Below, in pieces: positions 1 through 64,000 of a stretch of 64,000 bases of DNA. The first letter of the stretch is position 1. Each line of letters starts with the position of its first letter. Below the pieces are notes generated by a model that searched no databases, had not been told where the DNA came from, and saw only the letters and a list, made by a program, of their open reading frames with translations. Origin of the DNA: Kordia aestuariivivens (GTDB lineage Bacteria > Bacteroidota > Bacteroidia > Flavobacteriales > Flavobacteriaceae); NCBI RefSeq assembly GCF_014397005.1, contig NZ_JACGWS010000012.1, positions 1 to 64,000 of the forward strand, given 5' to 3'. Both the position numbers and the translations under genes were made by a program.

Positions 1-2
1 GT

Positions 3-1148
3 TTTGAAAACACCATCGATCCACAAACGGTCTTTATCCGTGTGGAGAATACCATTACTGGATGTGTGAACACCAATAACATTGCAAGTTTAGAGCTTAG
101 TGTAGAACCAATTCCAACAGCGACAGCGCCACCAACATATCAGGAATGTGCAACAAATGAGGCAGATCAGGATACAGCCGTATTTGATTTAACTTCACTT
201 GATGTTACCATCATAAATGGACAAGCAGATATGGCAGTATCGTATTATGAAACAGCCGCAGATGCTGATGCAGATAGCAATGCGATTGCAAACACAACAA
301 CGTATACGAACACATCGAATCCGCAGACTTTGTTTGCACGCGTTCGACAAACCATTACAGGTTGTCTTTCAGATCCGATCTTAGTGAATTTACAAGTCAA
401 TCCATTACCTGTGTTTAGCTTACCAGAAGATGATATCTTATGTGTGGATGCAACCACAGGACAAGCTTTAGATCCACGAACAATTGGGGTAGACTTTGGC
501 GCAGGATTCACCTATCAGTGGACCACGCCAAGTGGAACTGAAAGCAGTGCAACAGTGACAGTAGATCAAGCAGGAACGTATACGGTTATAGTTACCGATC
601 AGAACAATCCAACGAATTGTAACTCTAGTGATAGTGTAACTTATACAGCATCATCAGCACCAAGCATACTTGATATTGCAGTAACCACACCCGCCTTTTC
701 AGATACACACAATGTGGTAGCAACGGCAACAGGAGGTTCAGGGAACTATGAATATCAATTGGATGATGGGCAGTGGCAAACCACAGGAGAGTTCTTCGAT
801 TTACAACCAGGACAGCATACCATTACGGTAAGAGATACCAATGGTTGTGGAGAACTGGTACGGACTTTTGGACTGATAGACTTTATGGAATTCTTCACAC
901 CAAACGGTGATGCGTTTAATCCAACATGGAATATCATCGGATTACAGAATCAGCCAGCAGCGAAGATTTACATCTTTGATCGTTATGGAAAACTCCTCAA
1001 ACAGATTAGTCCTGCAGGACAAGGTTGGGATGGAACCTACAACGGAACGCCAATGCCATCAGCAGATTACTGGTTCAGAGTAGAATATGTAGATCCATTT
1101 GATGGAAATCCAAAAGAGTTTATCAATCATTTTACATTGAAGCGATAA
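3..1148 (+). CDS. Giant secreted protein, C-terminal part with T9SS type-B sorting domain (partial)
   Basis: The reading frame is already open at the left edge, so the true start lies outside the window. The visible part has short Ig-like/adhesin repeats, each carrying a phrase such as PQTLFARVRQTITGC followed by L-V-P-P. It ends in a gliding-motility-associated C-terminal domain of about 90 residues with FFTPNGDAFNPTW, IYIFDRYGKLL and GWDGTYNG. In Bacteroidota this ending sends proteins through the outer membrane by the type IX secretion system and holds them at the surface (type B sorting). The protein is probably a large surface or secreted adhesin. Its ligand cannot be inferred. A strong terminator follows at once, so this is the last gene of its transcript. 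Confidence 0.9.
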   Translation, partial: FENTIDPQTVFIRVENTITGCVNTNNIASLELSVEPIPTATAPPTYQECATNEADQDTAVFDLTSLDVTIINGQADMAVSYYETAADADADSNAIANTTTYTNTSNPQTLFARVRQTITGCLSDPILVNLQVNPLPVFSLPEDDILCVDATTGQALDPRTIGVDFGAGFTYQWTTPSGTESSATVTVDQAGTYTVIVTDQNNPTNCNSSDSVTYTASSAPSILDIAVTTPAFSDTHNVVATATGGSGNYEYQLDDGQWQTTGEFFDLQPGQHTITVRDTNGCGELVRTFGLIDFMEFFTPNGDAFNPTWNIIGLQNQPAAKIYIFDRYGKLLKQISPAGQGWDGTYNGTPMPSADYWFRVEYVDPFDGNPKEFINHFTLKR

Positions 1149-1178
1149 ATTAAACAGAAAAAATAAAACATACTAAAA

Positions 1179-1207
1179 CCCGAAGAACAGCTGTTCTTCG
1201 GGTTTTT
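1179..1207 (+). terminator. Rho-independent terminator after the T9SS protein
   Basis: A perfect 12-bp inverted repeat, CCCGAAGAACAG/CTGTTCTTCGGG, is followed by a T run 30 bp after the stop codon. Confidence 0.9.
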
Positions 1208-1239
1208 TATGAAGTGAACGTTTGTTGCTATTAAGTACT

Positions 1240-1440
1240 CGTTATAAACGAGCGCTAGCGTAAGGTATTTTAATCTGCTTCTGCGTTAAGGATTACTCAT
1301 GCATACTTATTGATTAAGAAATCGTGAATGCTACGCATTTGCAACGGCATCCTTTTGCTTTTCGCAAAAGATATAGTGGAAAGCCTGACCACTTACACTG
1401 AGCGTAGTGGAAGTGTTGTGGTAACGCCCAAATTATTGTT
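1240..1440. repeat. Intergenic repeat-like element with two hairpins
   Basis: This gene-free stretch holds CTTTTGCTTTTCGCAAAAG and CACTT-CACT-gagcgt-AGTG-AAGTG, both able to fold, followed by GTAACGCCCAAA. It looks like the dispersed non-coding repeats that are common between flavobacterial genes. No second copy is present in this window, so the repeat nature is inferred. The rest of the gap up to the terminator at 1581 shows no gene. Confidence 0.4.
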
Positions 1441-1580
1441 TTTCAAAAAGAAGCGTATTTATGTGTCTACGAGAAAAACCATTTGACTATTGATATTGTA
1501 ATTCACTTTGATCATGAATGATTTAATTTGCAAAATAATTTAGTTGCATCTGAGGAAATTCAAACAAAATAAAGCATAAA

Positions 1581-1610
1581 AAAAACCTCATTATGGAAAT
1601 GAGGTTTTTT
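1581..1610 (-). terminator. Terminator of the FadL-type porin gene
   Basis: A 10-bp stem, AAAAACCTCA/TGAGGTTTTT, with a T run in the minus-strand direction sits just after the end of the minus-strand gene at 1639. A run of A on the plus strand makes it usable in both directions. Confidence 0.8.
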
Positions 1611-1638
1611 ACGGTGAGATTAATCGGTTGTATATTAT

Positions 1639-3159
1639 TTATAGTTTAAACGCAACTGATAAAGTAACGTTTGAGTTTATATTATTAATGTTGGCTAACC
1701 CAACTAAACCAGCTTGTAAAAGTCGTGGATTTCTTGCTTGCTCGCTTCTGTCATACGCTAAGTCAACAGACATACTTCCAAAGTTGTATCCTAATCCTAA
1801 AGAATATCCTTCTAAATCTCCAATAGTAGTTCCATTTTTGTATGGACTTTGCTCAAAGCGATATCCACCACGTAAGCTAAATTGTTTGATTCTGTATTCT
1901 CCACCAACCCTATATGTAGAAGCTGCTTGTAATTGATTTTCGATATCATTATTCGTGACAATGAAATCATTTGTCGGACGTATTTTTGCATGTGTGTAAT
2001 CTTTTAAAGAGTAATCAAAACTGATCAATCCTTTCTTTCCGAATATATAAGCAAAACTTCCTGTAATATTTCCAGGTGTAACAATTCTGTGCTGTCTGTA
2101 AGCGTTTATCACGTTAGGGAAAATATCTCTTCTTAATATATCAGATGGAACACCCGGATCTCTAAAATCCGTGCTTAAACCTTGAATTAATTCATCATTT
2201 AAGCTATACCATGTTGGTGATTGATACGAAGCTCCTAAACGAATATTTTTCAATTTTAAGATGGCTCCAGCTTGAAAAGAAATACCAGTTCCGTACGTGT
2301 ATAATTCGTTAGAAAATTCGGCATATTGCAATCCAGAAGTAGCATCAACAGGTGTTTCAATCAATACTCTACGTTCTCTAAAATCAACATCATGTGAATT
2401 GATATTTAAACCTAAATATAAGTTGTCTCTGTATTGTGCTGCTACGTTGAATGTATATTTTCTATTAAATCCAGAAGTTTGTAAGATGTAATCATGATCG
2501 GCTCCAGCAGCATAGTTTGCATTAGGACTGTATGAAATATTATCATCTCCAGGATTATTTGGATTAATTACAAAACCTTCATATCCTAAAAATCCTTGTT
2601 GAGCTGCAAATCCAAAATCTTCTCCAAGTATTAAATATGTATCTGTATCACTTTCTCCAGGTTGTTGTGCAATTACGCCTGTTTCTTGTCCGTTTGCAAA
2701 AAATGTAAAGTAATCTCCGATTCCGCTAGATTGATTCCGTCCAGTGGCAAAAACATTGTTGTAATAATTATCATTATTTTGAACGTTTACACCTAACGAT
2801 ATTTTTTTCCAGTCGCTATCGCCCATATTATTAAAGACAAAAACGATTCCTGCCTGATTCAAATCAAATTCTGATTCATTTCTGTTGGCAACTGTTCCGA
2901 AATATGAAGTATCGTTATCGTTATTATAATTACTTAATGAAATTGTAACCTCACTAGTTGTAAAAATAGCCGATCCTGCGGGGTTTATCGAGAAAGCTGA
3001 GAAATCACCTCCAAGTGCTCCAAAAGCTCCACTCATGGCTCTAAAACGAGCTGTTCCGTTTAAACTTTCGGAAGAATATCGAACAACATCGTTTATATTT
3101 TGGGCATTACTTACAGACATAGTAAGCACACCTATGAATAGTATAAATACTTTTTTCAT
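1639..3159 (-). CDS. FadL/OmpP1/TodX-family outer membrane transport protein
   Basis: The 506-residue protein has a cleavable signal peptide ending in SNAQ, then the family's hatch-like N terminus, ARFRAMSGAFGALGGDFSAFSINPAGSAIF, with its Gly/Ala-rich turn and the NPAG motif near residues 40-70. The rest alternates in beta-strand fashion (SLGYNFGSMSVDLAYDR near the end) and finishes in the aromatic/hydrophobic ending SVAFKL of outer-membrane barrels. FadL-family barrels take up hydrophobic substrates such as long-chain fatty acids or aromatics; the substrate here is unknown. It lies 46 bp downstream of the lipoprotein gene at 3206 on the same strand and may share its transcript. Confidence 0.88.
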   Translation of the reverse strand: MKKVFILFIGVLTMSVSNAQNINDVVRYSSESLNGTARFRAMSGAFGALGGDFSAFSINPAGSAIFTTSEVTISLSNYNNDNDTSYFGTVANRNESEFDLNQAGIVFVFNNMGDSDWKKISLGVNVQNNDNYYNNVFATGRNQSSGIGDYFTFFANGQETGVIAQQPGESDTDTYLILGEDFGFAAQQGFLGYEGFVINPNNPGDDNISYSPNANYAAGADHDYILQTSGFNRKYTFNVAAQYRDNLYLGLNINSHDVDFRERRVLIETPVDATSGLQYAEFSNELYTYGTGISFQAGAILKLKNIRLGASYQSPTWYSLNDELIQGLSTDFRDPGVPSDILRRDIFPNVINAYRQHRIVTPGNITGSFAYIFGKKGLISFDYSLKDYTHAKIRPTNDFIVTNNDIENQLQAASTYRVGGEYRIKQFSLRGGYRFEQSPYKNGTTIGDLEGYSLGLGYNFGSMSVDLAYDRSEQARNPRLLQAGLVGLANINNINSNVTLSVAFKL

Positions 3160-3205
3160 AATTTTATTTAATATTTCTTTAGGAATATGTTAATGTGTGA
3201 TAATT

Positions 3206-4204
3206 TTATCTTCCACCTCTTCTTGAACCGCCTCTGCTAGCTCCACTTGATCTACTTCCACCAGATGATCTTACTGAAGAACCTCTGTTAGATGATGATG
3301 ATCTTGTGCTGTTAACTCGTGATCGAGAATTGCTGTTAGATCGTGTAATAGTAGAACGTACTTGACGATTGTTTCTTGTAGCTCTTGTGGTATTTCTAGT
3401 GTTTCTCGTATTTCTAGTCGATCGCACATTGCTGTTACGCGTATTTCTTGTCGATCGCACCGTACTATTTGTTCTTCTTGATGAACGAGAGTTTGAATAG
3501 CGTGTATTGCTATTTCTATTTGCAGTTCTTGAGTAATAATTAGATCTTCTGCTTGCTAAAGCTCTATTGGCGTATGTTCTTCTTCCTCTGTTGTATGCGT
3601 AGTTTCCATAATAAGGAGATCTCCAGTATGGGCTATAAAAACCAGCGTAACCATAAGATCCGTAGAATCCACCACCGTAAGGTCCGCAAAGTCCAGCATT
3701 CCAGCCCCAGTTGTTCCAACCTAATCCCCAACCGTTCCAACCCCAGTTGTTCCAGCCCCAGTTATTCCAACCCCATCGGTTTCCAAAACCTCTGTTCCAC
3801 AATCCAACTCCAAAAGGAGAAAATCCTAAGCCAGTACCAGCATAGACATTAATAGTAATGTCTTCAGTAGTCTGACCCCATGGAGAATAGCTTTCTGTAT
3901 ATCCTATATCGTCAACATTTACTTCAGGATCAACATAGTCTTGACTAGAGTATGATTCTACGTCTGTAAAAACATCTCCGTAGCGATCTTCCGCTTCAAG
4001 TGATTTTTGTTCAAAATAATTTTGATATGGATCATTACCAGTATTTACAACCTCAGTTGTTTGTGTTCTTTCTTGATCAGAACTATAAATACCGTCATCA
4101 TATGTAGCTTGTTGGTATGTACCACATGATGTTAGTGCTAAAAAAGTGATGGCTAAAACGTGTATAGCGCTTATCTTGTTTTTTAAATAGTAAATTACTC
4201 GCAT
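3206..4204 (-). CDS. Lipoprotein with WGWNN and Ser/Arg/Asn-rich low-complexity regions
   Basis: The 332-residue protein has an N-terminal hydrophobic segment and a lipobox, ALTSC, at about residue 27, so it is a lipoprotein. The middle holds tandem Trp/Gly/Asn repeats of the type NNWGWNNWGWNNWGWNGWG followed by a Tyr/Gly-rich stretch. The last 110 residues are almost only Ser, Arg, Asn, Thr and Gly, with repeats of the type STRNTRNSNVR. No catalytic domain is visible. Lipoproteins of this composition are common in Flavobacteriaceae and have no assigned function; an envelope or nucleic-acid/polysaccharide-binding role would be a guess. Confidence 0.75.
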   Translation of the reverse strand: MRVIYYLKNKISAIHVLAITFLALTSCGTYQQATYDDGIYSSDQERTQTTEVVNTGNDPYQNYFEQKSLEAEDRYGDVFTDVESYSSQDYVDPEVNVDDIGYTESYSPWGQTTEDITINVYAGTGLGFSPFGVGLWNRGFGNRWGWNNWGWNNWGWNGWGLGWNNWGWNAGLCGPYGGGFYGSYGYAGFYSPYWRSPYYGNYAYNRGRRTYANRALASRRSNYYSRTANRNSNTRYSNSRSSRRTNSTVRSTRNTRNSNVRSTRNTRNTRNTTRATRNNRQVRSTITRSNSNSRSRVNSTRSSSSNRGSSVRSSGGSRSSGASRGGSRRGGR

Positions 4205-4304
4205 ATCTCCTAGAATTAATTGTTGAACAATACAAAAATAGTTAGTTTTGTCGAAACTATTTTATATTTAACATATTCACAATATTTGTGCCAAACTACT
4301 AAGA

Positions 4305-5783
4305 ATGAGCAAGAAATTAACAAAGAGGAGTGACGATTACTCAAAATGGTATAACGAGTTAGTCGTAAAGGCTGATCTAGCGGAGAATTCAGCGGTTAGA
4401 GGTTGTATGGTAATCAAGCCGTATGGCTATGCAATTTGGGAAAAAATGCAAGCACAATTAGATAAAATGTTTAAAGAAACTGGGCATGAAAATGCATATT
4501 TTCCATTATTTGTACCCAAAAGTCTCTTTGAAGCCGAAGAAAAAAATGCAAAAGGCTTCGCAAAAGAATGCGCAGTAGTGACACATTACAGATTAAAATC
4601 AGACCCAGATAACGAAGGAAAGCTAATAGTTGATCCAAATGCAAAGCTAGAAGAAGAGCTTATTGTCCGTCCAACAAGTGAAGCAATTATTTGGAGTACG
4701 TATAAAAACTGGATTCAATCGTATAGAGATTTACCAATCTTAATCAATCAATGGGCAAATGTAGTTCGTTGGGAAATGCGTACGCGTTTATTCTTAAGAA
4801 CGGCCGAATTTTTATGGCAAGAAGGACATACAGCACACGCAACAGAAAGTGAAGCAGTTACTGAATCATTACTAATGCAAAGAGTATATGCTGAATTTGC
4901 AGAAGATTTTATGGCAATGCCAGTAGTAAAAGGTGCAAAAACAGAAAGCGAACGTTTTGCAGGCGCTTTAGAAACACATACTATCGAAGCACTAATGCAA
5001 GATGGAAAAGCGTTGCAAGCTGGAACATCACACTTTTTAGGACAAAACTTTGCAGAAGCATTTGATGTAAAATATGTAACCAAAGAAGGAAAACAAGAAT
5101 TAGTATGGGCAACTTCTTGGGGAGTTTCTACACGATTAATGGGTGGATTGATAATGACACACAGTGATGATGCCGGATTAGTGTTGCCTCCAAAATTAGC
5201 GCCAATACAAGTTGTATTTGTGCCAATTTATAAAAATGAAGAGCAATTTGAAGCAATCGCGGAGAAAGTAACTGAAATAGCAGATCAACTAAAAGCAAAA
5301 GGTGTTTCTATTAAATTTGACAAAAGAGATACATTGCGACCTGGTGCTAAATTTGCAGAATGGGAACTAAAAGGAGTTCCATTACGAATTGCAATGGGCG
5401 CACGTGATTTAGAGAATGGAACACTTGAAATTGCACGTAGAGATACATTTGAAAAGCAATCAGTAGCTCAAGAAGACGCTGTAGAGACAGTTGTAAGCCT
5501 TTTAGAGACAATTCAAGAAGAATTGTTTAACAAGGCTAAGGATTACAGAAATGAGCACACTACGGTCGTGGATACGTTTGAAGAATTCAAAGATGTATTA
5601 GAAAACAAAGGAGGTTTTATTTCTGCACATTGGGATGGTACTGAAGAAACAGAAAATAAAATAAAAGAGTTAACAAAAGCAACAATTCGTTGTATTCCTT
5701 TAGATGCTTTGGAAGAAGAAGGAAAATGTGTATATTCGGGTCAGCAATCAAGTAAAAGAGTACTATTCGCTAAGGCGTATTAA
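4305..5783 (+). CDS. proS: Prolyl-tRNA synthetase, archaeal/eukaryote-type
   Basis: The 492-residue cytoplasmic enzyme charges tRNA-Pro with proline. Class II motifs are visible: motif 1 region around [12 protein letters not shown], motif 2 as [26 protein letters not shown] (the [13 protein letters not shown] segment is diagnostic for this ProS type) and motif 3 near [20 protein letters not shown]. The anticodon-binding domain follows ([26 protein letters not shown]) and the C-terminal zinc-domain-like tail ends in AKAY. It belongs to the short form without an editing insert. Length and start ([20 protein letters not shown]) are usual for Bacteroidota. Confidence 0.97.
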
Positions 5784-5810
5784 AAAAACTAAAAAAACTT
5801 TTAAAAATAG

Positions 5811-5840
5811 TTGGAGCATATAAAAATAATTGTATTTTTG
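5811..5840 (+). promoter_or_regulatory. Promoter of the first tRNA-Glu gene
   Basis: TTG, exactly 19 bp, then TATTTTTG: a perfect match to the Bacteroidota sigma-ABfr consensus TTG-N19-TAnnTTTG. It sits 20 bp upstream of the mature tRNA. Confidence 0.85.
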
Positions 5841-5860
5841 CATCCGCTAATAGGAATAAT

Positions 5861-5932
5861 GGCCCGTTCGTCTAGGGGTTAGGACGCCAGGTTTTCATCC
5901 TGGTAACAGGGGTTCGAATCCCCTACGGGCTA
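5861..5932 (+). tRNA. tRNA-Glu (anticodon TTC), copy 1
   Basis: A 72-nt cloverleaf. The acceptor stem GGCCCGT pairs with ACGGGCT, with a G-U wobble at position 1-72, and A is the discriminator. The D arm GTCTAGGGGTTAGGAC, anticodon arm CCAGG-TTTTCAT-CCTGG (anticodon TTC) and T arm CAGGG-GTTCGAA-TCCCCT are all visible. CCA is not encoded. It has its own promoter. Confidence 0.97.
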
Positions 5933-5956
5933 CTAAATTATTTCTGTAAGTTTATT

Positions 5957-5986
5957 TTGCAAATACTAATTAATAAATTAGATTTG
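5957..5986 (+). promoter_or_regulatory. Promoter of the second tRNA-Glu gene
   Basis: TTG, exactly 19 bp, then TAGATTTG: again a perfect TTG-N19-TAnnTTTG. It starts 25 bp after copy 1 ends, so copy 2 can be transcribed independently. Confidence 0.85.
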
Positions 5987-6006
5987 CACCCTCATTGAAA
6001 AATGAA

Positions 6007-6078
6007 GGCCCGTTCGTCTAGGGGTTAGGACGCCAGGTTTTCATCCTGGTAACAGGGGTTCGAATCCCCTACGGGCTA
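6007..6078 (+). tRNA. tRNA-Glu (anticodon TTC), copy 2
   Basis: The sequence is identical to the copy at 5861 over all 72 nt. The flanking DNA and the promoter spacer differ, so the duplication is old or only the tRNA itself is kept by selection or gene conversion. rpsT starts 39 bp later. Confidence 0.97.
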
Positions 6079-6117
6079 CGAAACATTAAGTTTTAAAAAG
6101 TTAATTAAGAAAAGAAA

Positions 6118-6369
6118 ATGGCAAATCACAAGTCAGCATTAAAGAGAATCAGAAGTAACGAGACTAAGCGTCTTAGAAATAAATATCAGCATAAAACTAC
6201 TCGTAATGCTATTAAGAAATTAAAAAGTCTTACAGAGAAGAAAGAGGCTGAAGCTTTATTTACTAATGTAGTTTCTATGATTGATAAGCTAGCAAAGCGT
6301 AACATTATCCATGATAATAAAGCTGCTAACTTAAAATCAAAGCTTGCTAAGCACGTAAGTACTTTATAG
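6118..6369 (+). CDS. rpsT: 30S ribosomal protein S20
   Basis: The 83-residue basic, helical protein begins [24 protein letters not shown] and contains the family's TRNAIKKLK and [16 protein letters not shown] segments. S20 binds 16S rRNA in the body of the small subunit. Length and start are standard. It lies directly behind the tRNA-Glu pair and ends in a strong terminator. Confidence 0.97.
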
Positions 6370-6395
6370 TAAAGTAACTTATCTACAAAATATGG

Positions 6396-6422
6396 AACTC
6401 CAACTCAGTTGGAGTTTTTTTT
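6396..6422 (+). terminator. Terminator after rpsT
   Basis: The inverted repeat AACTCCAACT/AGTTGGAGTT is followed by eight T. Confidence 0.9.
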
Positions 6423-6466
6423 GTGCTTAATTTTTACATATTATAAAACGGTCTCATCCTAAATAA

Positions 6467-6496
6467 AAAAGCTGCTTACAATTTGTAAGCAGCTTT
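6467..6496 (-). terminator. Terminator after rho
   Basis: The stem AAAAGCTGCTTACAA/TTGTAAGCAGCTTTT has a T run on the minus-strand side, 30 bp after the rho stop codon. It faces the rpsT terminator in a convergent arrangement. Confidence 0.88.
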
Positions 6497-6522
6497 TCGT
6501 ATATGTTGAAATTCTATTTGTT

Positions 6523-8289
6523 CTATGCGTTCATAGAAATCAAGAATTCGTCGTTATTTCTTGTTTGTTTAATACGTTGGTTAATGAATTCCATCGCTTC
6601 TACAGGATTCATATCTGCTAAGTATTTGCGTAATACCCACATGCGTTGAATCGTTTTTTCATCTAATAACAAGTCGTCTCTACGTGTGCTTGAAGAAGTA
6701 AGATCGATAGCAGGGAAAATTCTACGGTTAGAAATCTTACGATCCAACTGTAATTCCATATTACCAGTTCCTTTAAATTCTTCAAAAATTACCTCATCCA
6801 TCTTAGAACCAGTTTCAGTCAATGCAGTTGCAATGATTGATAATGATCCGCCACCTTCAATATTTCTAGCAGCTCCAAAGAAACGTTTTGGTTTGTGTAA
6901 AGCATTCGCATCAACACCACCACTTAATATCTTTCCAGAAGCAGGTTGCACGGTGTTATACGCTCTAGCAAGTCTTGTGATAGAATCTAATAAGATCACT
7001 ACATCATGACCACATTCTACCAAACGCTTTGCTTTTTCTAAAACAATATTTGCCACTTTTACGTGATCTGTAGCTTCTTTGTCAAAAGTAGAAGCAATAA
7101 CTTCACCTTTAACATTACGTTGCATATCTGTAACTTCCTCTGGACGTTCATCAATTAACAACACAATTTGGTATACTTCAGGGTGATTTGCAGCAATAGC
7201 ATTCGCAACATCTTTCAATAACATGGTTTTACCAGTTTTTGGTTGCGAAACAATCATTCCTCTTTGCCCTTTTCCAATAGGAGAAAATAAATCCATGATT
7301 CGTGTAGAAATTGTACTCTGACGTTCTGCCAAGTTAAACTTCTCATCAGGGAATAATGGTGTTAAGTGCTCAAAAGCAACTCTATCTCTCACTACTTGTG
7401 GATCTAGTCCATTAATTTTACTAACCTTAATTAAAGGGAAATATTTTTCACCTTCTTTCGGAGGTCTTACAATTCCTAAAACAGTATCTCCAGTTTTCAA
7501 TCCAAACAAGCGAATCTGAGATTGTGAAACATAAATATCATCAGGTGATGATAAATAATTATAATCAGATGATCTCAAAAAGCCATATCCATCTTGCATA
7601 ATGTCTAAAACACCTTCACTTTCAATAATTCCATCAAATTCAAAATCAGGCTCGCGGTAGCGATTACGTTGATCTTTATTTCCGTTATTCTTGTGAGAAT
7701 GCTCTTTTTTAGAATGTTTCGGATTTGGTGAATGCTCTTTTTTATTGGAGTGTTGTGGTTTCGGATTTGGCGTATGCTCTTTCTTATTGGTGTGTTGTGG
7801 TTTTGTATTTGTATCCGATTGATCATTTCCTGATTTCTTTGGATCATCTTTCTTTACGTGAGAAGGGATGTTCTTTTGATTTTTGTCAGATGCTTTATGA
7901 ATCGGTTTATTTTGTTTCGGTGCTGGCGTATTTGGCTTTTCTGCCGTTTTAGGCTCAGGTTGACTTTTTGCTGTAGAAGGTTTTACAGGAGAAGGTTGCT
8001 GAGTGGAAGGCTGTGGTGAAGAAGATTGGTGCGTTGAAGGTTTCTTTTCAGTTCGTTGATTAGGATCTCTCTTAATGCGTCTTCTTTTTGAAGTCGAATC
8101 TTCTTCGGTAGCTTTTGGTTCTGCTTTTGTTATAGGTGCTACTGATTCAGGATTTATAGCTTGGTGATCTAATATTTTATAAATTAAATCTAGTTTTTTT
8201 AAAGTCCTGTACTTTGGAACAGCTAAAGTCTTGGCTATTTCTTGTAATTCGGGGAGTTTTCTTGTTTTTAATTCTGAAATTTCTAACAT
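6523..8289 (-). CDS. rho: Transcription termination factor Rho with long disordered N-terminal insert
   Basis: The 588-residue hexameric RNA helicase releases transcripts. Residues 1-45 form the N-terminal helical domain ([21 protein letters not shown]). About residues 50-215 are a Lys/Pro/Asn/His/Gln-rich insert holding three near-repeats of [14 protein letters not shown]. The RNA-binding fold follows ([14 protein letters not shown], the usual GYGFLR motif). The ATPase has Walker A SQPKTGKT, Walker [17 protein letters not shown], and the Q- and R-loop region [17 protein letters not shown]. Rho without the insert is about 420 residues. Rho inserts are common in Bacteroidota and are linked to RNA binding or phase separation in some species; the histidine-rich form here is notable. 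Confidence 0.97.
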
Positions 8290-8469
8290 TTATTTCGTGT
8301 AATGAATTGTTTTTTTGAAAAAGTGAGTGATAAAGTACTCTAATGAAGTGTGTAAATCTATTATTAACAATAGATTATGAATTGTCTATGCAATAATACA
8401 AATTTATTTTAATAAACAAAATAGTATTTTATGAAAAGAACTATTATTTTTGTGTTCCAATTTTAAGGT

Positions 8470-8880
8470 ATGATTCAAAGAATACAAAGTATTTATATGT
8501 TATTAGTCGCTGCAATTGCTGGCGGTCTAACATTTATATTTGGTTTGTATACAACTATTGAAGGCGTAGAAATTTTTGCAAAAGACGATCCAATATATAT
8601 AGGTTTGTTTGTGGCATCAGCAATTTTAGCGCTTATCACTATCTTTTTATTCAAAAATAGAAAATTACAATTTGTGTTGAATCGTTTCAACATCATATTT
8701 AACCTTACTTTATTAGGAGTATTTGTATATCGAATGCTAACGTTATCTGGAGAGACGGAAGTCTCGGAGAAAGGTATTGGGATCATTATTCCGATTATTT
8801 CTATCGTTTTATTAGTGCTCGCTAACCGAGCAATTAAGAAGGATGAAGATCTTGTAAAATCTGTAGATCGATTACGATAA
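8470..8880 (+). CDS. DUF4293-family membrane protein
   Basis: The 136-residue protein begins MIQRIQSIYMLLVAAIAGG, the usual start of the DUF4293 family found next to rho in Bacteroidota. Four transmembrane helices are visible: about residues 7-28, 42-61, 70-90 and 103-122. The charged tail ends in KSVDRLR. Function is unknown. It is divergent from rho, with a possible -7 element TATTTTTG about 20 bp upstream. A terminator follows. Confidence 0.85.
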   Translation: MIQRIQSIYMLLVAAIAGGLTFIFGLYTTIEGVEIFAKDDPIYIGLFVASAILALITIFLFKNRKLQFVLNRFNIIFNLTLLGVFVYRMLTLSGETEVSEKGIGIIIPIISIVLLVLANRAIKKDEDLVKSVDRLR

Positions 8881-8911
8881 ACCTAACATCTTAGTAATAT
8901 TAGTGCGTAGA

Positions 8912-8946
8912 AAACTCCAAAGTGTCAAAACTTTGGAGTTTTTTTT
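8912..8946 (+). terminator. Terminator after the DUF4293 gene
   Basis: The stem AAACTCCAAAG/CTTTGGAGTTT is followed by a T run. Confidence 0.9.
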
Positions 8947-8962
8947 AGTAAAACTCAATTTT

Positions 8963-9127
8963 GAAAAGCTTGTGCTGAACTTGATTCAGTACCTAAGGCG
9001 TATTCAAAATTGTAAGTTGAACTAATCCCGCTGTATAGCGGGATCTCAATTTCATATTTCCTTCATTAGAAAAGCTTGTGCTGAACTTGATTCAGTACCT
9101 AAGGCGCATTCAAAATTGTAAGTTGAA
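8963..9127. repeat. Two direct copies of a 59-bp intergenic repeat
   Basis: Copies lie at 8963-9021 and 9069-9127 and differ at one visible position (GGCGTATT against GGCGCATT). Each contains an internal palindrome, GTGCTGAA-CTTGA-TTCAGTAC. Both are followed by ATCCCGCTG; the first then folds back as ATCCCGCTGTATAGCGGGAT. The 400-bp gap holds no gene. This looks like a local duplication of a dispersed flavobacterial intergenic repeat. Confidence 0.85.
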
Positions 9128-9282
9128 TTCATCCCGCTGAAAAGCAAAATCTACACGTTTTCAATCCAAAAGTAAAGAATCAAGTGAAAATACGGGAATT
9201 TAAAAACCAAAAATAATACGCTAAAAATCAAGGAAATACAATTGTAAGTTTATATAATTAATAACCTAAACATATTCTAATT

Positions 9283-10137
9283 ATGAAACTTACAGCATCA
9301 ATTTATGGCGGAGGACCTTTTTATCCAGGTCCAAGTTCTGCATTACCTACATTAAATCAAACAGGTTTTACAACCGTAGTTTGTTGGGCAGTTCACGTAA
9401 AATCTAATGGCGATTTAGTATACAACGATACGCCTATAGTTTCCAACGGTACATACATCGGAGATTCTTCTTGGGGCGCAATGCTTGAAAACGTAAAACA
9501 GTATGGAAGTGTAAACCGAATCTTATTCTCTATCGGAGGTTGGGAAACAAATGATTTCTACCATATCATGAGTCTAATTCAACGAGATGGAACATCATCA
9601 TCAAGTATATTATATAAAAACTTTGAAGCATTATTAAGAGAAATTCCTGTAATTGATGGTATTGATTACGATGATGAAGGAAACTATGATCAAAATACGA
9701 TTGTACAATTAAGCCAAATGCTTTCAACTATTGGGTATAAAGAAGTTACCTTTTGTCCATATACAAACAGTTCTTTTTGGATTGATTGTTTAACTGCTTT
9801 AGAAGGAACAAATCCAGGATTGGTAACAGGGTTTAACTTGCAATGTTATGCTGGAGGTGCACCAAATTTATACAATGTACAGCAAGGATGGATTGATCCA
9901 TTACAAAAAGCAATGCCAAGCGGGTTTGATGCAGCAGCATTTATAGATCCGGGACTTTGGTGTAAAAATGGTACTGGTTGTACGCAAGGAATGGACGCGA
10001 GTACAATTCAAGGTTATTTTTCAGGTTGGAAAAATGATGGAATCACCGGAGGATTTATTTGGTTGTATGACGATATTGAAAAATGCGGAAATGATCCACA
10101 AAGTTATGCAGACGCCATTTTAAATGGATTAAGTTAA
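9283..10137 (+). CDS. Glycoside hydrolase family 18 (chitinase-like) protein, leaderless
   Basis: The 284-residue protein is a compact GH18 barrel. IGGWE at about residues 86-90 is the strand-3 motif. IDGIDYDDEG at about residues 124-133 matches the catalytic DxxDxDxE, with the Glu as acid/base. GFNLQCYAG corresponds to the substrate-binding QxY strand, and GGFIWLYDD closes the barrel as strand 8. GH18 enzymes cut chitin or related N-acetylglucosamine glycans. No signal peptide is present: the protein starts straight on the first barrel strand (MKLTASIYGGG), unlike normal secreted chitinases. It is upstream of the DUF2589 module but separated from it by a terminator. Enzymatic activity is likely; the natural substrate is unknown. 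Confidence 0.85.
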   Translation: MKLTASIYGGGPFYPGPSSALPTLNQTGFTTVVCWAVHVKSNGDLVYNDTPIVSNGTYIGDSSWGAMLENVKQYGSVNRILFSIGGWETNDFYHIMSLIQRDGTSSSSILYKNFEALLREIPVIDGIDYDDEGNYDQNTIVQLSQMLSTIGYKEVTFCPYTNSSFWIDCLTALEGTNPGLVTGFNLQCYAGGAPNLYNVQQGWIDPLQKAMPSGFDAAAFIDPGLWCKNGTGCTQGMDASTIQGYFSGWKNDGITGGFIWLYDDIEKCGNDPQSYADAILNGLS

Positions 10138-10159
10138 AAAATACTACATAATGCACGAT

Positions 10160-10196
10160 ACAAACCTCAGCGAAATACTGAGGTTTGTTGTTTTTA
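10160..10196 (+). terminator. Terminator after the GH18 gene
   Basis: The stem ACAAACCTCAG/CTGAGGTTTGT is followed by a T-rich tract. Confidence 0.88.
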
Positions 10197-10304
10197 GTGG
10201 TTTCACTAAAAATTAAATAGTGTTTTCCCCGTGTCTTTCTAGTTTTCTTCCTAGGGTTCTTCTCTTACAATAATGTCAAATTTGTCCTGTACAATTTCGA
10301 AACT

Positions 10305-10344
10305 GAACAGGCGAATACCGAAAAGCCTTTTGAATAGAGTAGGT
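10305..10344 (+). promoter_or_regulatory. Leader element shared with the 46.9-kb cluster (copy A)
   Basis: The element reads GAACAGGCGAATACCG, then AAAAGCCTTTTGAATAGAG, then TAGGT, and ends 17 bp before the ATG of the DUF2589 gene. The same element, with the blocks ACAGGCG, AAT-CCGAAAAG, CTT and AGAGTAGGT, occurs at 46865-46909 before an unrelated gene. AGGC (10309-10312) can pair with GCCT (10325-10328) to make a small stem-loop. Its role is unknown: a 5'-UTR structure or a regulator site. Confidence 0.6.
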
Positions 10345-10361
10345 GAAACAAAAACAATATT

Positions 10362-11201
10362 ATGAGTTTATCAAAATATAACCCAGGACAAGAACTGGCA
10401 AGTATCGATTTTGAATCCATGATTGGAGGTCCATTAATCTCAGTGGTGAATGCGCAAGCACAAGCATCGATGAGTTCGGTTGATTTTATCCAAAAAGTAG
10501 GATTCACAGAAGACAAAGATCCAATATATGTATCTTTTAAATATCCAAAACAAGTTGCACCGTATCAAGAAGGAAACACAGATCAAGTCGTATCTATTAC
10601 GATTTCTAATGGCGGAACTGGTTACACATCTGCGCCAACAGTAACACTTACTGGTGACGGAACTGGAGCAACTGCAACAGCATTTATAAATGGCTCAGGA
10701 GTCGTTGATAGTATAGATATTACCAATCAAGGAAGTGGTTATACATCGCCTCCAACCATAGCTTTTACAGGTGGTGATGGTAGTGGAGCAGCTGCGGTAA
10801 GTGCTTTAGGAACACAAGTTGCAAGAGCAGCACAATTTCAAGATATGAAAATTGAAGTGCCAATCTTAACGATGTTGCCAATTCCTTTTATTCGTATTGA
10901 TGAAACTACGGTAGATTTCAACGCGAAAATCAACTCGGTAGAATCTAGAAACGTAGAAACTGAATTTGGAATCAAAGGAGATTTAACAGTAAAACAACGT
11001 TGGCCAGGCGGATCAGCAAAACTAAGTGTATCTGCATCCTACAAGCGTAAATCGCAACAAGGATTCAACATAGAAAAAACATATTCTATGGCTGTACACG
11101 TAAGAGCTGTTCAAGATGAAATGCCAGCAGGTATGGAAAAACTGTTAGGAATTTTAGAAAATGCAATTGTTTCAACTCCAACTGCTATACCAGCAGCTTA
11201 A
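10362..11201 (+). CDS. DUF2589-family protein with a glycine-rich repeat insert
   Basis: The 279-residue protein has the family's N terminus, [20 protein letters not shown], and its C-terminal half, [21 protein letters not shown] to [16 protein letters not shown], typical of DUF2589. Between them, at about residues 75-150, lie two copies of a unit of the type [20 protein letters not shown] / [21 protein letters not shown], followed by Gly/Ala-rich text. Such GxGYxxxPTV units also occur in phage tail and surface proteins. There is no signal peptide. It is the first gene of a three-gene set with 11220 and 11997, at a spacing of 18 bp. The family has no known function. The insert suggests exposure on the outside of an assembly. 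Confidence 0.8.
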
Positions 11202-11219
11202 ATTTAACAAGGAAGAACA

Positions 11220-11966
11220 ATGGCAAATTTACAAGATTATTTAGGGACATTAGTCGCTAGTGTAAATCAAGCAAGAGTATTGGCGGATATTGAATCCGCC
11301 AACATTGCTGAACAATATGCACAGCATCGTTTGTTAAAGCATTTTTCTATTCCAAGAATGAAAATGCAAAATGTAGAATTTACAATTCCTGTAGCAATAG
11401 AAGATGTAGAAACTACCGAGCCAGCAGATTATCAACCAATTGATAATAGAACGTTTGTATCACGAGCGTATGACGAATTAATTAATATATATCAGATAAA
11501 AAGTTTTGACAGAGCTTCCTCTCTCAAAATTCGACAAGCATTGTATAAAGAAGCTGATTTGCTCGAAGCAAAATTAAAATCGGGAGAAACAATTGAAAAT
11601 GCATTGCGTAATTTTTCAGATACAATTGCAGATCAAACACTGCGAATAAAAACACCTTCTGTATCAACAACATCACTAACATCAGGAGTAGTATCTGCGG
11701 AAGCGTCGGCACCTAAAGAAAAGGCAGTCATTACAAGAGATGTGATGAGTCAGAAAATTTTAGCGCGATTACAACCAGAAGTGAAGCCAAAAGAAATGCA
11801 ACGCAACATTGAAAATGCCAATGTAATTGTAGAAGCAAGTAGGCTTAGAGAGCAAAAAACAGAAAATATGGTTTTCATCAAAATGACCGTTCTTGAAGAA
11901 AGTATGGAATGGCACACCATTGAAAACGAAAATGGAGATAGCATATCAAGGCTTTCACCAGAATAG
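11220..11966 (+). CDS. Uncharacterised partner of the DUF2589 protein
   Basis: The 248-residue soluble protein starts MANLQDYLGTLVASVNQARVLADIESANIAEQYAQ, and then has a segment, LKHFSIPRMKMQNVEFTIPV, that recalls the central strand of DUF2589 proteins (conserved Pro, hydrophobic strand, VEF/VDF). It is probably a distant relative or partner. The rest is helical and charged, with a Thr/Ser-rich linker at about residues 140-170. There is no signal peptide or membrane helix. It lies 18 bp after the DUF2589 gene and 30 bp before 11997, so the three are co-transcribed. Function is not known. Confidence 0.65.
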   Translation: MANLQDYLGTLVASVNQARVLADIESANIAEQYAQHRLLKHFSIPRMKMQNVEFTIPVAIEDVETTEPADYQPIDNRTFVSRAYDELINIYQIKSFDRASSLKIRQALYKEADLLEAKLKSGETIENALRNFSDTIADQTLRIKTPSVSTTSLTSGVVSAEASAPKEKAVITRDVMSQKILARLQPEVKPKEMQRNIENANVIVEASRLREQKTENMVFIKMTVLEESMEWHTIENENGDSISRLSPE

Positions 11967-11996
11967 CATTCAGAGAAAAAATGTAAAACAATACCC

Positions 11997-12542
11997 ATGA
12001 ACAAGTCTTTAGTAGATATCGTAGAAAAATGTAAAAACCTATTGTTTCAAGTTTCCGGATTGGCAGATAAATTAGGAGAAAAAGATGTGCATTTCATATC
12101 GGAACTGACCAAATGGTTGCAAGAATCAGAAGAATTCTTAAAAACATACAACTACGCACAATGTTCAGAGATAGCAGGATTTAGGAGTCAGCTCATGACT
12201 CCTTTGTTATCCTCTGAGAAAAATTCGTCCAAACGAAAAGAACAACTCTATGTTGCTTCTACCATATTATATCCAGCGCAAAGTGTATTGCATTCGGTGT
12301 TGGAACCAATTGAATTTAAAGTAAATCAAGCACGAGAAATTATTACACAATTAATGCAATTGGCAAAACAAGCTGGCATGATTCGCTATGAAGCCAACAT
12401 AGATTTCAATACATATATTATGGGGATTTTTGAAATGTTTAAAAGTCACGAGCAACTCAAGGCGAGTATGACAAAGGTCTTAACCATGGTCAATCGTTCG
12501 GATGTGTTGCGTGTGATGGCGGAGGAAATAGATTTTTCTTAG
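11997..12542 (+). CDS. Uncharacterised helical protein, third gene of the DUF2589 module
   Basis: The 181-residue protein is predicted almost fully helical by its heptad-like text (VEKCKNLLFQVSGLADKLGE; VNQAREIITQLMQLAKQAGM). It has no signal peptide, membrane segment or enzyme motif. It starts 30 bp after gene 11220. I do not recognise a family. As the last gene of the set it is likely a subunit or chaperone of whatever the DUF2589 proteins build; this rests on position only. Confidence 0.6.
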   Translation: MNKSLVDIVEKCKNLLFQVSGLADKLGEKDVHFISELTKWLQESEEFLKTYNYAQCSEIAGFRSQLMTPLLSSEKNSSKRKEQLYVASTILYPAQSVLHSVLEPIEFKVNQAREIITQLMQLAKQAGMIRYEANIDFNTYIMGIFEMFKSHEQLKASMTKVLTMVNRSDVLRVMAEEIDFS

Positions 12543-12601
12543 TTTTTTTAACTTAATTATATTAATCACAAGGAAGTAATCTCAATAACCATTCTTACCT
12601 T

Positions 12602-12776
12602 CATTTTTTCATTTTCTTTGTTCGCCCAAAGAAAACAAAAACAAAAGAAAAGGCGCTTTTTCTAGAGGTATTTTTAGTTTTCTAAGGAAAACTAAAACCA
12701 CATCAATTTTTCTAAATTTTTTCCAAGGCTTCAAAAATTTTTAACGAAAAATAGTTGCTATACTGCAGAAAAAGGA
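12602..12776. repeat. Dispersed intergenic repeat, copy 1 (about 175 bp)
   Basis: This copy aligns along its length with 28392-28566. Shared blocks include TTTTCTTTG-TCGC-CAAAGAAAA, ACAAAAGAAA, GCGCTTTT, AGAGGT and AAATTTTTTCCAAGGCTTC. Inside, AGTTTTC-taagg-GAAAACT and the equivalent AGCTTTC/GAAAGCT of copy 2 keep pairing while the sequence changes, so the hairpin is conserved. No gene is present. Confidence 0.85.
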
Positions 12777-12796
12777 AAAAATAGGATTTATAATAA

Positions 12797-13294
12797 TTAA
12801 TGCCGATTCGCCAATTCAATAATTTCTAACTCTTTAATTTTATCTCCATCAATCACAAAACGCAGCATGGTTCTGACTTTATGAAAACCGTGTTTTCCGC
12901 AGGCACCAGGATTCATGTGAAGTAGATCGAGTTTTTTATCAAACATCACTTTCAAAATATGTGAATGCCCACAAATAAATAATTTAGGTGGATTTTGACG
13001 AATTTCTTCGCGAATACGCACATTATATTTATTTGGATATCCGCCAATATGCGTGATCCAAACATCAACACCTTCACACATAAACCGATTATTTTCAGGG
13101 AATTCCATGCGTGCTTTATCGTTGTCAATATTTCCGTAAACTCCACGCAATGGTTTTAATTTCTGAATTGTATCGGTCACTGACAAATCGCCAATATCGC
13201 CTGCATGCCATACTTCATCGGCATTTTTGACATGCTTTAAAATCTGATCGTCTATATGACTGTGCGTATCGGATAACAATAAAATTTTCTTCAT
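12797..13294 (-). CDS. YfcE/MJ0936-type metallophosphoesterase
   Basis: The 165-residue protein carries the calcineurin-like metal motifs in order: LLSDTHSH (D-x-H), AGDIGD (G-D-x-x-D), YGNID (G-N-x-D), THIGG (H), and CGHSH (G-H-x-H). Length and motifs fit the small cytoplasmic phosphodiesterases of the YfcE type, which act on small phosphodiesters in vitro. It is a single gene, divergent from truA. The physiological substrate is unknown. Confidence 0.9.
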   Translation of the reverse strand: MKKILLLSDTHSHIDDQILKHVKNADEVWHAGDIGDLSVTDTIQKLKPLRGVYGNIDNDKARMEFPENNRFMCEGVDVWITHIGGYPNKYNVRIREEIRQNPPKLFICGHSHILKVMFDKKLDLLHMNPGACGKHGFHKVRTMLRFVIDGDKIKELEIIELANRH

Positions 13295-13397
13295 GAATTA
13301 TAGTTGGTAAAACTTTCCTAAATAATTGTGAATTCAATTAAAATACTGAATTAAAACTTATCTTTGTGAGTCTGAAACAAAAGTAGCAAATATTACC

Positions 13398-14150
13398 TTG
13401 AGATACTTCATTGAACTTTCTTATAATGGCGAAAAATATCACGGTTGGCAAAATCAGCCAAACGCTATTTCAGTACAAGAAGTTCTCGAAAAAGCAATCA
13501 CAACTTTATTACGATCAAAAATATCAATTTTAGGCGCAGGAAGAACAGATGCAGGCGTACATGCCAAGCAAATGTTTGCGCATTTTGATACAGATATAGT
13601 ATTTGATCGATCAGAATTAACCTTAAAACTCAATTCGTTTTTGCCAAAAGATGTCGCTGTTTATGACATTCATCCCGTGAAAAAGCATGCACATGCACGA
13701 TTTGACGCCACAGGAAGAACCTACGAATATTGGATAGTTACAGAGAAAAATCCGTTTCACAATCAATCCGCACATTTAGTCTATAAAAAACTAGATGTTG
13801 ATTTGATGAATGCTGCTGCAAAAGAATTATTCAATTACGAAGATTTTAAATCTTTCTCCAAAACGCACACAGATGTAAAAACCTATATCTGTAAGATTGA
13901 AAAAGCAGTTTGGGAACAACGAAATGAACTCTTAGTATTTACTATTCGTGCCGATCGTTTTCTCAGAAATATGGTGAGAGCCATTGTTGGAACTTTGCTA
14001 GAAGTAGGATTAGGGAAATTATCAATAGAAGAATTTAAACAAATTATTGAATCGAGAGATCGAAACAACGCAGGAACTTCGGTGCCCGGAAAAGCACTAT
14101 ATTTAACGGCGGTAACGTATCCTGAAGAAACATTTATAACACATGGCTAA
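13398..14150 (+). CDS. truA: tRNA pseudouridine synthase A
   Basis: The 250-residue enzyme makes pseudouridine at positions 38-40 of tRNA anticodon arms. The catalytic Asp lies in GAGRTDAGVHA (about residue 52). Family segments YNGEKYHGWQNQP at the N terminus and RFLRNMVRAIVGTLLEVG near residue 195 are present. The start is TTG, followed by AGATACTTC (MRYFIELSY), as no ATG fits. A possible -7 element TATCTTTG lies at 13359. The stop overlaps the start of the ABC exporter gene by 8 bp, so the two are translationally coupled. Confidence 0.95.
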   Translation: MRYFIELSYNGEKYHGWQNQPNAISVQEVLEKAITTLLRSKISILGAGRTDAGVHAKQMFAHFDTDIVFDRSELTLKLNSFLPKDVAVYDIHPVKKHAHARFDATGRTYEYWIVTEKNPFHNQSAHLVYKKLDVDLMNAAAKELFNYEDFKSFSKTHTDVKTYICKIEKAVWEQRNELLVFTIRADRFLRNMVRAIVGTLLEVGLGKLSIEEFKQIIESRDRNNAGTSVPGKALYLTAVTYPEETFITHG

Positions 14151-15909
14151 AGTAACTGGAAAAGTATTCGACGTCGGTCTTTTTAAAAGATTATTGGTCT
14201 ATACCAATCCGTACAAACTTACCTTATATTTTGTAGCAATTGCGGCAATATTATTGTCTGTATTTTCAGTGGCACGCCCAGTTTTATTAAAAATTACGGT
14301 TGATGATTACATTATAACCAAAGACGAACACGGATTATTGATATACATACTTCTAATGCTTGGTGTGTTAATATTGGAGGTTGTATTCCAGTTTCTATTT
14401 GTATTTTATGCCAATTGGCTTGGACAAAGTATCATTAAAGATATCCGACAAAAATTGTTTCATCACATGTTGCAATTCAAAATGGCGTATTATGATAAAT
14501 CTTCGGTCGGACGTTTGGTAACGAGAGCTGTAAGTGATATTGAAACCATCGCAAGTATCTTTAGTGAAGGATTATTTGTCATCATTGCAGATTTACTAAA
14601 AATGCTCGTGGTGATGGGCGTTATGTTGTGGATGAGTTGGAAATTATCATTAATTGTATTTGCGATACTTCCGTTAATCATTTATGCAACACGCGTATTC
14701 CAAAAGGCAATGAAATCTGCTTTTGAAGATGTACGTGCGCAAATTTCAAACTTAAATTCCTTTGTGCAAGAACGTGTAACAGGAATGAAAATCGTGCAAT
14801 TATTTTCAAGAGAAAAAACCGAATATAAAAACTTTGAAGCAATCAATGAAAAACACAAAAAAGGATGGTTAAAAACCGTTTGGTATAACTCTATATTCTT
14901 TCCAATTCCAGAACTGGCAAATGCTATTGCTGTTGGTTTAGTGGTTTGGTATGGAGGATTAATGGCTGCTACTGGTGGCGAAATTACGGTTGGAGAAATT
15001 ACAGCTTTCATTATGATGATAGGAATGTTGTTTAGACCTTTACGTCAGATTGCGGACAAATTTAATACCTTACAAATGGGAATGGTTGCTGCCGGACGTG
15101 TATTTGAAGTTTTAGATACTGAAAGCACTATTGACGATGAAGGAAAATTAGCTTCCATTGATATCAAAGGAAATATAGCATTTAAAGATGTGCATTTCTC
15201 ATATATTGAAGATGAAGAAGTATTACACGGAATTTCTTTTGAAGTAAAACAAGGACAAACGGTAGCAATTGTTGGTGCAACAGGCGCAGGAAAATCTACG
15301 ATTATCAACTTATTAAATCGTTTCTACGAAATAAATTCTGGAACTATTTGTATTGATGATATTGATATCAAAAATGTGAAATTAGAGGCGTTGCGTACTA
15401 AAATTGCAGTCGTTTTACAAGATGTGTTTTTGTTTGCAGATACTGTTTTAAATAATATCACCTTACAAGATCCAACAATTACACGAGAAACGGTAGAAAA
15501 AGCTGCCAAGCAAATTGGCGTGCACGAATTCATCATGAGTTTGCCAAATAATTACGATTACAACGTAAAAGAACGCGGTGGCATGTTATCTTCTGGACAA
15601 CGACAATTAATATCGTTTTTGCGTGCGTATGTTACGAATCCTAGAATTTTAATCTTAGATGAAGCAACTTCTTCGATAGATTCGTATTCGGAACAACTCA
15701 TTCAAAATGCTACGGATACCATTACAAAAGGACGAACGTCTATTGTGATTGCACATCGATTGGCAACTATTAAAAAGGCAGATACCATTATTGTAATGGA
15801 TGCTGGAAACATTGTAGAGCAAGGTTCTCACGACGAATTACTTCAAATTCATAATGGCTATTACAAAAACTTATACGAAGTACAGTTTATTCAGCAAGAA
15901 GCGTCATAA
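14143..15909 (+). CDS. MsbA/multidrug-type ABC exporter (fused membrane and ATPase domains)
   Basis: The 588-residue half-transporter has six membrane helices in residues 20-320 and an ATPase domain from about 350. Walker A is VGATGAGKSTI, the signature is GGMLSSGQRQL, Walker B is ILILDEATSS, and the H-loop is IVIAHRLATI. It would act as a homodimer in the inner membrane. Homologues of this length export lipids or hydrophobic compounds. It is coupled to truA, an arrangement seen in many Bacteroidota. The substrate is unknown. Confidence 0.93.
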   Translation: MAKVTGKVFDVGLFKRLLVYTNPYKLTLYFVAIAAILLSVFSVARPVLLKITVDDYIITKDEHGLLIYILLMLGVLILEVVFQFLFVFYANWLGQSIIKDIRQKLFHHMLQFKMAYYDKSSVGRLVTRAVSDIETIASIFSEGLFVIIADLLKMLVVMGVMLWMSWKLSLIVFAILPLIIYATRVFQKAMKSAFEDVRAQISNLNSFVQERVTGMKIVQLFSREKTEYKNFEAINEKHKKGWLKTVWYNSIFFPIPELANAIAVGLVVWYGGLMAATGGEITVGEITAFIMMIGMLFRPLRQIADKFNTLQMGMVAAGRVFEVLDTESTIDDEGKLASIDIKGNIAFKDVHFSYIEDEEVLHGISFEVKQGQTVAIVGATGAGKSTIINLLNRFYEINSGTICIDDIDIKNVKLEALRTKIAVVLQDVFLFADTVLNNITLQDPTITRETVEKAAKQIGVHEFIMSLPNNYDYNVKERGGMLSSGQRQLISFLRAYVTNPRILILDEATSSIDSYSEQLIQNATDTITKGRTSIVIAHRLATIKKADTIIVMDAGNIVEQGSHDELLQIHNGYYKNLYEVQFIQQEAS

Positions 15910-15919
15910 TTTTTTAAGT

Positions 15920-16702
15920 TTAATTATTATATGCAGCATATAAAAAACCACCGAGTATTGTAATGATAAGTAGTAAGATAAAAAATCCTATGGCGATGAA
16001 AAAGACAGTAACTAGTTTTTTAAACAGCTGAATTCCGTTTAGTTTATACAATCTAACAAACACATAGAAGAAGTAAAATATAAAGCATAAGAAAAATAAC
16101 ATGCCTATTGTTGTTTGTGCTTCAAGAGATAAAAAGAGTAGCGGAATAGAAATCGTATATATTATAAGTTGATACTGAGAAACCGTATAAAGATTTATAA
16201 CGATATGTTCTGTGAAATTATATTTTTTGTTTTTCCAAAAAGTAACCTTTGTGACGAAGGCATTGATTGGTATAGAAGCGAAAGCAAATAAGTTAAAATA
16301 TTCTAGAAAGAACGTAAAACCATCAAAACCATTATCGGAAAACAATTCATCCTGACCAAAGCTTTTAAATGAATTCTGATAGAAAGCAATGGTTTCTTCC
16401 AATAAGAATGATTTATATAAAAAATTGTACAATCCGGTAATTGCCAAACTCACCAAAAAGAAGTTGAAAGGATTCAAATATTTCTTTCGTGTTCCTTGAA
16501 TAAAACTATCAATGACAACTTCGGGCTTTGTAAACATGTGCCGAGCCGTTTTAAGTAATGTATTGTCATAATTCAAAAAACGCTCAAAAAAATCACTCCA
16601 TAAACTTTTTATTGTCAATCGATTATGAATCTTTTTTGCGCCACAATTTGCGCAGAATTTATTGGTAGTTTCTAATGAATATTCACAGTTTTTGCATTGC
16701 AT
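15920..16702 (-). CDS. DUF3667-family zinc-ribbon membrane protein
   Basis: The 260-residue protein begins with a zinc ribbon, CKNCEYSLETTNKFCANCG (two CxxC pairs). LTIKSLWSDFFERF and DNTLLKTARHMFTKPEVVI follow, which are diagnostic of DUF3667. About five hydrophobic helices span residues 85-255. Function is unknown; the family is widespread in Flavobacteriia. It is convergent with the ABC exporter gene (10 bp apart) and downstream of the YwqK-repeat gene on the same strand. Confidence 0.85.
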   Translation of the reverse strand: MQCKNCEYSLETTNKFCANCGAKKIHNRLTIKSLWSDFFERFLNYDNTLLKTARHMFTKPEVVIDSFIQGTRKKYLNPFNFFLVSLAITGLYNFLYKSFLLEETIAFYQNSFKSFGQDELFSDNGFDGFTFFLEYFNLFAFASIPINAFVTKVTFWKNKKYNFTEHIVINLYTVSQYQLIIYTISIPLLFLSLEAQTTIGMLFFLCFIFYFFYVFVRLYKLNGIQLFKKLVTVFFIAIGFFILLLIITILGGFLYAAYNN

Positions 16703-16773
16703 GGATTTGCTATTTAAGGGAATCTGTTTATTTGCTAAAAGTTACATTCAAGAAGGAATGTTACCCAACTTAA

Positions 16774-18099
16774 TTAATCTACTTCATAATTGGTAACATC
16801 ATCAATACGACCATTTTTATAAATTGCTTCTTTGTATACCTTTCCATTCTCGGTGTAAAATTTCACCAAACCATTTCCATTGGCAAAATTACCGTTGTTG
16901 ATTTTTTTTCCATTTCTGTCAAAACAGGCTACATTTTCAATCAATTTATTTTTCTGATAGATTAACTTTTGACGCAATTGACCGTTGTCATAATACGTAC
17001 TCCATTCGCCATCTTTTTTATTGTGTACTTGGTTTTCAACAGATTTAAGCTTTCCGTTAGGGAAATATTCTTTAAAAGCAGTTTTTGCATCACTAATTTC
17101 GATCATAGAAGCCTTAAGCATTCCATTTTCATCAAAATCTCTATATTCAATATCTTTTCCTTCATCAGTATAAACAATAGAAGATTTTACGTTCCCATTT
17201 TCACGATATGTTATATGTTCGCCAACAGGTTCATCATTTTTATACATTCCCGAAAATGACACTATTCCGTTTTCAAAATAAGATTTTTCAATTCCTTCTT
17301 GTTCACCATTTTCATTAAATCGGTTCTCTTCTCTTAAATTTCCATTTTCAAAATACTGTTTCTCTACACCAATTTGTTCTCCGTTTTTATAATTTTCTTC
17401 AGTTCGAAGCTTTCCATTTTCATAAAATATTTTCGAAACTCCGTGTTCTTCTCCTTCATCATTATACTGTGCCGTTTGCAATAACTTTCCACTTTCGTGA
17501 AACTCTTCATAAGTTCCGACACGTTCGCTATTTTTATACGAAGTTTTTGACTTTATTTTTCCGTTTTCATAAAAACGCTCTTCAACTCCGCTCAACAAGT
17601 TTTCATCATTCAATACATATTCAATGGTTGATTTTAGCTTTCCATTTTCGTAATATTCTTCTCCAACTCGAAGTTTTCTAACCTTGTCATATATTTCTTT
17701 AACTTTCAATTTTCCATTCTCAAAATAAGCCTTCAAGCCTGGAAGTAATTTTCCTTTCTCAAAGTTACGAACAGATTCTACTTGTTTATTTCCGTAATAT
17801 TCTGTCAATATTCCATGCAATTCATCATCAAGATACGAGCCTTGCAAACGAATATTTCCATCTTTAAAATAGTGCGTAAATGAACCATTAAGCTTTCCAT
17901 CTTTAATGGTATATGAGTATTCTAAATTTTTAGAATTGTAAAATGTATTTTCTAGTTTTCCATCTCCAATTTCGGCAACTTTCTTCATAAACGCTTCTTT
18001 GCCGTAAGCCATCATTTCGTCATAAAGCTTCTCTTTAGAAATTTGAGCAAACAAAAAAGTGCTAAAAATTAAAAAAAGCAGGGTAAATTTCACTTTCAT
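16774..18099 (-). CDS. Secreted YwqK/MORN-like repeat protein
   Basis: The 441-residue protein has a signal peptide ending in FLFAQ and then about 14 repeats of roughly 24 residues with the pattern Y-ENGKLK---Y-NGE--G, for example YYENGKLKSTIEYV and YFENGNLREENRFNENG. These belong to the YwqK-type antitoxin repeat family, named after Bacillus YwqK, and form beta-hairpin ladders. In Flavobacteriia secreted versions are common and are not proven antitoxins. It may be translated from the same transcript as cdaA, 18 bp upstream of it on the minus strand. Confidence 0.85.
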   Translation of the reverse strand: MKVKFTLLFLIFSTFLFAQISKEKLYDEMMAYGKEAFMKKVAEIGDGKLENTFYNSKNLEYSYTIKDGKLNGSFTHYFKDGNIRLQGSYLDDELHGILTEYYGNKQVESVRNFEKGKLLPGLKAYFENGKLKVKEIYDKVRKLRVGEEYYENGKLKSTIEYVLNDENLLSGVEERFYENGKIKSKTSYKNSERVGTYEEFHESGKLLQTAQYNDEGEEHGVSKIFYENGKLRTEENYKNGEQIGVEKQYFENGNLREENRFNENGEQEGIEKSYFENGIVSFSGMYKNDEPVGEHITYRENGNVKSSIVYTDEGKDIEYRDFDENGMLKASMIEISDAKTAFKEYFPNGKLKSVENQVHNKKDGEWSTYYDNGQLRQKLIYQKNKLIENVACFDRNGKKINNGNFANGNGLVKFYTENGKVYKEAIYKNGRIDDVTNYEVD

Positions 18100-18117
18100 C
18101 TGTGGTAATTTGAAGAA

Positions 18118-18900
18118 TTAATTTAAGTCATTCTGAAGCATTTCTTGTAGCATGGCAATATCTTCATACAATACAAATTCGCCATCGCGGATATATGAAA
18201 TCTGTCCACTTTCTTCCGAAACAACCAATACCAACGCATCTGTTTTTTCCGTAATTCCTACGGCAGCTCTGTGACGTAAGCCAAAACGTTGCGGAATTTT
18301 AGTTTCTTTGGAAACAGGCAAAATAACGCGTGTAGCAGTCACACGATTACCTTCAATAATAATGGCACCATCATGCAATGGACTGTTTTTAAAAAAGATA
18401 CTTTCCAAGGTCGGAACATTCACATCCATTCCCATTGTATCTCCAGAATCTTTTACAAAATCTAATGAATTGCTACGTTCAATGACGATAATAGCACCGG
18501 TTTTTGTGGCAGCCATTTTTACACAAGCCTCCAAAATAGCTTCTACATCAGTTTCGGTATTTCCATCTTGTTTCAAAAACTTAAAATGTTTGACAAAACT
18601 ACGTTTCGTAGCAAAATTTGTAGAACCAATCATTAGTAAAAACTTTCGGATTTCTTGCTGAAATACAATAAATAAGGCAATAATTCCAACATTAATAAAT
18701 CCGCCAAAAATATTACTCAATACTTTCATTTCTAGTGCTTCCGTTATTTTCCACATGATGAAAATAATCACGATTCCAACAAAAATGTTAATAGCGGCAG
18801 TTCCTTTTACAAGTTTGTATACATAATACAAAAGCACCGCAACGAGAATGATTTCGATGAAGTCTAACAATCCGAAATTTAAAAAGCCTATAAAATCCAA
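18118..18900 (-). CDS. cdaA: Diadenylate cyclase CdaA
   Basis: The membrane-bound enzyme makes the second messenger c-di-AMP from two ATP. Three N-terminal membrane helices are followed by the DAC domain with LHDGAIIIEGNRV (DGA motif) and RFGLRHRAAVGITEKTDALVLVVSEESG (RHR motif). I place the start at TTG 18900 (MDFIGFLNFGLLDFIE, 260 residues), which matches the usual length. An ATG at 19011 would add 37 residues not typical for the family. folP and cdaA are neighbours in many Bacteroidota; here two plus-strand peptide genes lie between them. Confidence 0.93.
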   Translation of the reverse strand: MDFIGFLNFGLLDFIEIILVAVLLYYVYKLVKGTAAINIFVGIVIIFIMWKITEALEMKVLSNIFGGFINVGIIALFIVFQQEIRKFLLMIGSTNFATKRSFVKHFKFLKQDGNTETDVEAILEACVKMAATKTGAIIVIERSNSLDFVKDSGDTMGMDVNVPTLESIFFKNSPLHDGAIIIEGNRVTATRVILPVSKETKIPQRFGLRHRAAVGITEKTDALVLVVSEESGQISYIRDGEFVLYEDIAMLQEMLQNDLN

Positions 18901-19039
18901 AGTAGTTGCATATACGGTTGGAGTAAAAATAACAAATATTATACAAGGTTGATGTAAAAGCTGTTTTTTTTCAACAGAAACGCTTTCTACCATTGCGTAG
19001 AGGAATTGCAAACAAGGGAAAAAACGATCACTTATTTCT

Positions 19040-19055
19040 ATGGTAAAACCGTAAT
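19040..19055 (+). promoter_or_regulatory. GGTAAAACCGTAA motif before the first Cys-rich peptide
   Basis: ATGGTAAAACCGTAAT ends about 50 bp before the ATG at 19107. The same motif precedes the second peptide (19334), and a near-identical palindromic form precedes the GG-leader peptide at 32222. A regulator-binding or promoter element is inferred. Confidence 0.6.
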
Positions 19056-19106
19056 AGTTTGATTATTAGATGAGTTATCTTATGACTATTAACCAAAAAA
19101 ATAATC

Positions 19107-19268
19107 ATGTTACACAAAATTTTAAACCTAAAAGGAGTCGAAGAAATCGAAAAAAGTCAACAACAAAAAATTAACGGCGGGCGCGCTAAATGTTTTAACG
19201 GTGGTGTTTGTACAGATTGTGGACATCATTGCGCAGAAGTACAATGTTGTTATTGTTTGGACTTTTAG
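19107..19268 (+). CDS. GG-leader Cys-rich peptide 1 (bacteriocin/pheromone-like precursor)
   Basis: The 53-residue peptide is too short for usual gene-calling limits. The leader is MLHKILNLKGVEEIEKSQQ followed by QKINGG: a hydrophobic LxxxxLKGVxxIxKxxQxxIxGG pattern ending in a double glycine, as in ComC/BlpC-type peptides cut and exported by C39-peptidase ABC transporters. The 28-residue core after GG has seven cysteines, including CC and CYC. It shares leader and promoter with the peptide at 19407. No processing enzyme or exporter is adjacent. Function (bacteriocin, signal or metal-binding peptide) is unknown. Confidence 0.85.
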   Translation: MLHKILNLKGVEEIEKSQQQKINGGRAKCFNGGVCTDCGHHCAEVQCCYCLDF

Positions 19269-19293
19269 AAAGAAAAGTAAAAAGTAAAATTGT

Positions 19294-19332
19294 AAAAGTT
19301 GCCTAAAAATTATTTTGGGCAACTTTTATTTT
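19294..19332 (+). terminator. Terminator after peptide 1
   Basis: The stem AAAAGTTGCC/GGCAACTTTT is followed by a T-rich tract. It resembles the terminator behind peptide 2. Confidence 0.85.
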
Positions 19333-19333
19333 T

Positions 19334-19349
19334 ATGGTAAAACCGTAAC
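19334..19349 (+). promoter_or_regulatory. GGTAAAACCGTAA motif before the second Cys-rich peptide
   Basis: ATGGTAAAACCGTAAC lies 57 bp before the ATG at 19407 and is identical over 15 positions to the motif at 19040. Confidence 0.6.
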
Positions 19350-19406
19350 AATTTAATTTATAAGTTTTTTATTTTTCTGTATTTATTAACCAAAAATAGT
19401 ATAATC

Positions 19407-19583
19407 ATGTTAACTGAAATTTTAAATTTAAAAGGCGTTAAAAAAATTGAAAAAAGCCAACAAGTACAAATCTTAGGTGGATCTGTTTGCAAACACAGCG
19501 GATCTTGTGTAAACTACGGAAGCGAATGCAACGAGCGCGATTGTCAAAGTGCTCCTTCTCCGTGGCCACGAAACATGTATTAG
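19407..19583 (+). CDS. GG-leader Cys-containing peptide 2
   Basis: The 58-residue paralogue of peptide 1 has the leader MLTEILNLKGVKKIEKSQQ plus VQILGG. Eighteen of its first 25 residues match peptide 1. The core begins SVCKHSGSC and has four cysteines and a Pro-rich end, SAPSPWPRNMY. Leader conservation with free core divergence is what families of secreted antimicrobial or signalling peptides show. Promoter motif, spacing and terminator are duplicated too, so the whole transcription unit was copied. Confidence 0.85.
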   Translation: MLTEILNLKGVKKIEKSQQVQILGGSVCKHSGSCVNYGSECNERDCQSAPSPWPRNMY

Positions 19584-19633
19584 AAGTTTCTTAAAAGGAG
19601 TCGTATTTTGACTAGTTTAGTATCAACATTAAA

Positions 19634-19673
19634 AAAAGTTGTCTGAAAATGATTAGGCAACTTTTTATTTTTT
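19634..19673 (+). terminator. Terminator after peptide 2
   Basis: The stem AAAAGTTGTCT/AGGCAACTTTT (one G-U pair) is followed by a T-rich tract. It can also serve folP on the opposite strand. Confidence 0.8.
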
Positions 19674-19696
19674 TATCAAGAATAACCAATCAAAAC

Positions 19697-20524
19697 TTAC
19701 GCACGCATTATTCCCACTAACTTCACACATTCCATCGCTTCTTTCACATCATGAACCCGCAAAATAGAAGCGCCATTTTGTAAAGCAATCGTATGTAGCA
19801 CAGAAGTTCCGTTCAACGCTTCTTGCGGAGAAGTTTCTAGCACTTTATAAATCATGGATTTCCTGGAAACACCTGCCAATATTGGGAAATCGAGCATTTT
19901 GAATACTTCTAATTGTTTTAAAATGGTGTAATTATGCGCGATGGTTTTTCCAAATCCAAAACCAGGATCGATGATGAGGTCGTTAATTTTATGTGATTTA
20001 GCTTCCGCAATTTTACGCGAAAAATAATGAAGCAATTCTTTCACAACATCTTCATAATTAGGGTTTTGTTGCATGGTTTTCGGTGTTCCTTGTAGATGCA
20101 TCATAATGTATGGGACACCAAGTTTTCCAACAGTTTTCATCATTTGATTGTCCAAATTTCCAGCAGAAATATCATTAATCATCGCTGCGCCAATAGCAAT
20201 AGCTTCTTTGGCAACTTCACTGCGAAAGGTATCAATAGAAATGATAGTTTCAGGAAATTTTTTCAAAATCAGTTCCACCATCGGAAGCAAGCGTTGTTTT
20301 TCCTCAGTTTCAGAAACATCTGGAGCATTTGGTCGCGAACTATAGGCGCCAATATCTATAAAAGTCGCGCCATCAATCAGCATTTTTTCTACTTGCGTCA
20401 GAATAGCAGCTTCGTCTTTGTACTTTCCTCCATCAAAAAAAGAATCGGGCGTTACATTCAAAATCCCCATTACTTTTGGCGTGTCGAGGGAAACTAATTG
20501 ACCTTTACAGTTTATATTTTGCAT
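19697..20524 (-). CDS. folP: Dihydropteroate synthase
   Basis: The 275-residue folate-pathway enzyme joins p-aminobenzoate to the pterin pyrophosphate. Conserved parts are visible: MGILNVTPDSFFDGGKY, IDIGAYSSRPNAPDVSETEE, ISIDTFRSEVAKEA, INDISAG, IIDPGFGFGKT and AGVSRKSM with the Lys/Ser substrate loop. It is the target of sulfonamides in general; nothing unusual is seen in the binding loops. A possible -7 element TAACTTTG lies just upstream on the minus strand. It normally pairs with cdaA. Confidence 0.95.
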   Translation of the reverse strand: MQNINCKGQLVSLDTPKVMGILNVTPDSFFDGGKYKDEAAILTQVEKMLIDGATFIDIGAYSSRPNAPDVSETEEKQRLLPMVELILKKFPETIISIDTFRSEVAKEAIAIGAAMINDISAGNLDNQMMKTVGKLGVPYIMMHLQGTPKTMQQNPNYEDVVKELLHYFSRKIAEAKSHKINDLIIDPGFGFGKTIAHNYTILKQLEVFKMLDFPILAGVSRKSMIYKVLETSPQEALNGTSVLHTIALQNGASILRVHDVKEAMECVKLVGIMRA

Positions 20525-20624
20525 ATTATACCTTTACAACAAAGTTATGTCCGTTTCTTTTTATAAATTGGTTATTTTGGACGAAATTTACATAAAATCT
20601 CATTAATCGGATAATATAATAACT

Positions 20625-21791
20625 ATGGAATCACAGGCAACTGCTAAAAACAAAAATATAATTCAGAAGATTTTTGACACCACAGCAGGGAAAATTTTCA
20701 CGATACTTTCACAACTCTTCGTGGGTGGATTATTTATCTTTTCAGGATTTATCAAGCTAAATGATCCTGTTGGGTTTTCGTTTAAACTGACGGATTATTT
20801 CGCAGAAGACGTTTTAAACCTAGAATTTTTATCGCCGTATGCACTTTGGATTGCACTTTTTGTAGTTATTCTTGAAGTAATACTTGGCGTGATGATTCTT
20901 TTAAGTCTCTACAAAAAACCTGTATTATGGTGTTTGCTCGGATTGATTATTTTCTTTACATTCCTCACGTTTTATTCAGCATATTTCAACAAAGTAACCG
21001 ATTGTGGTTGTTTTGGAGATTTCTGGAAACTCACACCATGGGAAAGTTTTACAAAAGACATCATTCTATTATTCTTTATCATTATCCTATTCTTAGGAAT
21101 CAACAATATCAAATCTATATTTCCTAAAAAAATAAACATCGGAATTACGGTTTTGAGCTTACTAGCATGTATTTTATTTGGAAGGCACGTATTAAATCAT
21201 TTACCAACTTTCGATTTCAGACCGTATAAAATCAGCGCAAATATCACTGAAGGAATGTCAGTTCCGCCAGATGCGCCACGACCAGTTTTTGAATACATCT
21301 GGACATTTGATGTAAATGGTGAAATGAAAGAAATAGTAACGCAATCAACCGAATATCCTGTGGTAGAAGGCGGAACGTATGTAAAAGTTGATAGTAGAGT
21401 ACTTCGCGAAGGCTATGAGCCACCAATTCACGATTTCTCCATAGAAAGTATGGAAGATGGCGATTTAACTGAAATGATGTTGCAAGAAGAAAAACTCATC
21501 ATGGTAGTAATGTACAACTTGGACAAAGCCAAAGAAGCTGGATTTTCAAAAGTAAAATCGTTTACAGATAAAGCCATTAACGCTGGTTACAAAGTAATCG
21601 GAGTATCTTCTTCAGATCCACAAAATTTAAAAGATTTGGCAGACTTGATGCAATTCAATTTTGATTTCTATCTATCAGATGAAACCGCACTAAAAACCAT
21701 CATCCGATCGAATCCCGGAATTTTAAAACTTGAAAAAGGTACCATTATCGACAAAGCGCATTACAACGATTTTGACAACATAAAACTATAA
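20625..21791 (+). CDS. BT_3928-family (DoxX/MauE-like) membrane protein
   Basis: The 388-residue protein has five or six membrane helices in residues 20-190 and a soluble C-terminal half. The segment GGLFIFSGFIKLNDPVGFSFKL is typical of DoxX-like proteins. VTDCGCFGDF carries the CGCFG motif shared with MauE/methylamine-utilisation-type proteins that handle disulfides. The C-terminal part (residues 285-388) has a thioredoxin-like fold pattern without CxxC. In Bacteroidota it is often near tpiA, prmA and folP, as here. A role in envelope redox is inferred. Confidence 0.85.
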   Translation: MESQATAKNKNIIQKIFDTTAGKIFTILSQLFVGGLFIFSGFIKLNDPVGFSFKLTDYFAEDVLNLEFLSPYALWIALFVVILEVILGVMILLSLYKKPVLWCLLGLIIFFTFLTFYSAYFNKVTDCGCFGDFWKLTPWESFTKDIILLFFIIILFLGINNIKSIFPKKINIGITVLSLLACILFGRHVLNHLPTFDFRPYKISANITEGMSVPPDAPRPVFEYIWTFDVNGEMKEIVTQSTEYPVVEGGTYVKVDSRVLREGYEPPIHDFSIESMEDGDLTEMMLQEEKLIMVVMYNLDKAKEAGFSKVKSFTDKAINAGYKVIGVSSSDPQNLKDLADLMQFNFDFYLSDETALKTIIRSNPGILKLEKGTIIDKAHYNDFDNIKL

Positions 21792-21829
21792 GACAAACTT
21801 GATTTTTGGTTCGTATTTTACCTGTCAGT

Positions 21830-21852
21830 TCGAGCGCAGTCGAGAACAAGAA
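21830..21852. repeat. Short intergenic palindromic element
   Basis: GTTCGAGCGCAGTCGAGAAC (positions about 21829-21850) is a short inverted element of a kind often dispersed between flavobacterial genes. A single copy is present here. Confidence 0.4.
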
Positions 21853-21906
21853 AAAATGAATGAAAGATGAAAAATTCCGCAGTTGGTGAACGATAAACTG
21901 ATTTTT

Positions 21907-21982
21907 GCTAAAAGCTAAAAGCTAAAAGCTAAAAGCTAAAAGCTAAATACTAAATACTAAATACTAAATACTAAATACTAAA
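21907..21982 (+). repeat. Heptamer tandem repeat upstream of the ABC permease
   Basis: Five GCTAAAA units and a GCTAAA are followed by five TACTAAA units, all with a 7-bp period, ending 20 bp before the TTG start at 22003. The change of unit type in mid-array suggests two separate expansions. It may hold the promoter region of the operon. Confidence 0.9.
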
Positions 21983-22002
21983 AATAAAATATAAAACAAT
22001 TC

Positions 22003-23079
22003 TTGGCAAGCTACATCATACATAAAATTGGGTATGCATTTCTAACACTTTTCGGAGTCGTTACAGTGATATTTATCTTGTTCAATATTTTACCCGGCGA
22101 TCCTGCAAAAATGATGCTTGGGCAAAATCAAACGGAAGAACAAGTCGCGATTGTGAAGAAAAAATACGGTTTCGACAAACCTGTCTTAACGCAGTATGCA
22201 TATTATTTGAATGATTTACTGCCGCTATCATTTCATTCCACAAAAGAAGAAGATTATACATATTTAGCAAACAATAAATACAGCGCAGCCAAACTATTTA
22301 CGATCGGAAATACAACGACCGTATTAAAATTTCCATACTTGCGTGAATCGTTTCAAAAATCTGGAAAAAGTGTATCGCAAGTTATCAAAGAAACCTTGCC
22401 AAATACCATTGTGTTAGCAGTCGCGGCAATTAGTATTGCGATGTTACTCGGTATTATTTTCGGAATCATTTCGGCATTATACAAAGACACATTTATTGAC
22501 AAAAGCATCCAAATCATAAGTACCTTAGGAATGAGTGTTCCGTCGTTTTTTAGCGCAATTCTATTTGCGTGGATTTTTGGATTCCTTCTAAATGAATACA
22601 CAAATCTTAACATGACGGGAAGCTTATACGAAGTAGATGATTTTGGTGAATCGATCAGCATTCGCTGGAAAAACCTCATCTTACCAGCCATCGTATTAGG
22701 AATTCGCCCGTTAGCAGTTGTCATTCAACTCATGCGAAATTCGTTATTAGAAGTCTTCAATCAAGATTACATCCGAACGGCGCGAGCGAAAGGATTAACG
22801 GAATTTCAAATTATAAAAAAGCACGCGGTTAAAAACGCACTGAATCCTGTAATTACAGCAATATCAGGTTGGTTTGCTTCTATGTTAGCGGGTGCTGTAT
22901 TTGTAGAATATATTTTTGGTTGGAATGGACTCGGAAAAGAAATTGTTGATGCCTTAAACAGTCAAGATTTACCAATCATCATGGGCGCAGTATTAATCAT
23001 TGCGAGTATGTTTATCATTATAAATATTCTGGTCGATATCATTTACGGTTGGCTCGATCCTAAAATTCGACTGCAATAA
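22003..23079 (+). CDS. Peptide/nickel-type ABC transporter permease (DppB/OppB family), orphan
   Basis: The 358-residue inner-membrane permease starts ASYIIHKIGYAFLTLFGVVTVIFILFNILPGDP, the usual DppB N terminus. EAA-loop text is visible at RTARAKGLTEFQIIKKHAVKNALNPVIT, and the last helices follow. Compared with proteobacterial DppB it has a larger periplasmic segment between helices 1 and 2, normal for Bacteroidota. No DppC, ATPase or binding protein lies nearby, so its partners must be encoded elsewhere. The start is TTG. The next gene follows with no gap. Confidence 0.88.
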   Translation: MASYIIHKIGYAFLTLFGVVTVIFILFNILPGDPAKMMLGQNQTEEQVAIVKKKYGFDKPVLTQYAYYLNDLLPLSFHSTKEEDYTYLANNKYSAAKLFTIGNTTTVLKFPYLRESFQKSGKSVSQVIKETLPNTIVLAVAAISIAMLLGIIFGIISALYKDTFIDKSIQIISTLGMSVPSFFSAILFAWIFGFLLNEYTNLNMTGSLYEVDDFGESISIRWKNLILPAIVLGIRPLAVVIQLMRNSLLEVFNQDYIRTARAKGLTEFQIIKKHAVKNALNPVITAISGWFASMLAGAVFVEYIFGWNGLGKEIVDALNSQDLPIIMGAVLIIASMFIIINILVDIIYGWLDPKIRLQ

Positions 23080-23658
23080 ATGAAACACATGAAAGTTACA
23101 CCACTATATTTCGTCTATTTCGGTATGTTTTTATTGTTGTTTTCGTGTAAAAGTGAAACAGAAAGCAAAAAAGCAGAAACTGTTGAAACAACACTAAAAC
23201 AATTATTGCCAACGAAAACGGCAATTCGGATTTTAATTGATAAAAGTGACTATACACTTTCTGTATTTGCATCCGATACCTTAGTAAAAGAATACGCTGT
23301 TGTTTTTGGTGGAAATCCAACAGGAGACAAGCACAAAGAAGGTGACAAGCGAACGCCAGAAGGTGTTTTTGGAATGCGAGACAAATATCCGCATCGCAAT
23401 TGGTCAAAATTTATATGGATTGATTACCCAAATGCTGATTCGTGGAAAAAATTCAATCAGCGAAAAGCGGACGGAATCATCAAAGACGGTGAAACTATTG
23501 GCGGAGAAGTTGGGATTCATGGTGTTCCCGACGGAATGGATCACATGATTGACGACAAACGCAATTGGACATTAGGTTGTATTTCGATGAAAAATGCAGC
23601 CATCAACGAAATCTATCCATACATTACAAAACGAACACAAATTAAAATTCAACCATAA
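23080..23658 (+). CDS. L,D-transpeptidase (YkuD) family lipoprotein
   Basis: The 192-residue protein has a lipobox LLFSC at about residue 23. The YkuD domain lies at residues 50-190, with VGIHGVPDG (catalytic-site His) and, after a spacer of about 20 residues, NWTLGCISM, the Cys nucleophile motif with T in place of the usual S. Such enzymes crosslink peptidoglycan or link proteins to it. The start codon directly abuts the permease stop codon, so the two are coupled. MKHMK gives two possible starts 9 bp apart. Confidence 0.88.
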   Translation: MKHMKVTPLYFVYFGMFLLLFSCKSETESKKAETVETTLKQLLPTKTAIRILIDKSDYTLSVFASDTLVKEYAVVFGGNPTGDKHKEGDKRTPEGVFGMRDKYPHRNWSKFIWIDYPNADSWKKFNQRKADGIIKDGETIGGEVGIHGVPDGMDHMIDDKRNWTLGCISMKNAAINEIYPYITKRTQIKIQP

Positions 23659-23659
23659 A

Positions 23660-24151
23660 ATGAAATACATACTAAGCGTACTTTTTATCGCAGTCTTTTC
23701 TATAAGTTGTCAAAAAGAAATCTTAAAAGAATTTCCAAAAGAAGCCTTACAAGACACCATGCGAACCATAGATGGGAAAAGCATTAAGTTTGAAGAAATC
23801 TTAGCCAAACACAAAGGAAAAACAATTTTCATTGACATTTGGGCTTCTTGGTGTGGCGATTGTTTAAAAGGAATTCCAGGCGTAAAAGAAATTCAAAAAA
23901 ATAATCCACAGTTAACATACCTATTTTTATCTTTGGACAAAAAAGAAACTAGCTGGAAAGCAGGCATTGAAAAGCACAATTTAGTTGGAGAACATTATTT
24001 TCTCAAAGCTGGATTTAAAAGTGCGTTTTGCAAAGCCATTGATGTCGATTGGATTCCTAGATACATGGTTGTCAATCCTGACGGAAGTATCAAGCTTTAC
24101 GAAGCAGTTAAAACAAGTGATGAAGCATTGCTAGAAGCAATCAAACTATAA
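23660..24151 (+). CDS. Thioredoxin-like (TlpA-type) lipoprotein
   Basis: The 163-residue protein starts at ATG 23660, one base after the previous stop codon. Its signal ends in a lipobox, FSISC (about residue 15). The thioredoxin fold has IDIWASWCGDCLKGIP with the active-site CGDC, and WIPRYMVVNPDG with the cis-Pro loop. It is likely a periplasmic disulfide reductase. A longer reading from 23594 would lose the lipoprotein signal and overlap the upstream gene. It is in an operon with the L,D-transpeptidase and tpiA. Confidence 0.9.
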   Translation: MKYILSVLFIAVFSISCQKEILKEFPKEALQDTMRTIDGKSIKFEEILAKHKGKTIFIDIWASWCGDCLKGIPGVKEIQKNNPQLTYLFLSLDKKETSWKAGIEKHNLVGEHYFLKAGFKSAFCKAIDVDWIPRYMVVNPDGSIKLYEAVKTSDEALLEAIKL

Positions 24152-24163
24152 AAAAAGAATAAG

Positions 24164-24913
24164 ATGAGACGTAAAATTGTTGCAGGAAACTGGAAAATGA
24201 ATAACGATCTTTCGGAAACGGAAGCTTTACTAAATGATTTAATAGCACAAATGCCAAGTACACATGCAAGTGTTATGGTGGCGCCAACTTTTGTAAACTT
24301 ATTTCAAGCATTTACTGTTTTAAAAGGACACGATATAGAAGTTATTGCTCAAAACATGCACCAAGAAGAAAATGGTGCGTATACAGGTGAAATTTCTGCA
24401 AAAATGTTAAAAAGTGTTGGTGTAAATACAGTAATTCTTGGACACAGCGAGCGCAGAGCTTATTTTGGAGAAACGGACGAATTGTTAGTAGCAAAAGTAA
24501 ATACAGCCTTAGCAAATGACTTAGAAATAGTATTTTGTTTTGGAGAAGAATTAGAAGATCGTACTTCTGGAAATCACTTTTCTTTGGTTGAAAGTCAATT
24601 AAGAAATGCATTATTTCACCTAGATGTTGCCGATTGGAAAGGTATTGTGCTTGCGTATGAGCCAGTTTGGGCAATAGGAACAGGAGAAACAGCTTCACCA
24701 GAACAAGCGCAAGAAATGCACGCTTTTATTCGTAAAACCATTGCTGATAAATTCGGGAGTGAAGTAGGAGATGAGGTTTCTATCTTATATGGTGGAAGTG
24801 TAAAACCTGCAAACGCAGCTGAAATTTTCGCCAAAGAAGATGTTGATGGAGGATTAATTGGTGGCGCGGCTTTAAAAGCAGCAGATTTTATAGCCATTAT
24901 AAACGCTATATAA
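24164..24913 (+). CDS. tpiA: Triosephosphate isomerase
   Basis: The 249-residue glycolytic enzyme has GNWKMN (catalytic Lys), VILGHSERRAYFGE (catalytic His), VLAYEPVWAIGTGETA (catalytic Glu and loop 6) and YGGSVKPANA (phosphate loop). Length and start (MRRKIVAGNWKMNN) are standard. prmA follows after 2 bp. Confidence 0.97.
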   Translation: MRRKIVAGNWKMNNDLSETEALLNDLIAQMPSTHASVMVAPTFVNLFQAFTVLKGHDIEVIAQNMHQEENGAYTGEISAKMLKSVGVNTVILGHSERRAYFGETDELLVAKVNTALANDLEIVFCFGEELEDRTSGNHFSLVESQLRNALFHLDVADWKGIVLAYEPVWAIGTGETASPEQAQEMHAFIRKTIADKFGSEVGDEVSILYGGSVKPANAAEIFAKEDVDGGLIGGAALKAADFIAIINAI

Positions 24914-24915
24914 GC

Positions 24916-25749
24916 ATGTCTACAACCTACATTGGATATATATTTAAAGTTGCACCAGCAAAGCCAGGAACTGAAATTTTAATTGCAGAATTGGGCTATG
25001 CAGGATTTGAAAGTTTTGTGGAAAATGAAGATGGTGTCAATGCGTACATTCAAAAAGATGATTGGCATGAAAGTATTTTAGAAGACATTCAAATATTAAG
25101 CAATACGGAATTTCAAATAACGTATCAAGAAGAAGTCATTGAGCAAGTCAATTGGAATGAAGAATGGGAAAAGAACTTTGAATCCATTGAAGTTGATGGA
25201 AAATGTGTCGTGCGCGCACCATTTCATGAAAAACCAGCCGTAAAATACGATATTGTCATAGAACCAAAGATGAGTTTTGGTACGGGACATCATGAAACAA
25301 CACACATGATGTTGCAACACATTTTAAACACAGATGTAAAAGATAAAAAAGTCTTAGACATGGGCTGTGGAACTGGTGTATTGGCAATTTTGGCTGAAAT
25401 GAAAGGCGCCAAACCATTAGATGCTATTGATATTGACAATTGGTGTTACCTGAATTCATTAGAAAACGTAGAACGCAACAATTGCAAGCATATTTCTGTA
25501 TATGAAGGTGATGTTTCTCTTTTAGATGGAAAAAAGTATGACATTATTATTGCAAACATCAACAGAAACATTCTTTTAAGTGACATTCATCAATATGCAC
25601 GGTGTTTAAACGCAGACGGAATCTTATTTCTAAGCGGATTTTACACAGAAGATATTCCACTGATTACTGAAGAATGTGCTAAAAATAAGTTAAAATTTGC
25701 AGACAAACTTCAAAAAAATAATTGGGTTGCTTTAAAATTTGTAATTTAG
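24916..25749 (+). CDS. prmA: Ribosomal protein L11 methyltransferase
   Basis: The 277-residue SAM enzyme methylates ribosomal protein L11. The N-terminal substrate-recognition part is followed by PKMSFGTGHHETTHMML and the SAM motif VLDMGCGTGVLAILAEMKGA. IIIANINRNILL is the family's NPPY-like active-site region. It follows tpiA by 2 bp and precedes clpS by about 16 bp, the common Bacteroidota order tpiA-prmA-clpS. Confidence 0.95.
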   Translation: MSTTYIGYIFKVAPAKPGTEILIAELGYAGFESFVENEDGVNAYIQKDDWHESILEDIQILSNTEFQITYQEEVIEQVNWNEEWEKNFESIEVDGKCVVRAPFHEKPAVKYDIVIEPKMSFGTGHHETTHMMLQHILNTDVKDKKVLDMGCGTGVLAILAEMKGAKPLDAIDIDNWCYLNSLENVERNNCKHISVYEGDVSLLDGKKYDIIIANINRNILLSDIHQYARCLNADGILFLSGFYTEDIPLITEECAKNKLKFADKLQKNNWVALKFVI

Positions 25750-25765
25750 CAGTAAAATATTGACT

Positions 25766-26041
25766 ATGAGTACACAAGAAGAAGTTAAGGAAGAAGTTTC
25801 CACCTTAGAAGATGTACAAAAAAACAATGAGATTGTATTGTACAATGATGAAGTAAACACGTTTGATCATGTCATTGAGACATTAATTTTTGCGTGTGAT
25901 CATACTGCCGAACAAGCAGAACAATGTTCAATAATTGTTCATTATAAAGGAAAATGTACCGTAAAAACGGGACAGTATGAAGAATTAAAACCAAGATGCA
26001 GTAAATTGCTTGAAGCTGGACTTTCTGCAGAGATTATATAA
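25766..26041 (+). CDS. clpS: ATP-dependent Clp protease adaptor ClpS
   Basis: The 91-residue N-end-rule adaptor hands substrates to ClpAP-type proteases. VLYNDEVNTFDHVIETLI carries the N-degron pocket (N-D-x-x-x-T). ATG 25766 (MSTQEEVKEEV) is preferred over TTG 25760, which is 6 bp upstream. The terminator behind it ends the tpiA operon. Confidence 0.93.
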   Translation: MSTQEEVKEEVSTLEDVQKNNEIVLYNDEVNTFDHVIETLIFACDHTAEQAEQCSIIVHYKGKCTVKTGQYEELKPRCSKLLEAGLSAEII

Positions 26042-26071
26042 GTAACTCCTACATTATAAACACATTAACGA

Positions 26072-26108
26072 AATAACCGCCTAATTTACAGGTGGTTATT
26101 TTTTTTGA
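26072..26108 (+). terminator. Terminator after clpS
   Basis: The stem AATAACCGCCT/AGGTGGTTATT (one G-U pair) is followed by eight T. Confidence 0.88.
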
Positions 26109-26264
26109 TGATTATTTAACAATACGCATGAAATCTGTTAATTTTTTAAGTATTCTCAGTTTTTTTAACATTTTTTTGGGAATATCTCAATCTTATTGTT
26201 GCTTTTGGTGAGTGTTAAAAATCGCTCCAAACTTTAATTAACATTAACCAGAAAAACTTTAAAA

Positions 26265-27101
26265 ATGAAAAATTTTAAAAACTTAACCCTTTTTATAGCA
26301 CTAGCTATAGGAATCACAGTAACATCTTGTAGTAAGGATACAGCTGTAGTAGATGAAGAGCAAGATACAGCAATCGGAATCCCACAAGATGTTCTTGCAA
26401 AAGCAAACTCTCTGCACTTTAACACATTTGACATGCAAGAAGCTTCATTCGAATTACCAAATGGTAAAATCCAAGAAGGATACATGTTGGAAGATGATAT
26501 CTTCATGACACGTGACCAGTTGATGAACATGGAACTTGGTGGAGATATTACAAGCAAACAATATCGTACAAACAACTTAGTATCTCCTGGAGTTATTACC
26601 ATCATTGGATACACAGGAAACAACTCAAATGGATTAACATCTACAATGCAAACAGGACTTAGTTGGGCAGTTGCAAACTACAACAGATTAGGCTTAAATA
26701 TTAGCTTCCAGTTAACATTTGGTACCGACTATCAAAATAAAGATATGGTAGTATACCAAGTAGCTGGTGGAGCAGGTGGATCTGCAGGTTTCCCTTCAGG
26801 AGGAAATCCAAACAAGTGGGTTAGAATTAACTCAGGATTATCAGGTTACAGCACAAACGTACACGAGCACGTAATTTGTCACGAAATTGGACACTCAGTT
26901 GGATTCCGTCATTCAGATTACTTTAGCAGACAAAGTTGTGGACAAAATTCTAACGAAGGAAGTGCTGGAGTTGGTGCAATTCACATTCCAGGAACACCAA
27001 CAGGATGGGATTCAACTTCTTTAATGAATGCTTGTTTCAGTTCTAGTGAAGATGGAGAATTCAACAACAATGACATTACTGCTTTAAATTTCTTATACTA
27101 A
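26265..27101 (+). CDS. M57-type zinc metalloprotease lipoprotein
   Basis: The 278-residue protein has a lipobox, VTSC, at about residue 22, so it is a lipoprotein. The catalytic zinc site is HEIGHSVGFRHSDYF (HExxHxxGxxH) at about residues 206-220. The upstream text VITIIGYTGN and the Gly/Ser-rich loop fit the Bacteroidota M57/HEIGH peptidases, which are related to metzincins. It is a single-gene unit with its own terminator. Secreted proteases of this kind degrade extracellular protein; the target is unknown. A weak promoter-like TTG-N20-TGCTTTTG lies about 75 bp upstream. Confidence 0.88.
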   Translation: MKNFKNLTLFIALAIGITVTSCSKDTAVVDEEQDTAIGIPQDVLAKANSLHFNTFDMQEASFELPNGKIQEGYMLEDDIFMTRDQLMNMELGGDITSKQYRTNNLVSPGVITIIGYTGNNSNGLTSTMQTGLSWAVANYNRLGLNISFQLTFGTDYQNKDMVVYQVAGGAGGSAGFPSGGNPNKWVRINSGLSGYSTNVHEHVICHEIGHSVGFRHSDYFSRQSCGQNSNEGSAGVGAIHIPGTPTGWDSTSLMNACFSSSEDGEFNNNDITALNFLY

Positions 27102-27164
27102 TTACCATAGTAGTAGTATCGTAATTAATAAATAATAAAAATCGCGAGTGATTTTTAACACAGA

Positions 27165-27190
27165 AAAGGCGCCCAACCAGCGCCTTTTTG
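27165..27190 (+). terminator. Terminator after the M57 protease gene
   Basis: The stem AGGCGC/GCGCCT with the loop CCAACCA is followed by five T. Confidence 0.8.
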
Positions 27191-27275
27191 CTATTTATAT
27201 ACTTTTTGAAAACAGTAATTTGTAGATTTAATACAGTACCTACTTTGAATTTCAATCATAAATAAAACAGCTATT

Positions 27276-28319
27276 TTACGATAAAATTTTCTTTACCACA
27301 TTGAAACCGCTATACACAGCACCATCCATATAACCGCCATGAATAGGCGACGTTTCCGCGCCTGAAAATAATAGTTTTCCGTTGCCATAAAATGCTTGAA
27401 AAGCAGGATTCCCATAGCGTGGACTCATGTAAATAGATTTAATAGCTGCGCATGAAGTATTGCTGTCTTGTGACCAATCTTTTTCTTCGTAGCTAAGATG
27501 ATTTAAAATTTCATTGCCTAAATATTTTTGTAAATAATCTAAAATTTGTGATTTTCGTTCTTTTGCAGTTGCATCGCGCAAAGCTTCATTTACAAAACCC
27601 ATTAATGCATACTTTTTTTCTTCAGCATCGCAATGATCATATAATTCGGTAACGCAACCAACTTGTCCAATTAAAGTGCCTGAAAACTTTTTTGCTTTCC
27701 AAAAAGGTGTTTCAAAGGTCAACCCGACTTTTATCGCATTGCTCATCCACGTATGTGTATTCGACATAATTTTGATCAATGTTTCGGGAAGTTTAGGTGA
27801 AAATTGAATCTGTGTTGCAATCCTTGGCGGAATGGTAATAATCACTTTATCAGCGATATATTCGCCAGTATTCGTTGTAATTGTTACGTAATTTTCTGCT
27901 GTTGCAATTTCAGAAACTGTTGTATTTGTATGAATTCGATCTTTCTGAACTGCTGCCAATTTTTCAATCAATGCAGAAGAACCGCCAGAAATACGATACG
28001 CAGACGGATAACTCGGATCGTTCTCAAAATAATGTGCCGGCGCCATGGAACTGTAAACCAACACACTTTTTCCTTCGCTATATTGGTGAAATTTTTCAAG
28101 CTTCAAATCATCTAAAAGCGCAAATATATTTTCATGATAATTCTGAAACCAAGTCGCGCCCAAATCAATTTTATTTTTTGTTAGAATTCTCCCTCCAACA
28201 CGATCTCTCGATTCTAAAATTAAAATATCTGTCTCACCTTGTTTATGCAATGCGTATGCAGCTGTCAAACCCGATAAACCTGCGCCAATAATAATATAGG
28301 TAGCTTTTTTTTGTGACAT
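27276..28319 (-). CDS. Flavin monoamine oxidase-family FAD oxidoreductase
   Basis: The 347-residue protein begins with the FAD-binding Rossmann motif IIIGAGLSGLTAAYALHKQG. DILILESRDRVGGRI comes next, the family's RxGGR. The C terminus LLFSGAETSPIHGGYMDGAVYSG is the second FAD site of monoamine oxidases. No signal peptide or RR leader is present, so it acts in the cytoplasm. It is shorter than typical amine oxidases (about 450 residues), with a small substrate domain. The substrate is unknown. It is not in an evident operon. Confidence 0.88.
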   Translation of the reverse strand: MSQKKATYIIIGAGLSGLTAAYALHKQGETDILILESRDRVGGRILTKNKIDLGATWFQNYHENIFALLDDLKLEKFHQYSEGKSVLVYSSMAPAHYFENDPSYPSAYRISGGSSALIEKLAAVQKDRIHTNTTVSEIATAENYVTITTNTGEYIADKVIITIPPRIATQIQFSPKLPETLIKIMSNTHTWMSNAIKVGLTFETPFWKAKKFSGTLIGQVGCVTELYDHCDAEEKKYALMGFVNEALRDATAKERKSQILDYLQKYLGNEILNHLSYEEKDWSQDSNTSCAAIKSIYMSPRYGNPAFQAFYGNGKLLFSGAETSPIHGGYMDGAVYSGFNVVKKILS

Positions 28320-28391
28320 TATAATTCGGTTAAGTAAGTTTAGTGAGTATATATTAATATAACTTCTACAAAATAAAAATTTAGAAATAAG

Positions 28392-28566
28392 TTTTTTATT
28401 TTCGTTTTCTTTGCTCGCACAAAGAAAAGAAACAAAAGAAAGTGCGCTTTTCCAGAGGTGTTTTTAGCTTTCTATCCTGAAAGCTAAAACCGCACTCATT
28501 TTACTAAATTTTTTCCAAGGCTTCAAAAATTCTTAACGTAAAATGATTGCTACACTTCGGAAAAGA
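28392..28566. repeat. Dispersed intergenic repeat, copy 2 (about 175 bp)
   Basis: This is the second copy of the element at 12602-12776, in the same orientation. The gap of 340 bp holds no gene. The hairpin AGCTTTC-tatcct-GAAAGCT replaces AGTTTTC-taagg-GAAAACT of copy 1, a compensatory pair of changes. Confidence 0.85.
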
Positions 28567-28659
28567 GTACATTGATGATAATTTTATATTGTGCTCAAAT
28601 TAAATTAACAAAGGCAAAGTCTTGTAAACTTTACCTTGTATAAAAGTGTATTGTTTACT

Positions 28660-30069
28660 TTAAGATAGCGTAGAAGGACAGACAAATTCCGTAAATGGTA
28701 AGTCTGTTTTCTTGATCGCGCCAAATCCGCCAGCAACATCAGTTACTTTATGAAAACCACGTGCTTTTAAAATAGAAGCCGCAATGACAGAACGATATCC
28801 GCCAGCACAATGGATGTGATATGCTTTTTTTGCGTCAATTTCATTCATGTTTTTATTGATGTAGTCTAAGGCAAAATGTTGTACACCTTCAATGTGTTTT
28901 GCTTTGTATTCGCCATCTTTACGAACATCTAATACGTTGATTTTATTATTTTTGAAACGATTTGCAAATTCTTCTGCTGAGATAGAAGTAATACTTGCTG
29001 TTTCTTTTCCAGCAGTTTTCCAAGCGTTTATTCCGCCTTCTAAGTAGCCAAGTGTATTGTCATAACCAACACGTGAAAGTCGTGTCACGGTTTCGGCTGA
29101 TTTCCCTTCGGGAACAATTAATAGAATTGGTTGTTGCAAATCTGTGATTAATGCACCAACCCACGGAGCAAAACTTCCATTGAGTCCAATAAATATACTA
29201 TTTGGAATGTGTGCTGCTAAGAAATCTTTTTGATGACGAACATCCAAGATTAAAGTATTTTCCTTATTCGCTAAGTTTTCAAAAATTTCAGGCGTTAATG
29301 CAACATCTCCTTTTTCTAAAACGGTTTCAAAAGCTGCGTAGCCACTTTTATTTAAGAGTGCATTTTTAGCAAAATATTGTGGTGGTGGTGCGATTCCGTC
29401 TAATACTTCTTTGACAAATTCTTCTTTTGTCATATCGGCGCGTAACGCATAATTGGTTTGTTTTTGCTCACCCAATAATCCAACGGTTTCTTTGCTTAGG
29501 TTTTTTCCACATGCCGATCCAGCTCCATGTGCAGGATATACAATAATGTCATCTGCTAACGGCATAATTTTCGTACGAAGTGAATCAAACAACATTCCAG
29601 CTAAATCTTCTTTTGTTAAGTCAGACTTAATTGCCAAATCGGGTCTGCCGACATCACCTAAAAATAAGGTGTCACCTGAAAAAATAGCATGTTCTTTTCC
29701 CGTTTCGTCAATTAATAAATACGTAGTAGATTCTAGCGTGTGTCCTGGTGTATGTAATGCTTTTATGGTAATGTTTCCAATCGTAAATTCTTCGTTGTCT
29801 TTTGCGCTATGTATTTCATAATCAGTCGTTGCGTTTGGTCCAAAAACAATGGTTGCGCCACTTGCTTTTGCCAAATCAAGATGTCCAGAAACAAAATCTG
29901 CATGAAAATGCGTTTCAAAAACATATTTAATTTTTACACCATTTGCGTTTGCTTTGTCAATGTATACTTTCGTTTCACGTAATGGATCAATTATTGCTGC
30001 TTCACCATTAGACTCTATATAGTATGCACCTTGCGCTAAGCAACCTGTATATATTTGTTCAATCTTCAT
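28660..30069 (-). CDS. Persulfide dioxygenase-rhodanese fusion (CstB/Blh-like)
   Basis: The 469-residue protein starts MKIEQIYTGCLAQGAYYIES; an upstream in-frame ATG at 30099 would add ten residues. Residues 1-250 form a metallo-beta-lactamase domain with THFHADFVSGH (HxHxDH) and FSGDTLFLGDVGRPD, the text of ETHE1-type persulfide dioxygenases. The first rhodanese domain (about 265-350) lacks a cysteine in its loop (LLIVPEGKS) and is inactive. The second (about 370-465) has the loop HCAGGYRS with the Cys. This order matches CstB-type sulfur oxidation enzymes, which turn persulfide into sulfite and thiosulfate. It is a single gene. Confidence 0.9.
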   Translation of the reverse strand: MKIEQIYTGCLAQGAYYIESNGEAAIIDPLRETKVYIDKANANGVKIKYVFETHFHADFVSGHLDLAKASGATIVFGPNATTDYEIHSAKDNEEFTIGNITIKALHTPGHTLESTTYLLIDETGKEHAIFSGDTLFLGDVGRPDLAIKSDLTKEDLAGMLFDSLRTKIMPLADDIIVYPAHGAGSACGKNLSKETVGLLGEQKQTNYALRADMTKEEFVKEVLDGIAPPPQYFAKNALLNKSGYAAFETVLEKGDVALTPEIFENLANKENTLILDVRHQKDFLAAHIPNSIFIGLNGSFAPWVGALITDLQQPILLIVPEGKSAETVTRLSRVGYDNTLGYLEGGINAWKTAGKETASITSISAEEFANRFKNNKINVLDVRKDGEYKAKHIEGVQHFALDYINKNMNEIDAKKAYHIHCAGGYRSVIAASILKARGFHKVTDVAGGFGAIKKTDLPFTEFVCPSTLS

Positions 30070-30226
30070 AATTCTGAATTTACGGTACAAATATAGCAAA
30101 GATTCACGTTACAAATGCTGTGCACGCATTGTATTTGTGTGATAAATATTAATCACAGATTAACACAGTTATAGCACTAGAAAGAGTCGTAAAACGCTAT
30201 ATTTATACAGAAAATACTATAAAAAT

Positions 30227-31933
30227 ATGTCATCAAAAAAGTTTAAAATATGCATCACAATGGCAGGTGCAGTTTCCGCAGGAGCTTATACCGCAGGCGT
30301 TATTGATTATTTGTTAGAATCATTAGACTTGTGGGAAAAAGCAAAGTTGCGTAATACTACGTTGGGAAAGGAACATCCTGAGTACGACGATTCTATTCCG
30401 ATGCATGATGTGGAATTGGAAGTGTTGAGTGGTGCTTCGGCTGGAGGAATTACTGGAACATTGACAGTTTTAAGCTTGTTAAATAAGGAACATCGATTTG
30501 TGAATAAGGACAATCCAACTGGTGAAGACAACGTTTTTTATCAATCTTGGGTAAAAATGGCAGACACTGATACTGAAAAGTCATTGATGAAGTTGTTGAA
30601 TGTTGATGATTTGAAAGATGGAGAATATCCTGAATCATTATTGAATGTTGCACCAATTGAAATTATCGCGGATAACGCGTTGAAAACCAATGATCATGTA
30701 GCGTTTCCGAAGTATGTTTCTAAAAGTTTAGATTTGGTGTTGACCACTACAAACTTACGCGGACTTAATTTTAATATCGATTTTAAAGATAGTGATAGTG
30801 TGATTACGAATCATGGAGGTTTTTTTCGGTATAAAATTGAAAATGAGGATTTTGAAGCTGGTATTCCAAAAGATAAAGATTCATTATATTTTGTGTTGGA
30901 TTTGAAAGATTCTACGCATGTAAATTATTTGAAAGATGCAACATTGAGTACCTCAGCGTTTCCGATAGGACTCAAATCAAGAAAAATTACGATTGCACAA
31001 GAATATGTAGCGCGGTATCCAAAATATTTGTTCGATAGGAGTGAAGGTATTAAGGTCGATTTAAAAAAAGATGATGTTTATACGTTTAATTCTGTCGATG
31101 GCGGACTGATCAACAATGAACCGTTTGGAATTTGCATGAAAGTGCTCTTAGAGAAAAATCCAGAAATTAAAGAAAAAGATAATTACGCCATTATTATGGT
31201 AGATCCTTTTCCGAATCAGGATCATGATGCAGACGTGTATGATGCAAAAAGCGATATTATTTCTATTGCCAAAGGAATGTTTAAAGCCTTGCGAAATCAG
31301 GTAATGTTTAATCAAGATGGAATTTTTGAAGCCTTGTCATTGAGCAATCGTACAAAATTTCTGGTTGAACCAAAGAGAAAACAACATTCTGCAAAAGGAA
31401 TCATTCGCTCCCAAAAAGACTTAGCATCTTCGCCATTAAGTGGATTTGGCGGGTTTTTAGACGAATCGTTCCGTGAACATGATTTTCATTTGGGAAGAAA
31501 AAACTGCCAATCATTTTTACGGTATTATTTTGCGGTTGAAAATGAGAATATTGCCAAACGATTTGGCGCAGAAGTTACTGAAACAACTAAAAATCGTTTT
31601 TGTTATGGCGATAAAGATGATGTACATAAAGTTCCTAAATACTTTCCTATCATTCCAGATATTCGTGTATTGCGCGCAATAGACAGAAAATACGATACGG
31701 AAACCTTTGGAGTTGACGCTGAATTGCCTTATCCAACGTATCCTAAGTTTAGCATGGAAACATTTGAAACTACCTATAAAAAGCCCATTCAGAAACGTAT
31801 TCGTAAAATTGTGCAAAGTTTCACTAAAAACCGTTTCTACACATTTGCATTTCGATTATTGGGACAAAGAAAAGTGTATCGCATGGTAAGAGATACCATT
31901 GAAAAAAGCTTGAAAGACAGTGAATTGTTATAA
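30227..31933 (+). CDS. Patatin-like phospholipase family protein
   Basis: The 568-residue protein has the oxyanion loop as MAGAVSAGAYTAGVIDYL, the nucleophile elbow LSGASAGGITG (GxSxG) and the catalytic Asp in VDGGLINNEPFG. These three motifs define patatin-type Ser-Asp lipases. The C-terminal 200 residues have no clear domain. No signal peptide is present. The product likely acts on membrane lipids. The long form with SAGAYTAG is frequent in marine Flavobacteriia. It ends in a bidirectional terminator shared with the peptide gene at 31986. Confidence 0.85.
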   Translation: MSSKKFKICITMAGAVSAGAYTAGVIDYLLESLDLWEKAKLRNTTLGKEHPEYDDSIPMHDVELEVLSGASAGGITGTLTVLSLLNKEHRFVNKDNPTGEDNVFYQSWVKMADTDTEKSLMKLLNVDDLKDGEYPESLLNVAPIEIIADNALKTNDHVAFPKYVSKSLDLVLTTTNLRGLNFNIDFKDSDSVITNHGGFFRYKIENEDFEAGIPKDKDSLYFVLDLKDSTHVNYLKDATLSTSAFPIGLKSRKITIAQEYVARYPKYLFDRSEGIKVDLKKDDVYTFNSVDGGLINNEPFGICMKVLLEKNPEIKEKDNYAIIMVDPFPNQDHDADVYDAKSDIISIAKGMFKALRNQVMFNQDGIFEALSLSNRTKFLVEPKRKQHSAKGIIRSQKDLASSPLSGFGGFLDESFREHDFHLGRKNCQSFLRYYFAVENENIAKRFGAEVTETTKNRFCYGDKDDVHKVPKYFPIIPDIRVLRAIDRKYDTETFGVDAELPYPTYPKFSMETFETTYKKPIQKRIRKIVQSFTKNRFYTFAFRLLGQRKVYRMVRDTIEKSLKDSELL

Positions 31934-31975
31934 AATTATGATCTACTTTATGAATTGAGTAGATCATAATTTTAT
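31932..31975. terminator. Bidirectional terminator between patatin gene and GG-leader peptide
   Basis: A perfect 16-bp inverted repeat, AAAATTATGATCTACT/AGTAGATCATAATTTT, with A/T tails on both sides lies between the two convergent stop codons. Confidence 0.85.
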
Positions 31976-31985
31976 GAATTACTTT

Positions 31986-32222
31986 TTAGCAAAGTGTATT
32001 GATTCCAGTAATGCAACCAGGATCTCCCCAAGTATTAATACAATCACCACAAGTAAATGTACAAAAATCCGTTTGCTGTGGACATACATCTGAAGGGCAT
32101 AATTTTGCAGTGTCTGGCCAATCATTGAATGTTTGTATAAGGCCGTCACCACCAGATATTTTTTGAAGATTTGACACTGATTTTTTGTTTAATGATAAAC
32201 TTTTAAGACTTTTTTTCTTCAT
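31986..32222 (-). CDS. GG-leader peptide with Cys/Thr-rich core (class I lanthipeptide-like precursor)
   Basis: The 78-residue peptide has the leader MKKKSLKSLSLNKKSVSNLQ followed by KISGG. KxxLxLNKKxxSxLxxISGG is the leader pattern of Bacteroidota class I lanthipeptide-type precursors. The 53-residue core has seven Cys with many Thr/Ser and Asp/Pro (LCPSDVCPQQ, FCTFTCGDC). No LanB/LanC-type enzyme is visible in the window, so modification, if any, would act in trans. It has the palindromic TACGG-AAAAA-CCGTA motif about 50 bp upstream. Confidence 0.8.
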   Translation of the reverse strand: MKKKSLKSLSLNKKSVSNLQKISGGDGLIQTFNDWPDTAKLCPSDVCPQQTDFCTFTCGDCINTWGDPGCITGINTLC

Positions 32223-32273
32223 AATATTTATGTTTAGTTCAACTAAAATTATGAAGAATAAGTGGCTGCGGAT

Positions 32274-32288
32274 TACGGTTTTTCCGTA
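32274..32288 (-). promoter_or_regulatory. Palindromic motif upstream of the GG-leader peptide
   Basis: A perfect palindrome, TACGG-TTTTT-CCGTA on the plus strand, reads CGGAAAAACCGTAA towards the gene. It matches the GGTAAAACCGTAA motifs at 19040 and 19334 at nearly every position and at nearly the same distance (about 50 bp) from the start codon. Confidence 0.65.
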
Positions 32289-32635
32289 ATTATTATTATG
32301 GAAAATGTCCTCAAGTAATAAAATAGGGCAATGATATACTTATGTAATCCTATCCTTTTTAGTGTTGATACTTCCAAAAAACAACAAAAAAGCATATTTA
32401 TTTAAAAATAATAAATAGGAATGGAATTTGTAAGATTCTCATATTTTAATTACTGATTGTTAGGTAGTTGTGTTTTATTTATGTGTACGTAATTTATAAA
32501 TTTCGTGTAGTGTTTCTTTTATGCTATGTTCAGTTTGTCTAAGTTTACCACAGGTTTTTTAGGTTATTTATTCTTCATTAAAAATTTACGAACTTAAACT
32601 TTAAGTTGGCAAATTGAAGAATATATTTCTTATGC

Positions 32636-33365
32636 AAAAGGAGCGTTGGGGGACGCTCCTTTTTTGTTTTTCTACCAAAAACGTAACGCTTATTTATTTT
32701 TTTTAACGCTTATACAATATTTTCTGTTGGTATTATAACTTTTACTATTTTAGATCAAGTTTCAATGAGTATTTTATTGAGGTTTATTATTCTACAAACA
32801 GAAAGGAGTGTTGGGGAACACTCCTTTCGCTTTTTATACTATTGTTTTCCAAGAGAAATTTATTAGCCTATTTTACAGTAGGATCGATAACGCTTTCAAA
32901 TGATATTTTCATCGTTAAAGTATTTAACTATCTGATAATCTGAGTTAAATATTAAAAGTTAGAGCACTTGTCGTCAGAATACTGTCATTCGTCTATACTG
33001 TAAGTATAACTTAACGACTTTTACGGATTGGTTTTATTTCTAGTGCTATATTTACATCAGAATATTTAGTATTACGATAATTACAATCTGGTAAATTGTA
33101 AAAAGATAAAGAACTTTTGTGCCCCGAAAGTTCTTTTTTTATTTGTACTACTTTCAACGAGACACCTCTTTTCTTTAGCATCACTTTCGTCGAATAAAAA
33201 ACACCATTCATCTACATTAAATATATAATTGATCGACTTTGTAAGTGCATTGAAATTTATACGACTATATTTATATCATAATATTTAGTATTACGGTATT
33301 TAACAATCTGATAAATTGTATTAAAAAATAAAAAGAGAATCCTTTGCCCTAAGGATTCTCTTTTT
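32636..33365. other. Array of four terminator-like hairpins in a gene-free 1.1-kb gap
   Basis: Four strong stems lie at 32636-32663 (AAAAGGAGCGT/ACGCTCCTTTT, then T6), 32802-32827 (AAAGGAGTGTT/AACACTCCTTT), 33108-33136 (AAAGAACTTT/AAAGTTCTTT, then T run) and 33330-33365 (AAAAAGAGAATCCTT/AAGGATTCTCTTTTT). Loops are G- or C-rich (GGGG, GCCCC, GCCC). The region 32223-33378 has no convincing protein. The last stem can serve endonuclease V on the minus strand; the others have no gene to end. Small RNAs are the simplest reading. Confidence 0.55.
33046..33320. repeat. Two diverged copies of a 55-bp sequence, each ahead of a hairpin
   Basis: Copies 33046-33100 and 33265-33320 share CTATATTTA-ATCA-AATATTT, AGTATTACG and AATCTG-TAAATTGTA. 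Each is followed within 10-20 bp by one of the hairpins of the array. A weaker third copy (GTATTTAACTATCTGATAA) lies near 32919. Repeated spacing of TATATTTA-like box and terminator suggests duplicated small transcription units. Confidence 0.6.
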
Positions 33366-33378
33366 ATTTATAACAGTT

Positions 33379-33888
33379 TTAGTCTTCCATTTCAGTTTTC
33401 GTAATCGTGTCTAGCAACTTTAAAATCGTTGGCATGCGATGTTCGCCGTGGAGTAATTTCATTTTTTCTAAAACCGTTTCCTTGTCAATTCCGATACACG
33501 AAACATATAATGGATTTTCACTTGAACCGCGGAGTATTGGTGTAGCAACTTCTTCCGTGTTGATGAATGATTTTTTTGCGACACCAATGATAGGTGCTTT
33601 TTTATCCAACGCTTCCCAAAGATAGCCGCCTAAGCCATACTTTTTGTCATTATGAACAAATACATGTCCGTCTACAATAATGGCTTCTATGCTATCTAAA
33701 TCGGTTTGTGCTAAGACTTTCAGCACACATGGTAACTCACGCTTGTAGAATTCACCAGGAATGTATGGTTCAACTTCCGAAATTGTATCGATATATACTT
33801 TTTTCGGAGTTTCGTCTGCCCAATCAAACGCAACGCACACAGCTTTTGCGTAGGTTTCTTTATAGTGAATGTCAATGGCTAATATCAT
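33379..33888 (-). CDS. Endonuclease V-family protein (short form)
   Basis: The 169-residue protein shows the endonuclease V active-site pattern: ILAIDIHY (first Asp), YIPGEFYKRELP (Glu in the RE segment) and IIVDGHVFV (second Asp), followed by GVAKKSF. Endonuclease V nicks DNA or RNA next to inosine. At 169 residues it is some 50 shorter than the E. coli enzyme and lacks the usual N-terminal part, so substrate choice may differ. It ends at the hairpin at 33330-33365. Confidence 0.8.
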   Translation of the reverse strand: MILAIDIHYKETYAKAVCVAFDWADETPKKVYIDTISEVEPYIPGEFYKRELPCVLKVLAQTDLDSIEAIIVDGHVFVHNDKKYGLGGYLWEALDKKAPIIGVAKKSFINTEEVATPILRGSSENPLYVSCIGIDKETVLEKMKLLHGEHRMPTILKLLDTITKTEMED

Positions 33889-33981
33889 TGTTGTGAGTTA
33901 TCGCGTAAAGCTAAAAAATTTAAAAAACAAAACCGCCAATATTAGTTTGACGGTTTATAATCTGTATAAAAAATATCGAAT

Positions 33982-35307
33982 CTATTTTCTCGGATAGCGC
34001 AACTCTTTTGCTTTAATGGTATAATCAAAGGCTTTCTTTCCGTCCGTATCATAAATAGTTAAGAGCAATGTGCGATCTGTTCTTTCGCCAGAAATGTCTA
34101 TAATTCCAAAGTTACGATTGTAAAATGTTTTGTCTTTCACTTGAAGCGTATTGCCTTCATTACTTGCTTTGTGCGTTCCTGCGGTTAATGGAGAACAGGT
34201 AATATCAATTAATGGATACGCGTTTTCACGTTCCAATCGCGAAATTTCAGTATGATGTCTGTCGCCACTAATAAAAAGGACACCGTTAATTTTAGAATCG
34301 TTCAGTCGTTTTAACAATTCGGCGCGTTCAGTCGGATACGTTGCATAGTTTTCATACTTAGCTGCAGTACTAATGATTTGTCCGCCACTTACAATGATTT
34401 TAAATGTAGCTCTACTGTTTGTTAATGCATCAATCAGCCAATCCAATTGTTGCTTTCCAAAATAGGCTTTGTCTTTGTTTGGATCTCTGTTTGGCGCTCT
34501 GTGATAGCGATCGTCTAGCATAAAAAACTCTACATCATTCCATGCAAAATGTTGTGTAACTCCGCCATTTCCAGCTGCATTTGTGTTTAAATTCCCCCAA
34601 TATTCATTAAAAGCTTTTTCGGTCAATTTTTTATTTACATAACTTCGATCGGAGTCATTTGGACCAAAATCATGATCGTCCCAAGTTGCATAATGGTGCA
34701 CACTTCCTAATAATGCTTGCAATTCAGGAACTGCGCGCGTATGTCTGTATCGATGGCGAATGCCTGTATTTGTCATAAAATCGGGCGTTCGTAAATAGGT
34801 ATTATCACCAACCCAAACCATTGCATCAGGATTTTTGTCAAGTATGGAATTAAATATTTGATACTTCGCTCCATACGGTTTTGGGCGATCGTCTTTTGCT
34901 TCATTGATAAAATTACACGAACCTATCGCAATTTTAAAATCGGGCGGATTCGTTCTGAATTGCCACAATGCTTGCGTTTGAAATTCTAGTTTGTAACTTC
35001 TCGGAACATATACATCGTTGATATAGAGTTTGTATGTGTAGGTTTTTCCATAATCAACTTCGTTTGTCGTTAATTTCGCAATTAAATCACCTTCTAGTGT
35101 TGTTTGAACGGTTTTCGTAAATTTTTCATTCTCATTTCCAGATACATATCCAATTTTAACAGCTGCGGGTTCTGTAGTTTGTACCCAAATGAGCGCTTCT
35201 CTAAAATCTGAATAACCAACCATTGGACCCGATTTTAAAAGTGCTTCTTGTGCAACAGATACAAAAGAGAATATGATAAATAGGCAGGATAATACTATAT
35301 TTTTCAT
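33982..35307 (-). CDS. PhoD-like alkaline phosphatase/phosphodiesterase, exported
   Basis: The 441-residue protein has a signal peptide ending in VSVAQ. An N-terminal beta domain (residues 25-120) precedes the metallophosphatase domain: IAIGSCNF, AMVWVGDNTYL, TWDDHDFGPND and ISGDRHHTE carry the metal ligands of the PhoD family, here with the Flavobacteriia WDDHDFGPNDSD motif. It probably releases phosphate from extracellular phosphodiesters or phospholipids. It is a single-gene unit. Together with the PafA-type enzyme at 55221 it points to phosphate scavenging. Confidence 0.9.
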   Translation of the reverse strand: MKNIVLSCLFIIFSFVSVAQEALLKSGPMVGYSDFREALIWVQTTEPAAVKIGYVSGNENEKFTKTVQTTLEGDLIAKLTTNEVDYGKTYTYKLYINDVYVPRSYKLEFQTQALWQFRTNPPDFKIAIGSCNFINEAKDDRPKPYGAKYQIFNSILDKNPDAMVWVGDNTYLRTPDFMTNTGIRHRYRHTRAVPELQALLGSVHHYATWDDHDFGPNDSDRSYVNKKLTEKAFNEYWGNLNTNAAGNGGVTQHFAWNDVEFFMLDDRYHRAPNRDPNKDKAYFGKQQLDWLIDALTNSRATFKIIVSGGQIISTAAKYENYATYPTERAELLKRLNDSKINGVLFISGDRHHTEISRLERENAYPLIDITCSPLTAGTHKASNEGNTLQVKDKTFYNRNFGIIDISGERTDRTLLLTIYDTDGKKAFDYTIKAKELRYPRK

Positions 35308-35489
35308 GATATGAATTAATTTAGAATGTAAATTTCAACATAAAATTATACATACACATTAAATCTAGGATATAAATTTTAATAATAAATTTTTTAGCCG
35401 ATACATAAAGATTGCAGCTACTGATTCCAAAATAAGTTATATTTTTAACACGATAACCGCTATTTATTCTTGATTTGATTTTTAAACAG

Positions 35490-36215
35490 ATGAAACAAAA
35501 TGTTCCAGAAACTGGGTATTTGCTATTTCCTTTTACGTTTGATGTAGCAGCTTTGCAAACAGATTTACAAACCTGTATGAAGTTTCCTTTTTTGCAAAAT
35601 TATGTACCAGCTAATTATGCAGGGAAGAATTATATTTTGCCACTTCGTTCTATTGACGGAACTTTAGATACCGCAGTTGCAGCTCCAAATCAGGCAAGTA
35701 GATTTAAAGATACTGTTATATTGGAGGAATGTTTGTATTTTCAAGAAGTCATACATGCATTTCAATGTGAAAAGGAAGCGGTGCGATTGATGAATCTTCC
35801 AGCAGGGAAAATTGTCAATACGCATGTTGATTTTAATGGTGGTTATGAAGATGGAGTTTTTAGAGTTCACATTCCTATTATTACCAATGAACATGTATTT
35901 TTTATTTTGAATGAGGAACGTTTGCAAATGCGCTCAGGCGAAGCATGGTATACGAATATAAATTTACCACATGGAGTCGAAAATAACGGAACTACAAACC
36001 GGATCCATTTAGTTATTGATTGTATTAGAAACGATTGGTCGGATGAATTATTCTTCTCTTTAGCACCAAAAGAAAGTTTTTTTCCGATTGCTCAAGACGA
36101 AGATGCTCCAGAAACACTACTACGAATGATTGAAGAATTTAGACATCATCAAAATCCAGCATTTGATGTTATTATAGCTGAGTTTGAAGAGAAACTAAAA
36201 AATATTGAGAATTAA
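35490..36215 (+). CDS. Aspartyl/asparaginyl beta-hydroxylase-like protein
   Basis: The 241-residue protein starts at ATG 35490 (MKQNVPETGYLLFPF); TTG 35475 is a weaker option. The non-haem iron site is seen as VNTHVDFNGG (HxD), INLPHGVEN (second His) and RIHLVIDCI with the 2-oxoglutarate-binding Arg. The segment RVHIPIITNEHVFFILN is typical. The family hydroxylates side chains of proteins or peptides, but many bacterial members have no known target. The next gene abuts it exactly. Confidence 0.85.
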   Translation: MKQNVPETGYLLFPFTFDVAALQTDLQTCMKFPFLQNYVPANYAGKNYILPLRSIDGTLDTAVAAPNQASRFKDTVILEECLYFQEVIHAFQCEKEAVRLMNLPAGKIVNTHVDFNGGYEDGVFRVHIPIITNEHVFFILNEERLQMRSGEAWYTNINLPHGVENNGTTNRIHLVIDCIRNDWSDELFFSLAPKESFFPIAQDEDAPETLLRMIEEFRHHQNPAFDVIIAEFEEKLKNIEN

Positions 36216-36686
36216 ATGAAAGCACCATTACTTTTTTACAAAGACAAAAAATTCAGGAGAAAGCAAATCATGCTTTCAATGCTTATTATGGTTTCTTCTG
36301 GTTTTACCATCTATTTTGCACCTACAATGACAGTGCGTATAATTTTCGGATTATTTTTTATAGTGGGAAGTTTTATATTCTACAGTTTCACAGCCAATAA
36401 GCCAACAGTAATAGTCAATGATGAAGGTATTAGAAGTACAACCAATGGTATGGGGATTATTGCGTGGAAATATATTACTGGATTTGAAATCAAAAAAGGA
36501 ATCAACTTTAAAGCAATTGTGATTACCATTAACGATGAAGATGATTTTTTTAAAGATAAAAGTAATCTCGCTAAAGGTTTGATGAAAACTAATATAAAAC
36601 GTTTTGGAAGTCCTGTGATTATTCCTGAATCGGAATTTAATGTTTCCATGTTGGAAGCCATTGAAATGATAGAAGCCTATACATAA
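36216..36686 (+). CDS. STM3941-family membrane-anchored protein
   Basis: The 156-residue protein has two N-terminal membrane helices (about residues 17-34 and 40-60) and a PH-like soluble domain with VIVNDEGIRSTTNGMGIIAWKYITGFE. That text is characteristic of the STM3941 family of unknown function. It starts directly after the stop codon of the hydroxylase-like gene, so the two are coupled. Confidence 0.8.
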   Translation: MKAPLLFYKDKKFRRKQIMLSMLIMVSSGFTIYFAPTMTVRIIFGLFFIVGSFIFYSFTANKPTVIVNDEGIRSTTNGMGIIAWKYITGFEIKKGINFKAIVITINDEDDFFKDKSNLAKGLMKTNIKRFGSPVIIPESEFNVSMLEAIEMIEAYT

Positions 36687-36699
36687 GTCGATTTTACTT

Positions 36700-36885
36700 A
36701 AAAAAGGCAAAGTGACGGTTGTCAACCACGCCACTCTGCCTGCCTAAATAAACTAATAGGTTCCCCCAAACCTAAGACAAAGAGAGGCAACACATTTCAT
36801 TATGCTCAGATTCCCAGATACTTGAGCGTGAAAATTAAAAACTTAATGAAAAAAATCTAACTCCATGTGTTGCACTCTTACTCCC
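36700..36885 (-). ncRNA. Candidate structured non-coding RNA with terminator
   Basis: Read on the minus strand, AAGAG-T-GCAACACAT (36879-36865) pairs with ATGTGTTGC-CT-CTCTT (36795-36781). Inside, TTCATTA pairs with TAATGAA, and GCTCA with TGAGC. After the long stem come TAGGTT-TGGGGG-AACCTA and a near-perfect terminator, GGCAGAGTGGCG...CCGTCACTTTGCC, then T7 (36740-36700). No protein is encoded. A closing stem, an asymmetric bubble and an apical hairpin are the layout of 6S-type RNA; this identity is only a suggestion. It could also be the 3' tail of the ABC gene transcript. Confidence 0.5.
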
Positions 36886-37019
36886 ATTCTAAAATTTTTA
36901 AAGCTGCTAAAAACTAATACTTTTCATGAATTCTAACCAACTATTTATATGTTGTTTTTAACAGCTTTTCTTTAAAAATCACTCCGCAAATGAAGCGATT
37001 TGTATAGTATATATCGTTT

Positions 37020-38192
37020 TCATACATGTTCAGAAACTTCATTCATCTGAAAAGTTTCAAACTTTGTTAAGGGTATTTTTTCTAATTCTTCTTCTTTTTC
37101 TTTTCTTTCTTTTTCTTCCTTTTCCAACGCGATCAATTCGTGCATTCTGTCAAGAGCAACTTGCGCTTCGTTTACAGGTATTGCAACTAATGCCAAACTT
37201 GCTACGGATGGAAGCAATGAACTTGCAATGCACAAAACGGCTGTCAATTCGCCAATAAGCATGGTTTGGTCAAATACTTGTAATGAAGTATAAATTAAAA
37301 CGCCCATTAAAAACAACACGCCAAATACACTCGAAAACAGCGACAATCGGACATTAATCTTTCCAAGAAGGAATACTTTATCTTGAAAATTTCCGTAAAT
37401 ACGTTGATTCATCTTCTGAAAAACACTTTGTTTATTGGTGCTTTTAATGCTTGAAATATTTTGAATCGAACTAATATAATTACTTTCAGTATCAGTACTG
37501 CTTCGCATGATTTCTTTTTGTGCCTTTATTATTTTTGTGTTGAATCCATAAATTAATAGGAAATAAAACGGTAAACTTATAGAAGCAATCAAGCCAATTT
37601 GCCAAGAATAATAAAACAGAAATCCTAATGAAACAATAGACACCAATGTGTGCGTAACTACATTTCCAATAACTACTTTAATAACATTCTGAATGCGTTG
37701 TGTATCATTGAATCTTGCGACTAATTCACCAATTTTTTGTGTATCAAAAAACGGTTTAGGTAAACTTAGCAGTGATGAATAGAAGCGATCAATGATACGA
37801 TTATTGAGGTTTTTGCTTTGCGAAATCAAAAAATGATCGCGCAATGTGGTAAAATATACTTTGATCAATAACAATACAGAAACAATGACAATGCTAATAA
37901 TGAGCATATTTGTATCTCCTGATGGTAAAATTTTATCAATCAACTGTTGTGCAAAAACGGCAATGCTCATTCCTAAAATGGCAATACATAGTCCTAAAAC
38001 TATACTATATCCGATTGTTTTATGATCGGGTTTTAAGATATTTATGAACCATTTCCTTCGAAATTGGTGTCTTTTATTAAATTTTTCCGAATTTTCGTCA
38101 ATCGTAGCTGAAAGAATTATTTGGTAAACAATCCCAAAAGACAAAACTAAAATTGCTAGTATCAAAAAATAAATAATTGAATTAAATTTCAT
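37020..38192 (-). CDS. ABC exporter transmembrane domain without ATPase or peptidase domain
   Basis: The 390-residue protein has an extra N-terminal helix, then the six-helix exporter domain of the peptidase-containing (PCAT/bacteriocin) family: GMSIAVFAQQLIDKILPSGDTNML and SLPKPFFDTQKIGELVARFNDTQRIQ are the coupling-helix regions of that group. It runs to NEAQVALDRMHEL, where the family continues into the ATPase. Here a 30-residue Glu/Lys-rich coil and a stop follow, with no Walker motifs in the 330 bp downstream. The N terminus has no C39 Cys/His peptidase. It is either a membrane half using an ATPase from elsewhere or a decaying remnant. Confidence 0.75.
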   Translation of the reverse strand: MKFNSIIYFLILAILVLSFGIVYQIILSATIDENSEKFNKRHQFRRKWFINILKPDHKTIGYSIVLGLCIAILGMSIAVFAQQLIDKILPSGDTNMLIISIVIVSVLLLIKVYFTTLRDHFLISQSKNLNNRIIDRFYSSLLSLPKPFFDTQKIGELVARFNDTQRIQNVIKVVIGNVVTHTLVSIVSLGFLFYYSWQIGLIASISLPFYFLLIYGFNTKIIKAQKEIMRSSTDTESNYISSIQNISSIKSTNKQSVFQKMNQRIYGNFQDKVFLLGKINVRLSLFSSVFGVLFLMGVLIYTSLQVFDQTMLIGELTAVLCIASSLLPSVASLALVAIPVNEAQVALDRMHELIALEKEEKERKEKEEELEKIPLTKFETFQMNEVSEHV

Positions 38193-38253
38193 ACTTTGAA
38201 TACTTAAGATTGAACAAAAATTATTTTATACGTTTCAACTACTTTGTTGAAGT

Positions 38254-38286
38254 GCTACTAGTGGCTGGTAGGGCAACTAGTAGCAG
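38254..38286. repeat. Inverted repeat in the divergent region
   Basis: TGCTACTAGT/ACTAGTAGCA, a perfect 10-bp inverted repeat with a 13-bp loop, lies 60 bp upstream of the ABC gene on the minus strand and 340 bp upstream of the TPR-AraC gene. The remaining gap 38193-38623 shows no gene. A regulator site for either gene is possible. Confidence 0.5.
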
Positions 38287-38623
38287 GTAATCAACAACCA
38301 TACTTAATAAAAAGTATTTCTCGATCTAAATATTTAAAACTGTAACACAGTGCAAAGAAATCGGCAAAACTCTAGTTTGTATTACAGAAGCCAATAATTT
38401 TAGATCATCTTTAAGAAGTTTTAAATAACCAAAAAACTTCAGTGCTTTTTTGAATCGTTATTGTTTTTCAACACTGTAAATGTAAGTGTAAAGTTTACCT
38501 AAAAACAAGAGAAGGTATTCATGATTTATAAATCTTTCACAAATACTTACAAAAATTCAGTAACTTTAAAATGTTAAAAATCTTACACTGAAAAACTACC
38601 TATATTGTATACAATAATTTCCT

Positions 38624-40330
38624 ATGATTAATAAAAAGAAAGTTTTCGGAACCCTAGTGTTTATAGCCGTATTACTAATTTTTGGAACAACGCTAGTTGC
38701 ACAAAATACTACAACAAAAAGTACTATTGATTCATCCGAACAACAAAAGGAAACAATCAAAACTGACCCCGTAAACCTGACTACACTCGAGAATAAATTG
38801 CAAAAAGCAAAACAAACCAAAAACCCAATAGCAATAGCAAATGCATACTATAAATACACCGAGTTTTACCTGAATCCTTTAGATGAAACATGTTTAAAAT
38901 ACTGTGATAGTATTATTTTAATAACTAAATATGGAGAGAAAAACGACATGTTTCCAGCTGAAGGTTACAAACAAAAAGGGAGGTATTATTATAAAAGCGG
39001 TAAGTACAACACAGCACTCAATAATTATTTAGATGCATTGGATTACGCCAGAGAAAAAACGTTGCTTTATGAAACCATTAATTTTAATATTGGCTTGATA
39101 AGAAATAGTGCAAAACAACGTGTGGAAGCTAAAAAAATATTTAAACGATATGTCAATTTTTTAGAAGTAGATCAAAAAAAAGAACCTGCTCAAAACTATA
39201 ATTTAGCATTATTTGCACTTTCGCATTCATATACATATACGGGACAATTAGATTCTGCTGCGTATTATATTGATAAAGGAATGAAAAATTGTATTGCTAC
39301 TAAAGATGATTTTAGCTATAGTTATTTTGTGTTGAATTCTGGAATTAAATCGTATTTCGAAAAAGATTATAAAACCGCACACGATAGCTTGATGCGAGCC
39401 AAAGAATTATTTTTCAGTGATAGCAACAGAAGAACTTCGTTAGCCTTTGCTCATCTATATCTTGGAAAAAATAACTTGGCAATGAATAAAAAAGGTATAC
39501 AACATTTTAAAAGCGTTGATTCTATCTTAGAAATAACCGAAGATGTATTTCCAGAATTGTTAGAGACATATGATGATTTAAAAAAGTATTACAAATCAAA
39601 AGGAGATCCAGAAACTGGCGTACACTATTTGGAGCAGCAAATAAAGTTTAATGACATTTATACAAAAGGTTATGAAGACTTAATCCTAAATATAAAGGAT
39701 TATGATGTTGAGAAATTCTTAAAAGAAAAAGATGAACTCATTGATACGATTAATAAAAAAAATAATGTTATTGTTATTGTATTGCTATCCTTATTATTAG
39801 CGTTCGCTGGCGCGATTTATTATTTCTTCCGAAAACAAGTCATACACAAAAAACGTTTTCACAAACTACTAGCAGCACAAGAAGAAAAACAATCAAAAAA
39901 ATCTACTAATAAAAATGAACAAGTTGCTACTGTTGAAAACACAATAAAGGAATTACCCGAAGATTTGGTCAATGACATTTTGGCCAAACTGAAGAAGTTT
40001 GAAGCAACGGATAAATTTGCAAAGAAAAAATACACCTTGCCACAATTAGCTAAAGAACTCAATACCAATGGAACCTATCTGTCAAAAGTCATCAATGAAA
40101 CCAAACAAGTAAATTTTGCAAACTACCTGAATCAACTCAGAATTGAATATGCAGTAGCGCGTATTACAAACGATTCACGATTCAGAGAATACACCATAAA
40201 AGCCATTGCCGAAGAGTGTGGATTTAAAACGCAACAGTCGTTTTCTGCCGCTTTTTACAAAAAAACAGGCATAAAACCATCATTCTTTGTGCGACAGCTA
40301 AAAAACAAAATAAAAAGTTCAATTAATTGA
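38624..40330 (+). CDS. TPR-containing membrane-bound AraC-type regulator
   Basis: The 568-residue protein has an N-terminal signal/anchor (VFIAVLLIFGTTLVAQ), TPR-like helical repeats over about residues 45-370 (GKYNTALNNYLDALDYA), a membrane helix at about 384-404 (VIVIVLLSLLLAFAGAIYYFF) and a C-terminal AraC helix-turn-helix from about 445 (TLPQLAKELNTNGTYLSKVI ... IKAIAEECGFKTQQSFSAAFYKKTGIKPS). The build means an envelope-side sensor coupled to DNA binding. It lies upstream of a GG-leader peptide and a prolyl oligopeptidase and may control them. Confidence 0.87.
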   Translation: MINKKKVFGTLVFIAVLLIFGTTLVAQNTTTKSTIDSSEQQKETIKTDPVNLTTLENKLQKAKQTKNPIAIANAYYKYTEFYLNPLDETCLKYCDSIILITKYGEKNDMFPAEGYKQKGRYYYKSGKYNTALNNYLDALDYAREKTLLYETINFNIGLIRNSAKQRVEAKKIFKRYVNFLEVDQKKEPAQNYNLALFALSHSYTYTGQLDSAAYYIDKGMKNCIATKDDFSYSYFVLNSGIKSYFEKDYKTAHDSLMRAKELFFSDSNRRTSLAFAHLYLGKNNLAMNKKGIQHFKSVDSILEITEDVFPELLETYDDLKKYYKSKGDPETGVHYLEQQIKFNDIYTKGYEDLILNIKDYDVEKFLKEKDELIDTINKKNNVIVIVLLSLLLAFAGAIYYFFRKQVIHKKRFHKLLAAQEEKQSKKSTNKNEQVATVENTIKELPEDLVNDILAKLKKFEATDKFAKKKYTLPQLAKELNTNGTYLSKVINETKQVNFANYLNQLRIEYAVARITNDSRFREYTIKAIAEECGFKTQQSFSAAFYKKTGIKPSFFVRQLKNKIKSSIN

Positions 40331-40445
40331 TTTTCAGTTAATTAAATTAAAATTAATCACTTAAAATTTATAAATAGTACATAACTTCATTTGGATTTGA
40401 TAGTAATAATCTCATACATTTAGTATAACATTAAAACAAAGAAGA

Positions 40446-40637
40446 ATGAGAAACAAGACCAAATCCCTAAACAAATTGCTGTTATCAAAAGTAAAAATAG
40501 CAAAAGTAACGAAGCTAGAAAAGATTATAGGAGGCGGACGCGGAACAAAACGTCCCAACTCAAAAACAGGAGACACTAGATCGCAAATACAAGTACACAT
40601 ACAACTACATGTACGAGATGAGATCGAAATTCTTTAG
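40446..40637 (+). CDS. GG-leader peptide without cysteine (RiPP-like precursor)
   Basis: The 63-residue peptide has the leader MRNKTKSLNKLLLSKVKIAK followed by VTKLEKIIGGG, the pattern L-LSKVKIAKVxKLExIxGG of Bacteroidota class I lanthipeptide-type leaders. The core after GGG has Thr/Ser (TKRPNSKTGDTRSQ) and a basic/hydrophobic end but no Cys, so ordinary lanthionine rings cannot form within the peptide. It lies 116 bp after the AraC regulator and 71 bp before the prolyl oligopeptidase on the same strand; an imperfect stem (GTGCAAGTC / GACTTGTGCAC) lies between. Confidence 0.7.
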   Translation: MRNKTKSLNKLLLSKVKIAKVTKLEKIIGGGRGTKRPNSKTGDTRSQIQVHIQLHVRDEIEIL

Positions 40638-40708
40638 ATTTTTTTAGAGTGCTAAAAGTGTGCAAGTCTCTTACCACGACTTGTGCACTCTATTAATCCC
40701 CAATAACT

Positions 40709-42898
40709 ATGAGCAAAAAAGTGCTGTGTATTTTATGTATCGTCTTTTTAAGCTGTTCGACAGAAAATCAATTTCAGAGAATAGTCCCAACGTATCTAGA
40801 AAGTAACACTTCCGAAGTATATCACGGAACAACGATTGTAGATACATTCAGGCCGCTTGAAAACATGAAAGATGCCAAAATTCTCAATTGGTACAAAAGT
40901 GAAGCAGCATACGCGCAAAATATATTGAAACACATATCTGGACGCGAATCTTTACAAGCAAATACAAATAATACTTCCGCAGTCATCACAGAGCTCACCA
41001 TTACAAATGACAATTATTATTATTACTTAAAAAAAGATCCTGCTGAAGAAGCTACAAAACTGTATTGCATCCATCAAACAAAAGGAGAAGAAACCTTAGT
41101 TTTTGATCCTGAAACCTACAAAAATCAATCAAAAAACAATTACTACATCAACTATTTTAATCCAAGTTGGAATAATACAAAAATAGTGATCAGTCTATCT
41201 AAAGACGATGAAGAAATATCTGAAATGATCATTTTAGATCTAAAAACCAAAAAAAAATATCCGCAAACACTCTACAATACTTGGGCAGCAGCTTTGGGCG
41301 GCGTTCGATGGTTGTCGGATGATAGCGGGTTTTTCTACGAATACATTCCAATCGCAAATAGTGATTCAGATGAATATTTACAAAATATAGAAACGGTTTT
41401 ATACACATTAGGAAGCGACCCGAAGAAACGAAACGTTTACTTTTCTAAAAAGAACAATCCAGAAATAGCGATGAATGTTGGTGATTTTCCAGAAGTAATA
41501 GTTCAGAATCAACATGACAACTATTTATTCAGTAACATCTCTGGCGCAAGCGCTTACTACGAATATTACTATACGGAATATGATAACTTATATGATAAAA
41601 AAATACACTGGAAGCCATTATTTACGCAAGAAGATAAAATTCCGTATTTCTTTGTCGATAAAGATGATCTGTATTTTGTGACTGCAAAAGATGCATCAAA
41701 CTTTAAAATATGTAAAACATCACTCAAAAATCCAGACGTTAGAAACGCTGAGGTTTTAGTGGAAGAAGATCCAAATGCCACCATTTCAGACTTTATCATT
41801 ACCAAGCAAGGACTCTTTTTCGTAAAAACCAAAAATGGAGTGTCTTCAAAACTATACAGTTTACAATCGGGTGTTATAGAGGAAATTCCAATTCCAAAAC
41901 CTGCGGGCGCGATCTATTTAATTGCAAAAGATGCGAATCATGATGATTTATGGATAGAAATTAGTGGTTGGACCACAAGTGAAGTACGCTATAAGTACCA
42001 TCCAACAGAAAAAGTATTTATAGAAGAAAATATATATCCAAAACAAACCCAAGCAAACTACGACGATATTGTGGTAGAAGAAATAGAAGTGCCTTCGCAT
42101 GATGGAACACTTATTCCGATGTCATTAATATACCGTGTTAAAACTCAGAAAAACAGCAACAATCATGTATTAATGCACGGTTACGGAACGTATGGTTTCA
42201 CGTTAACTCCCGAAATGAGCAGCATGATGATGGAATGGGTTAAAAAAGGCGGAATTTATGCAGTAACACATGTTCGTGGCGGCGGAGAAAAAGGAGATAC
42301 TTGGTACAAAGCAGGTTTTAAAAAAACAAAACCAAATACTTGGAAAGATTTTATTGCGTGTACAGAATATTTAATACATGAAAAGTATACAAATTCTAGT
42401 AAAATTGCAGCGTGGAGTTCAAGTGCCGGTGGAATTTTGATTGGTCGCGCAATTACAGAACGCCCCGATTTATATGCGGCTGCCATTGTAAGAGTTGGGA
42501 AGCTAAACACCTTACGTTCTGAAAATACACCAAGTGGACTCAACGGAATCAAAGAATATGGAACCGTAAAAGATGCTTCCGAATTTCAATACTTGCTAGA
42601 AATGGATGCGTATCATCATATAAAAAATGGTGAAAAATATCCTGCATTACTATTCACGGCTGGTATGAATGATAGCAGAGTTCCGGCGTGGCAACCTGGG
42701 AAATTTATCGCGCGAATGCGAAAAGCAACAGCTTCCGATAAACCGATATTATTTAATGTTGATTTTAACAGCGGACATGGTTTTGATGCAAGTTCAGAAA
42801 AACGAAAAACCGAGCTTCAAGATATTCTATCGTTTGCTTTTTGGCAAACAGGACACAAATATTTCACCTTAAATGCGGAAGCTTTTAACATAAAATAA
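40709..42898 (+). CDS. Prolyl oligopeptidase family (S9A) lipoprotein
   Basis: The 729-residue protein has a lipobox, VFLSC, at residue 16, a beta-propeller region (residues 40-440) and the C-terminal hydrolase domain. The nucleophile is in AAWSSSAGGILIG (family GGSNGG, here SSSAGG). The Asp is in DSRVPAWQPGKFIARM, and the His in FNSGHGFDASS. These enzymes cut short peptides after proline. Its place right behind a GG-leader peptide that has one Pro near the start of its core (KRPNSK) makes a processing role conceivable; general peptide digestion is the default view. It ends in a terminator at 43021. Confidence 0.9.
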   Translation: MSKKVLCILCIVFLSCSTENQFQRIVPTYLESNTSEVYHGTTIVDTFRPLENMKDAKILNWYKSEAAYAQNILKHISGRESLQANTNNTSAVITELTITNDNYYYYLKKDPAEEATKLYCIHQTKGEETLVFDPETYKNQSKNNYYINYFNPSWNNTKIVISLSKDDEEISEMIILDLKTKKKYPQTLYNTWAAALGGVRWLSDDSGFFYEYIPIANSDSDEYLQNIETVLYTLGSDPKKRNVYFSKKNNPEIAMNVGDFPEVIVQNQHDNYLFSNISGASAYYEYYYTEYDNLYDKKIHWKPLFTQEDKIPYFFVDKDDLYFVTAKDASNFKICKTSLKNPDVRNAEVLVEEDPNATISDFIITKQGLFFVKTKNGVSSKLYSLQSGVIEEIPIPKPAGAIYLIAKDANHDDLWIEISGWTTSEVRYKYHPTEKVFIEENIYPKQTQANYDDIVVEEIEVPSHDGTLIPMSLIYRVKTQKNSNNHVLMHGYGTYGFTLTPEMSSMMMEWVKKGGIYAVTHVRGGGEKGDTWYKAGFKKTKPNTWKDFIACTEYLIHEKYTNSSKIAAWSSSAGGILIGRAITERPDLYAAAIVRVGKLNTLRSENTPSGLNGIKEYGTVKDASEFQYLLEMDAYHHIKNGEKYPALLFTAGMNDSRVPAWQPGKFIARMRKATASDKPILFNVDFNSGHGFDASSEKRKTELQDILSFAFWQTGHKYFTLNAEAFNIK

Positions 42899-43020
42899 TT
42901 GAAAAAGAAAAATTAAACTGGTATTGCATTCAGCTAACCTAGAAGCAATCCAATACAATAAAAATTGCTGTTTTCACTTGTTGTGACAATACGCATATTT
43001 TTGCTAACTCAATCCAATTG

Positions 43021-43050
43021 AAAAGCCAGGCAAATTTGTCTGGCTTTTTG
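43021..43050 (+). terminator. Terminator after the prolyl oligopeptidase gene
   Basis: The stem AAAAGCCAG/CTGGCTTTT is followed by a T-rich end. Confidence 0.85.
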
Positions 43051-43254
43051 CTTTTATAATTTTAGTAGATTTTTTTATTTTTTTTACAAAGGAAATTTGA
43101 CTTTAAATAGATTTTGTCTTGATGTTTTTTAGAACTATCTAAATAGATTCATAATCAAGCGTATACAATTCGTAGACAGGTTGTGTTTTTGTGTGACACT
43201 TCGTTCGTTACTAGAGTAAAATTAATTATATTTCATAAGAAATCTCTAGCAATC

Positions 43255-43728
43255 ATGAACACTCACGTAGACAAAGCTAATAAAAATAAAACTGAAGCTG
43301 CTGCAAATGCAGTTGCCCAAAAGAAAGACAAATCACAAGCTTTCCACTTTACAGACAATCGTCAAAAAACTGCTGTGCAACTCAAAATGCAAGAAACGGC
43401 TAATGACAATTTAGATGTGCAAAAAACATCTATAGTACAATTAGTTCGTAGAGGGAGCGGAGCGCCAGTCTTACATAAACATGCAGATAGTATGAAAAAG
43501 CGAAGACGATTCAAGCGAAGCATAAAAACTGCAATTCGGCGAATACAAGCTATTAAAACTGCAGGACCAGCTACAGAAAGGCAAATAGAAATTCATGATG
43601 AAGTACTTCATTCTGGTCAACATCATGGAATGCGGAATGTTACTGTACAGAAATTAGTTGGTGATCTAAATGACAAAGTTACGGAACTCACCAAGCTAAA
43701 CTTAGAGGAGAGCAATGATCCTAAATAA
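43255..43728 (+). CDS. Small protein with toxin/effector-type N-terminal motif
   Basis: The 157-residue protein starts at ATG 43255 (MNTHVDKANKNK); an upstream start at 43183 would add 24 unlikely residues. FHFTDNRQKTAVQLKMQETA (about residues 31-50) matches the repeated FxDNRPxAxxQxKLQxxAN motif at the N terminus of large Bacteroidota polymorphic toxins and DUF4157-type proteins of extracellular contractile injection systems. In those the motif is repeated before the effector domain; here it occurs once before about 100 basic residues with His-rich patches (LHKHADSMKKRRR; HDEVLHSGQHHGMRN). No toxin fold is recognisable. It is probably a small cargo or a truncated toxin. No immunity gene is adjacent. 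Confidence 0.65.
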   Translation: MNTHVDKANKNKTEAAANAVAQKKDKSQAFHFTDNRQKTAVQLKMQETANDNLDVQKTSIVQLVRRGSGAPVLHKHADSMKKRRRFKRSIKTAIRRIQAIKTAGPATERQIEIHDEVLHSGQHHGMRNVTVQKLVGDLNDKVTELTKLNLEESNDPK

Positions 43729-43792
43729 TAAAATTGTCGCTAAAATAATATTAAACTCGGCAATTTCACTTTACGTGGTTTTCTCTTAGTGG

Positions 43793-44470
43793 TTAATGCC
43801 TATTTTTAGGAAGCAAAGGAATATCGAGCAATTCATTTTGGAGTACAAAAACGACTAAGCCAGCGACATTTTTACAATCTAATTTTGATAATAAATTGTT
43901 GCGATGTCCGTCTACGGTTCTGGCACTAATAAATAGTTTTTCGGCAATTTCTGGCGCTGTATATTGCTCACAAATAAGTTGCAATACTTCTTTTTCTCTA
44001 TTGGTGAGGTCAGTTGAAAATAATGCTTTGGGTTTTTTCTTTGAGATGATATTTTCTCGAATGATTCCCAACACTTCGGTATTGTAATGAAACCCTTTTT
44101 CATAGACAGCTTCAATCGTTTCTACAACCTCATCTGGTTGTGAGTTTTTTGGTAAATATGCTACCGCAGATAATTCAATCATATTGATAATAAAAGCTCT
44201 GCTAAAATGTGTTGAAATCACAATCATTTTTAAACTCGGATATTTTTTCTGTATTATTTTTGCGACTTCAACGCCATTCATTTCAGGCATTTTTAAATCG
44301 AGTAATAAAACATCGGGTATGGTTTCGCACTGCAATAATTTTTCTAATAAATCGACTCCGTTTTCAGCCTCTAAAGTTACGTTCAGATGCTCGTAATCAT
44401 TCAATATTAAACTCATTCCTTTTCGGAATAATGCTTCGTCGTCTGCGATGGCAATAGAAATTGTTTTCAT
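43793..44470 (-). CDS. NarL/FixJ-type response regulator
   Basis: The 225-residue protein has a receiver domain with the acidic pair ADDEA, the phosphoacceptor Asp in VLLLDLKMPEMNGVE and the Lys in YLPKNSQP. The C-terminal LuxR-type helix-turn-helix is LTNREKEVLQLICEQYTAPEIAEKLFISARTVDGHRNNLLSKL. It is the partner of the histidine kinase 11 bp upstream. Confidence 0.95.
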   Translation of the reverse strand: MKTISIAIADDEALFRKGMSLILNDYEHLNVTLEAENGVDLLEKLLQCETIPDVLLLDLKMPEMNGVEVAKIIQKKYPSLKMIVISTHFSRAFIINMIELSAVAYLPKNSQPDEVVETIEAVYEKGFHYNTEVLGIIRENIISKKKPKALFSTDLTNREKEVLQLICEQYTAPEIAEKLFISARTVDGHRNNLLSKLDCKNVAGLVVFVLQNELLDIPLLPKNRH

Positions 44471-44481
44471 GGTTTAGTGTC

Positions 44482-45288
44482 TTAATTAGAGTTGGGCTGC
44501 GCTATTTCAATGACAACCTGAATGCCCTTTTTTAAGGACGAATTCACTTCGTATGTTGCGTTGATAATGCGCAATCTACTTTCAATATTTTTCATTCCAA
44601 GCCCTTTTTTGTGTGCTTTATTTGTACTGTCGAAACCAATGCCATTATCTTGATAAGAAAATGTAATTGCTTCTTTTTCAATACTTAATTTAAGATCAAT
44701 TTCGGTTGCTTTTCCGTGTCGAATAGAATTATTGATGAGTTCTTGCAAGACTCTAAAAAGATTGAGTTCAATTAAAGAATCATCAATCTTGTTTTCACCT
44801 TCAGCAGTAAAATCTATTTGAAGATCTCCGATTAAATTGTAACTGTGTTGTAATTCTCTGATCGTTTCTATCAAGCCAAATTCTTCTAAAGTTGGCGGCA
44901 ATAATTCATGCGAAATAAACCGGATGGAATTGATTGTCGTATTTACAACAGTTTCTACTTCGGTGGTAATTGCGCCAATTTCTTCATCTGCTTTGCCATA
45001 TTTTTTCAAGCGACAAACATTTAAAAAAATCACATTCAGTTTTGAGCCAATTTCATCGTGTAAATCTCGTGCGATGCGATGTCTTTCTTTTTCTTGAGTT
45101 AAAATGGTCGCGTGGAGTAATTCTTCTTGATGTTTATAAGCTAGTTTCTGAACGCGCATTTGCTCTTTTAGAAGTCGTTTTTGTGAATGATTAACAAATA
45201 GCACGAATGCCATCGCGAAAGCTAGCATAATCAATATACCAATGACCATGAGTGTCATAAAGTTGTTTTCTTGAAAAATACTTTCCAT
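44482..45288 (-). CDS. Sensor histidine kinase, HisKA_3 type
   Basis: The 268-residue kinase has one membrane helix (residues 13-31), a short coil and the H-box KERHRIARDLHDEIGSKLNVI with the phosphorylated His. The ATPase part has LINNSIRHGKAT (N box), YQDNGIGFDS (G1) and GLGMKNIESRL (G2). No extracellular sensor domain exists, so sensing is likely by the membrane helix or by the partner protein. Its start overlaps the 3' end of the upstream membrane protein gene by 34 bp, so the two are coupled. Confidence 0.93.
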   Translation of the reverse strand: MESIFQENNFMTLMVIGILIMLAFAMAFVLFVNHSQKRLLKEQMRVQKLAYKHQEELLHATILTQEKERHRIARDLHDEIGSKLNVIFLNVCRLKKYGKADEEIGAITTEVETVVNTTINSIRFISHELLPPTLEEFGLIETIRELQHSYNLIGDLQIDFTAEGENKIDDSLIELNLFRVLQELINNSIRHGKATEIDLKLSIEKEAITFSYQDNGIGFDSTNKAHKKGLGMKNIESRLRIINATYEVNSSLKKGIQVVIEIAQPNSN

Positions 45289-45932
45289 AGTCCTAGTAAG
45301 ATAAGCAATTGAAATAGAAAATTTAAAACGGCATTAAAAGCCCAAAACGGGACATAAATTTGCATGTTTTCTAAATACACATTGCTGCACATAAATATAA
45401 ATAAACTTCCTGAATAATAGACCAATATCGCCGAATTGATCAGTCGTAAGCTTTTAGATAGAGCAAGAGAAAACAATTGATTTTCCACAAGATTGTAAAA
45501 ATACAAGATGGCATAGCCAATAATGGTAACTTGAACAAAGGTTTTTGCAAACGTGTTGAATCCAAAGATACTTTGAAAAAACAGGGAATTAATGATGATT
45601 AAAAAGCTTCCTCCAATGATAAAATACCAAAAACTTGTTTTAAAAAAGACAGGTTTTTCAAGGAGACTTTTAAAGAAATAAGAAAGCAACAGAAATTCGC
45701 CCAAGGTATAAATATGCAATAATGGTAAATTATTATATCCTAATTTCATTACTATATATGCTAGGATTTCAATAAGAAGATTCCAAATCAAAAAGTAACA
45801 TAAGCGTTGAAACGGAATATTTAATTTTTTTCGATGAAAAATACAGAACGCTACATTAATGCACAGAATTAACAATGTAATTTTTACGGTATAAAAGTAA
45901 ACAGTCTGTAATAATGTAGCGTCTGTGTCCAT
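45255..45932 (-). CDS. Seven-helix membrane protein coupled to the histidine kinase
   Basis: The 225-residue protein is nearly all hydrophobic, with about seven helices (residues 12-30, 40-60, 68-88, 96-118, 125-145, 163-183 and 192-217). It has no known catalytic motif. Its gene overlaps the kinase gene, which itself has no sensor domain, so this protein is a good candidate for the signal receiver. It resembles the small 7TM proteins found next to HisKA_3 kinases in Flavobacteriia. The signal is unknown. Confidence 0.7.
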   Translation of the reverse strand: MDTDATLLQTVYFYTVKITLLILCINVAFCIFHRKKLNIPFQRLCYFLIWNLLIEILAYIVMKLGYNNLPLLHIYTLGEFLLLSYFFKSLLEKPVFFKTSFWYFIIGGSFLIIINSLFFQSIFGFNTFAKTFVQVTIIGYAILYFYNLVENQLFSLALSKSLRLINSAILVYYSGSLFIFMCSNVYLENMQIYVPFWAFNAVLNFLFQLLILLGLWKVFFKKTTL

Positions 45933-45961
45933 TAAGTTTATATAATTAGGTATTTAATAGC

Positions 45962-46507
45962 TTATAGTGAAGGATACGTAATTCCAGGTAAATCTGGACA
46001 ACCATTTGGGCAAGGTTGTGTAAAGTCGAAATAAAAATTATCACTTCCATCAGCGGGTTGAATTACTAAAACAACTTCGGTTACAAGCATGTCACTTTTT
46101 GATTTTGTTTCTGGTTTACGAACATTCATTAAAAATATTCTATCGTCGTCCGTTAGATTTCCTCGGTGTTTCTTAAACTCTAAAAGAACTTCAAATAATT
46201 CTAGCGCAGATGTTTCAGAACCATAATTTAGTGCTTTACGATTTTCTAGAGGAGTTCCATGTTTTTGATCATCAAGATAATTGACTACATCATCTATATA
46301 TGTTTTATAATCTTCTAGATAACCGATTGCTTCATTTTCGCATATTTGATTTTTTATGTAACCTCTTCCATTATTACAATCCTTTGATTCTTTTGTGAGT
46401 TTATTTTTTGTAACTGGATTTTCTTTATCAGTTTTTTCTTGATTACATGATAAAAACAAAGTGAATGCCATTACAAATAATACAGCATATTTAATAGTTG
46501 ATTTCAT
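45962..46507 (-). CDS. Uncharacterised lipoprotein upstream of the two-component system
   Basis: The 181-residue protein has a signal with lipobox LFLSC (about residue 21). The mature part is acidic/charged, with four further Cys (SKDCNNGRGYIKNQICEN; QPCPNGCPDLPG). No family is recognised. It lies 29 bp upstream of the 7TM gene on the same strand and is probably the first gene of the kinase operon, perhaps an envelope-side signal input. Confidence 0.65.
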   Translation of the reverse strand: MKSTIKYAVLFVMAFTLFLSCNQEKTDKENPVTKNKLTKESKDCNNGRGYIKNQICENEAIGYLEDYKTYIDDVVNYLDDQKHGTPLENRKALNYGSETSALELFEVLLEFKKHRGNLTDDDRIFLMNVRKPETKSKSDMLVTEVVLVIQPADGSDNFYFDFTQPCPNGCPDLPGITYPSL

Positions 46508-46864
46508 AATTATTAGTTTAAGGGTTTATCCATTTTTCATGTTGAAGATAGGACATAAACCTACTATAAAAATGTTTCTACGCTCAAAACAGGTTGAATT
46601 ACCTAGTTATTTCCGTCAAATTACCTGTAACATATACATGAAAAGTCACTTCGACGATTACATTTCTTAAAACGAAAGCTATTACATCATAATCTATTGG
46701 TATTCATAGGAAACAACCACGAAATAAAGTGTGCGAATACAACCAAGTAGTTCAGCCTGATTTCTCGAAACAGGCTAATCCACTCTTAAACAATATGATG
46801 AGTTTGTAGACATTTGTACAGATTCAAAATAGAATTATCGATTGAGTAGCTGCAATTAAATTTT

Positions 46865-46909
46865 GAACCAACAGGCGGAATCCGAAAAGTCTTAAAAAAC
46901 AGAGTAGGT
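46865..46909 (+). promoter_or_regulatory. Leader element shared with the DUF2589 module (copy B)
   Basis: GAACCAACAGGCGGAAT, then CCGAAAAGTCTTAAAA, then AACAGAGTAGGT: the second copy of the element at 10305-10344. AGGC (46873-46876) pairs with GTCT (46889-46892) by a G-U pair where copy A has a Watson-Crick pair, so the stem is kept. The gene starts 46 bp downstream. A second inverted repeat, AGCCTG/CAGGCT, lies at about 46755-46777. Confidence 0.6.
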
Positions 46910-46955
46910 TTTATAATTATTTAAAATAAAAAATTAATAAACTAAAGAATAGAAT

Positions 46956-48251
46956 ATGAAAGATAATGCACAAGGGCAAATGCCCTCTTATAGTCACACA
47001 TTTGATATAGACCATACTACAAATGCAGATCAAATTATTATAGTTGCTCGTTTTTATGAAGCTTATGGAAGCAATGGCGGAAGCGATGGATGGGAACAAC
47101 CAGTAACACCTCCCGTTTTACGTTTGGATAATGGTAAAATGGATATTAACATGATTGATATTTTTTCTGCCAATTGTACTAATATTGGAGGATATACATA
47201 TAAACCTTACCAATATGGACAACAAGGTGGTGGATATGATCAGCACGCACAATATTTTGGAGCAAAAGTATTTGCTTCTCAGTATCGAAATTCAAAATCT
47301 TTAACTGTTTCTGGCACTTTTCAATGGGCTGGTTATTTTAGTGTAGTGTTGTATTATTACAATGCGAGTACCGAAACTTTTTTATCTCAAACCGAAATTA
47401 TTGATAAAAAAATGGTCTCTTCGCCTTTACCAAATCCATATATTAAAGGAAACCCTAGTATTTTTTCCTATCCAGATCCATCAGTAATTACATCAAAAAT
47501 TGAGCAATCAAAAATTGAACTTCCTTCTTTTAACTCCAATAAAGGAACAACATTACATGTAGAAAGTGGTAAAGAATCACAAGCTTCCGATCACAAAATT
47601 AACCTGTATAAACCAGATAAAGTGAGTTCTGAAACTAGAATGCTCGAAGGTGTAGTTCCACCTGGTTGTAGTATAGATTACTTGATAACTGATGAGAAAA
47701 ACCCGCCAACACAAGAAGTATTGGTGCTACGTATAAAATTACCCGATGTTTTCATTGAAAATAATAATCCTCCAAAGACTTTTGAAGATTTTGAATGCCG
47801 TTACCTTTCTGTAAGTTTAAATACTCCAGATAGCACTAGTAATCCGAATTATCAAGATCCTGTATTGTACTTTTGGACCGTAACTAGTCACATGCTTTAC
47901 AATCATGTTCATGATGGATATGCTTATGTTTTCTTTGCGCCAACTTCTTTTGTACAGGAACAATTAGATGATCCGCAGCAGCGAACACCTCCAGTGTACA
48001 CTTGGGGAAACATTAAAGGATATCTTTTGGGACCTCCAAAATCTGCTATTGTAATTCGGTATCGTGACCCTAATCCAGAGTGGGAAGGAAGTCCAGAAAG
48101 ATTACCGTGTTATGCAACGCCTGAAGAATGTATGGCAAATCCTGTTGAAGCTCCAATGTTGGGTGAATATAGACCTGAAATATTTGGAGGTAGTCTCGAA
48201 AATTTTCATTCAGGAACTATAGGACCTATCAACTCCGAAGGTGAACGATAG
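46956..48251 (+). CDS. Uncharacterised 431-residue protein heading the sulfatase-tyrosinase cluster
   Basis: No signal peptide: the start is MKDNAQGQMPSYSHTFDIDH. Residues 1-150 look beta-rich (ADQIIIVARFYEAYGSNGG; LTVSGTFQWAGYFSVVLYYYN) and may form a jelly-roll-like or lectin-like domain. Residues 210-420 are a second unit (EVLVLRIKLPDVFIEN; FEDFECRYLSVSLNTPD; SAIVIRYRDPNPEW). I do not recognise either as a family. It shares its leader element with the DUF2589 gene at 10362 and is 217 bp upstream of the sulfatase gene. A binding or scaffold role is a guess. Confidence 0.6.
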   Translation: MKDNAQGQMPSYSHTFDIDHTTNADQIIIVARFYEAYGSNGGSDGWEQPVTPPVLRLDNGKMDINMIDIFSANCTNIGGYTYKPYQYGQQGGGYDQHAQYFGAKVFASQYRNSKSLTVSGTFQWAGYFSVVLYYYNASTETFLSQTEIIDKKMVSSPLPNPYIKGNPSIFSYPDPSVITSKIEQSKIELPSFNSNKGTTLHVESGKESQASDHKINLYKPDKVSSETRMLEGVVPPGCSIDYLITDEKNPPTQEVLVLRIKLPDVFIENNNPPKTFEDFECRYLSVSLNTPDSTSNPNYQDPVLYFWTVTSHMLYNHVHDGYAYVFFAPTSFVQEQLDDPQQRTPPVYTWGNIKGYLLGPPKSAIVIRYRDPNPEWEGSPERLPCYATPEECMANPVEAPMLGEYRPEIFGGSLENFHSGTIGPINSEGER

Positions 48252-48468
48252 ACTGATACTACAAACTAGATTCCACCAAGTATTAAAAAATTGGTTAATT
48301 CTTACTAAAGTATACGAAAAAAAGTGATGTATAGGTTGTCTTAATCGGGCAACCTACATCTAAATAGTACAACTTCTGGTTTTACTGTATCATTATAAGA
48401 AATAGAAAGAGGAAAACCGCTAGCATTCATATCATTAACTATTTTTAAAAGAAATAAAACACAAAGTC

Positions 48469-50205
48469 ATGGGGAAATTAAAAAATCTTAAGAAGCCAAA
48501 CATTGTCATTATTATTTCCGATCAGCAAACTTGGAAACAAAATTGGGATAAAGTATGGACAGAAAATAATTTACCAGCAATGAACAAGTTGTTAAAGAAT
48601 GGACTTGCATTCAACAATGCTTTTACCAATTCATGCACCTGTACATCGAGTCGGACAACACTTTTTACAGGAACTTTTCCTGCGACACACACCGCAACGC
48701 AAGTTTTAGCCTTTGATGATCCTTTCAATAAGCAGAGTCCACCAAAAGGATATACACAAGTAATGCAAGGGCAATTGCGAAACAATATGGACAATATGTT
48801 TGAAATGATGGAAAGCGCAGGATACAATGTTGCGTATAAAGGCAAATGGCATATTAGCAAACCAACGGAATTTGTGAAAATGAAAGGAAAAGGGCCGCTA
48901 AAACCAGATATCGATCAATTATATTGGACTTCTAAAGATGTTTCACAGTTAGATAAATTGTATGGTGTGAAAGAATGGAGTTATCCGGATGCTGGAGACG
49001 ACGCTAATATTTTTAATTTTGGTGGCGGACGCTTCAATAATGACGGTCGCTTTGTAGATGGTGAAGGTCAAAGTGCTTTGTATGGTAAAAAACTTCCAGG
49101 GATGAGCGTTGAAGAATCAAATGCAGAACGATTGAAAACAAGTGCTTTAGAATACATCAAAAATTATAAAGATGACAAACCCTTGTTTTTGGTGGTTTCG
49201 CTTGTCAATCCTCATGATGTATTGTCGTATCCAGGCAATGAAACCATGACAGATCCTTATGGAGTTCCAAGAGAGCCACCTTTGTATAAACTTGGTGGAT
49301 ATGATGATGATTTTAAGTGTATTAAAGTAAAATTGCCATCAACATGGGATGAAAAACTAGATACAAAACCCAAAATTCAGGCTACTTGGCAAAAAATGTT
49401 ACAAGGATTTGGCGCGATCAAAACAGAAGAAGTTGCTACAAACTATGTGAAGTTTTATGCATACCTAACTTCTTTGGTTGATAAGGAAATAGATAAAGTT
49501 TTAAAGGCACTGAAAAAAAATAAAAAAACAAGAAACTCTTTAATTATTAGAGTGAGTGATCATGGAGATATGGCAATGTCACACGGTATGATACGTCAAA
49601 AAATGTTCAATGCATATCAGCAAACCATCAATGTACCCATGATATTTTCGCACCTTACCGATCGAAAGATGTTTTCAGGAAAAACGACAGAATCTTTTGC
49701 AGGATTGATTGACTTGATGCCAACAATAGCTGAAATTGCGGGTGTTAAGACTGAAAATTATAAATTTCAAGGGAAGAGTTTGGTGCGGATTTTAAAGAAT
49801 CCAACTAAAAAAGTACAAGATCATGTTCATTTTACATTTGATGATAGTTATCTTGAAACTGACACACCTCAGGATATGGGCGCTTGCCGTATTCGTTGTA
49901 TTATTCAAACGAAAGGCAATCAGAAATGGAAATATGCGGTGTATTTTGATCCTAATTATGGACAGGAAATGGAATATGAAATGTATGACATGACCAACGA
50001 TCCGGAAGAAAGATACAACTTAGCATATAGCGACTTGAAGAAGGTTATAAAACTTTATAACGGATCTAAAAAAGATAAAATTAAAAAAGGATTCGTTCTG
50101 AAAAAACGTCAAGAATTGCATAAGCTATTGACAAAAGTAATGATTGAAAAAGGCACGATGCCAGATACGGTTGTTTGGCCAAAGATTTCAGGAGGAAAGG
50201 CATAG
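48469..50205 (+). CDS. Sulfatase-family hydrolase, leaderless, with CTSSR active-site motif
   Basis: The 578-residue protein has NIVIIISDQQTW (N-terminal metal Asp), CTCTSSRTTLFTG (the formylglycine site, CxPSR in most sulfatases, here CTSSR), YKGKWHISKP (Lys/His) and RVSDHGDMAMSHGM (metal Asp/His). It also has the C-terminal subdomain text MTNDPEERYNLA. The other active-site residues are present, so activity is possible if the maturase accepts Ser for Pro. No signal peptide is visible (MGKLKNLKKPNIVII), unusual for bacterial sulfatases, which mostly act in the periplasm. It is 112 bp before the tyrosinase-like gene. Confidence 0.85.
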   Translation: MGKLKNLKKPNIVIIISDQQTWKQNWDKVWTENNLPAMNKLLKNGLAFNNAFTNSCTCTSSRTTLFTGTFPATHTATQVLAFDDPFNKQSPPKGYTQVMQGQLRNNMDNMFEMMESAGYNVAYKGKWHISKPTEFVKMKGKGPLKPDIDQLYWTSKDVSQLDKLYGVKEWSYPDAGDDANIFNFGGGRFNNDGRFVDGEGQSALYGKKLPGMSVEESNAERLKTSALEYIKNYKDDKPLFLVVSLVNPHDVLSYPGNETMTDPYGVPREPPLYKLGGYDDDFKCIKVKLPSTWDEKLDTKPKIQATWQKMLQGFGAIKTEEVATNYVKFYAYLTSLVDKEIDKVLKALKKNKKTRNSLIIRVSDHGDMAMSHGMIRQKMFNAYQQTINVPMIFSHLTDRKMFSGKTTESFAGLIDLMPTIAEIAGVKTENYKFQGKSLVRILKNPTKKVQDHVHFTFDDSYLETDTPQDMGACRIRCIIQTKGNQKWKYAVYFDPNYGQEMEYEMYDMTNDPEERYNLAYSDLKKVIKLYNGSKKDKIKKGFVLKKRQELHKLLTKVMIEKGTMPDTVVWPKISGGKA

Positions 50206-50317
50206 CACTCAAAATTTGATCGTAAACTACTTAATTTTTTTGTGTAAATTACTTGAAGATTTACTGAAAAGATGCATTCGTTCTTATCATTACTATTAAC
50301 CTTTAAAAAACCAAAAT

Positions 50318-51121
50318 ATGAGTAAAAAAGACGTTCACGTTCGGAAAAGTGTGTATGACCTTTCGGAAAGAGAAATATCGAATTTGCGAAAAGCTTTTGA
50401 AAAGTTATATAAAAACCGAGTATATCAGGAAAAAGCCGGAATTCTCATCAACGACGGTCATTACATGCGAAATGATATGCTTTTTTTACCATGGGCACGC
50501 GCTTATTTTGCAGATTTTGAAAAAGCACTTCAAGCGGCGATTCCTAATGCGAAACCTGTCATTACGTTGCCTTACTGGGATTACACTTCCAAAACAGCAA
50601 GAGAAGAAGGGATTCCTCCGTTATTGGCAGATGAGTATTATGAAACCACCAAAAAGGATAAAAATGGTGTTGAAAAAATCACAAAAAATCCAAATCCATT
50701 TTACAAGGCTGAATATAACATTCCTTTATACACGTTTAGAAATGATGTGCCAAATAATAAATTTTTAAAGTCAGCACGAAACTCAGCTCGTAAAGCAATG
50801 AAGGCAATTGATTTTGTAACTTTTGGTACAAAAATTTATGTAGCAGATATAAAAAGCCATATCTATTTAGGCGGTTCGTCTGCGAATACTAATTGCACAG
50901 CGTACGATCCTATTTTTTGGTTTACGCATTGTCAGTTAGATCGTTTTTGGGATCAATGGCAAAGACTACCAAAGCGCAAAGATCTTGGCGAATCTACGAT
51001 GCCCGATTCTGTTTTGAATGCGAGTTTAAACCCATTTAGCAAAGATGACGACGATGAAACGGCATTGAAAGCTGAAGATGTATTGAACACAAAGAATCTT
51101 GGGTATCGATATGCGGATTGA
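50318..51121 (+). CDS. Tyrosinase-like protein with degenerate copper sites
   Basis: The 267-residue protein keeps the frame of the type-3 copper domain: DGHYMRNDMLFLPWARAYF, KPVITLPYWDYTS, KSHIYLGGSS and DPIFWFTHCQLDRFWDQWQ. In active tyrosinases the first of these reads FLPWHR; here the CuA His is Ala. No His exists where the first CuA ligand is expected. The first CuB His, four residues before the His of KSHIYLGG, is Asp. About three of six ligands remain. No signal or twin-arginine leader is present. It is likely a non-catalytic relative, last gene of its cluster. Confidence 0.8.
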   Translation: MSKKDVHVRKSVYDLSEREISNLRKAFEKLYKNRVYQEKAGILINDGHYMRNDMLFLPWARAYFADFEKALQAAIPNAKPVITLPYWDYTSKTAREEGIPPLLADEYYETTKKDKNGVEKITKNPNPFYKAEYNIPLYTFRNDVPNNKFLKSARNSARKAMKAIDFVTFGTKIYVADIKSHIYLGGSSANTNCTAYDPIFWFTHCQLDRFWDQWQRLPKRKDLGESTMPDSVLNASLNPFSKDDDDETALKAEDVLNTKNLGYRYAD

Positions 51122-51548
51122 GATTTGGGTTTGTTTTAAACATTAGAATTATTATTTTCAACTTGCTATTTCACCGATGTTTGCATAGTGGAAAATATTG
51201 TTTAAAAAAAGATTGCCTCATAACCATGAGACAGTCTCCTAACATACGTCAATCTGCCCTACAAATTATACGCTTTGCTTTCTGATGATCAGAAAAAATA
51301 AAATACTTAGCCTATTAAAACCCCATTTGTGGAAATAATATACTACTCATCATTGGTGTGCATTGATGAAGCATTCACTCCCATAGAGACCGCATTTGCA
51401 TTGTATGTTTTGCGTTCTACTGCTACTCGTTACGTTGTGATAATTTCACACCATTTTTATTATTTGAAAATCTCTTTAATATTAAGGAGCAGCAAAAATT
51501 GAGCATAAATTATTTCTGTATCAACAAATGTGTATAGCACTATAATGA
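51122..51548. other. Gene-free stretch with a minus-strand terminator-like hairpin
   Basis: AGATTGCCTCAT/ATGAGACAGTCT (51210-51237) has a T7 run on the minus-strand side (51204-51210). There is no minus-strand gene for it to end. The last 60 bp read in the frame of the downstream toxin (EHKLFLYQQMCIAL) but end in TAA-TGA at 51543-51548, so the toxin's lost 5' part may have broken here. No insertion sequence ends are seen. Confidence 0.4.
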
Positions 51549-51935
51549 CCATTTAAAAAGTTATTCCAAGAATTACAAACAGATGATTTTAAATCGTTTA
51601 TCGATCTATTTTGGAGCGTTTGGAGTCAATCTTCGTATGCTAGCTTTGATTCAAAAAAGAATCCAGTTATTTATGAAAATGAAGAAGATGCTCCACCTAT
51701 AGTACTGCCATATACATCAGATACTACCATAGGGTTTTATCATACCAACGCAACGATTAAGTTTTCAAACAATGTAACCGATTTAGATGTTTTATTAGCA
51801 ATAGATACTGGGGAGACAAAAATAGAAGCAGGAGCTGGTGGATATCCTCGCACTGAAAAAGTTTACAAGTATTATGACTACATCTATCATATTTTTAATC
51901 CTATTGCCATCATAAATAGTAAAGTTCCTAAATTT
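51549..51935 (+). pseudogene. Open upstream extension of the toxin gene without a start codon
   Basis: From the tandem stop codons at 51543-51548 the toxin frame is open without interruption for 129 codons. It reads as normal protein: FKKLFQELQTDDFKSFIDLF, TTIGFYHTNATIKFSNNV, VYKYYDYIYHIFNPIAII. It contains no ATG. It is therefore the middle part of a longer protein whose 5' end has been lost, not an untranslated leader. Confidence 0.7.
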
Positions 51936-53102
51936 TTGTATAGCAAAAATGAAGGGCAACAATTTACAGTACTACCTGCTTTTGTTATTATGGCCAATCA
52001 AGAAAGTGCTTTTTGGAAGAATATTCAAACAGGTGGAGAGTATTTAATAGATGCTATTACTACACTTTCAGGTGTTGGAAACTTAGCTAAGTTTAGACAC
52101 TTGAGTAAGCTTGCTAAATTAGGACATAAACTAACTTTAGCAAATAAAGCTAAAAGAGTTGTTTCTGGATTTGCTGCCTTTGCAGAAATATCAAGTGGAA
52201 CTATTAACACTTTATTAAAACTTAGTGGATTAAATGATACTAAATTTGGGCAATCATTAAGTGAAGTTCTTTTTTATCTGGAATTGGTGTCTTTAGGAGG
52301 TGAGCTGACTAATGCTATTCGTAATGGATTAAAAAAAGCCTCGAAAGAAGTTTTGGAACATCCAAATCTAAAAAAGTATTTGGATGAGGTAAAAATTGAT
52401 TTACCTAATGGAAAAAAACGCAAGCTTAGTCCCAAAGAAAAAATCCAACTTAAAAATGAACTTAAACAAGTACAGGGTAAAGGAGGAGCTTATGGAGATT
52501 CAATAATAGCTACATCTGACCCTGTTAAAGTAAAACAGTTTGAAGAAGGTTATAAAAAACTTTTAAAATTAAACTTACATTTGAATCCTGAAAAAGCCAT
52601 AAATTATCTAGAAGACGCTATGCCACATTTTAACCACAAAGTTGTTGATGGTGAAATTATTCAAATAAGTAAAACGAATTGCGGTAATACCGTAGAGGTA
52701 ATGAAAGATTTTATAAGGCACGGAAAATTAGATAAAGCAGGAAAATCTGGATTTCAAACCTTTGATGTAGTTACGCCAAAATTTGGACATGGCTCCTTTG
52801 TGGACATACATAAGACGATTGACACATCAGCTATTCCTAGGCTAGAACAAATAATGAAAAACGGTGACGAAGTTGTGATCTATGGAATGCAGCACAAAAA
52901 GACAGTAAAAGGAGCAAGAGGAGAAGTAGCTGAAAAGTCGATAGGACATTATTTTTATGGCAAGAAAATTCAAGGGAAACTACATATAGGCGATCCTCAA
53001 ACAGGTGAGTTTTTTGTATTTTCAGCATCAAGTAGAAAGGCTCATGAATACCTAAATATAGTAGGTAAAGATGGATTCAAATATCTAACAGTAAAAAATT
53101 AA
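51936..53102 (+). CDS. Polymorphic toxin C-terminal region, papain-like peptidase/deamidase type
   Basis: The 388-residue reading from TTG 51936 (first ATG at 51990) is the C-terminal part of a 5'-truncated toxin. A pre-toxin segment with hydrophobic and Lys-rich helices spans residues 20-200. The toxin domain, about 230-388, has SKTNCGNTVEVMKDFI (Cys), then SIGHYFYGKKI (His) and LHIGDPQTGEF (Asp): the Cys-His-Asp order and GHxF/GDxQTG text of papain-like toxins. Such domains cleave or deamidate target proteins. The immunity gene follows after 7 bp. Whether it is still expressed without its N-terminal secretion part is unclear. Confidence 0.7.
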   Translation: MYSKNEGQQFTVLPAFVIMANQESAFWKNIQTGGEYLIDAITTLSGVGNLAKFRHLSKLAKLGHKLTLANKAKRVVSGFAAFAEISSGTINTLLKLSGLNDTKFGQSLSEVLFYLELVSLGGELTNAIRNGLKKASKEVLEHPNLKKYLDEVKIDLPNGKKRKLSPKEKIQLKNELKQVQGKGGAYGDSIIATSDPVKVKQFEEGYKKLLKLNLHLNPEKAINYLEDAMPHFNHKVVDGEIIQISKTNCGNTVEVMKDFIRHGKLDKAGKSGFQTFDVVTPKFGHGSFVDIHKTIDTSAIPRLEQIMKNGDEVVIYGMQHKKTVKGARGEVAEKSIGHYFYGKKIQGKLHIGDPQTGEFFVFSASSRKAHEYLNIVGKDGFKYLTVKN

Positions 53103-53109
53103 AAAAACT

Positions 53110-53448
53110 ATGCTAACAGACAATGAAATGCTAGAAATAGCAGAAAAGTATTTAAAAAGATTAGAAGATGAAGGAACGATCAAGTTAATGTTGCATTCAG
53201 ATTTTACGAAAAAAGACTATGGTAATATTTACTTTTTTAATAGTAAGCTATATATTGAAACAGGTGATTTAAATAAATCAATCGGAGGAAATGGACCATT
53301 TTTAGTTGAAAAAGAAAAAGGTAGAGTTGTGCAATTTGGCTCTTTTGGGCTAATAGAAGATCAATTCAAGGCTTATGAAAATGGAACTTTGGTACCAGCT
53401 TTAGACACTTATTGGTATCCTGACGAAGACCGGTTTAGTCATAAATAG
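53110..53448 (+). CDS. Imm35-like immunity protein
   Basis: The 112-residue acidic protein has the text IYFFNSKLYIETGD, GGNGPFLVEKEKGRVVQFG and FKAYENG, which follows the Imm35 pattern (F-x-x-S-x-x-Y-x-E-T-G-D, G-N-G-P-F-x-V, G-x-V). Imm35 proteins are encoded right behind polymorphic toxins and neutralise them, probably by binding. The 7-bp spacing to the toxin gene supports the pairing. The family assignment is from memory of its pattern. Confidence 0.7.
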   Translation: MLTDNEMLEIAEKYLKRLEDEGTIKLMLHSDFTKKDYGNIYFFNSKLYIETGDLNKSIGGNGPFLVEKEKGRVVQFGSFGLIEDQFKAYENGTLVPALDTYWYPDEDRFSHK

Positions 53449-53566
53449 AAAACTAGCTAAAAACAAAAAACTACGTCATTTGATGTGGTTTATTTCTTGT
53501 GGTGCCCTCGACTGGATTATAGTTCCTGAAAGCTCCGCCTTGAAAATGAAAAATGCGCTAAAATAA

Positions 53567-53599
53567 AAAAGCAAGCTATTTATTTTAGCTTGCTTTTCA
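53567..53599 (+). terminator. Terminator behind the toxin-immunity pair
   Basis: The stem AAAAGCAAGCTA/TAGCTTGCTTTT is followed by a T-rich tail. The 47-bp repeat begins 10 bp later. Confidence 0.8.
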
Positions 53600-53606
53600 T
53601 TTATTC

Positions 53607-53653
53607 GTGAGCCCGAACCTTCAAAGTTCGAACTTTTTGGTGGAGGATTTGAA
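53607..53653. repeat. 47-bp cassette-end direct repeat, copy 1
   Basis: It begins GTGAGCCCGAACCTTCAAAG, ends GGTGGAGGATTTGAA, and contains the inverted repeat CGAAC-cttcaaa-GTTCG. It is identical over 47 bp to 54808-54854, in the same orientation, and like it sits just after a terminator. On the minus strand it reads TTCAAATCCTCCACCA, like a tRNA 3' end, but no tRNA stem can be formed. Confidence 0.9.
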
Positions 53654-53814
53654 GAAAATAAATACTTTTTGTCTAGAATATTACCAACTTTTGATTGCTT
53701 CTTGATTTTTGTGAGAAAGAATTGTATTTTTATTTAGCTAGTAAGAAATTATTGTGCCCATAACATCAGGAATAAATTGAACCCAGTTTACAATTTTTTA
53801 ATAAAATTTAAGTA

Positions 53815-54615
53815 ATGACAGATTTTAAAGTTCATTTTAAAGAAACCGATTCTGAATTCTCAATCGCTGAGAAAATCAAGAAAGATGATTGGTTTGACAC
53901 ATCGTATAATGAAGTCACAAGTTCAATAGGAAATCTTCGTTACCCTATAGTAGACAATGGAAGGTATGGAAGTAAACACCCAATATATGATACCTTAGGA
54001 GGAATCATAGGATATCTTGTTGGTGCAGAATCACAGATTGGTTATACTTGGGGATGTGTTTATGCAGGAGCTGGTTTTTGGTTAACAAATCAAACTTTTT
54101 CCGCTACAATGGGAGGCGGAGGCACTAACATATCTGTAATAGCTGATGTAGGAAATTTTCTATTTTCTTCAAAGAGGAAGTTCAAGCTTGTTGAATCCTT
54201 TTATTTTGAGGAACATAGCTGGAAATCCCCAGATGTATTTAAATTACTAGATGATGGTCGCGAATTGCTTGTTATAACACGTTACGGGTTTTGTGTCTTT
54301 GAAACATTCAATAAGACAATGAGATCTAAAACTTATTTTCAATCATATTGCGACAATTATGATTTTACTATTTCTCCTAAAGTTAAAATATTAGCAATCG
54401 TTTCTAGTTTCAATGGTAGAAAAAAACCCATTGATGGTGAGTACAGATATAAAAATAGTATTTGGCTTTATAATTTAGATACAGGAGAACTAGTTGGTGA
54501 GAAAACCCTAGAAATTGACAAATCCTTAAATTGGAGTATTAATTTTAGTGAAGATGGTCGTAAAATCAGAGTTTTATCTGATGAATTTTCAACTCAGTTT
54601 GAGCTTACATCGTGA
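53815..54615 (+). CDS. Uncharacterised 266-residue protein in a repeat-bounded cassette
   Basis: The soluble, acidic protein has no signal peptide. GGIIGYLVGAESQIGYTWGC is a Gly-rich hydrophobic stretch. The C-terminal half has beta-repeat text, SIWLYNLDTGELVGEKTLEI and WSINFSEDGRKIRVLSDE, resembling propeller blades. No family is recognised. It lies between the two 47-bp repeats, next to a toxin-immunity pair, with no toxin of its own; an orphan immunity protein is a reasonable guess. Confidence 0.6.
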   Translation: MTDFKVHFKETDSEFSIAEKIKKDDWFDTSYNEVTSSIGNLRYPIVDNGRYGSKHPIYDTLGGIIGYLVGAESQIGYTWGCVYAGAGFWLTNQTFSATMGGGGTNISVIADVGNFLFSSKRKFKLVESFYFEEHSWKSPDVFKLLDDGRELLVITRYGFCVFETFNKTMRSKTYFQSYCDNYDFTISPKVKILAIVSSFNGRKKPIDGEYRYKNSIWLYNLDTGELVGEKTLEIDKSLNWSINFSEDGRKIRVLSDEFSTQFELTS

Positions 54616-54765
54616 TGATGAAAACTAATCATAATAATGTTTAAAATCATAATTTTACTTTCAGGGAAAGATACTTTTTCGATGAAACATTATCATAAAA
54701 ATCTAACTTTTAAAAATTTAAAATTAAAAAACTTATATAAAACTATCCGCTCGGGTATAAAAACA

Positions 54766-54800
54766 AAAAACATGTAATCTTTTAAATTACATGTTTTTGC
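54766..54800 (+). terminator. Terminator behind the 266-residue gene
   Basis: The stem AAAAACATGTAAT/ATTACATGTTTTT, followed by a T-rich end, lies 8 bp before copy 2 of the 47-bp repeat. Confidence 0.8.
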
Positions 54801-54807
54801 AATTTTA

Positions 54808-54854
54808 GTGAGCCCGAACCTTCAAAGTTCGAACTTTTTGGTGGAGGATTTGAA
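54808..54854. repeat. 47-bp cassette-end direct repeat, copy 2
   Basis: Identical to 53607-53653. The two copies are 1201 bp apart and enclose exactly one gene with its terminator. The following 366 bp up to the PafA gene are AT-rich and show no gene. Confidence 0.9.
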
Positions 54855-55220
54855 AGAAATTAATGTGTTTTTTGAGGAATATTCGAACCTTTTAAGCGCT
54901 TATTAAATCAATACCAATTTTATAAAAATTTCTAGTATTACTCTATAATAACTCGTTATGTATTTTAAATAATACTGATTTTAATATTATTAATACTTTA
55001 CAGCTAAAAAAATTACTGATTATCAGTAAAGTGAAATATTAATAAACAAACATTATCTTTTATTTTTCCAGTAATGTGTAAAAGTATTGACATAAAATCT
55101 CACTTGATAATAATTTAAAACCTTAGAGTTATATTGTCATTTTTGTTAAATTGTTTTAGTATCTTATTATTAACTACCAAATATCAAACAATTTTGAAAC
55201 AACCAACATATACACATTCA

Positions 55221-56906
55221 ATGCAAAAAAACATGAAACATTTTTTATTTAGTATCATTTTTGGAGTAGTATTCTCCTTAAATGCGCAACAGAAAGAATC
55301 TCCCAAATTAGTTGTTGGGATTGTAGTAGATCAAATGAGCTACGAATATTTGTACCGATTTTACGATAAGTTTGGAGATGACGGTTTTAAGTTGATGATG
55401 AATAAAGGCACAAATTGTCGCAATATGCATTACAATTATGTACCAACATTTACGGGTCCAGGGCATGCTTCAATATATACAGGTACAACACCAAGTAATC
55501 ATGGAATTGTTGCAAATGATTGGTATCGGAGAAGTTCAGGAGAAATTGAGAATTGTGTCGCAGATTCCACGGTTCATTCTATAGGTTCTTCAACGAAAAA
55601 TGGTATTTATTCTCCATTCAATTTGAAAGCAAACACAATTACAGATCAGTTAAAATTAACCTATTCCACTTCGAAAGTGATTTCGATATCTATCAAGGAA
55701 CGAGGATCAATTCTACCAGGTGGACATCTGAGTGATGGTTCTTATTGGCTCGATTATGAAACGGGGAATTTTATAACAAGTTCTTTCTTCAAAGAGAAAC
55801 TACCTAACTGGCTTGTAGAATTTAATGCAATGAATTATCCTGATGAAAGCCTTAAAAAAACGTGGGATACGTATTATCCAATTGAACAATATACAGCAAG
55901 TGGTCCGGATAACTCACCTTATGAGTATCCAATAGGAAATACCACAAAACCTGTATTCCCATACGATTTAACAAAAATAATTATAGATAGAGATCAGTTT
56001 AAAACTGAAGCTGAATACTTAGAAGCGAAGCATTTAATATTTACAACGTCTCCTTTTGCAAATACACATTTAGTAAACTTAGCGATGAAAGCAATTGAGT
56101 CGGAAGGAATGGGGAAAGATAATCAAACTGATATGCTTTGTATGAGTTTTTCTTCTACAGATATTGTTGGACATTATTTTGGACCTTACGCTGTTGAGCT
56201 CCAAGATATGTACATCCGACTCGATTTAGAGATTGCTCGATTAATTAAATATTTGAATGAAACAGTAGGTGAAGATGAGTTCACCATTTTTCTTACTGCC
56301 GATCACGCAGTAGTTCCAGTTCCTCAATTTATGCTTGATCATAAACTTCCTGGAGGATATCTTTTCACTGATGAACCAGAGGCTGAGCTACGCAAAACTT
56401 TAGTTTACAAATACGGTGCGGATGTGATGAGTGAAATTGATAATAATAACATTTATCTTAATAGACCTGAGATTTCTAAACTTGGTTTAAACCTCAGTGA
56501 AGTTGCTGCTTTTGTATCGGATGAAGTGAAACAATGGGATCATATCAAACGTGTGTATACGGAAGATGAATTATACATTGGAGGAAGCGATGACGAATGG
56601 ATGGATATGGTCAGAAGAGGTCATTACAATGTAGAAAGCGGAGATTTAATATATGTGCTGCAGCCAGGATATTTGCCTAAATCAGTAGATATTAAAGAAG
56701 CACGAATGGGAACAAGTCACGGATCTCAATTCAATTATGACACTCAGGTTCCGATGTTATGGTACGGAAAAAATATTCCAAGTCAAGAGATTCATCGCAG
56801 TATGAATATTACAGATATTTCAGCAACATTAACGCAACTGTTATATCTTCAGAGTCCGAATGCATTAACTGGAAAACCTATTCTTGAAATTTTAGACAAG
56901 AAATAG
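55221..56906 (+). CDS. PafA-type alkaline phosphatase
   Basis: The 561-residue secreted phosphomonoesterase belongs to the type I phosphodiesterase/alkaline phosphatase superfamily. The start is ATG 55221 (MQKNMKHFLFSIIFGVVF) or 55233, with a signal peptide ending LNAQ; an upstream TTG at 55134 is unlikely. VVGIVVDQMSYEYL holds the first metal Asp. NYVPTFTGPGHASIYTGTTPSNHG has the Thr nucleophile. SFSSTDIVGHYFGP and LTADHAVVPVPQ carry further metal ligands. The PafA enzymes of Bacteroidota work without added phosphate repression in some species. It fits the PhoD-like enzyme at 33982 for phosphate gain. Confidence 0.92.
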   Translation: MQKNMKHFLFSIIFGVVFSLNAQQKESPKLVVGIVVDQMSYEYLYRFYDKFGDDGFKLMMNKGTNCRNMHYNYVPTFTGPGHASIYTGTTPSNHGIVANDWYRRSSGEIENCVADSTVHSIGSSTKNGIYSPFNLKANTITDQLKLTYSTSKVISISIKERGSILPGGHLSDGSYWLDYETGNFITSSFFKEKLPNWLVEFNAMNYPDESLKKTWDTYYPIEQYTASGPDNSPYEYPIGNTTKPVFPYDLTKIIIDRDQFKTEAEYLEAKHLIFTTSPFANTHLVNLAMKAIESEGMGKDNQTDMLCMSFSSTDIVGHYFGPYAVELQDMYIRLDLEIARLIKYLNETVGEDEFTIFLTADHAVVPVPQFMLDHKLPGGYLFTDEPEAELRKTLVYKYGADVMSEIDNNNIYLNRPEISKLGLNLSEVAAFVSDEVKQWDHIKRVYTEDELYIGGSDDEWMDMVRRGHYNVESGDLIYVLQPGYLPKSVDIKEARMGTSHGSQFNYDTQVPMLWYGKNIPSQEIHRSMNITDISATLTQLLYLQSPNALTGKPILEILDKK

Positions 56907-56930
56907 TCTGATTTCAATTCTTATACGTAT

Positions 56931-56982
56931 TAAAAAACGCTTTTAGACACCTTTTTTAGGTTGAATAAAAGCGTTTTTTTAT
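56931..56982. terminator. Bidirectional terminator between pafA-type and phosphotransferase genes
   Basis: TAAAAAACGCTTTTA pairs with TAAAAGCGTTTTTTT; the arms lie at 56931-56945 and 56966-56980. It serves two convergent genes. Confidence 0.8.
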
Positions 56983-57009
56983 GGGTATTTCTTGATAGAA
57001 GTAAAATTT

Positions 57010-58017
57010 CTAATCTAAAACTTTATGTAGAGCGATCCACTTTTTAATGAAAGTGATTGCTTCATCAAAATATTTGTCATGTATCCATGATGTTCCCCAA
57101 GCAGAAACTCCATTGACATGAATACCTAAAAGCCAAATATGTCTGATAGCAACAAACACATAAGCAGCTTTTATTTCAGCTTCGCTAAGTGGTTTTAAAC
57201 TCAAATAGCCATCCAAAAATGCCTTCCAAAGAAGTGCTCTTTTATCCAAATTATCCTGTTCCCAGTTATTTTCTGGTACGCAACTCCATAAAAAAACAGA
57301 AATATCATACGCTCTCCATCCATAACCAAAACAATCAAAATCAAAAACAGAAATTTCATCATTTTCACCCGAAAAGATATTACCATAATGAAAATCGCCA
57401 TGACAAACGCCATAATCTAACTTTGACTCCGACATTATCTCAGAAATTTTAGCGCTTAATGCATTCGCTGTAGTCTGTAGAAAATTAAAATCAGCTTCTC
57501 GATGTTTTAGAAATGGTTGTATACTTTTTAAAGGTGTATCCAGCAAATATTCCATGTTTAGTTCAAAACGTTCTAATTTTTCCATTTTGTCTGAAGCTTC
57601 ATGTATAGACGCCACCACTTTTCCGTAATTTCGACTTATAGAAACATTCAACTCTGGGATACTTTTCCCTTTTGCCGATTCAAACAAAACAGCATATCGA
57701 ACGCCTTCTGAAGCATTGATTTCCATGATATATTCATCATGCATGTTTTTGATAGGAATTGCAGCTTGAATATTACTTTTATCAAGATGGTTTATTAATT
57801 TGAGCTCTGACTCAATATCATTTTTTGTTCTCCATTTATTTGGATATACTCGCAAATAATATGCAGTTCCGTTATCTAAAACTTTGTAGGTATCATTCAA
57901 TCCTGGTTTAAAGAGTACGCATTCACAATCGGGACTCAAATTGAATTCCGACAGGATGTTCTTTTTAAGACCTTCACCCGTAAAGGTTGATTTATGTGTG
58001 GGAAATATTTCCTTCAT
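57010..58017 (-). CDS. Aminoglycoside phosphotransferase/homoserine kinase-type kinase
   Basis: The 335-residue protein has the APH fold: an N-terminal lobe with TYKVLDNGTAYYLRVYPNKW, and the catalytic loop YGVCHGDFHYGNIFSG (HGDxHxxN) followed by ISVFDFDCFGYGWRAYDI (metal Asp). Such enzymes phosphorylate small molecules with hydroxyl groups. It lies 73 bp downstream of the NRPS gene on the same strand and is probably co-transcribed; it may modify the NRPS product or protect the producer. This link is by position only. Confidence 0.85.
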   Translation of the reverse strand: MKEIFPTHKSTFTGEGLKKNILSEFNLSPDCECVLFKPGLNDTYKVLDNGTAYYLRVYPNKWRTKNDIESELKLINHLDKSNIQAAIPIKNMHDEYIMEINASEGVRYAVLFESAKGKSIPELNVSISRNYGKVVASIHEASDKMEKLERFELNMEYLLDTPLKSIQPFLKHREADFNFLQTTANALSAKISEIMSESKLDYGVCHGDFHYGNIFSGENDEISVFDFDCFGYGWRAYDISVFLWSCVPENNWEQDNLDKRALLWKAFLDGYLSLKPLSEAEIKAAYVFVAIRHIWLLGIHVNGVSAWGTSWIHDKYFDEAITFIKKWIALHKVLD

Positions 58018-58090
58018 ATTTAGGTTTTGATTCGTAGCAAAAACAACACATAGCCTTCGCCTCTAAATTTATTTTTTTTTGTTTCTTATT

Positions 58091-61000
58091 CTATTTCACC
58101 AGGATTCTAACTTCTTGTGTACTCACAAGTTGATTTGAATACTCACTATTCTCAAGGACTTTTTCTATTATATTTCCATGATGACAGTCTAAATTAATAA
58201 CTTCTAAGTTTTCAACAAACTGTCCGACGTTATTATCTTCTAATTTTTGAATATATGTTTGAATTACATCGCTTCCTTCAAAGTCAATTCGTGTATCATG
58301 TTGTAACGCCTTGAATAAAATAACACGACTCGATTTTAATATTCCAGAAACGGATTGCTTCCCAATTTTATCTTCTGCTTTAGCAGCTCTTACCACATTA
58401 CGAGCATACGCTTCGTCAAATCCATCCGAAATCAATTTTGCGTTTTCAATTTCCGTGCTTTCAACTTCGCTGTACGTATCTAATAACTGTAATAAATGTG
58501 TATCCCAGATTAATGTATCAAGTATATAAATGTTTATATTTCTAAATCCTCTTTGCTCTAAAATGTATCCCATTTCAAGCGCTATATGTCCACCTAACGA
58601 CCAACCGCACAAGTTTATAGGATGCGCCACATCGATAGTAAGCAAAGCATCTACATATTTTTCTGCAAGAAGGTTCAGATTGGAAATCGTTTTTTCCTGT
58701 ATGATGTTGAAATTATCAACTCCATACGAATTTCGTTCATTTTTAAGTTCATACGCCAATTCTGTGTACACCTCACAACCACCTTTGGCTGGATGCACAA
58801 AGAATAATGTTTCTTTATCTTGCTCACTCATATGCATTTTCCGCATGAAGCTTACTGCGCTTGACTCAGAAACATGATTGGATAAAATTTCATTTACACT
58901 TTTGTGCATAAATAAATCAACAATACTAAGCTTGTCCCCGATTTCGGAAAGAATCTTGTTCATTCTTCCAACGAGTTTTATTGCCAAAATTGAATTCCCG
59001 CCTATGCGGAAAAAATCATCAGTAACTCCAACGCTATCTATACCTAAAACTTCCTGCCAAATTGAACAAATTTTGATCTCCAAATCTGTTTGAGGCGCTA
59101 TAAAAGAGGCTGAATTTTCAAATTCAACATCTGGAAGTTCTTTTCTATCTATCTTTCCATTGATCGTTAATGAGAAATTTTCAAGCTGCACAAATGCACC
59201 TGGAAGCATATATTCAGGCAATTGTTCTTTTAGCAAATCTACTAATTGTACTTCTTCTAGCTTTTCTGATGCGACAAAATAAGCTGTCAAGTATTTCGTA
59301 TTGTTCTTCTCCTTAACAACAACACAACTTTGCTTTATACTAGTAATCGTATTCAAAGCATGTTCAATTTCTCCAAGTTCTATTCGATATCCTCGAATTT
59401 TTACTTGAAAATCGTTTCTGTCTACATATTCCAGATTCCCATCATCGAGCCAACAAACCAAATCTCCCGTTTTGTACATTTTAGAATGACCATTTTCTAT
59501 AGCTGATTGACTTGCAAAAGGATTCTCGATGAATTTCTCTGCTGTCAAATCAGGTTTATTGAGATATCCACGTGATATTCCTGCTCCACCAATATACATT
59601 TCACCAATAATTCCTTGCGGTAAAGGCTTTCGTTGTGCATCTAAAATATAAACCTGAGTGTTCGCAATTGGTGTTCCAATGTGAACTTGATCAGAAGAAA
59701 TTGTTCCGATTGTTGTGTTTACCGTAGACTCGGTTGGTCCATACGCATTTAGTATTTGAATATTATTTCCAGACCACAATTCTAATAGATCTGCTGAAAA
59801 TTGACTTCCGCCAAATGCAACAATTCGAAGATGTTCAAGGAGTTTTTCACGTTTTTCTAAATCTAAATCTTCAAGTAAAAAACCAAAAGGAATAGGTAAA
59901 TTTAATATGGTAACATCTTGTGCGATTACGGTTTCACAGAAATGGTTAATGTCGAGCATTTCCACGGTACGTATTACAACTTTTGCGCCTGCAAATAGAT
60001 ATGGAAAAATTTCTTCCACAGACATATCAAACGCTATTGAAGCAAATTGAATGATTGCGTCTTGCGAAGTGATATCATATTTGTCAATTAAACAACAAGA
60101 CAAATTAATCACAGATCGATGTTCTATCATGACTCCTTTCGGATTACCCGTTGTCCCAGAAGTATATAATACATATGCCAGATCTTTCGATTGGTTTTCT
60201 ATGGTAAGATTAGACACATCAAGAGTTTGATAATCAACTTTATCAAGAGCAATTAACTTTGCTTTTGTATTCTGTTTTAATGAAGTCAGCAAGGAAGATT
60301 GACTCAGCACAAGTGCCGTTTGAGTATCTTCTAAGATATAATTGATTCGCTCTATTGGATATGCTGGATCAATTGGAACATAAGCGCCTCCAGATTTTAG
60401 AATTCCTAAAATCCCGATGATCATTTCAAGACTGCGATCCATGTATAACGCGATCAATGTATCTGATTTGATTTCCGTTGTTGATTGTAAATACCGTGCT
60501 AATTGATTGGCTCTAGAGTTTACTTCTTTATAGGTTAATTGCTGATTTTCAAAAACCAAAGCAATGGCATCAGGTGCTTTGTCAACCTGTGCTTGAAAGA
60601 GTTCATGAATTGTTTGATCCTTTGCATAATCCGCTTCGGTCTGATTCCAATCAATGACCATCTTTGTATATTCTGCTTCGCTTAGTATTGAAAGCTCGTT
60701 GTGCTTTTTGTCTAAACTACTGGTCAGTGCATTTATTAAATTCTTGAGTTTGTTTAAATTGAAGTTTGCCTTTTCCTCCTCCAAAAGTTCACGATCGGAC
60801 TCAATCTTCAACACCAATTGATCTGCTTGTTCGTATGCTGTGATACCAATTGGGTAATCGACTTTTTCTACTGCATAACGGAATGTCGCTTGCAATTTAT
60901 CCTTTCCTTCTTCTTTGTTTTCAGGCATTGGATAGTTTTCAAATACAAATAAACTATGGAACAATCGTTTTCCTTCTTTTTGTAAATCTGCAAGATTCGC

Positions 61001-64000
61001 AAAACTATGCGTATTTATATCTGTAATTTGATCATGGAAGTATTGAATTTGTTCCAAAACCGTATGTTCATTGTCCCAATCAATAATTAAAGGCAAGGTA
61101 TTGATGTACAATCCGACGCTTTCTTCAATTCCATTAATTGGAATATCTCTTCCTGAAACAGTTGTTCCAACAATAGTTTGCGTATCTTGAGTATACACTT
61201 GAATCAATTTATGCCAAGCAAATTGAACCAACGTATTCAGCGTTAATCCTGCCGTTTTGGTCAATTTCTTTAATACTTGATATTCATCTCCGCCAATATT
61301 AACTTTGATCTCAAAAGCATTTTTTAATGATTTAATAGTATCCAAATCTTGTTTACAAGAGATGAATGGTCGTAAGTCATTCGTTTGTTGTACTAATGCG
61401 ACTTTTGTTTTCCAATAGTCTGCAATTTTTTGTTTTTGATTTGATACATAAACCTGCGCTTCTAAATAAGAAGTATCTACTCGAACTGCTACTTCTTGAT
61501 TTTTTTGAAGCTGTTCGTAATTTTCATGAACAGTGTTTAATAAAACTGGTCCACTCCAACCATCACAAATACTGTGATGTTCTGACTTAAGAATTGTATA
61601 GTAATCCTCCGATTGCTTAACGATATAAAGTCGTAATAAACATGGAACGCTTAAATCGAACGCGATTTGCCTATCTCTTTCTTGTAATTCAATAAGATAA
61701 TTAGCGCATTCTTCTTCTGTTAAATGACTGATATCAAGTAGTTCGTAATTCAATGTGGCTTTGCGATAAATTACCTGAACGATATCTTCTTCCCAGTTAA
61801 ATCCTGCTCTTAGAATTGGATATTTTTCAATCGCTAATTCCCAAGATTTAATATAGTTTTCAGGATCAAACGCTTGTTTGTAATCAAATAAGAATTGTAC
61901 ACGGTATGCATCATCTTCTACCTGACTCAGGGCGTGATAAATAAATCCTTGCTGTAAACTGTTCGCTGGATAAATTGCTTCTATTTGCCTGTCTTTTTGT
62001 AATTCATCCAAAAGTGATTGTGAAATTGTTACTGTTTCAAAATCACTTGGTGTATGCTTAGTTTCGTTGTTTGCTATCTTAGTTTGACAATGTTTTATCA
62101 CTTCTGATAAATGCATTTCAAGATTGCGAGCAAATATTTCTGTTTGTTCAAAGCCTAATTTAGTATCAACTCGAAAGCTTAATTTCCCAGCGACAACCAT
62201 TCCGTTAATATTGATCAGCGTAGTATCAGCATCATCAGTATGAATAGCCATTCCAGAATTTTCAGATAGTACTTGCCAATATTCATCTTGACTATCAAAC
62301 TGACCTAAATAGTTAAAACTGATTCGTGGTAAATTGATCAATTCTTCAGGGAACATTGCACCAAAACCAATTCCTTTGTTTGGAATTGTACGCAGACTTT
62401 CTTTGATCGATTTGATGCTTGAAGAAAGATCTTTTTCTAGTTTTAATGCTACAGGATATAAGGTCGTAAACCAACCAACTGTGGAACTGTGATCGATGAT
62501 TTCATTTAAGTCTTCTCGTCCATGTCCTTCCAACGTAATGAACTGACTTTTTGAAGCATTCCAATTTTGAAGTGCCAAGCCAAGTGCCGTTAATAATAAA
62601 TCGTTTACTTCTGTATGATATGCTTTGTTTGCATTTTGTAATAAGTTGCTCGTTTGTTGATTGGTCAGCATTGCTTTGCTTGTGTGAACTTGTTTTTCTT
62701 CAACCTCAGCAGGAGCAATTTTCTTTAATATTTCTTCCCAATATGCTTTTTCTGTTGGATGTTTTTCTTCGTATGTTGAAATTTCCTGAACCCATTGTCG
62801 ATAGCTACTTGATTTCTTTTCTAAAGCATTTCCATCGTATAGAGTTTTAAAATCTTCAATCAAAATTCTCCAAGAAACCGTATCAATAATTAAATGATGA
62901 AATGCAAAGAATAAGCGTGCACTATTATCTTCATATCCGTCAATATATGCAATTGTCCATAATGGACTTTTGTTTATGTCAAACGTACTTTGTAAAGTCG
63001 TTAATTTTGTTGCGATTTCAGCTTCTGGTTCATTTCCGATAGATAAACATGTAAGCTCAGGAATTTCTATTTCGGATAGATAGCGTTGATTTCGATCTCC
63101 AAATTCAATTCTTAAAATATCATGCTGCGCTACAATTTTTGCGATGACTTTTTGAAGTTTACTTATATCTAATTCTGGAACTTTGATTAGAAAACTTTGA
63201 TTCCAATGATTAAATTTTTCTAACTGATTACGCTCTTTTTTATCAAAAAACCAGTGTTGTACAGGTAGTAAATCAAATTCTCCTTCAAGATTTCCTTGTT
63301 CGGCTGTGATTACAATAGCTGTTGCATCTTCTGCTATAAACTGAGCTAGTTTCGAAATCGTTCGATGATCAAAAATTGCTCTAACACTACAATTGAAACC
63401 TTGTTTTCGTAGCCTTGAACTCAGTTGAATACTTAAGATAGAATCTCCTCCAATTCTAAAGAAATCATCTGATATTCCAATTTTTTCAAGGTTTAATACT
63501 TCTTCCCAAATTTCACAAATCTTGATTTCTAAATCAGTACTTGGTGCTTCATACGAGTTTTCACTTTTAAATTCAGCATCTGGCAATGCTTTACGATCTA
63601 GTTTCCCATTGATTGTTAATGGAAATTTCTCCATCTCAACCAAAATACTTGGCACCATATAATCAGGAAGTTGTATTGATATGTGTGCTAAGAGTTCCTT
63701 TTTAGTTACTGTTCCATCAGAAACATAATAACCAACAAGGTATTTATTACTATTCTTTTCTTTTGCTAAAACACAAGTCTGTTTGATGCCTCCAATTGAA
63801 CTTAATGCATTTTCAATTTCGCCTAATTCAATACGATAGCCTCTGATTTTTACTTGGAAATCGTTTCTTCCCGCATATTCCATATTTCCATCCGGAAGTA
63901 ATCGTACTAAATCTCCTGTTTTGTATAAACGCGTGTATCCTTTGTCAATTTCAGCTTGACTGGCAAATGGATTAGGAATAAATTTCTCAGCCGTAAGTTC
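58091..64000 (-). CDS. Non-ribosomal peptide synthetase, C-terminal part: (A)-T-E-C-A-T-TE (partial)
   Basis: The frame is open to the right window edge; 1969 residues are visible. They begin inside an adenylation domain (FIPNPFASQ, YKTGDLVRLLPDGN, NDFQVKIRGYRIELGEIE). Carrier domain 1 has FFRIGGDSILS. An epimerisation domain follows, with FHHLIIDTVSW, EGHGRED, TVGWFTTLYPV and NYLGQFD. The condensation domain has SEHHSICDGWS. Adenylation domain 2 has YTSGTTGNPKGV, FDMSVEEIF and NAYGPTE; carrier domain 2 has FFRIGGNSILA. The thioesterase has GWSLGGHIA. This is a termination module preceded by a residue that is turned into its D-form. Read by hand, the A2 pocket residues are D-M-E-N-V-F-A-V-N-(K); I make no firm substrate call. 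Confidence 0.95.
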   Translation of the reverse strand, partial: ELTAEKFIPNPFASQAEIDKGYTRLYKTGDLVRLLPDGNMEYAGRNDFQVKIRGYRIELGEIENALSSIGGIKQTCVLAKEKNSNKYLVGYYVSDGTVTKKELLAHISIQLPDYMVPSILVEMEKFPLTINGKLDRKALPDAEFKSENSYEAPSTDLEIKICEIWEEVLNLEKIGISDDFFRIGGDSILSIQLSSRLRKQGFNCSVRAIFDHRTISKLAQFIAEDATAIVITAEQGNLEGEFDLLPVQHWFFDKKERNQLEKFNHWNQSFLIKVPELDISKLQKVIAKIVAQHDILRIEFGDRNQRYLSEIEIPELTCLSIGNEPEAEIATKLTTLQSTFDINKSPLWTIAYIDGYEDNSARLFFAFHHLIIDTVSWRILIEDFKTLYDGNALEKKSSSYRQWVQEISTYEEKHPTEKAYWEEILKKIAPAEVEEKQVHTSKAMLTNQQTSNLLQNANKAYHTEVNDLLLTALGLALQNWNASKSQFITLEGHGREDLNEIIDHSSTVGWFTTLYPVALKLEKDLSSSIKSIKESLRTIPNKGIGFGAMFPEELINLPRISFNYLGQFDSQDEYWQVLSENSGMAIHTDDADTTLININGMVVAGKLSFRVDTKLGFEQTEIFARNLEMHLSEVIKHCQTKIANNETKHTPSDFETVTISQSLLDELQKDRQIEAIYPANSLQQGFIYHALSQVEDDAYRVQFLFDYKQAFDPENYIKSWELAIEKYPILRAGFNWEEDIVQVIYRKATLNYELLDISHLTEEECANYLIELQERDRQIAFDLSVPCLLRLYIVKQSEDYYTILKSEHHSICDGWSGPVLLNTVHENYEQLQKNQEVAVRVDTSYLEAQVYVSNQKQKIADYWKTKVALVQQTNDLRPFISCKQDLDTIKSLKNAFEIKVNIGGDEYQVLKKLTKTAGLTLNTLVQFAWHKLIQVYTQDTQTIVGTTVSGRDIPINGIEESVGLYINTLPLIIDWDNEHTVLEQIQYFHDQITDINTHSFANLADLQKEGKRLFHSLFVFENYPMPENKEEGKDKLQATFRYAVEKVDYPIGITAYEQADQLVLKIESDRELLEEEKANFNLNKLKNLINALTSSLDKKHNELSILSEAEYTKMVIDWNQTEADYAKDQTIHELFQAQVDKAPDAIALVFENQQLTYKEVNSRANQLARYLQSTTEIKSDTLIALYMDRSLEMIIGILGILKSGGAYVPIDPAYPIERINYILEDTQTALVLSQSSLLTSLKQNTKAKLIALDKVDYQTLDVSNLTIENQSKDLAYVLYTSGTTGNPKGVMIEHRSVINLSCCLIDKYDITSQDAIIQFASIAFDMSVEEIFPYLFAGAKVVIRTVEMLDINHFCETVIAQDVTILNLPIPFGFLLEDLDLEKREKLLEHLRIVAFGGSQFSADLLELWSGNNIQILNAYGPTESTVNTTIGTISSDQVHIGTPIANTQVYILDAQRKPLPQGIIGEMYIGGAGISRGYLNKPDLTAEKFIENPFASQSAIENGHSKMYKTGDLVCWLDDGNLEYVDRNDFQVKIRGYRIELGEIEHALNTITSIKQSCVVVKEKNNTKYLTAYFVASEKLEEVQLVDLLKEQLPEYMLPGAFVQLENFSLTINGKIDRKELPDVEFENSASFIAPQTDLEIKICSIWQEVLGIDSVGVTDDFFRIGGNSILAIKLVGRMNKILSEIGDKLSIVDLFMHKSVNEILSNHVSESSAVSFMRKMHMSEQDKETLFFVHPAKGGCEVYTELAYELKNERNSYGVDNFNIIQEKTISNLNLLAEKYVDALLTIDVAHPINLCGWSLGGHIALEMGYILEQRGFRNINIYILDTLIWDTHLLQLLDTYSEVESTEIENAKLISDGFDEAYARNVVRAAKAEDKIGKQSVSGILKSSRVILFKALQHDTRIDFEGSDVIQTYIQKLEDNNVGQFVENLEVINLDCHHGNIIEKVLENSEYSNQLVSTQEVRILVK

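Follow-up and report, generated by a model that had tools for sequence, protein, structure and literature searches.

The described systems closest to the locus analysed here are the choline-sulfatase/arylsulfatase branch of the Pfam family PF00884 and the type-3 copper proteins of PF00264, i.e. bacterial tyrosinases and molluscan hemocyanin units. A passage in PMC6189696 gives (C/S)-x-(P/A)-x-R as the nucleophile signature of sulfatases. An excerpt of PMC5855855 describes mammalian tyrosinase-related proteins 1 and 2, in which zinc replaces copper, and ascribes a non-redox tautomerase activity to Trp2. The available part of the Kordia comparative genome paper (PMC7477175) does not mention tyrosinase. 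Our searches of the open-access literature returned nothing on point for sulfatase motif variants, for tyrosinase together with sulfatase in Kordia, for DUF1254/DUF1214, for Karamoja plasmids, or for tyrosinases with a facial triad or lacking copper A, and nothing on point for tyrosinase pseudoenzymes apart from PMC4364613.

Organization of the gene cluster

The cluster lies in a 64,000-nucleotide stretch of the Kordia aestuariivivens genome (contig NZ_JACGWS010000012.1; hereafter, the window) and consists of three ORFs on the + strand, as recognized in the sequence-only reading of this DNA: gene 1 (46956-48251), gene 2 (48469-50205), and gene 3 (50318-51121). Gene 1 specifies a 431-aa protein of an uncatalogued family, with no Pfam match and no accepted match in NCBIfam or PHROG. 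Gene 2 encodes a 578-aa sulfatase-family protein (Sulfatase, PF00884; 1.5e-35, 123.5 bits against a Pfam cut-off of 25), and gene 3 encodes a 267-aa tyrosinase-fold protein without a copper-A site (Tyrosinase, PF00264; 1e-23, 85.3 bits against a cut-off of 22.6). These assignments agree with the families named in that reading, as does the leaderless nature of all three products. The in-frame extensions upstream to the preceding stop comprise 1, 10, and 6 codons for genes 1, 2, and 3, respectively, and their most hydrophobic N-terminal 12-residue stretches have Kyte-Doolittle scores of 1.09, 0.73, and -0.39, with one lipoprotein-like protein, taken as a control in the same window, scoring 3.19.

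The genes are separated by gaps of 217 bp (genes 1 and 2) and 112 bp (genes 2 and 3). An RNA hairpin is predicted in the first gap (48326..48360, + strand; -16.3 kcal/mol, z -4.9), and the equivalent spacer of the nearest syntenic genome (G202) contains a weaker one (z -2.3). Given both gaps and the hairpin, the three genes may or may not form a single operon. The hairpin is absent from the list of terminator-like sites. Such sites occur at near-chance frequency (4 against 2.7 expected, sd 1.6), as do sigma-70-like sites (28 against 21.1 expected, sd 4.1), and no full match to a flavobacterial promoter consensus was found 5' of any of the three starts.

Exchange of the first gene

In G202, the slot held here by gene 1 is occupied by a DUF1254/DUF1214 gene (PF06863, PF06742). 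The region at 46736..46908 (+ strand) is common to both genomes (70% identity over 174 columns by blastn); its counterpart in G202 directly precedes the DUF1254 gene, and it is probably the promoter or leader region of whichever gene occupies the slot. On the other side of gene 1, positions 48252-48375 share 73% nucleotide identity with the end of the G202 DUF1254 gene and the spacer that follows. This segment begins with a 3' remnant of the replaced gene (48252..48290, + strand), which spans 13 codons, including a stop, and translates as TDTTN*IPPSIKK, the G202 counterpart being TDNTNWIPPSIVK. As read from these alignments, gene 1 is a latecomer, in a slot that still carries the end of a DUF1254/DUF1214 gene, providing a within-genus case in which one gene has been exchanged for another and the upstream region kept. 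A relationship of gene 1 itself to the DUF1254/DUF1214 proteins was considered and rejected: no Pfam family was hit at E up to 1, and a short hhalign match linking its N-terminus to the end of DUF1214 fell short of significance (P 0.018, probability 2.6%).

It had been proposed that the three proteins form a cytoplasmic assembly. As a fixed set of three, this proposal fails, as no match to gene 1 was found in the other 10 genomes searched in the genus or the other 198 searched in the family, its place is taken by the DUF1254/DUF1214 gene in G202, and gene 3 occurs without an intact adjoining sulfatase gene in three of its five known carriers. The part that stands is the conserved sulfatase/tyrosinase-like pair with its leaderless products.

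The sulfatase-family protein and its pairing with gene 3

Gene 2 resembles the choline-sulfatase/arylsulfatase branch in its PF00884 match and in its GKxH, NPH, and SDHG motifs, but differs in its nucleophile motif. The CTSSR site noticed earlier is present from residue 58 (Cys58; 48640..48654, + strand) and does not fit the sulfatase signature, whereas the CTASR of the 85% identical protein in G202 does. The sulfatase paralogues of seven Kordia genomes, which are likewise leaderless, carry CSPSR at this position. Because CTSSR fails the signature, the gene 2 product is classified here as a PF00884 protein and not as a proven formylglycine sulfatase. Its scores also lie far below the NCBIfam equivalog cut-offs for choline-sulfatase (94.9 against 433.45 bits) and arylsulfatase (133.5 against 481 bits). 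Three PF03781 matches are candidates for sulfatase-maturing enzymes and appear by eye to be lipoprotein-like or secreted; TIGR03942 (sulfatase maturation) gave no match above the cut-off, and no cytosolic maturing enzyme was identified.

Both gene 2 (dN/dS 0.077) and gene 3 are under purifying selection, and the two constitute a conserved pair. Five members of the gene 3 family were found, and three of their carriers are without an intact adjoining sulfatase gene: K. periserrulae; K. jejudonensis, in which only the tail of a sulfatase gene lies beside the tyrosinase-like gene; and a Saprospiraceae MAG, whose contig stops 1.9 kb upstream of the tyrosinase-like gene. The sulfatase and gene 3 therefore need not share a pathway. 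No member beyond these five emerged from the searches. The gene 3 search of the family yielded matches in 10 of 199 genomes, strong in its own genome and in G179 and at E 1.5e-6 or weaker in the rest, and the search of the phylum yielded matches in 14 of 395 genomes (best other score, 64.2 bits). Genome contigs contained 35 matching loci, three of which belong to the small gene 3 family; viral contigs contained one (L114, 30%); and 37 plasmid records matched (best identity among those listed, 29.6%), which lie outside the ligand comparison given below.

Fold and metal ligands of the gene 3 product

The gene 3 product has the tyrosinase/hemocyanin fold. The proteins of its family are ~260 aa in length, whereas the open frames that hold the other PF00264-type matches range from 399 to 1,068 residues. 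It differs from the bacterial tyrosinases and molluscan hemocyanin units at both copper sites. Ala60 (50495..50497, + strand; WHR changed to WAR) takes the place of the third copper-A histidine, and either Ala or Asn is found there in all five family members. As for the first two copper-A histidines, at most His48 (50459..50461, + strand) remains, in the loop ahead of the lost ligand, and is invariant in the five proteins. In one hemocyanin alignment, these two histidines sit in insertions relative to gene 3, and in another, the sole histidine facing a gene 3 histidine is at His48; since the displayed alignments disagree on this loop, His48 could be the remnant of a shifted copper-A ligand. 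At copper B, Asp177 (50846..50848) stands at the position of the first histidine, and His181 (50858..50860) and His204 (50927..50929; all + strand) are retained as the second and third, with Asp, His, and His in place of three histidines in every member. These three residues are invariant down to 39% identity and fall in two helices of the predicted gene 3 model. With both copper sites altered in all five proteins, gene 3 is rejected as a true tyrosinase on its ligands.

Tentatively, the tyrosinase fold may have been rebuilt into a mononuclear 2-His-1-carboxylate enzyme (Asp177, His181, and His204), perhaps an iron oxygenase or a zinc isomerase, encoded beside a sulfatase. The mammalian tyrosinase-related proteins 1 and 2 are described with two metal sites, whereas the Kordia family keeps residues for at most one. 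If true, the Asp-His-His reading would reveal a route from a dicopper oxidase fold to a single-metal enzyme, with intact relatives at hand for comparison.

Possible functions of the gene pair

Genes 2 and 3 might well form a cytosolic module in which a sulfatase-family enzyme is paired with a tyrosinase-fold protein and to which the first gene is an exchangeable addition; we give this reading about an even chance. The sulfatase would hydrolyse a small sulfate ester present in the cytosol. The gene 3 protein would hold a single metal ion, which could be Fe, Zn, or Cu, via Asp177, His181, and His204 and perform a non-tyrosinase step on that compound or a related one, and a lineage-specific function would be contributed, under the common upstream region, by gene 1 or the DUF1254 protein. 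Points that weigh against this module are that the triad is a prediction, that three of the five carriers are unpaired, that no cytosolic maturing enzyme was identified, and that CTSSR departs from the signature.

Alternatively, the gene 3 product could be a pseudoenzyme, i.e. a metal-free fold serving in binding or structure, leaving the sulfatase as the sole enzyme of the pair. The loss of the third copper-A ligand and the change of one copper-B ligand throughout the family are consistent with this, as is the finding that, by eye, gene 3 relatives adjoin other genes in two genomes. We nevertheless consider it doubtful, because a mere scaffold would have no reason to preserve a trio of ligand-type residues where a metal once sat, and Asp177, His181, and His204 have remained invariant in a protein under purifying selection.

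It is unlikely that the leaderless proteins are a cargo set, stored in the cytosol, freed by type 10 (holin/peptidoglycan-hydrolase) or other lysis, and active outside the cell. An indirect lead to such export is provided by the Salmonella Karamoja plasmid pRSE21, on which two hypothetical proteins (WP_168445675 and WP_168445676) are full-length relatives of gene 1 with 38-39% identity. They are encoded in tandem behind a holin (PF16931, 1.5e-14), an M15 peptidase (PF13539, 2.6e-9), and an FN3 protein, with the holin and peptidase genes upstream on the same strand and a LysR regulator near; in terms of genes, a holin and a peptidoglycan hydrolase thus lie beside a candidate cargo, as expected for type 10 secretion. 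The resemblance to gene 1 extends over the full length, but the tandem copies and the holin/M15/FN3 setting differ from the Kordia cluster. In the window, a Pfam scan of the three cluster genes and seven neighbouring proteins turned up neither a holin nor a peptidoglycan-hydrolase family, and none was noticed by eye near the host's own leaderless sulfatase paralogue. Among the genes listed for the pRSE21 stretches, no sulfatase or tyrosinase gene is annotated, and gene 1, a late arrival here, is the sole overlap between the window and the Salmonella stretch. The lysis-based export suggested by the sequence-only reading retains this plasmid lead and finds no counterpart among the seven scanned neighbours of the cluster.

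The pathway for a sulfated phenolic compound suggested by the sequence-only reading, taken to include a genuine tyrosinase reaction, is very improbable because all five proteins lack the third copper-A histidine, and it is further opposed by the change of the first copper-B histidine to Asp and by the copper-A loop alignments, even though the sulfatase and tyrosinase family matches exceed the Pfam cut-offs.

Distribution of gene 1 relatives

Relatives of gene 1 were found in 2 of 72,556 plasmid records, in none of 50,697 phage records, and at one locus in viral contigs (L110, found in two scans), and gene 1 as a single-sequence query gave no match in genome contigs. The DNA of a Salmonella relative matched none of 20,395 E. 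coli records. Nine matches that passed E 0.05 (0.0027 to 0.047) in 395 genomes of the phylum (its own excluded) were not accepted; five of them contain stops. A two-row alignment yielded a structure model of gene 1 of low quality (pLDDT 41.0). Gene 1 points to a family without Pfam or NCBIfam match here that connects a marine flavobacterium with a Salmonella plasmid and its holin/peptidase cluster.

A profile of gene 1 identified one remote relative (G866) among 395 genomes of the class. No sulfatase or tyrosinase was seen by eye around it among ORFs of 200 aa or more, and no solved structure matched gene 1, a Salmonella relative, the three-row profile, or the G866 relative below E 0.2. The alignment of gene 1 with the G866 relative has an hhalign probability of 93.5% and covers residues 82-171 only.

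Organization of the cluster and conservation of the sulfatase/tyrosinase-like pair

The three same-strand genes described in the sequence-only reading were confirmed as open frames on the plus strand, each at the coordinates claimed for it, i.e. gene 1 (46956-48251; a 431-aa protein without a known family), gene 2 (48469-50205; a 578-aa PF00884 sulfatase), and gene 3 (50318-51121; a 267-aa tyrosinase-like protein, PF00264). On the minus strand to the left lie genes for a lipoprotein, a membrane protein, a histidine kinase, and a response regulator (functions by eye from the translations), and this flank is common to the window and the syntenic same-genus genome G202. The right flank encodes a 388-aa protein of no Pfam family and then an Imm35 protein (6e-7), a toxin-immunity-like pair at 51936-53448. 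The G202 counterpart of this place is a MurB-like gene (by eye), and no G202 right-flank frame matched the window.

The pairing of the sulfatase and tyrosinase-like genes is real and conserved. Gene order is kept in G202, in which the two proteins share 85 and 81% identity, respectively, with those of the window. K. jejudonensis carries a tyrosinase-like gene (79% identity), directly preceded by a sulfatase tail only (43 aligned residues, 67% identity). By eye, no sulfatase gene adjoins the tyrosinase-like genes of K. periserrulae (40%) or a Saprospiraceae MAG (58-61%), the contig of which stops 1.9 kb upstream. In total, 4 of the 11 Kordia genomes contain the gene 3 family and two contain the intact pair. 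The dN/dS values between the window and G202 (Nei-Gojobori count) were 0.152 for gene 3 and 0.077 for the sulfatase.

Metal-ligand positions of gene 3

An HMM built from four gene 3 family members and run on the open frames of fetched loci gave 60 matches (duplicates counted), with family members at 360 bits or more and all others, which lie in frames 399-1,068 residues long, at 81.3 bits or less, a gap that describes this sample because the loci had been fetched by similarity to gene 3. Ligand positions were then tabulated for distinct proteins only (5 members and 48 others; gene 3 numbering). At position 60, that of the third copper-A histidine, all five members have Ala or Asn and all 43 others covering it have His. 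Position 177 is Asp in 5/5 members; the 39 others covering it show His (24), Asp (1), or another residue (14), although the alignment of the others is uncertain here because in all 48 a His-x3-His motif lies no more than 60 residues ahead of DPxF. His occupies position 181 in 5/5 members and 33/40 others and position 204 in 5/5 and 45/45, respectively, and His48 is invariant in the five family proteins. The phmmer alignments to hemocyanin units agree with these columns as regards the third copper-A ligand and those of copper B but conflict over the copper-A loop: one puts the first two copper-A histidines in insertions, and another sets a histidine of the unit opposite His48. The six canonical ligands of a Streptomyces enzyme are His38, 54, and 63 and His190, 194, and 216, according to PMC6312201. 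Given the residues at positions 60 and 177, gene 3 does not count as a working tyrosinase. The strongest novelty is a candidate, still unproven, Asp-His-His site within the tyrosinase fold.

Sulfatase motifs and absence of export signals

Gene 2 has Cys58, Asp18, and the motifs GKWH, NPH, and SDHG, all of which presumably have catalytic roles. Its CTSSR site deviates from the sulfatase signature (C/S)-x-(P/A)-x-R given in PMC6189696, whereas CTASR of G202 fits; the same paper states that a choline-sulfatase left unmodified retains slow turnover. The own genome, i.e. that holding the window, encodes three PF03781 proteins with lipoprotein-like or secretion-like N-termini (by eye), and none of its five TIGR03942 matches was above the cut-off.

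The lack of signal peptides held up, since in-frame upstream extension is limited to 1, 10, and 6 codons for genes 1, 2, and 3, respectively, and none of the three has a strongly hydrophobic N-terminal stretch. For gene 2, this state is ordinary, because leaderless sulfatase paralogues (N-termini by eye) occur in 7 of the 11 Kordia genomes searched, including the own genome; these share 34-36% identity with gene 2 (blastp; 41-43% over matched segments) and carry the motif CSPSR. A phosphoesterase-like protein with no obvious leader (by eye) is encoded ~2 kb from the own-genome paralogue (locus L040, 3610-5226).

Probable replacement at the gene 1 site, and relatives of gene 1

The idea of a fixed three-gene set was not borne out, as gene 1 is a replaceable neighbour of the pair: in G202, the place before the sulfatase gene is occupied by a gene whose 528-aa product carries DUF1254 (1e-26) and DUF1214 (6e-16). 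Two window segments, one upstream of gene 1 (46736-46908, 70%) and one that begins at the base following its stop (48252-48375, 73%), are homologous to the sequences flanking this DUF1254 gene, and TDTTN*IPPSIKK, read directly 3' of the gene 1 stop, corresponds to the C-terminal end of the DUF1254 product, TDNTNWIPPSIVK. On the simplest reading of these sequences, the window lineage would once have had a DUF1254 gene, all but the end of which was lost on the arrival of gene 1. Two of the 11 Kordia genomes contain DUF1254, which was not detected in the own genome. The spacer 3' of gene 1 also contains a stable RNA hairpin (48326-48360, z -4.9); the matching G202 spacer has a weaker one.

Gene 1 matched two Salmonella plasmid records, at two places in each. 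In pRSE21 (serovar Karamoja), from which the gene context comes, the relatives are two tandem genes (422 and 425 aa; 38-39% identity to gene 1 across its full length), preceded on the same strand by genes for a holin (PF16931), an M15 peptidase (PF13539), and an FN3 protein; a LysR regulator lies on the opposite strand. Together with a passage on Typhimurium in PMC10109510, this arrangement makes the suggested lysis-based export a fair lead for the Salmonella relatives, but the lead is weak for the window cluster because only gene 1 is common to the two stretches.

Elsewhere in the window, a 181-aa protein (43183-43728) has an N-terminus that looks like the leader of contractile injection system cargo proteins; no library match backed this reading. 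A third gene 1 relative, broken by a frame change, was found on a provirus contig (L110), and ~2 kb from it are open frames (299-2334) that resemble a metallo-beta-lactamase-fold alkylsulfatase. With a profile of the gene 1 relatives, one more Bacteroidota genome yielded a remote relative (L124, 8930-10186), a 418-aa protein with a membrane-anchor-like N-terminus and no match in Pfam or NCBIfam. A protein 28% identical to this 418-aa protein is encoded on a Parabacteroides plasmid.
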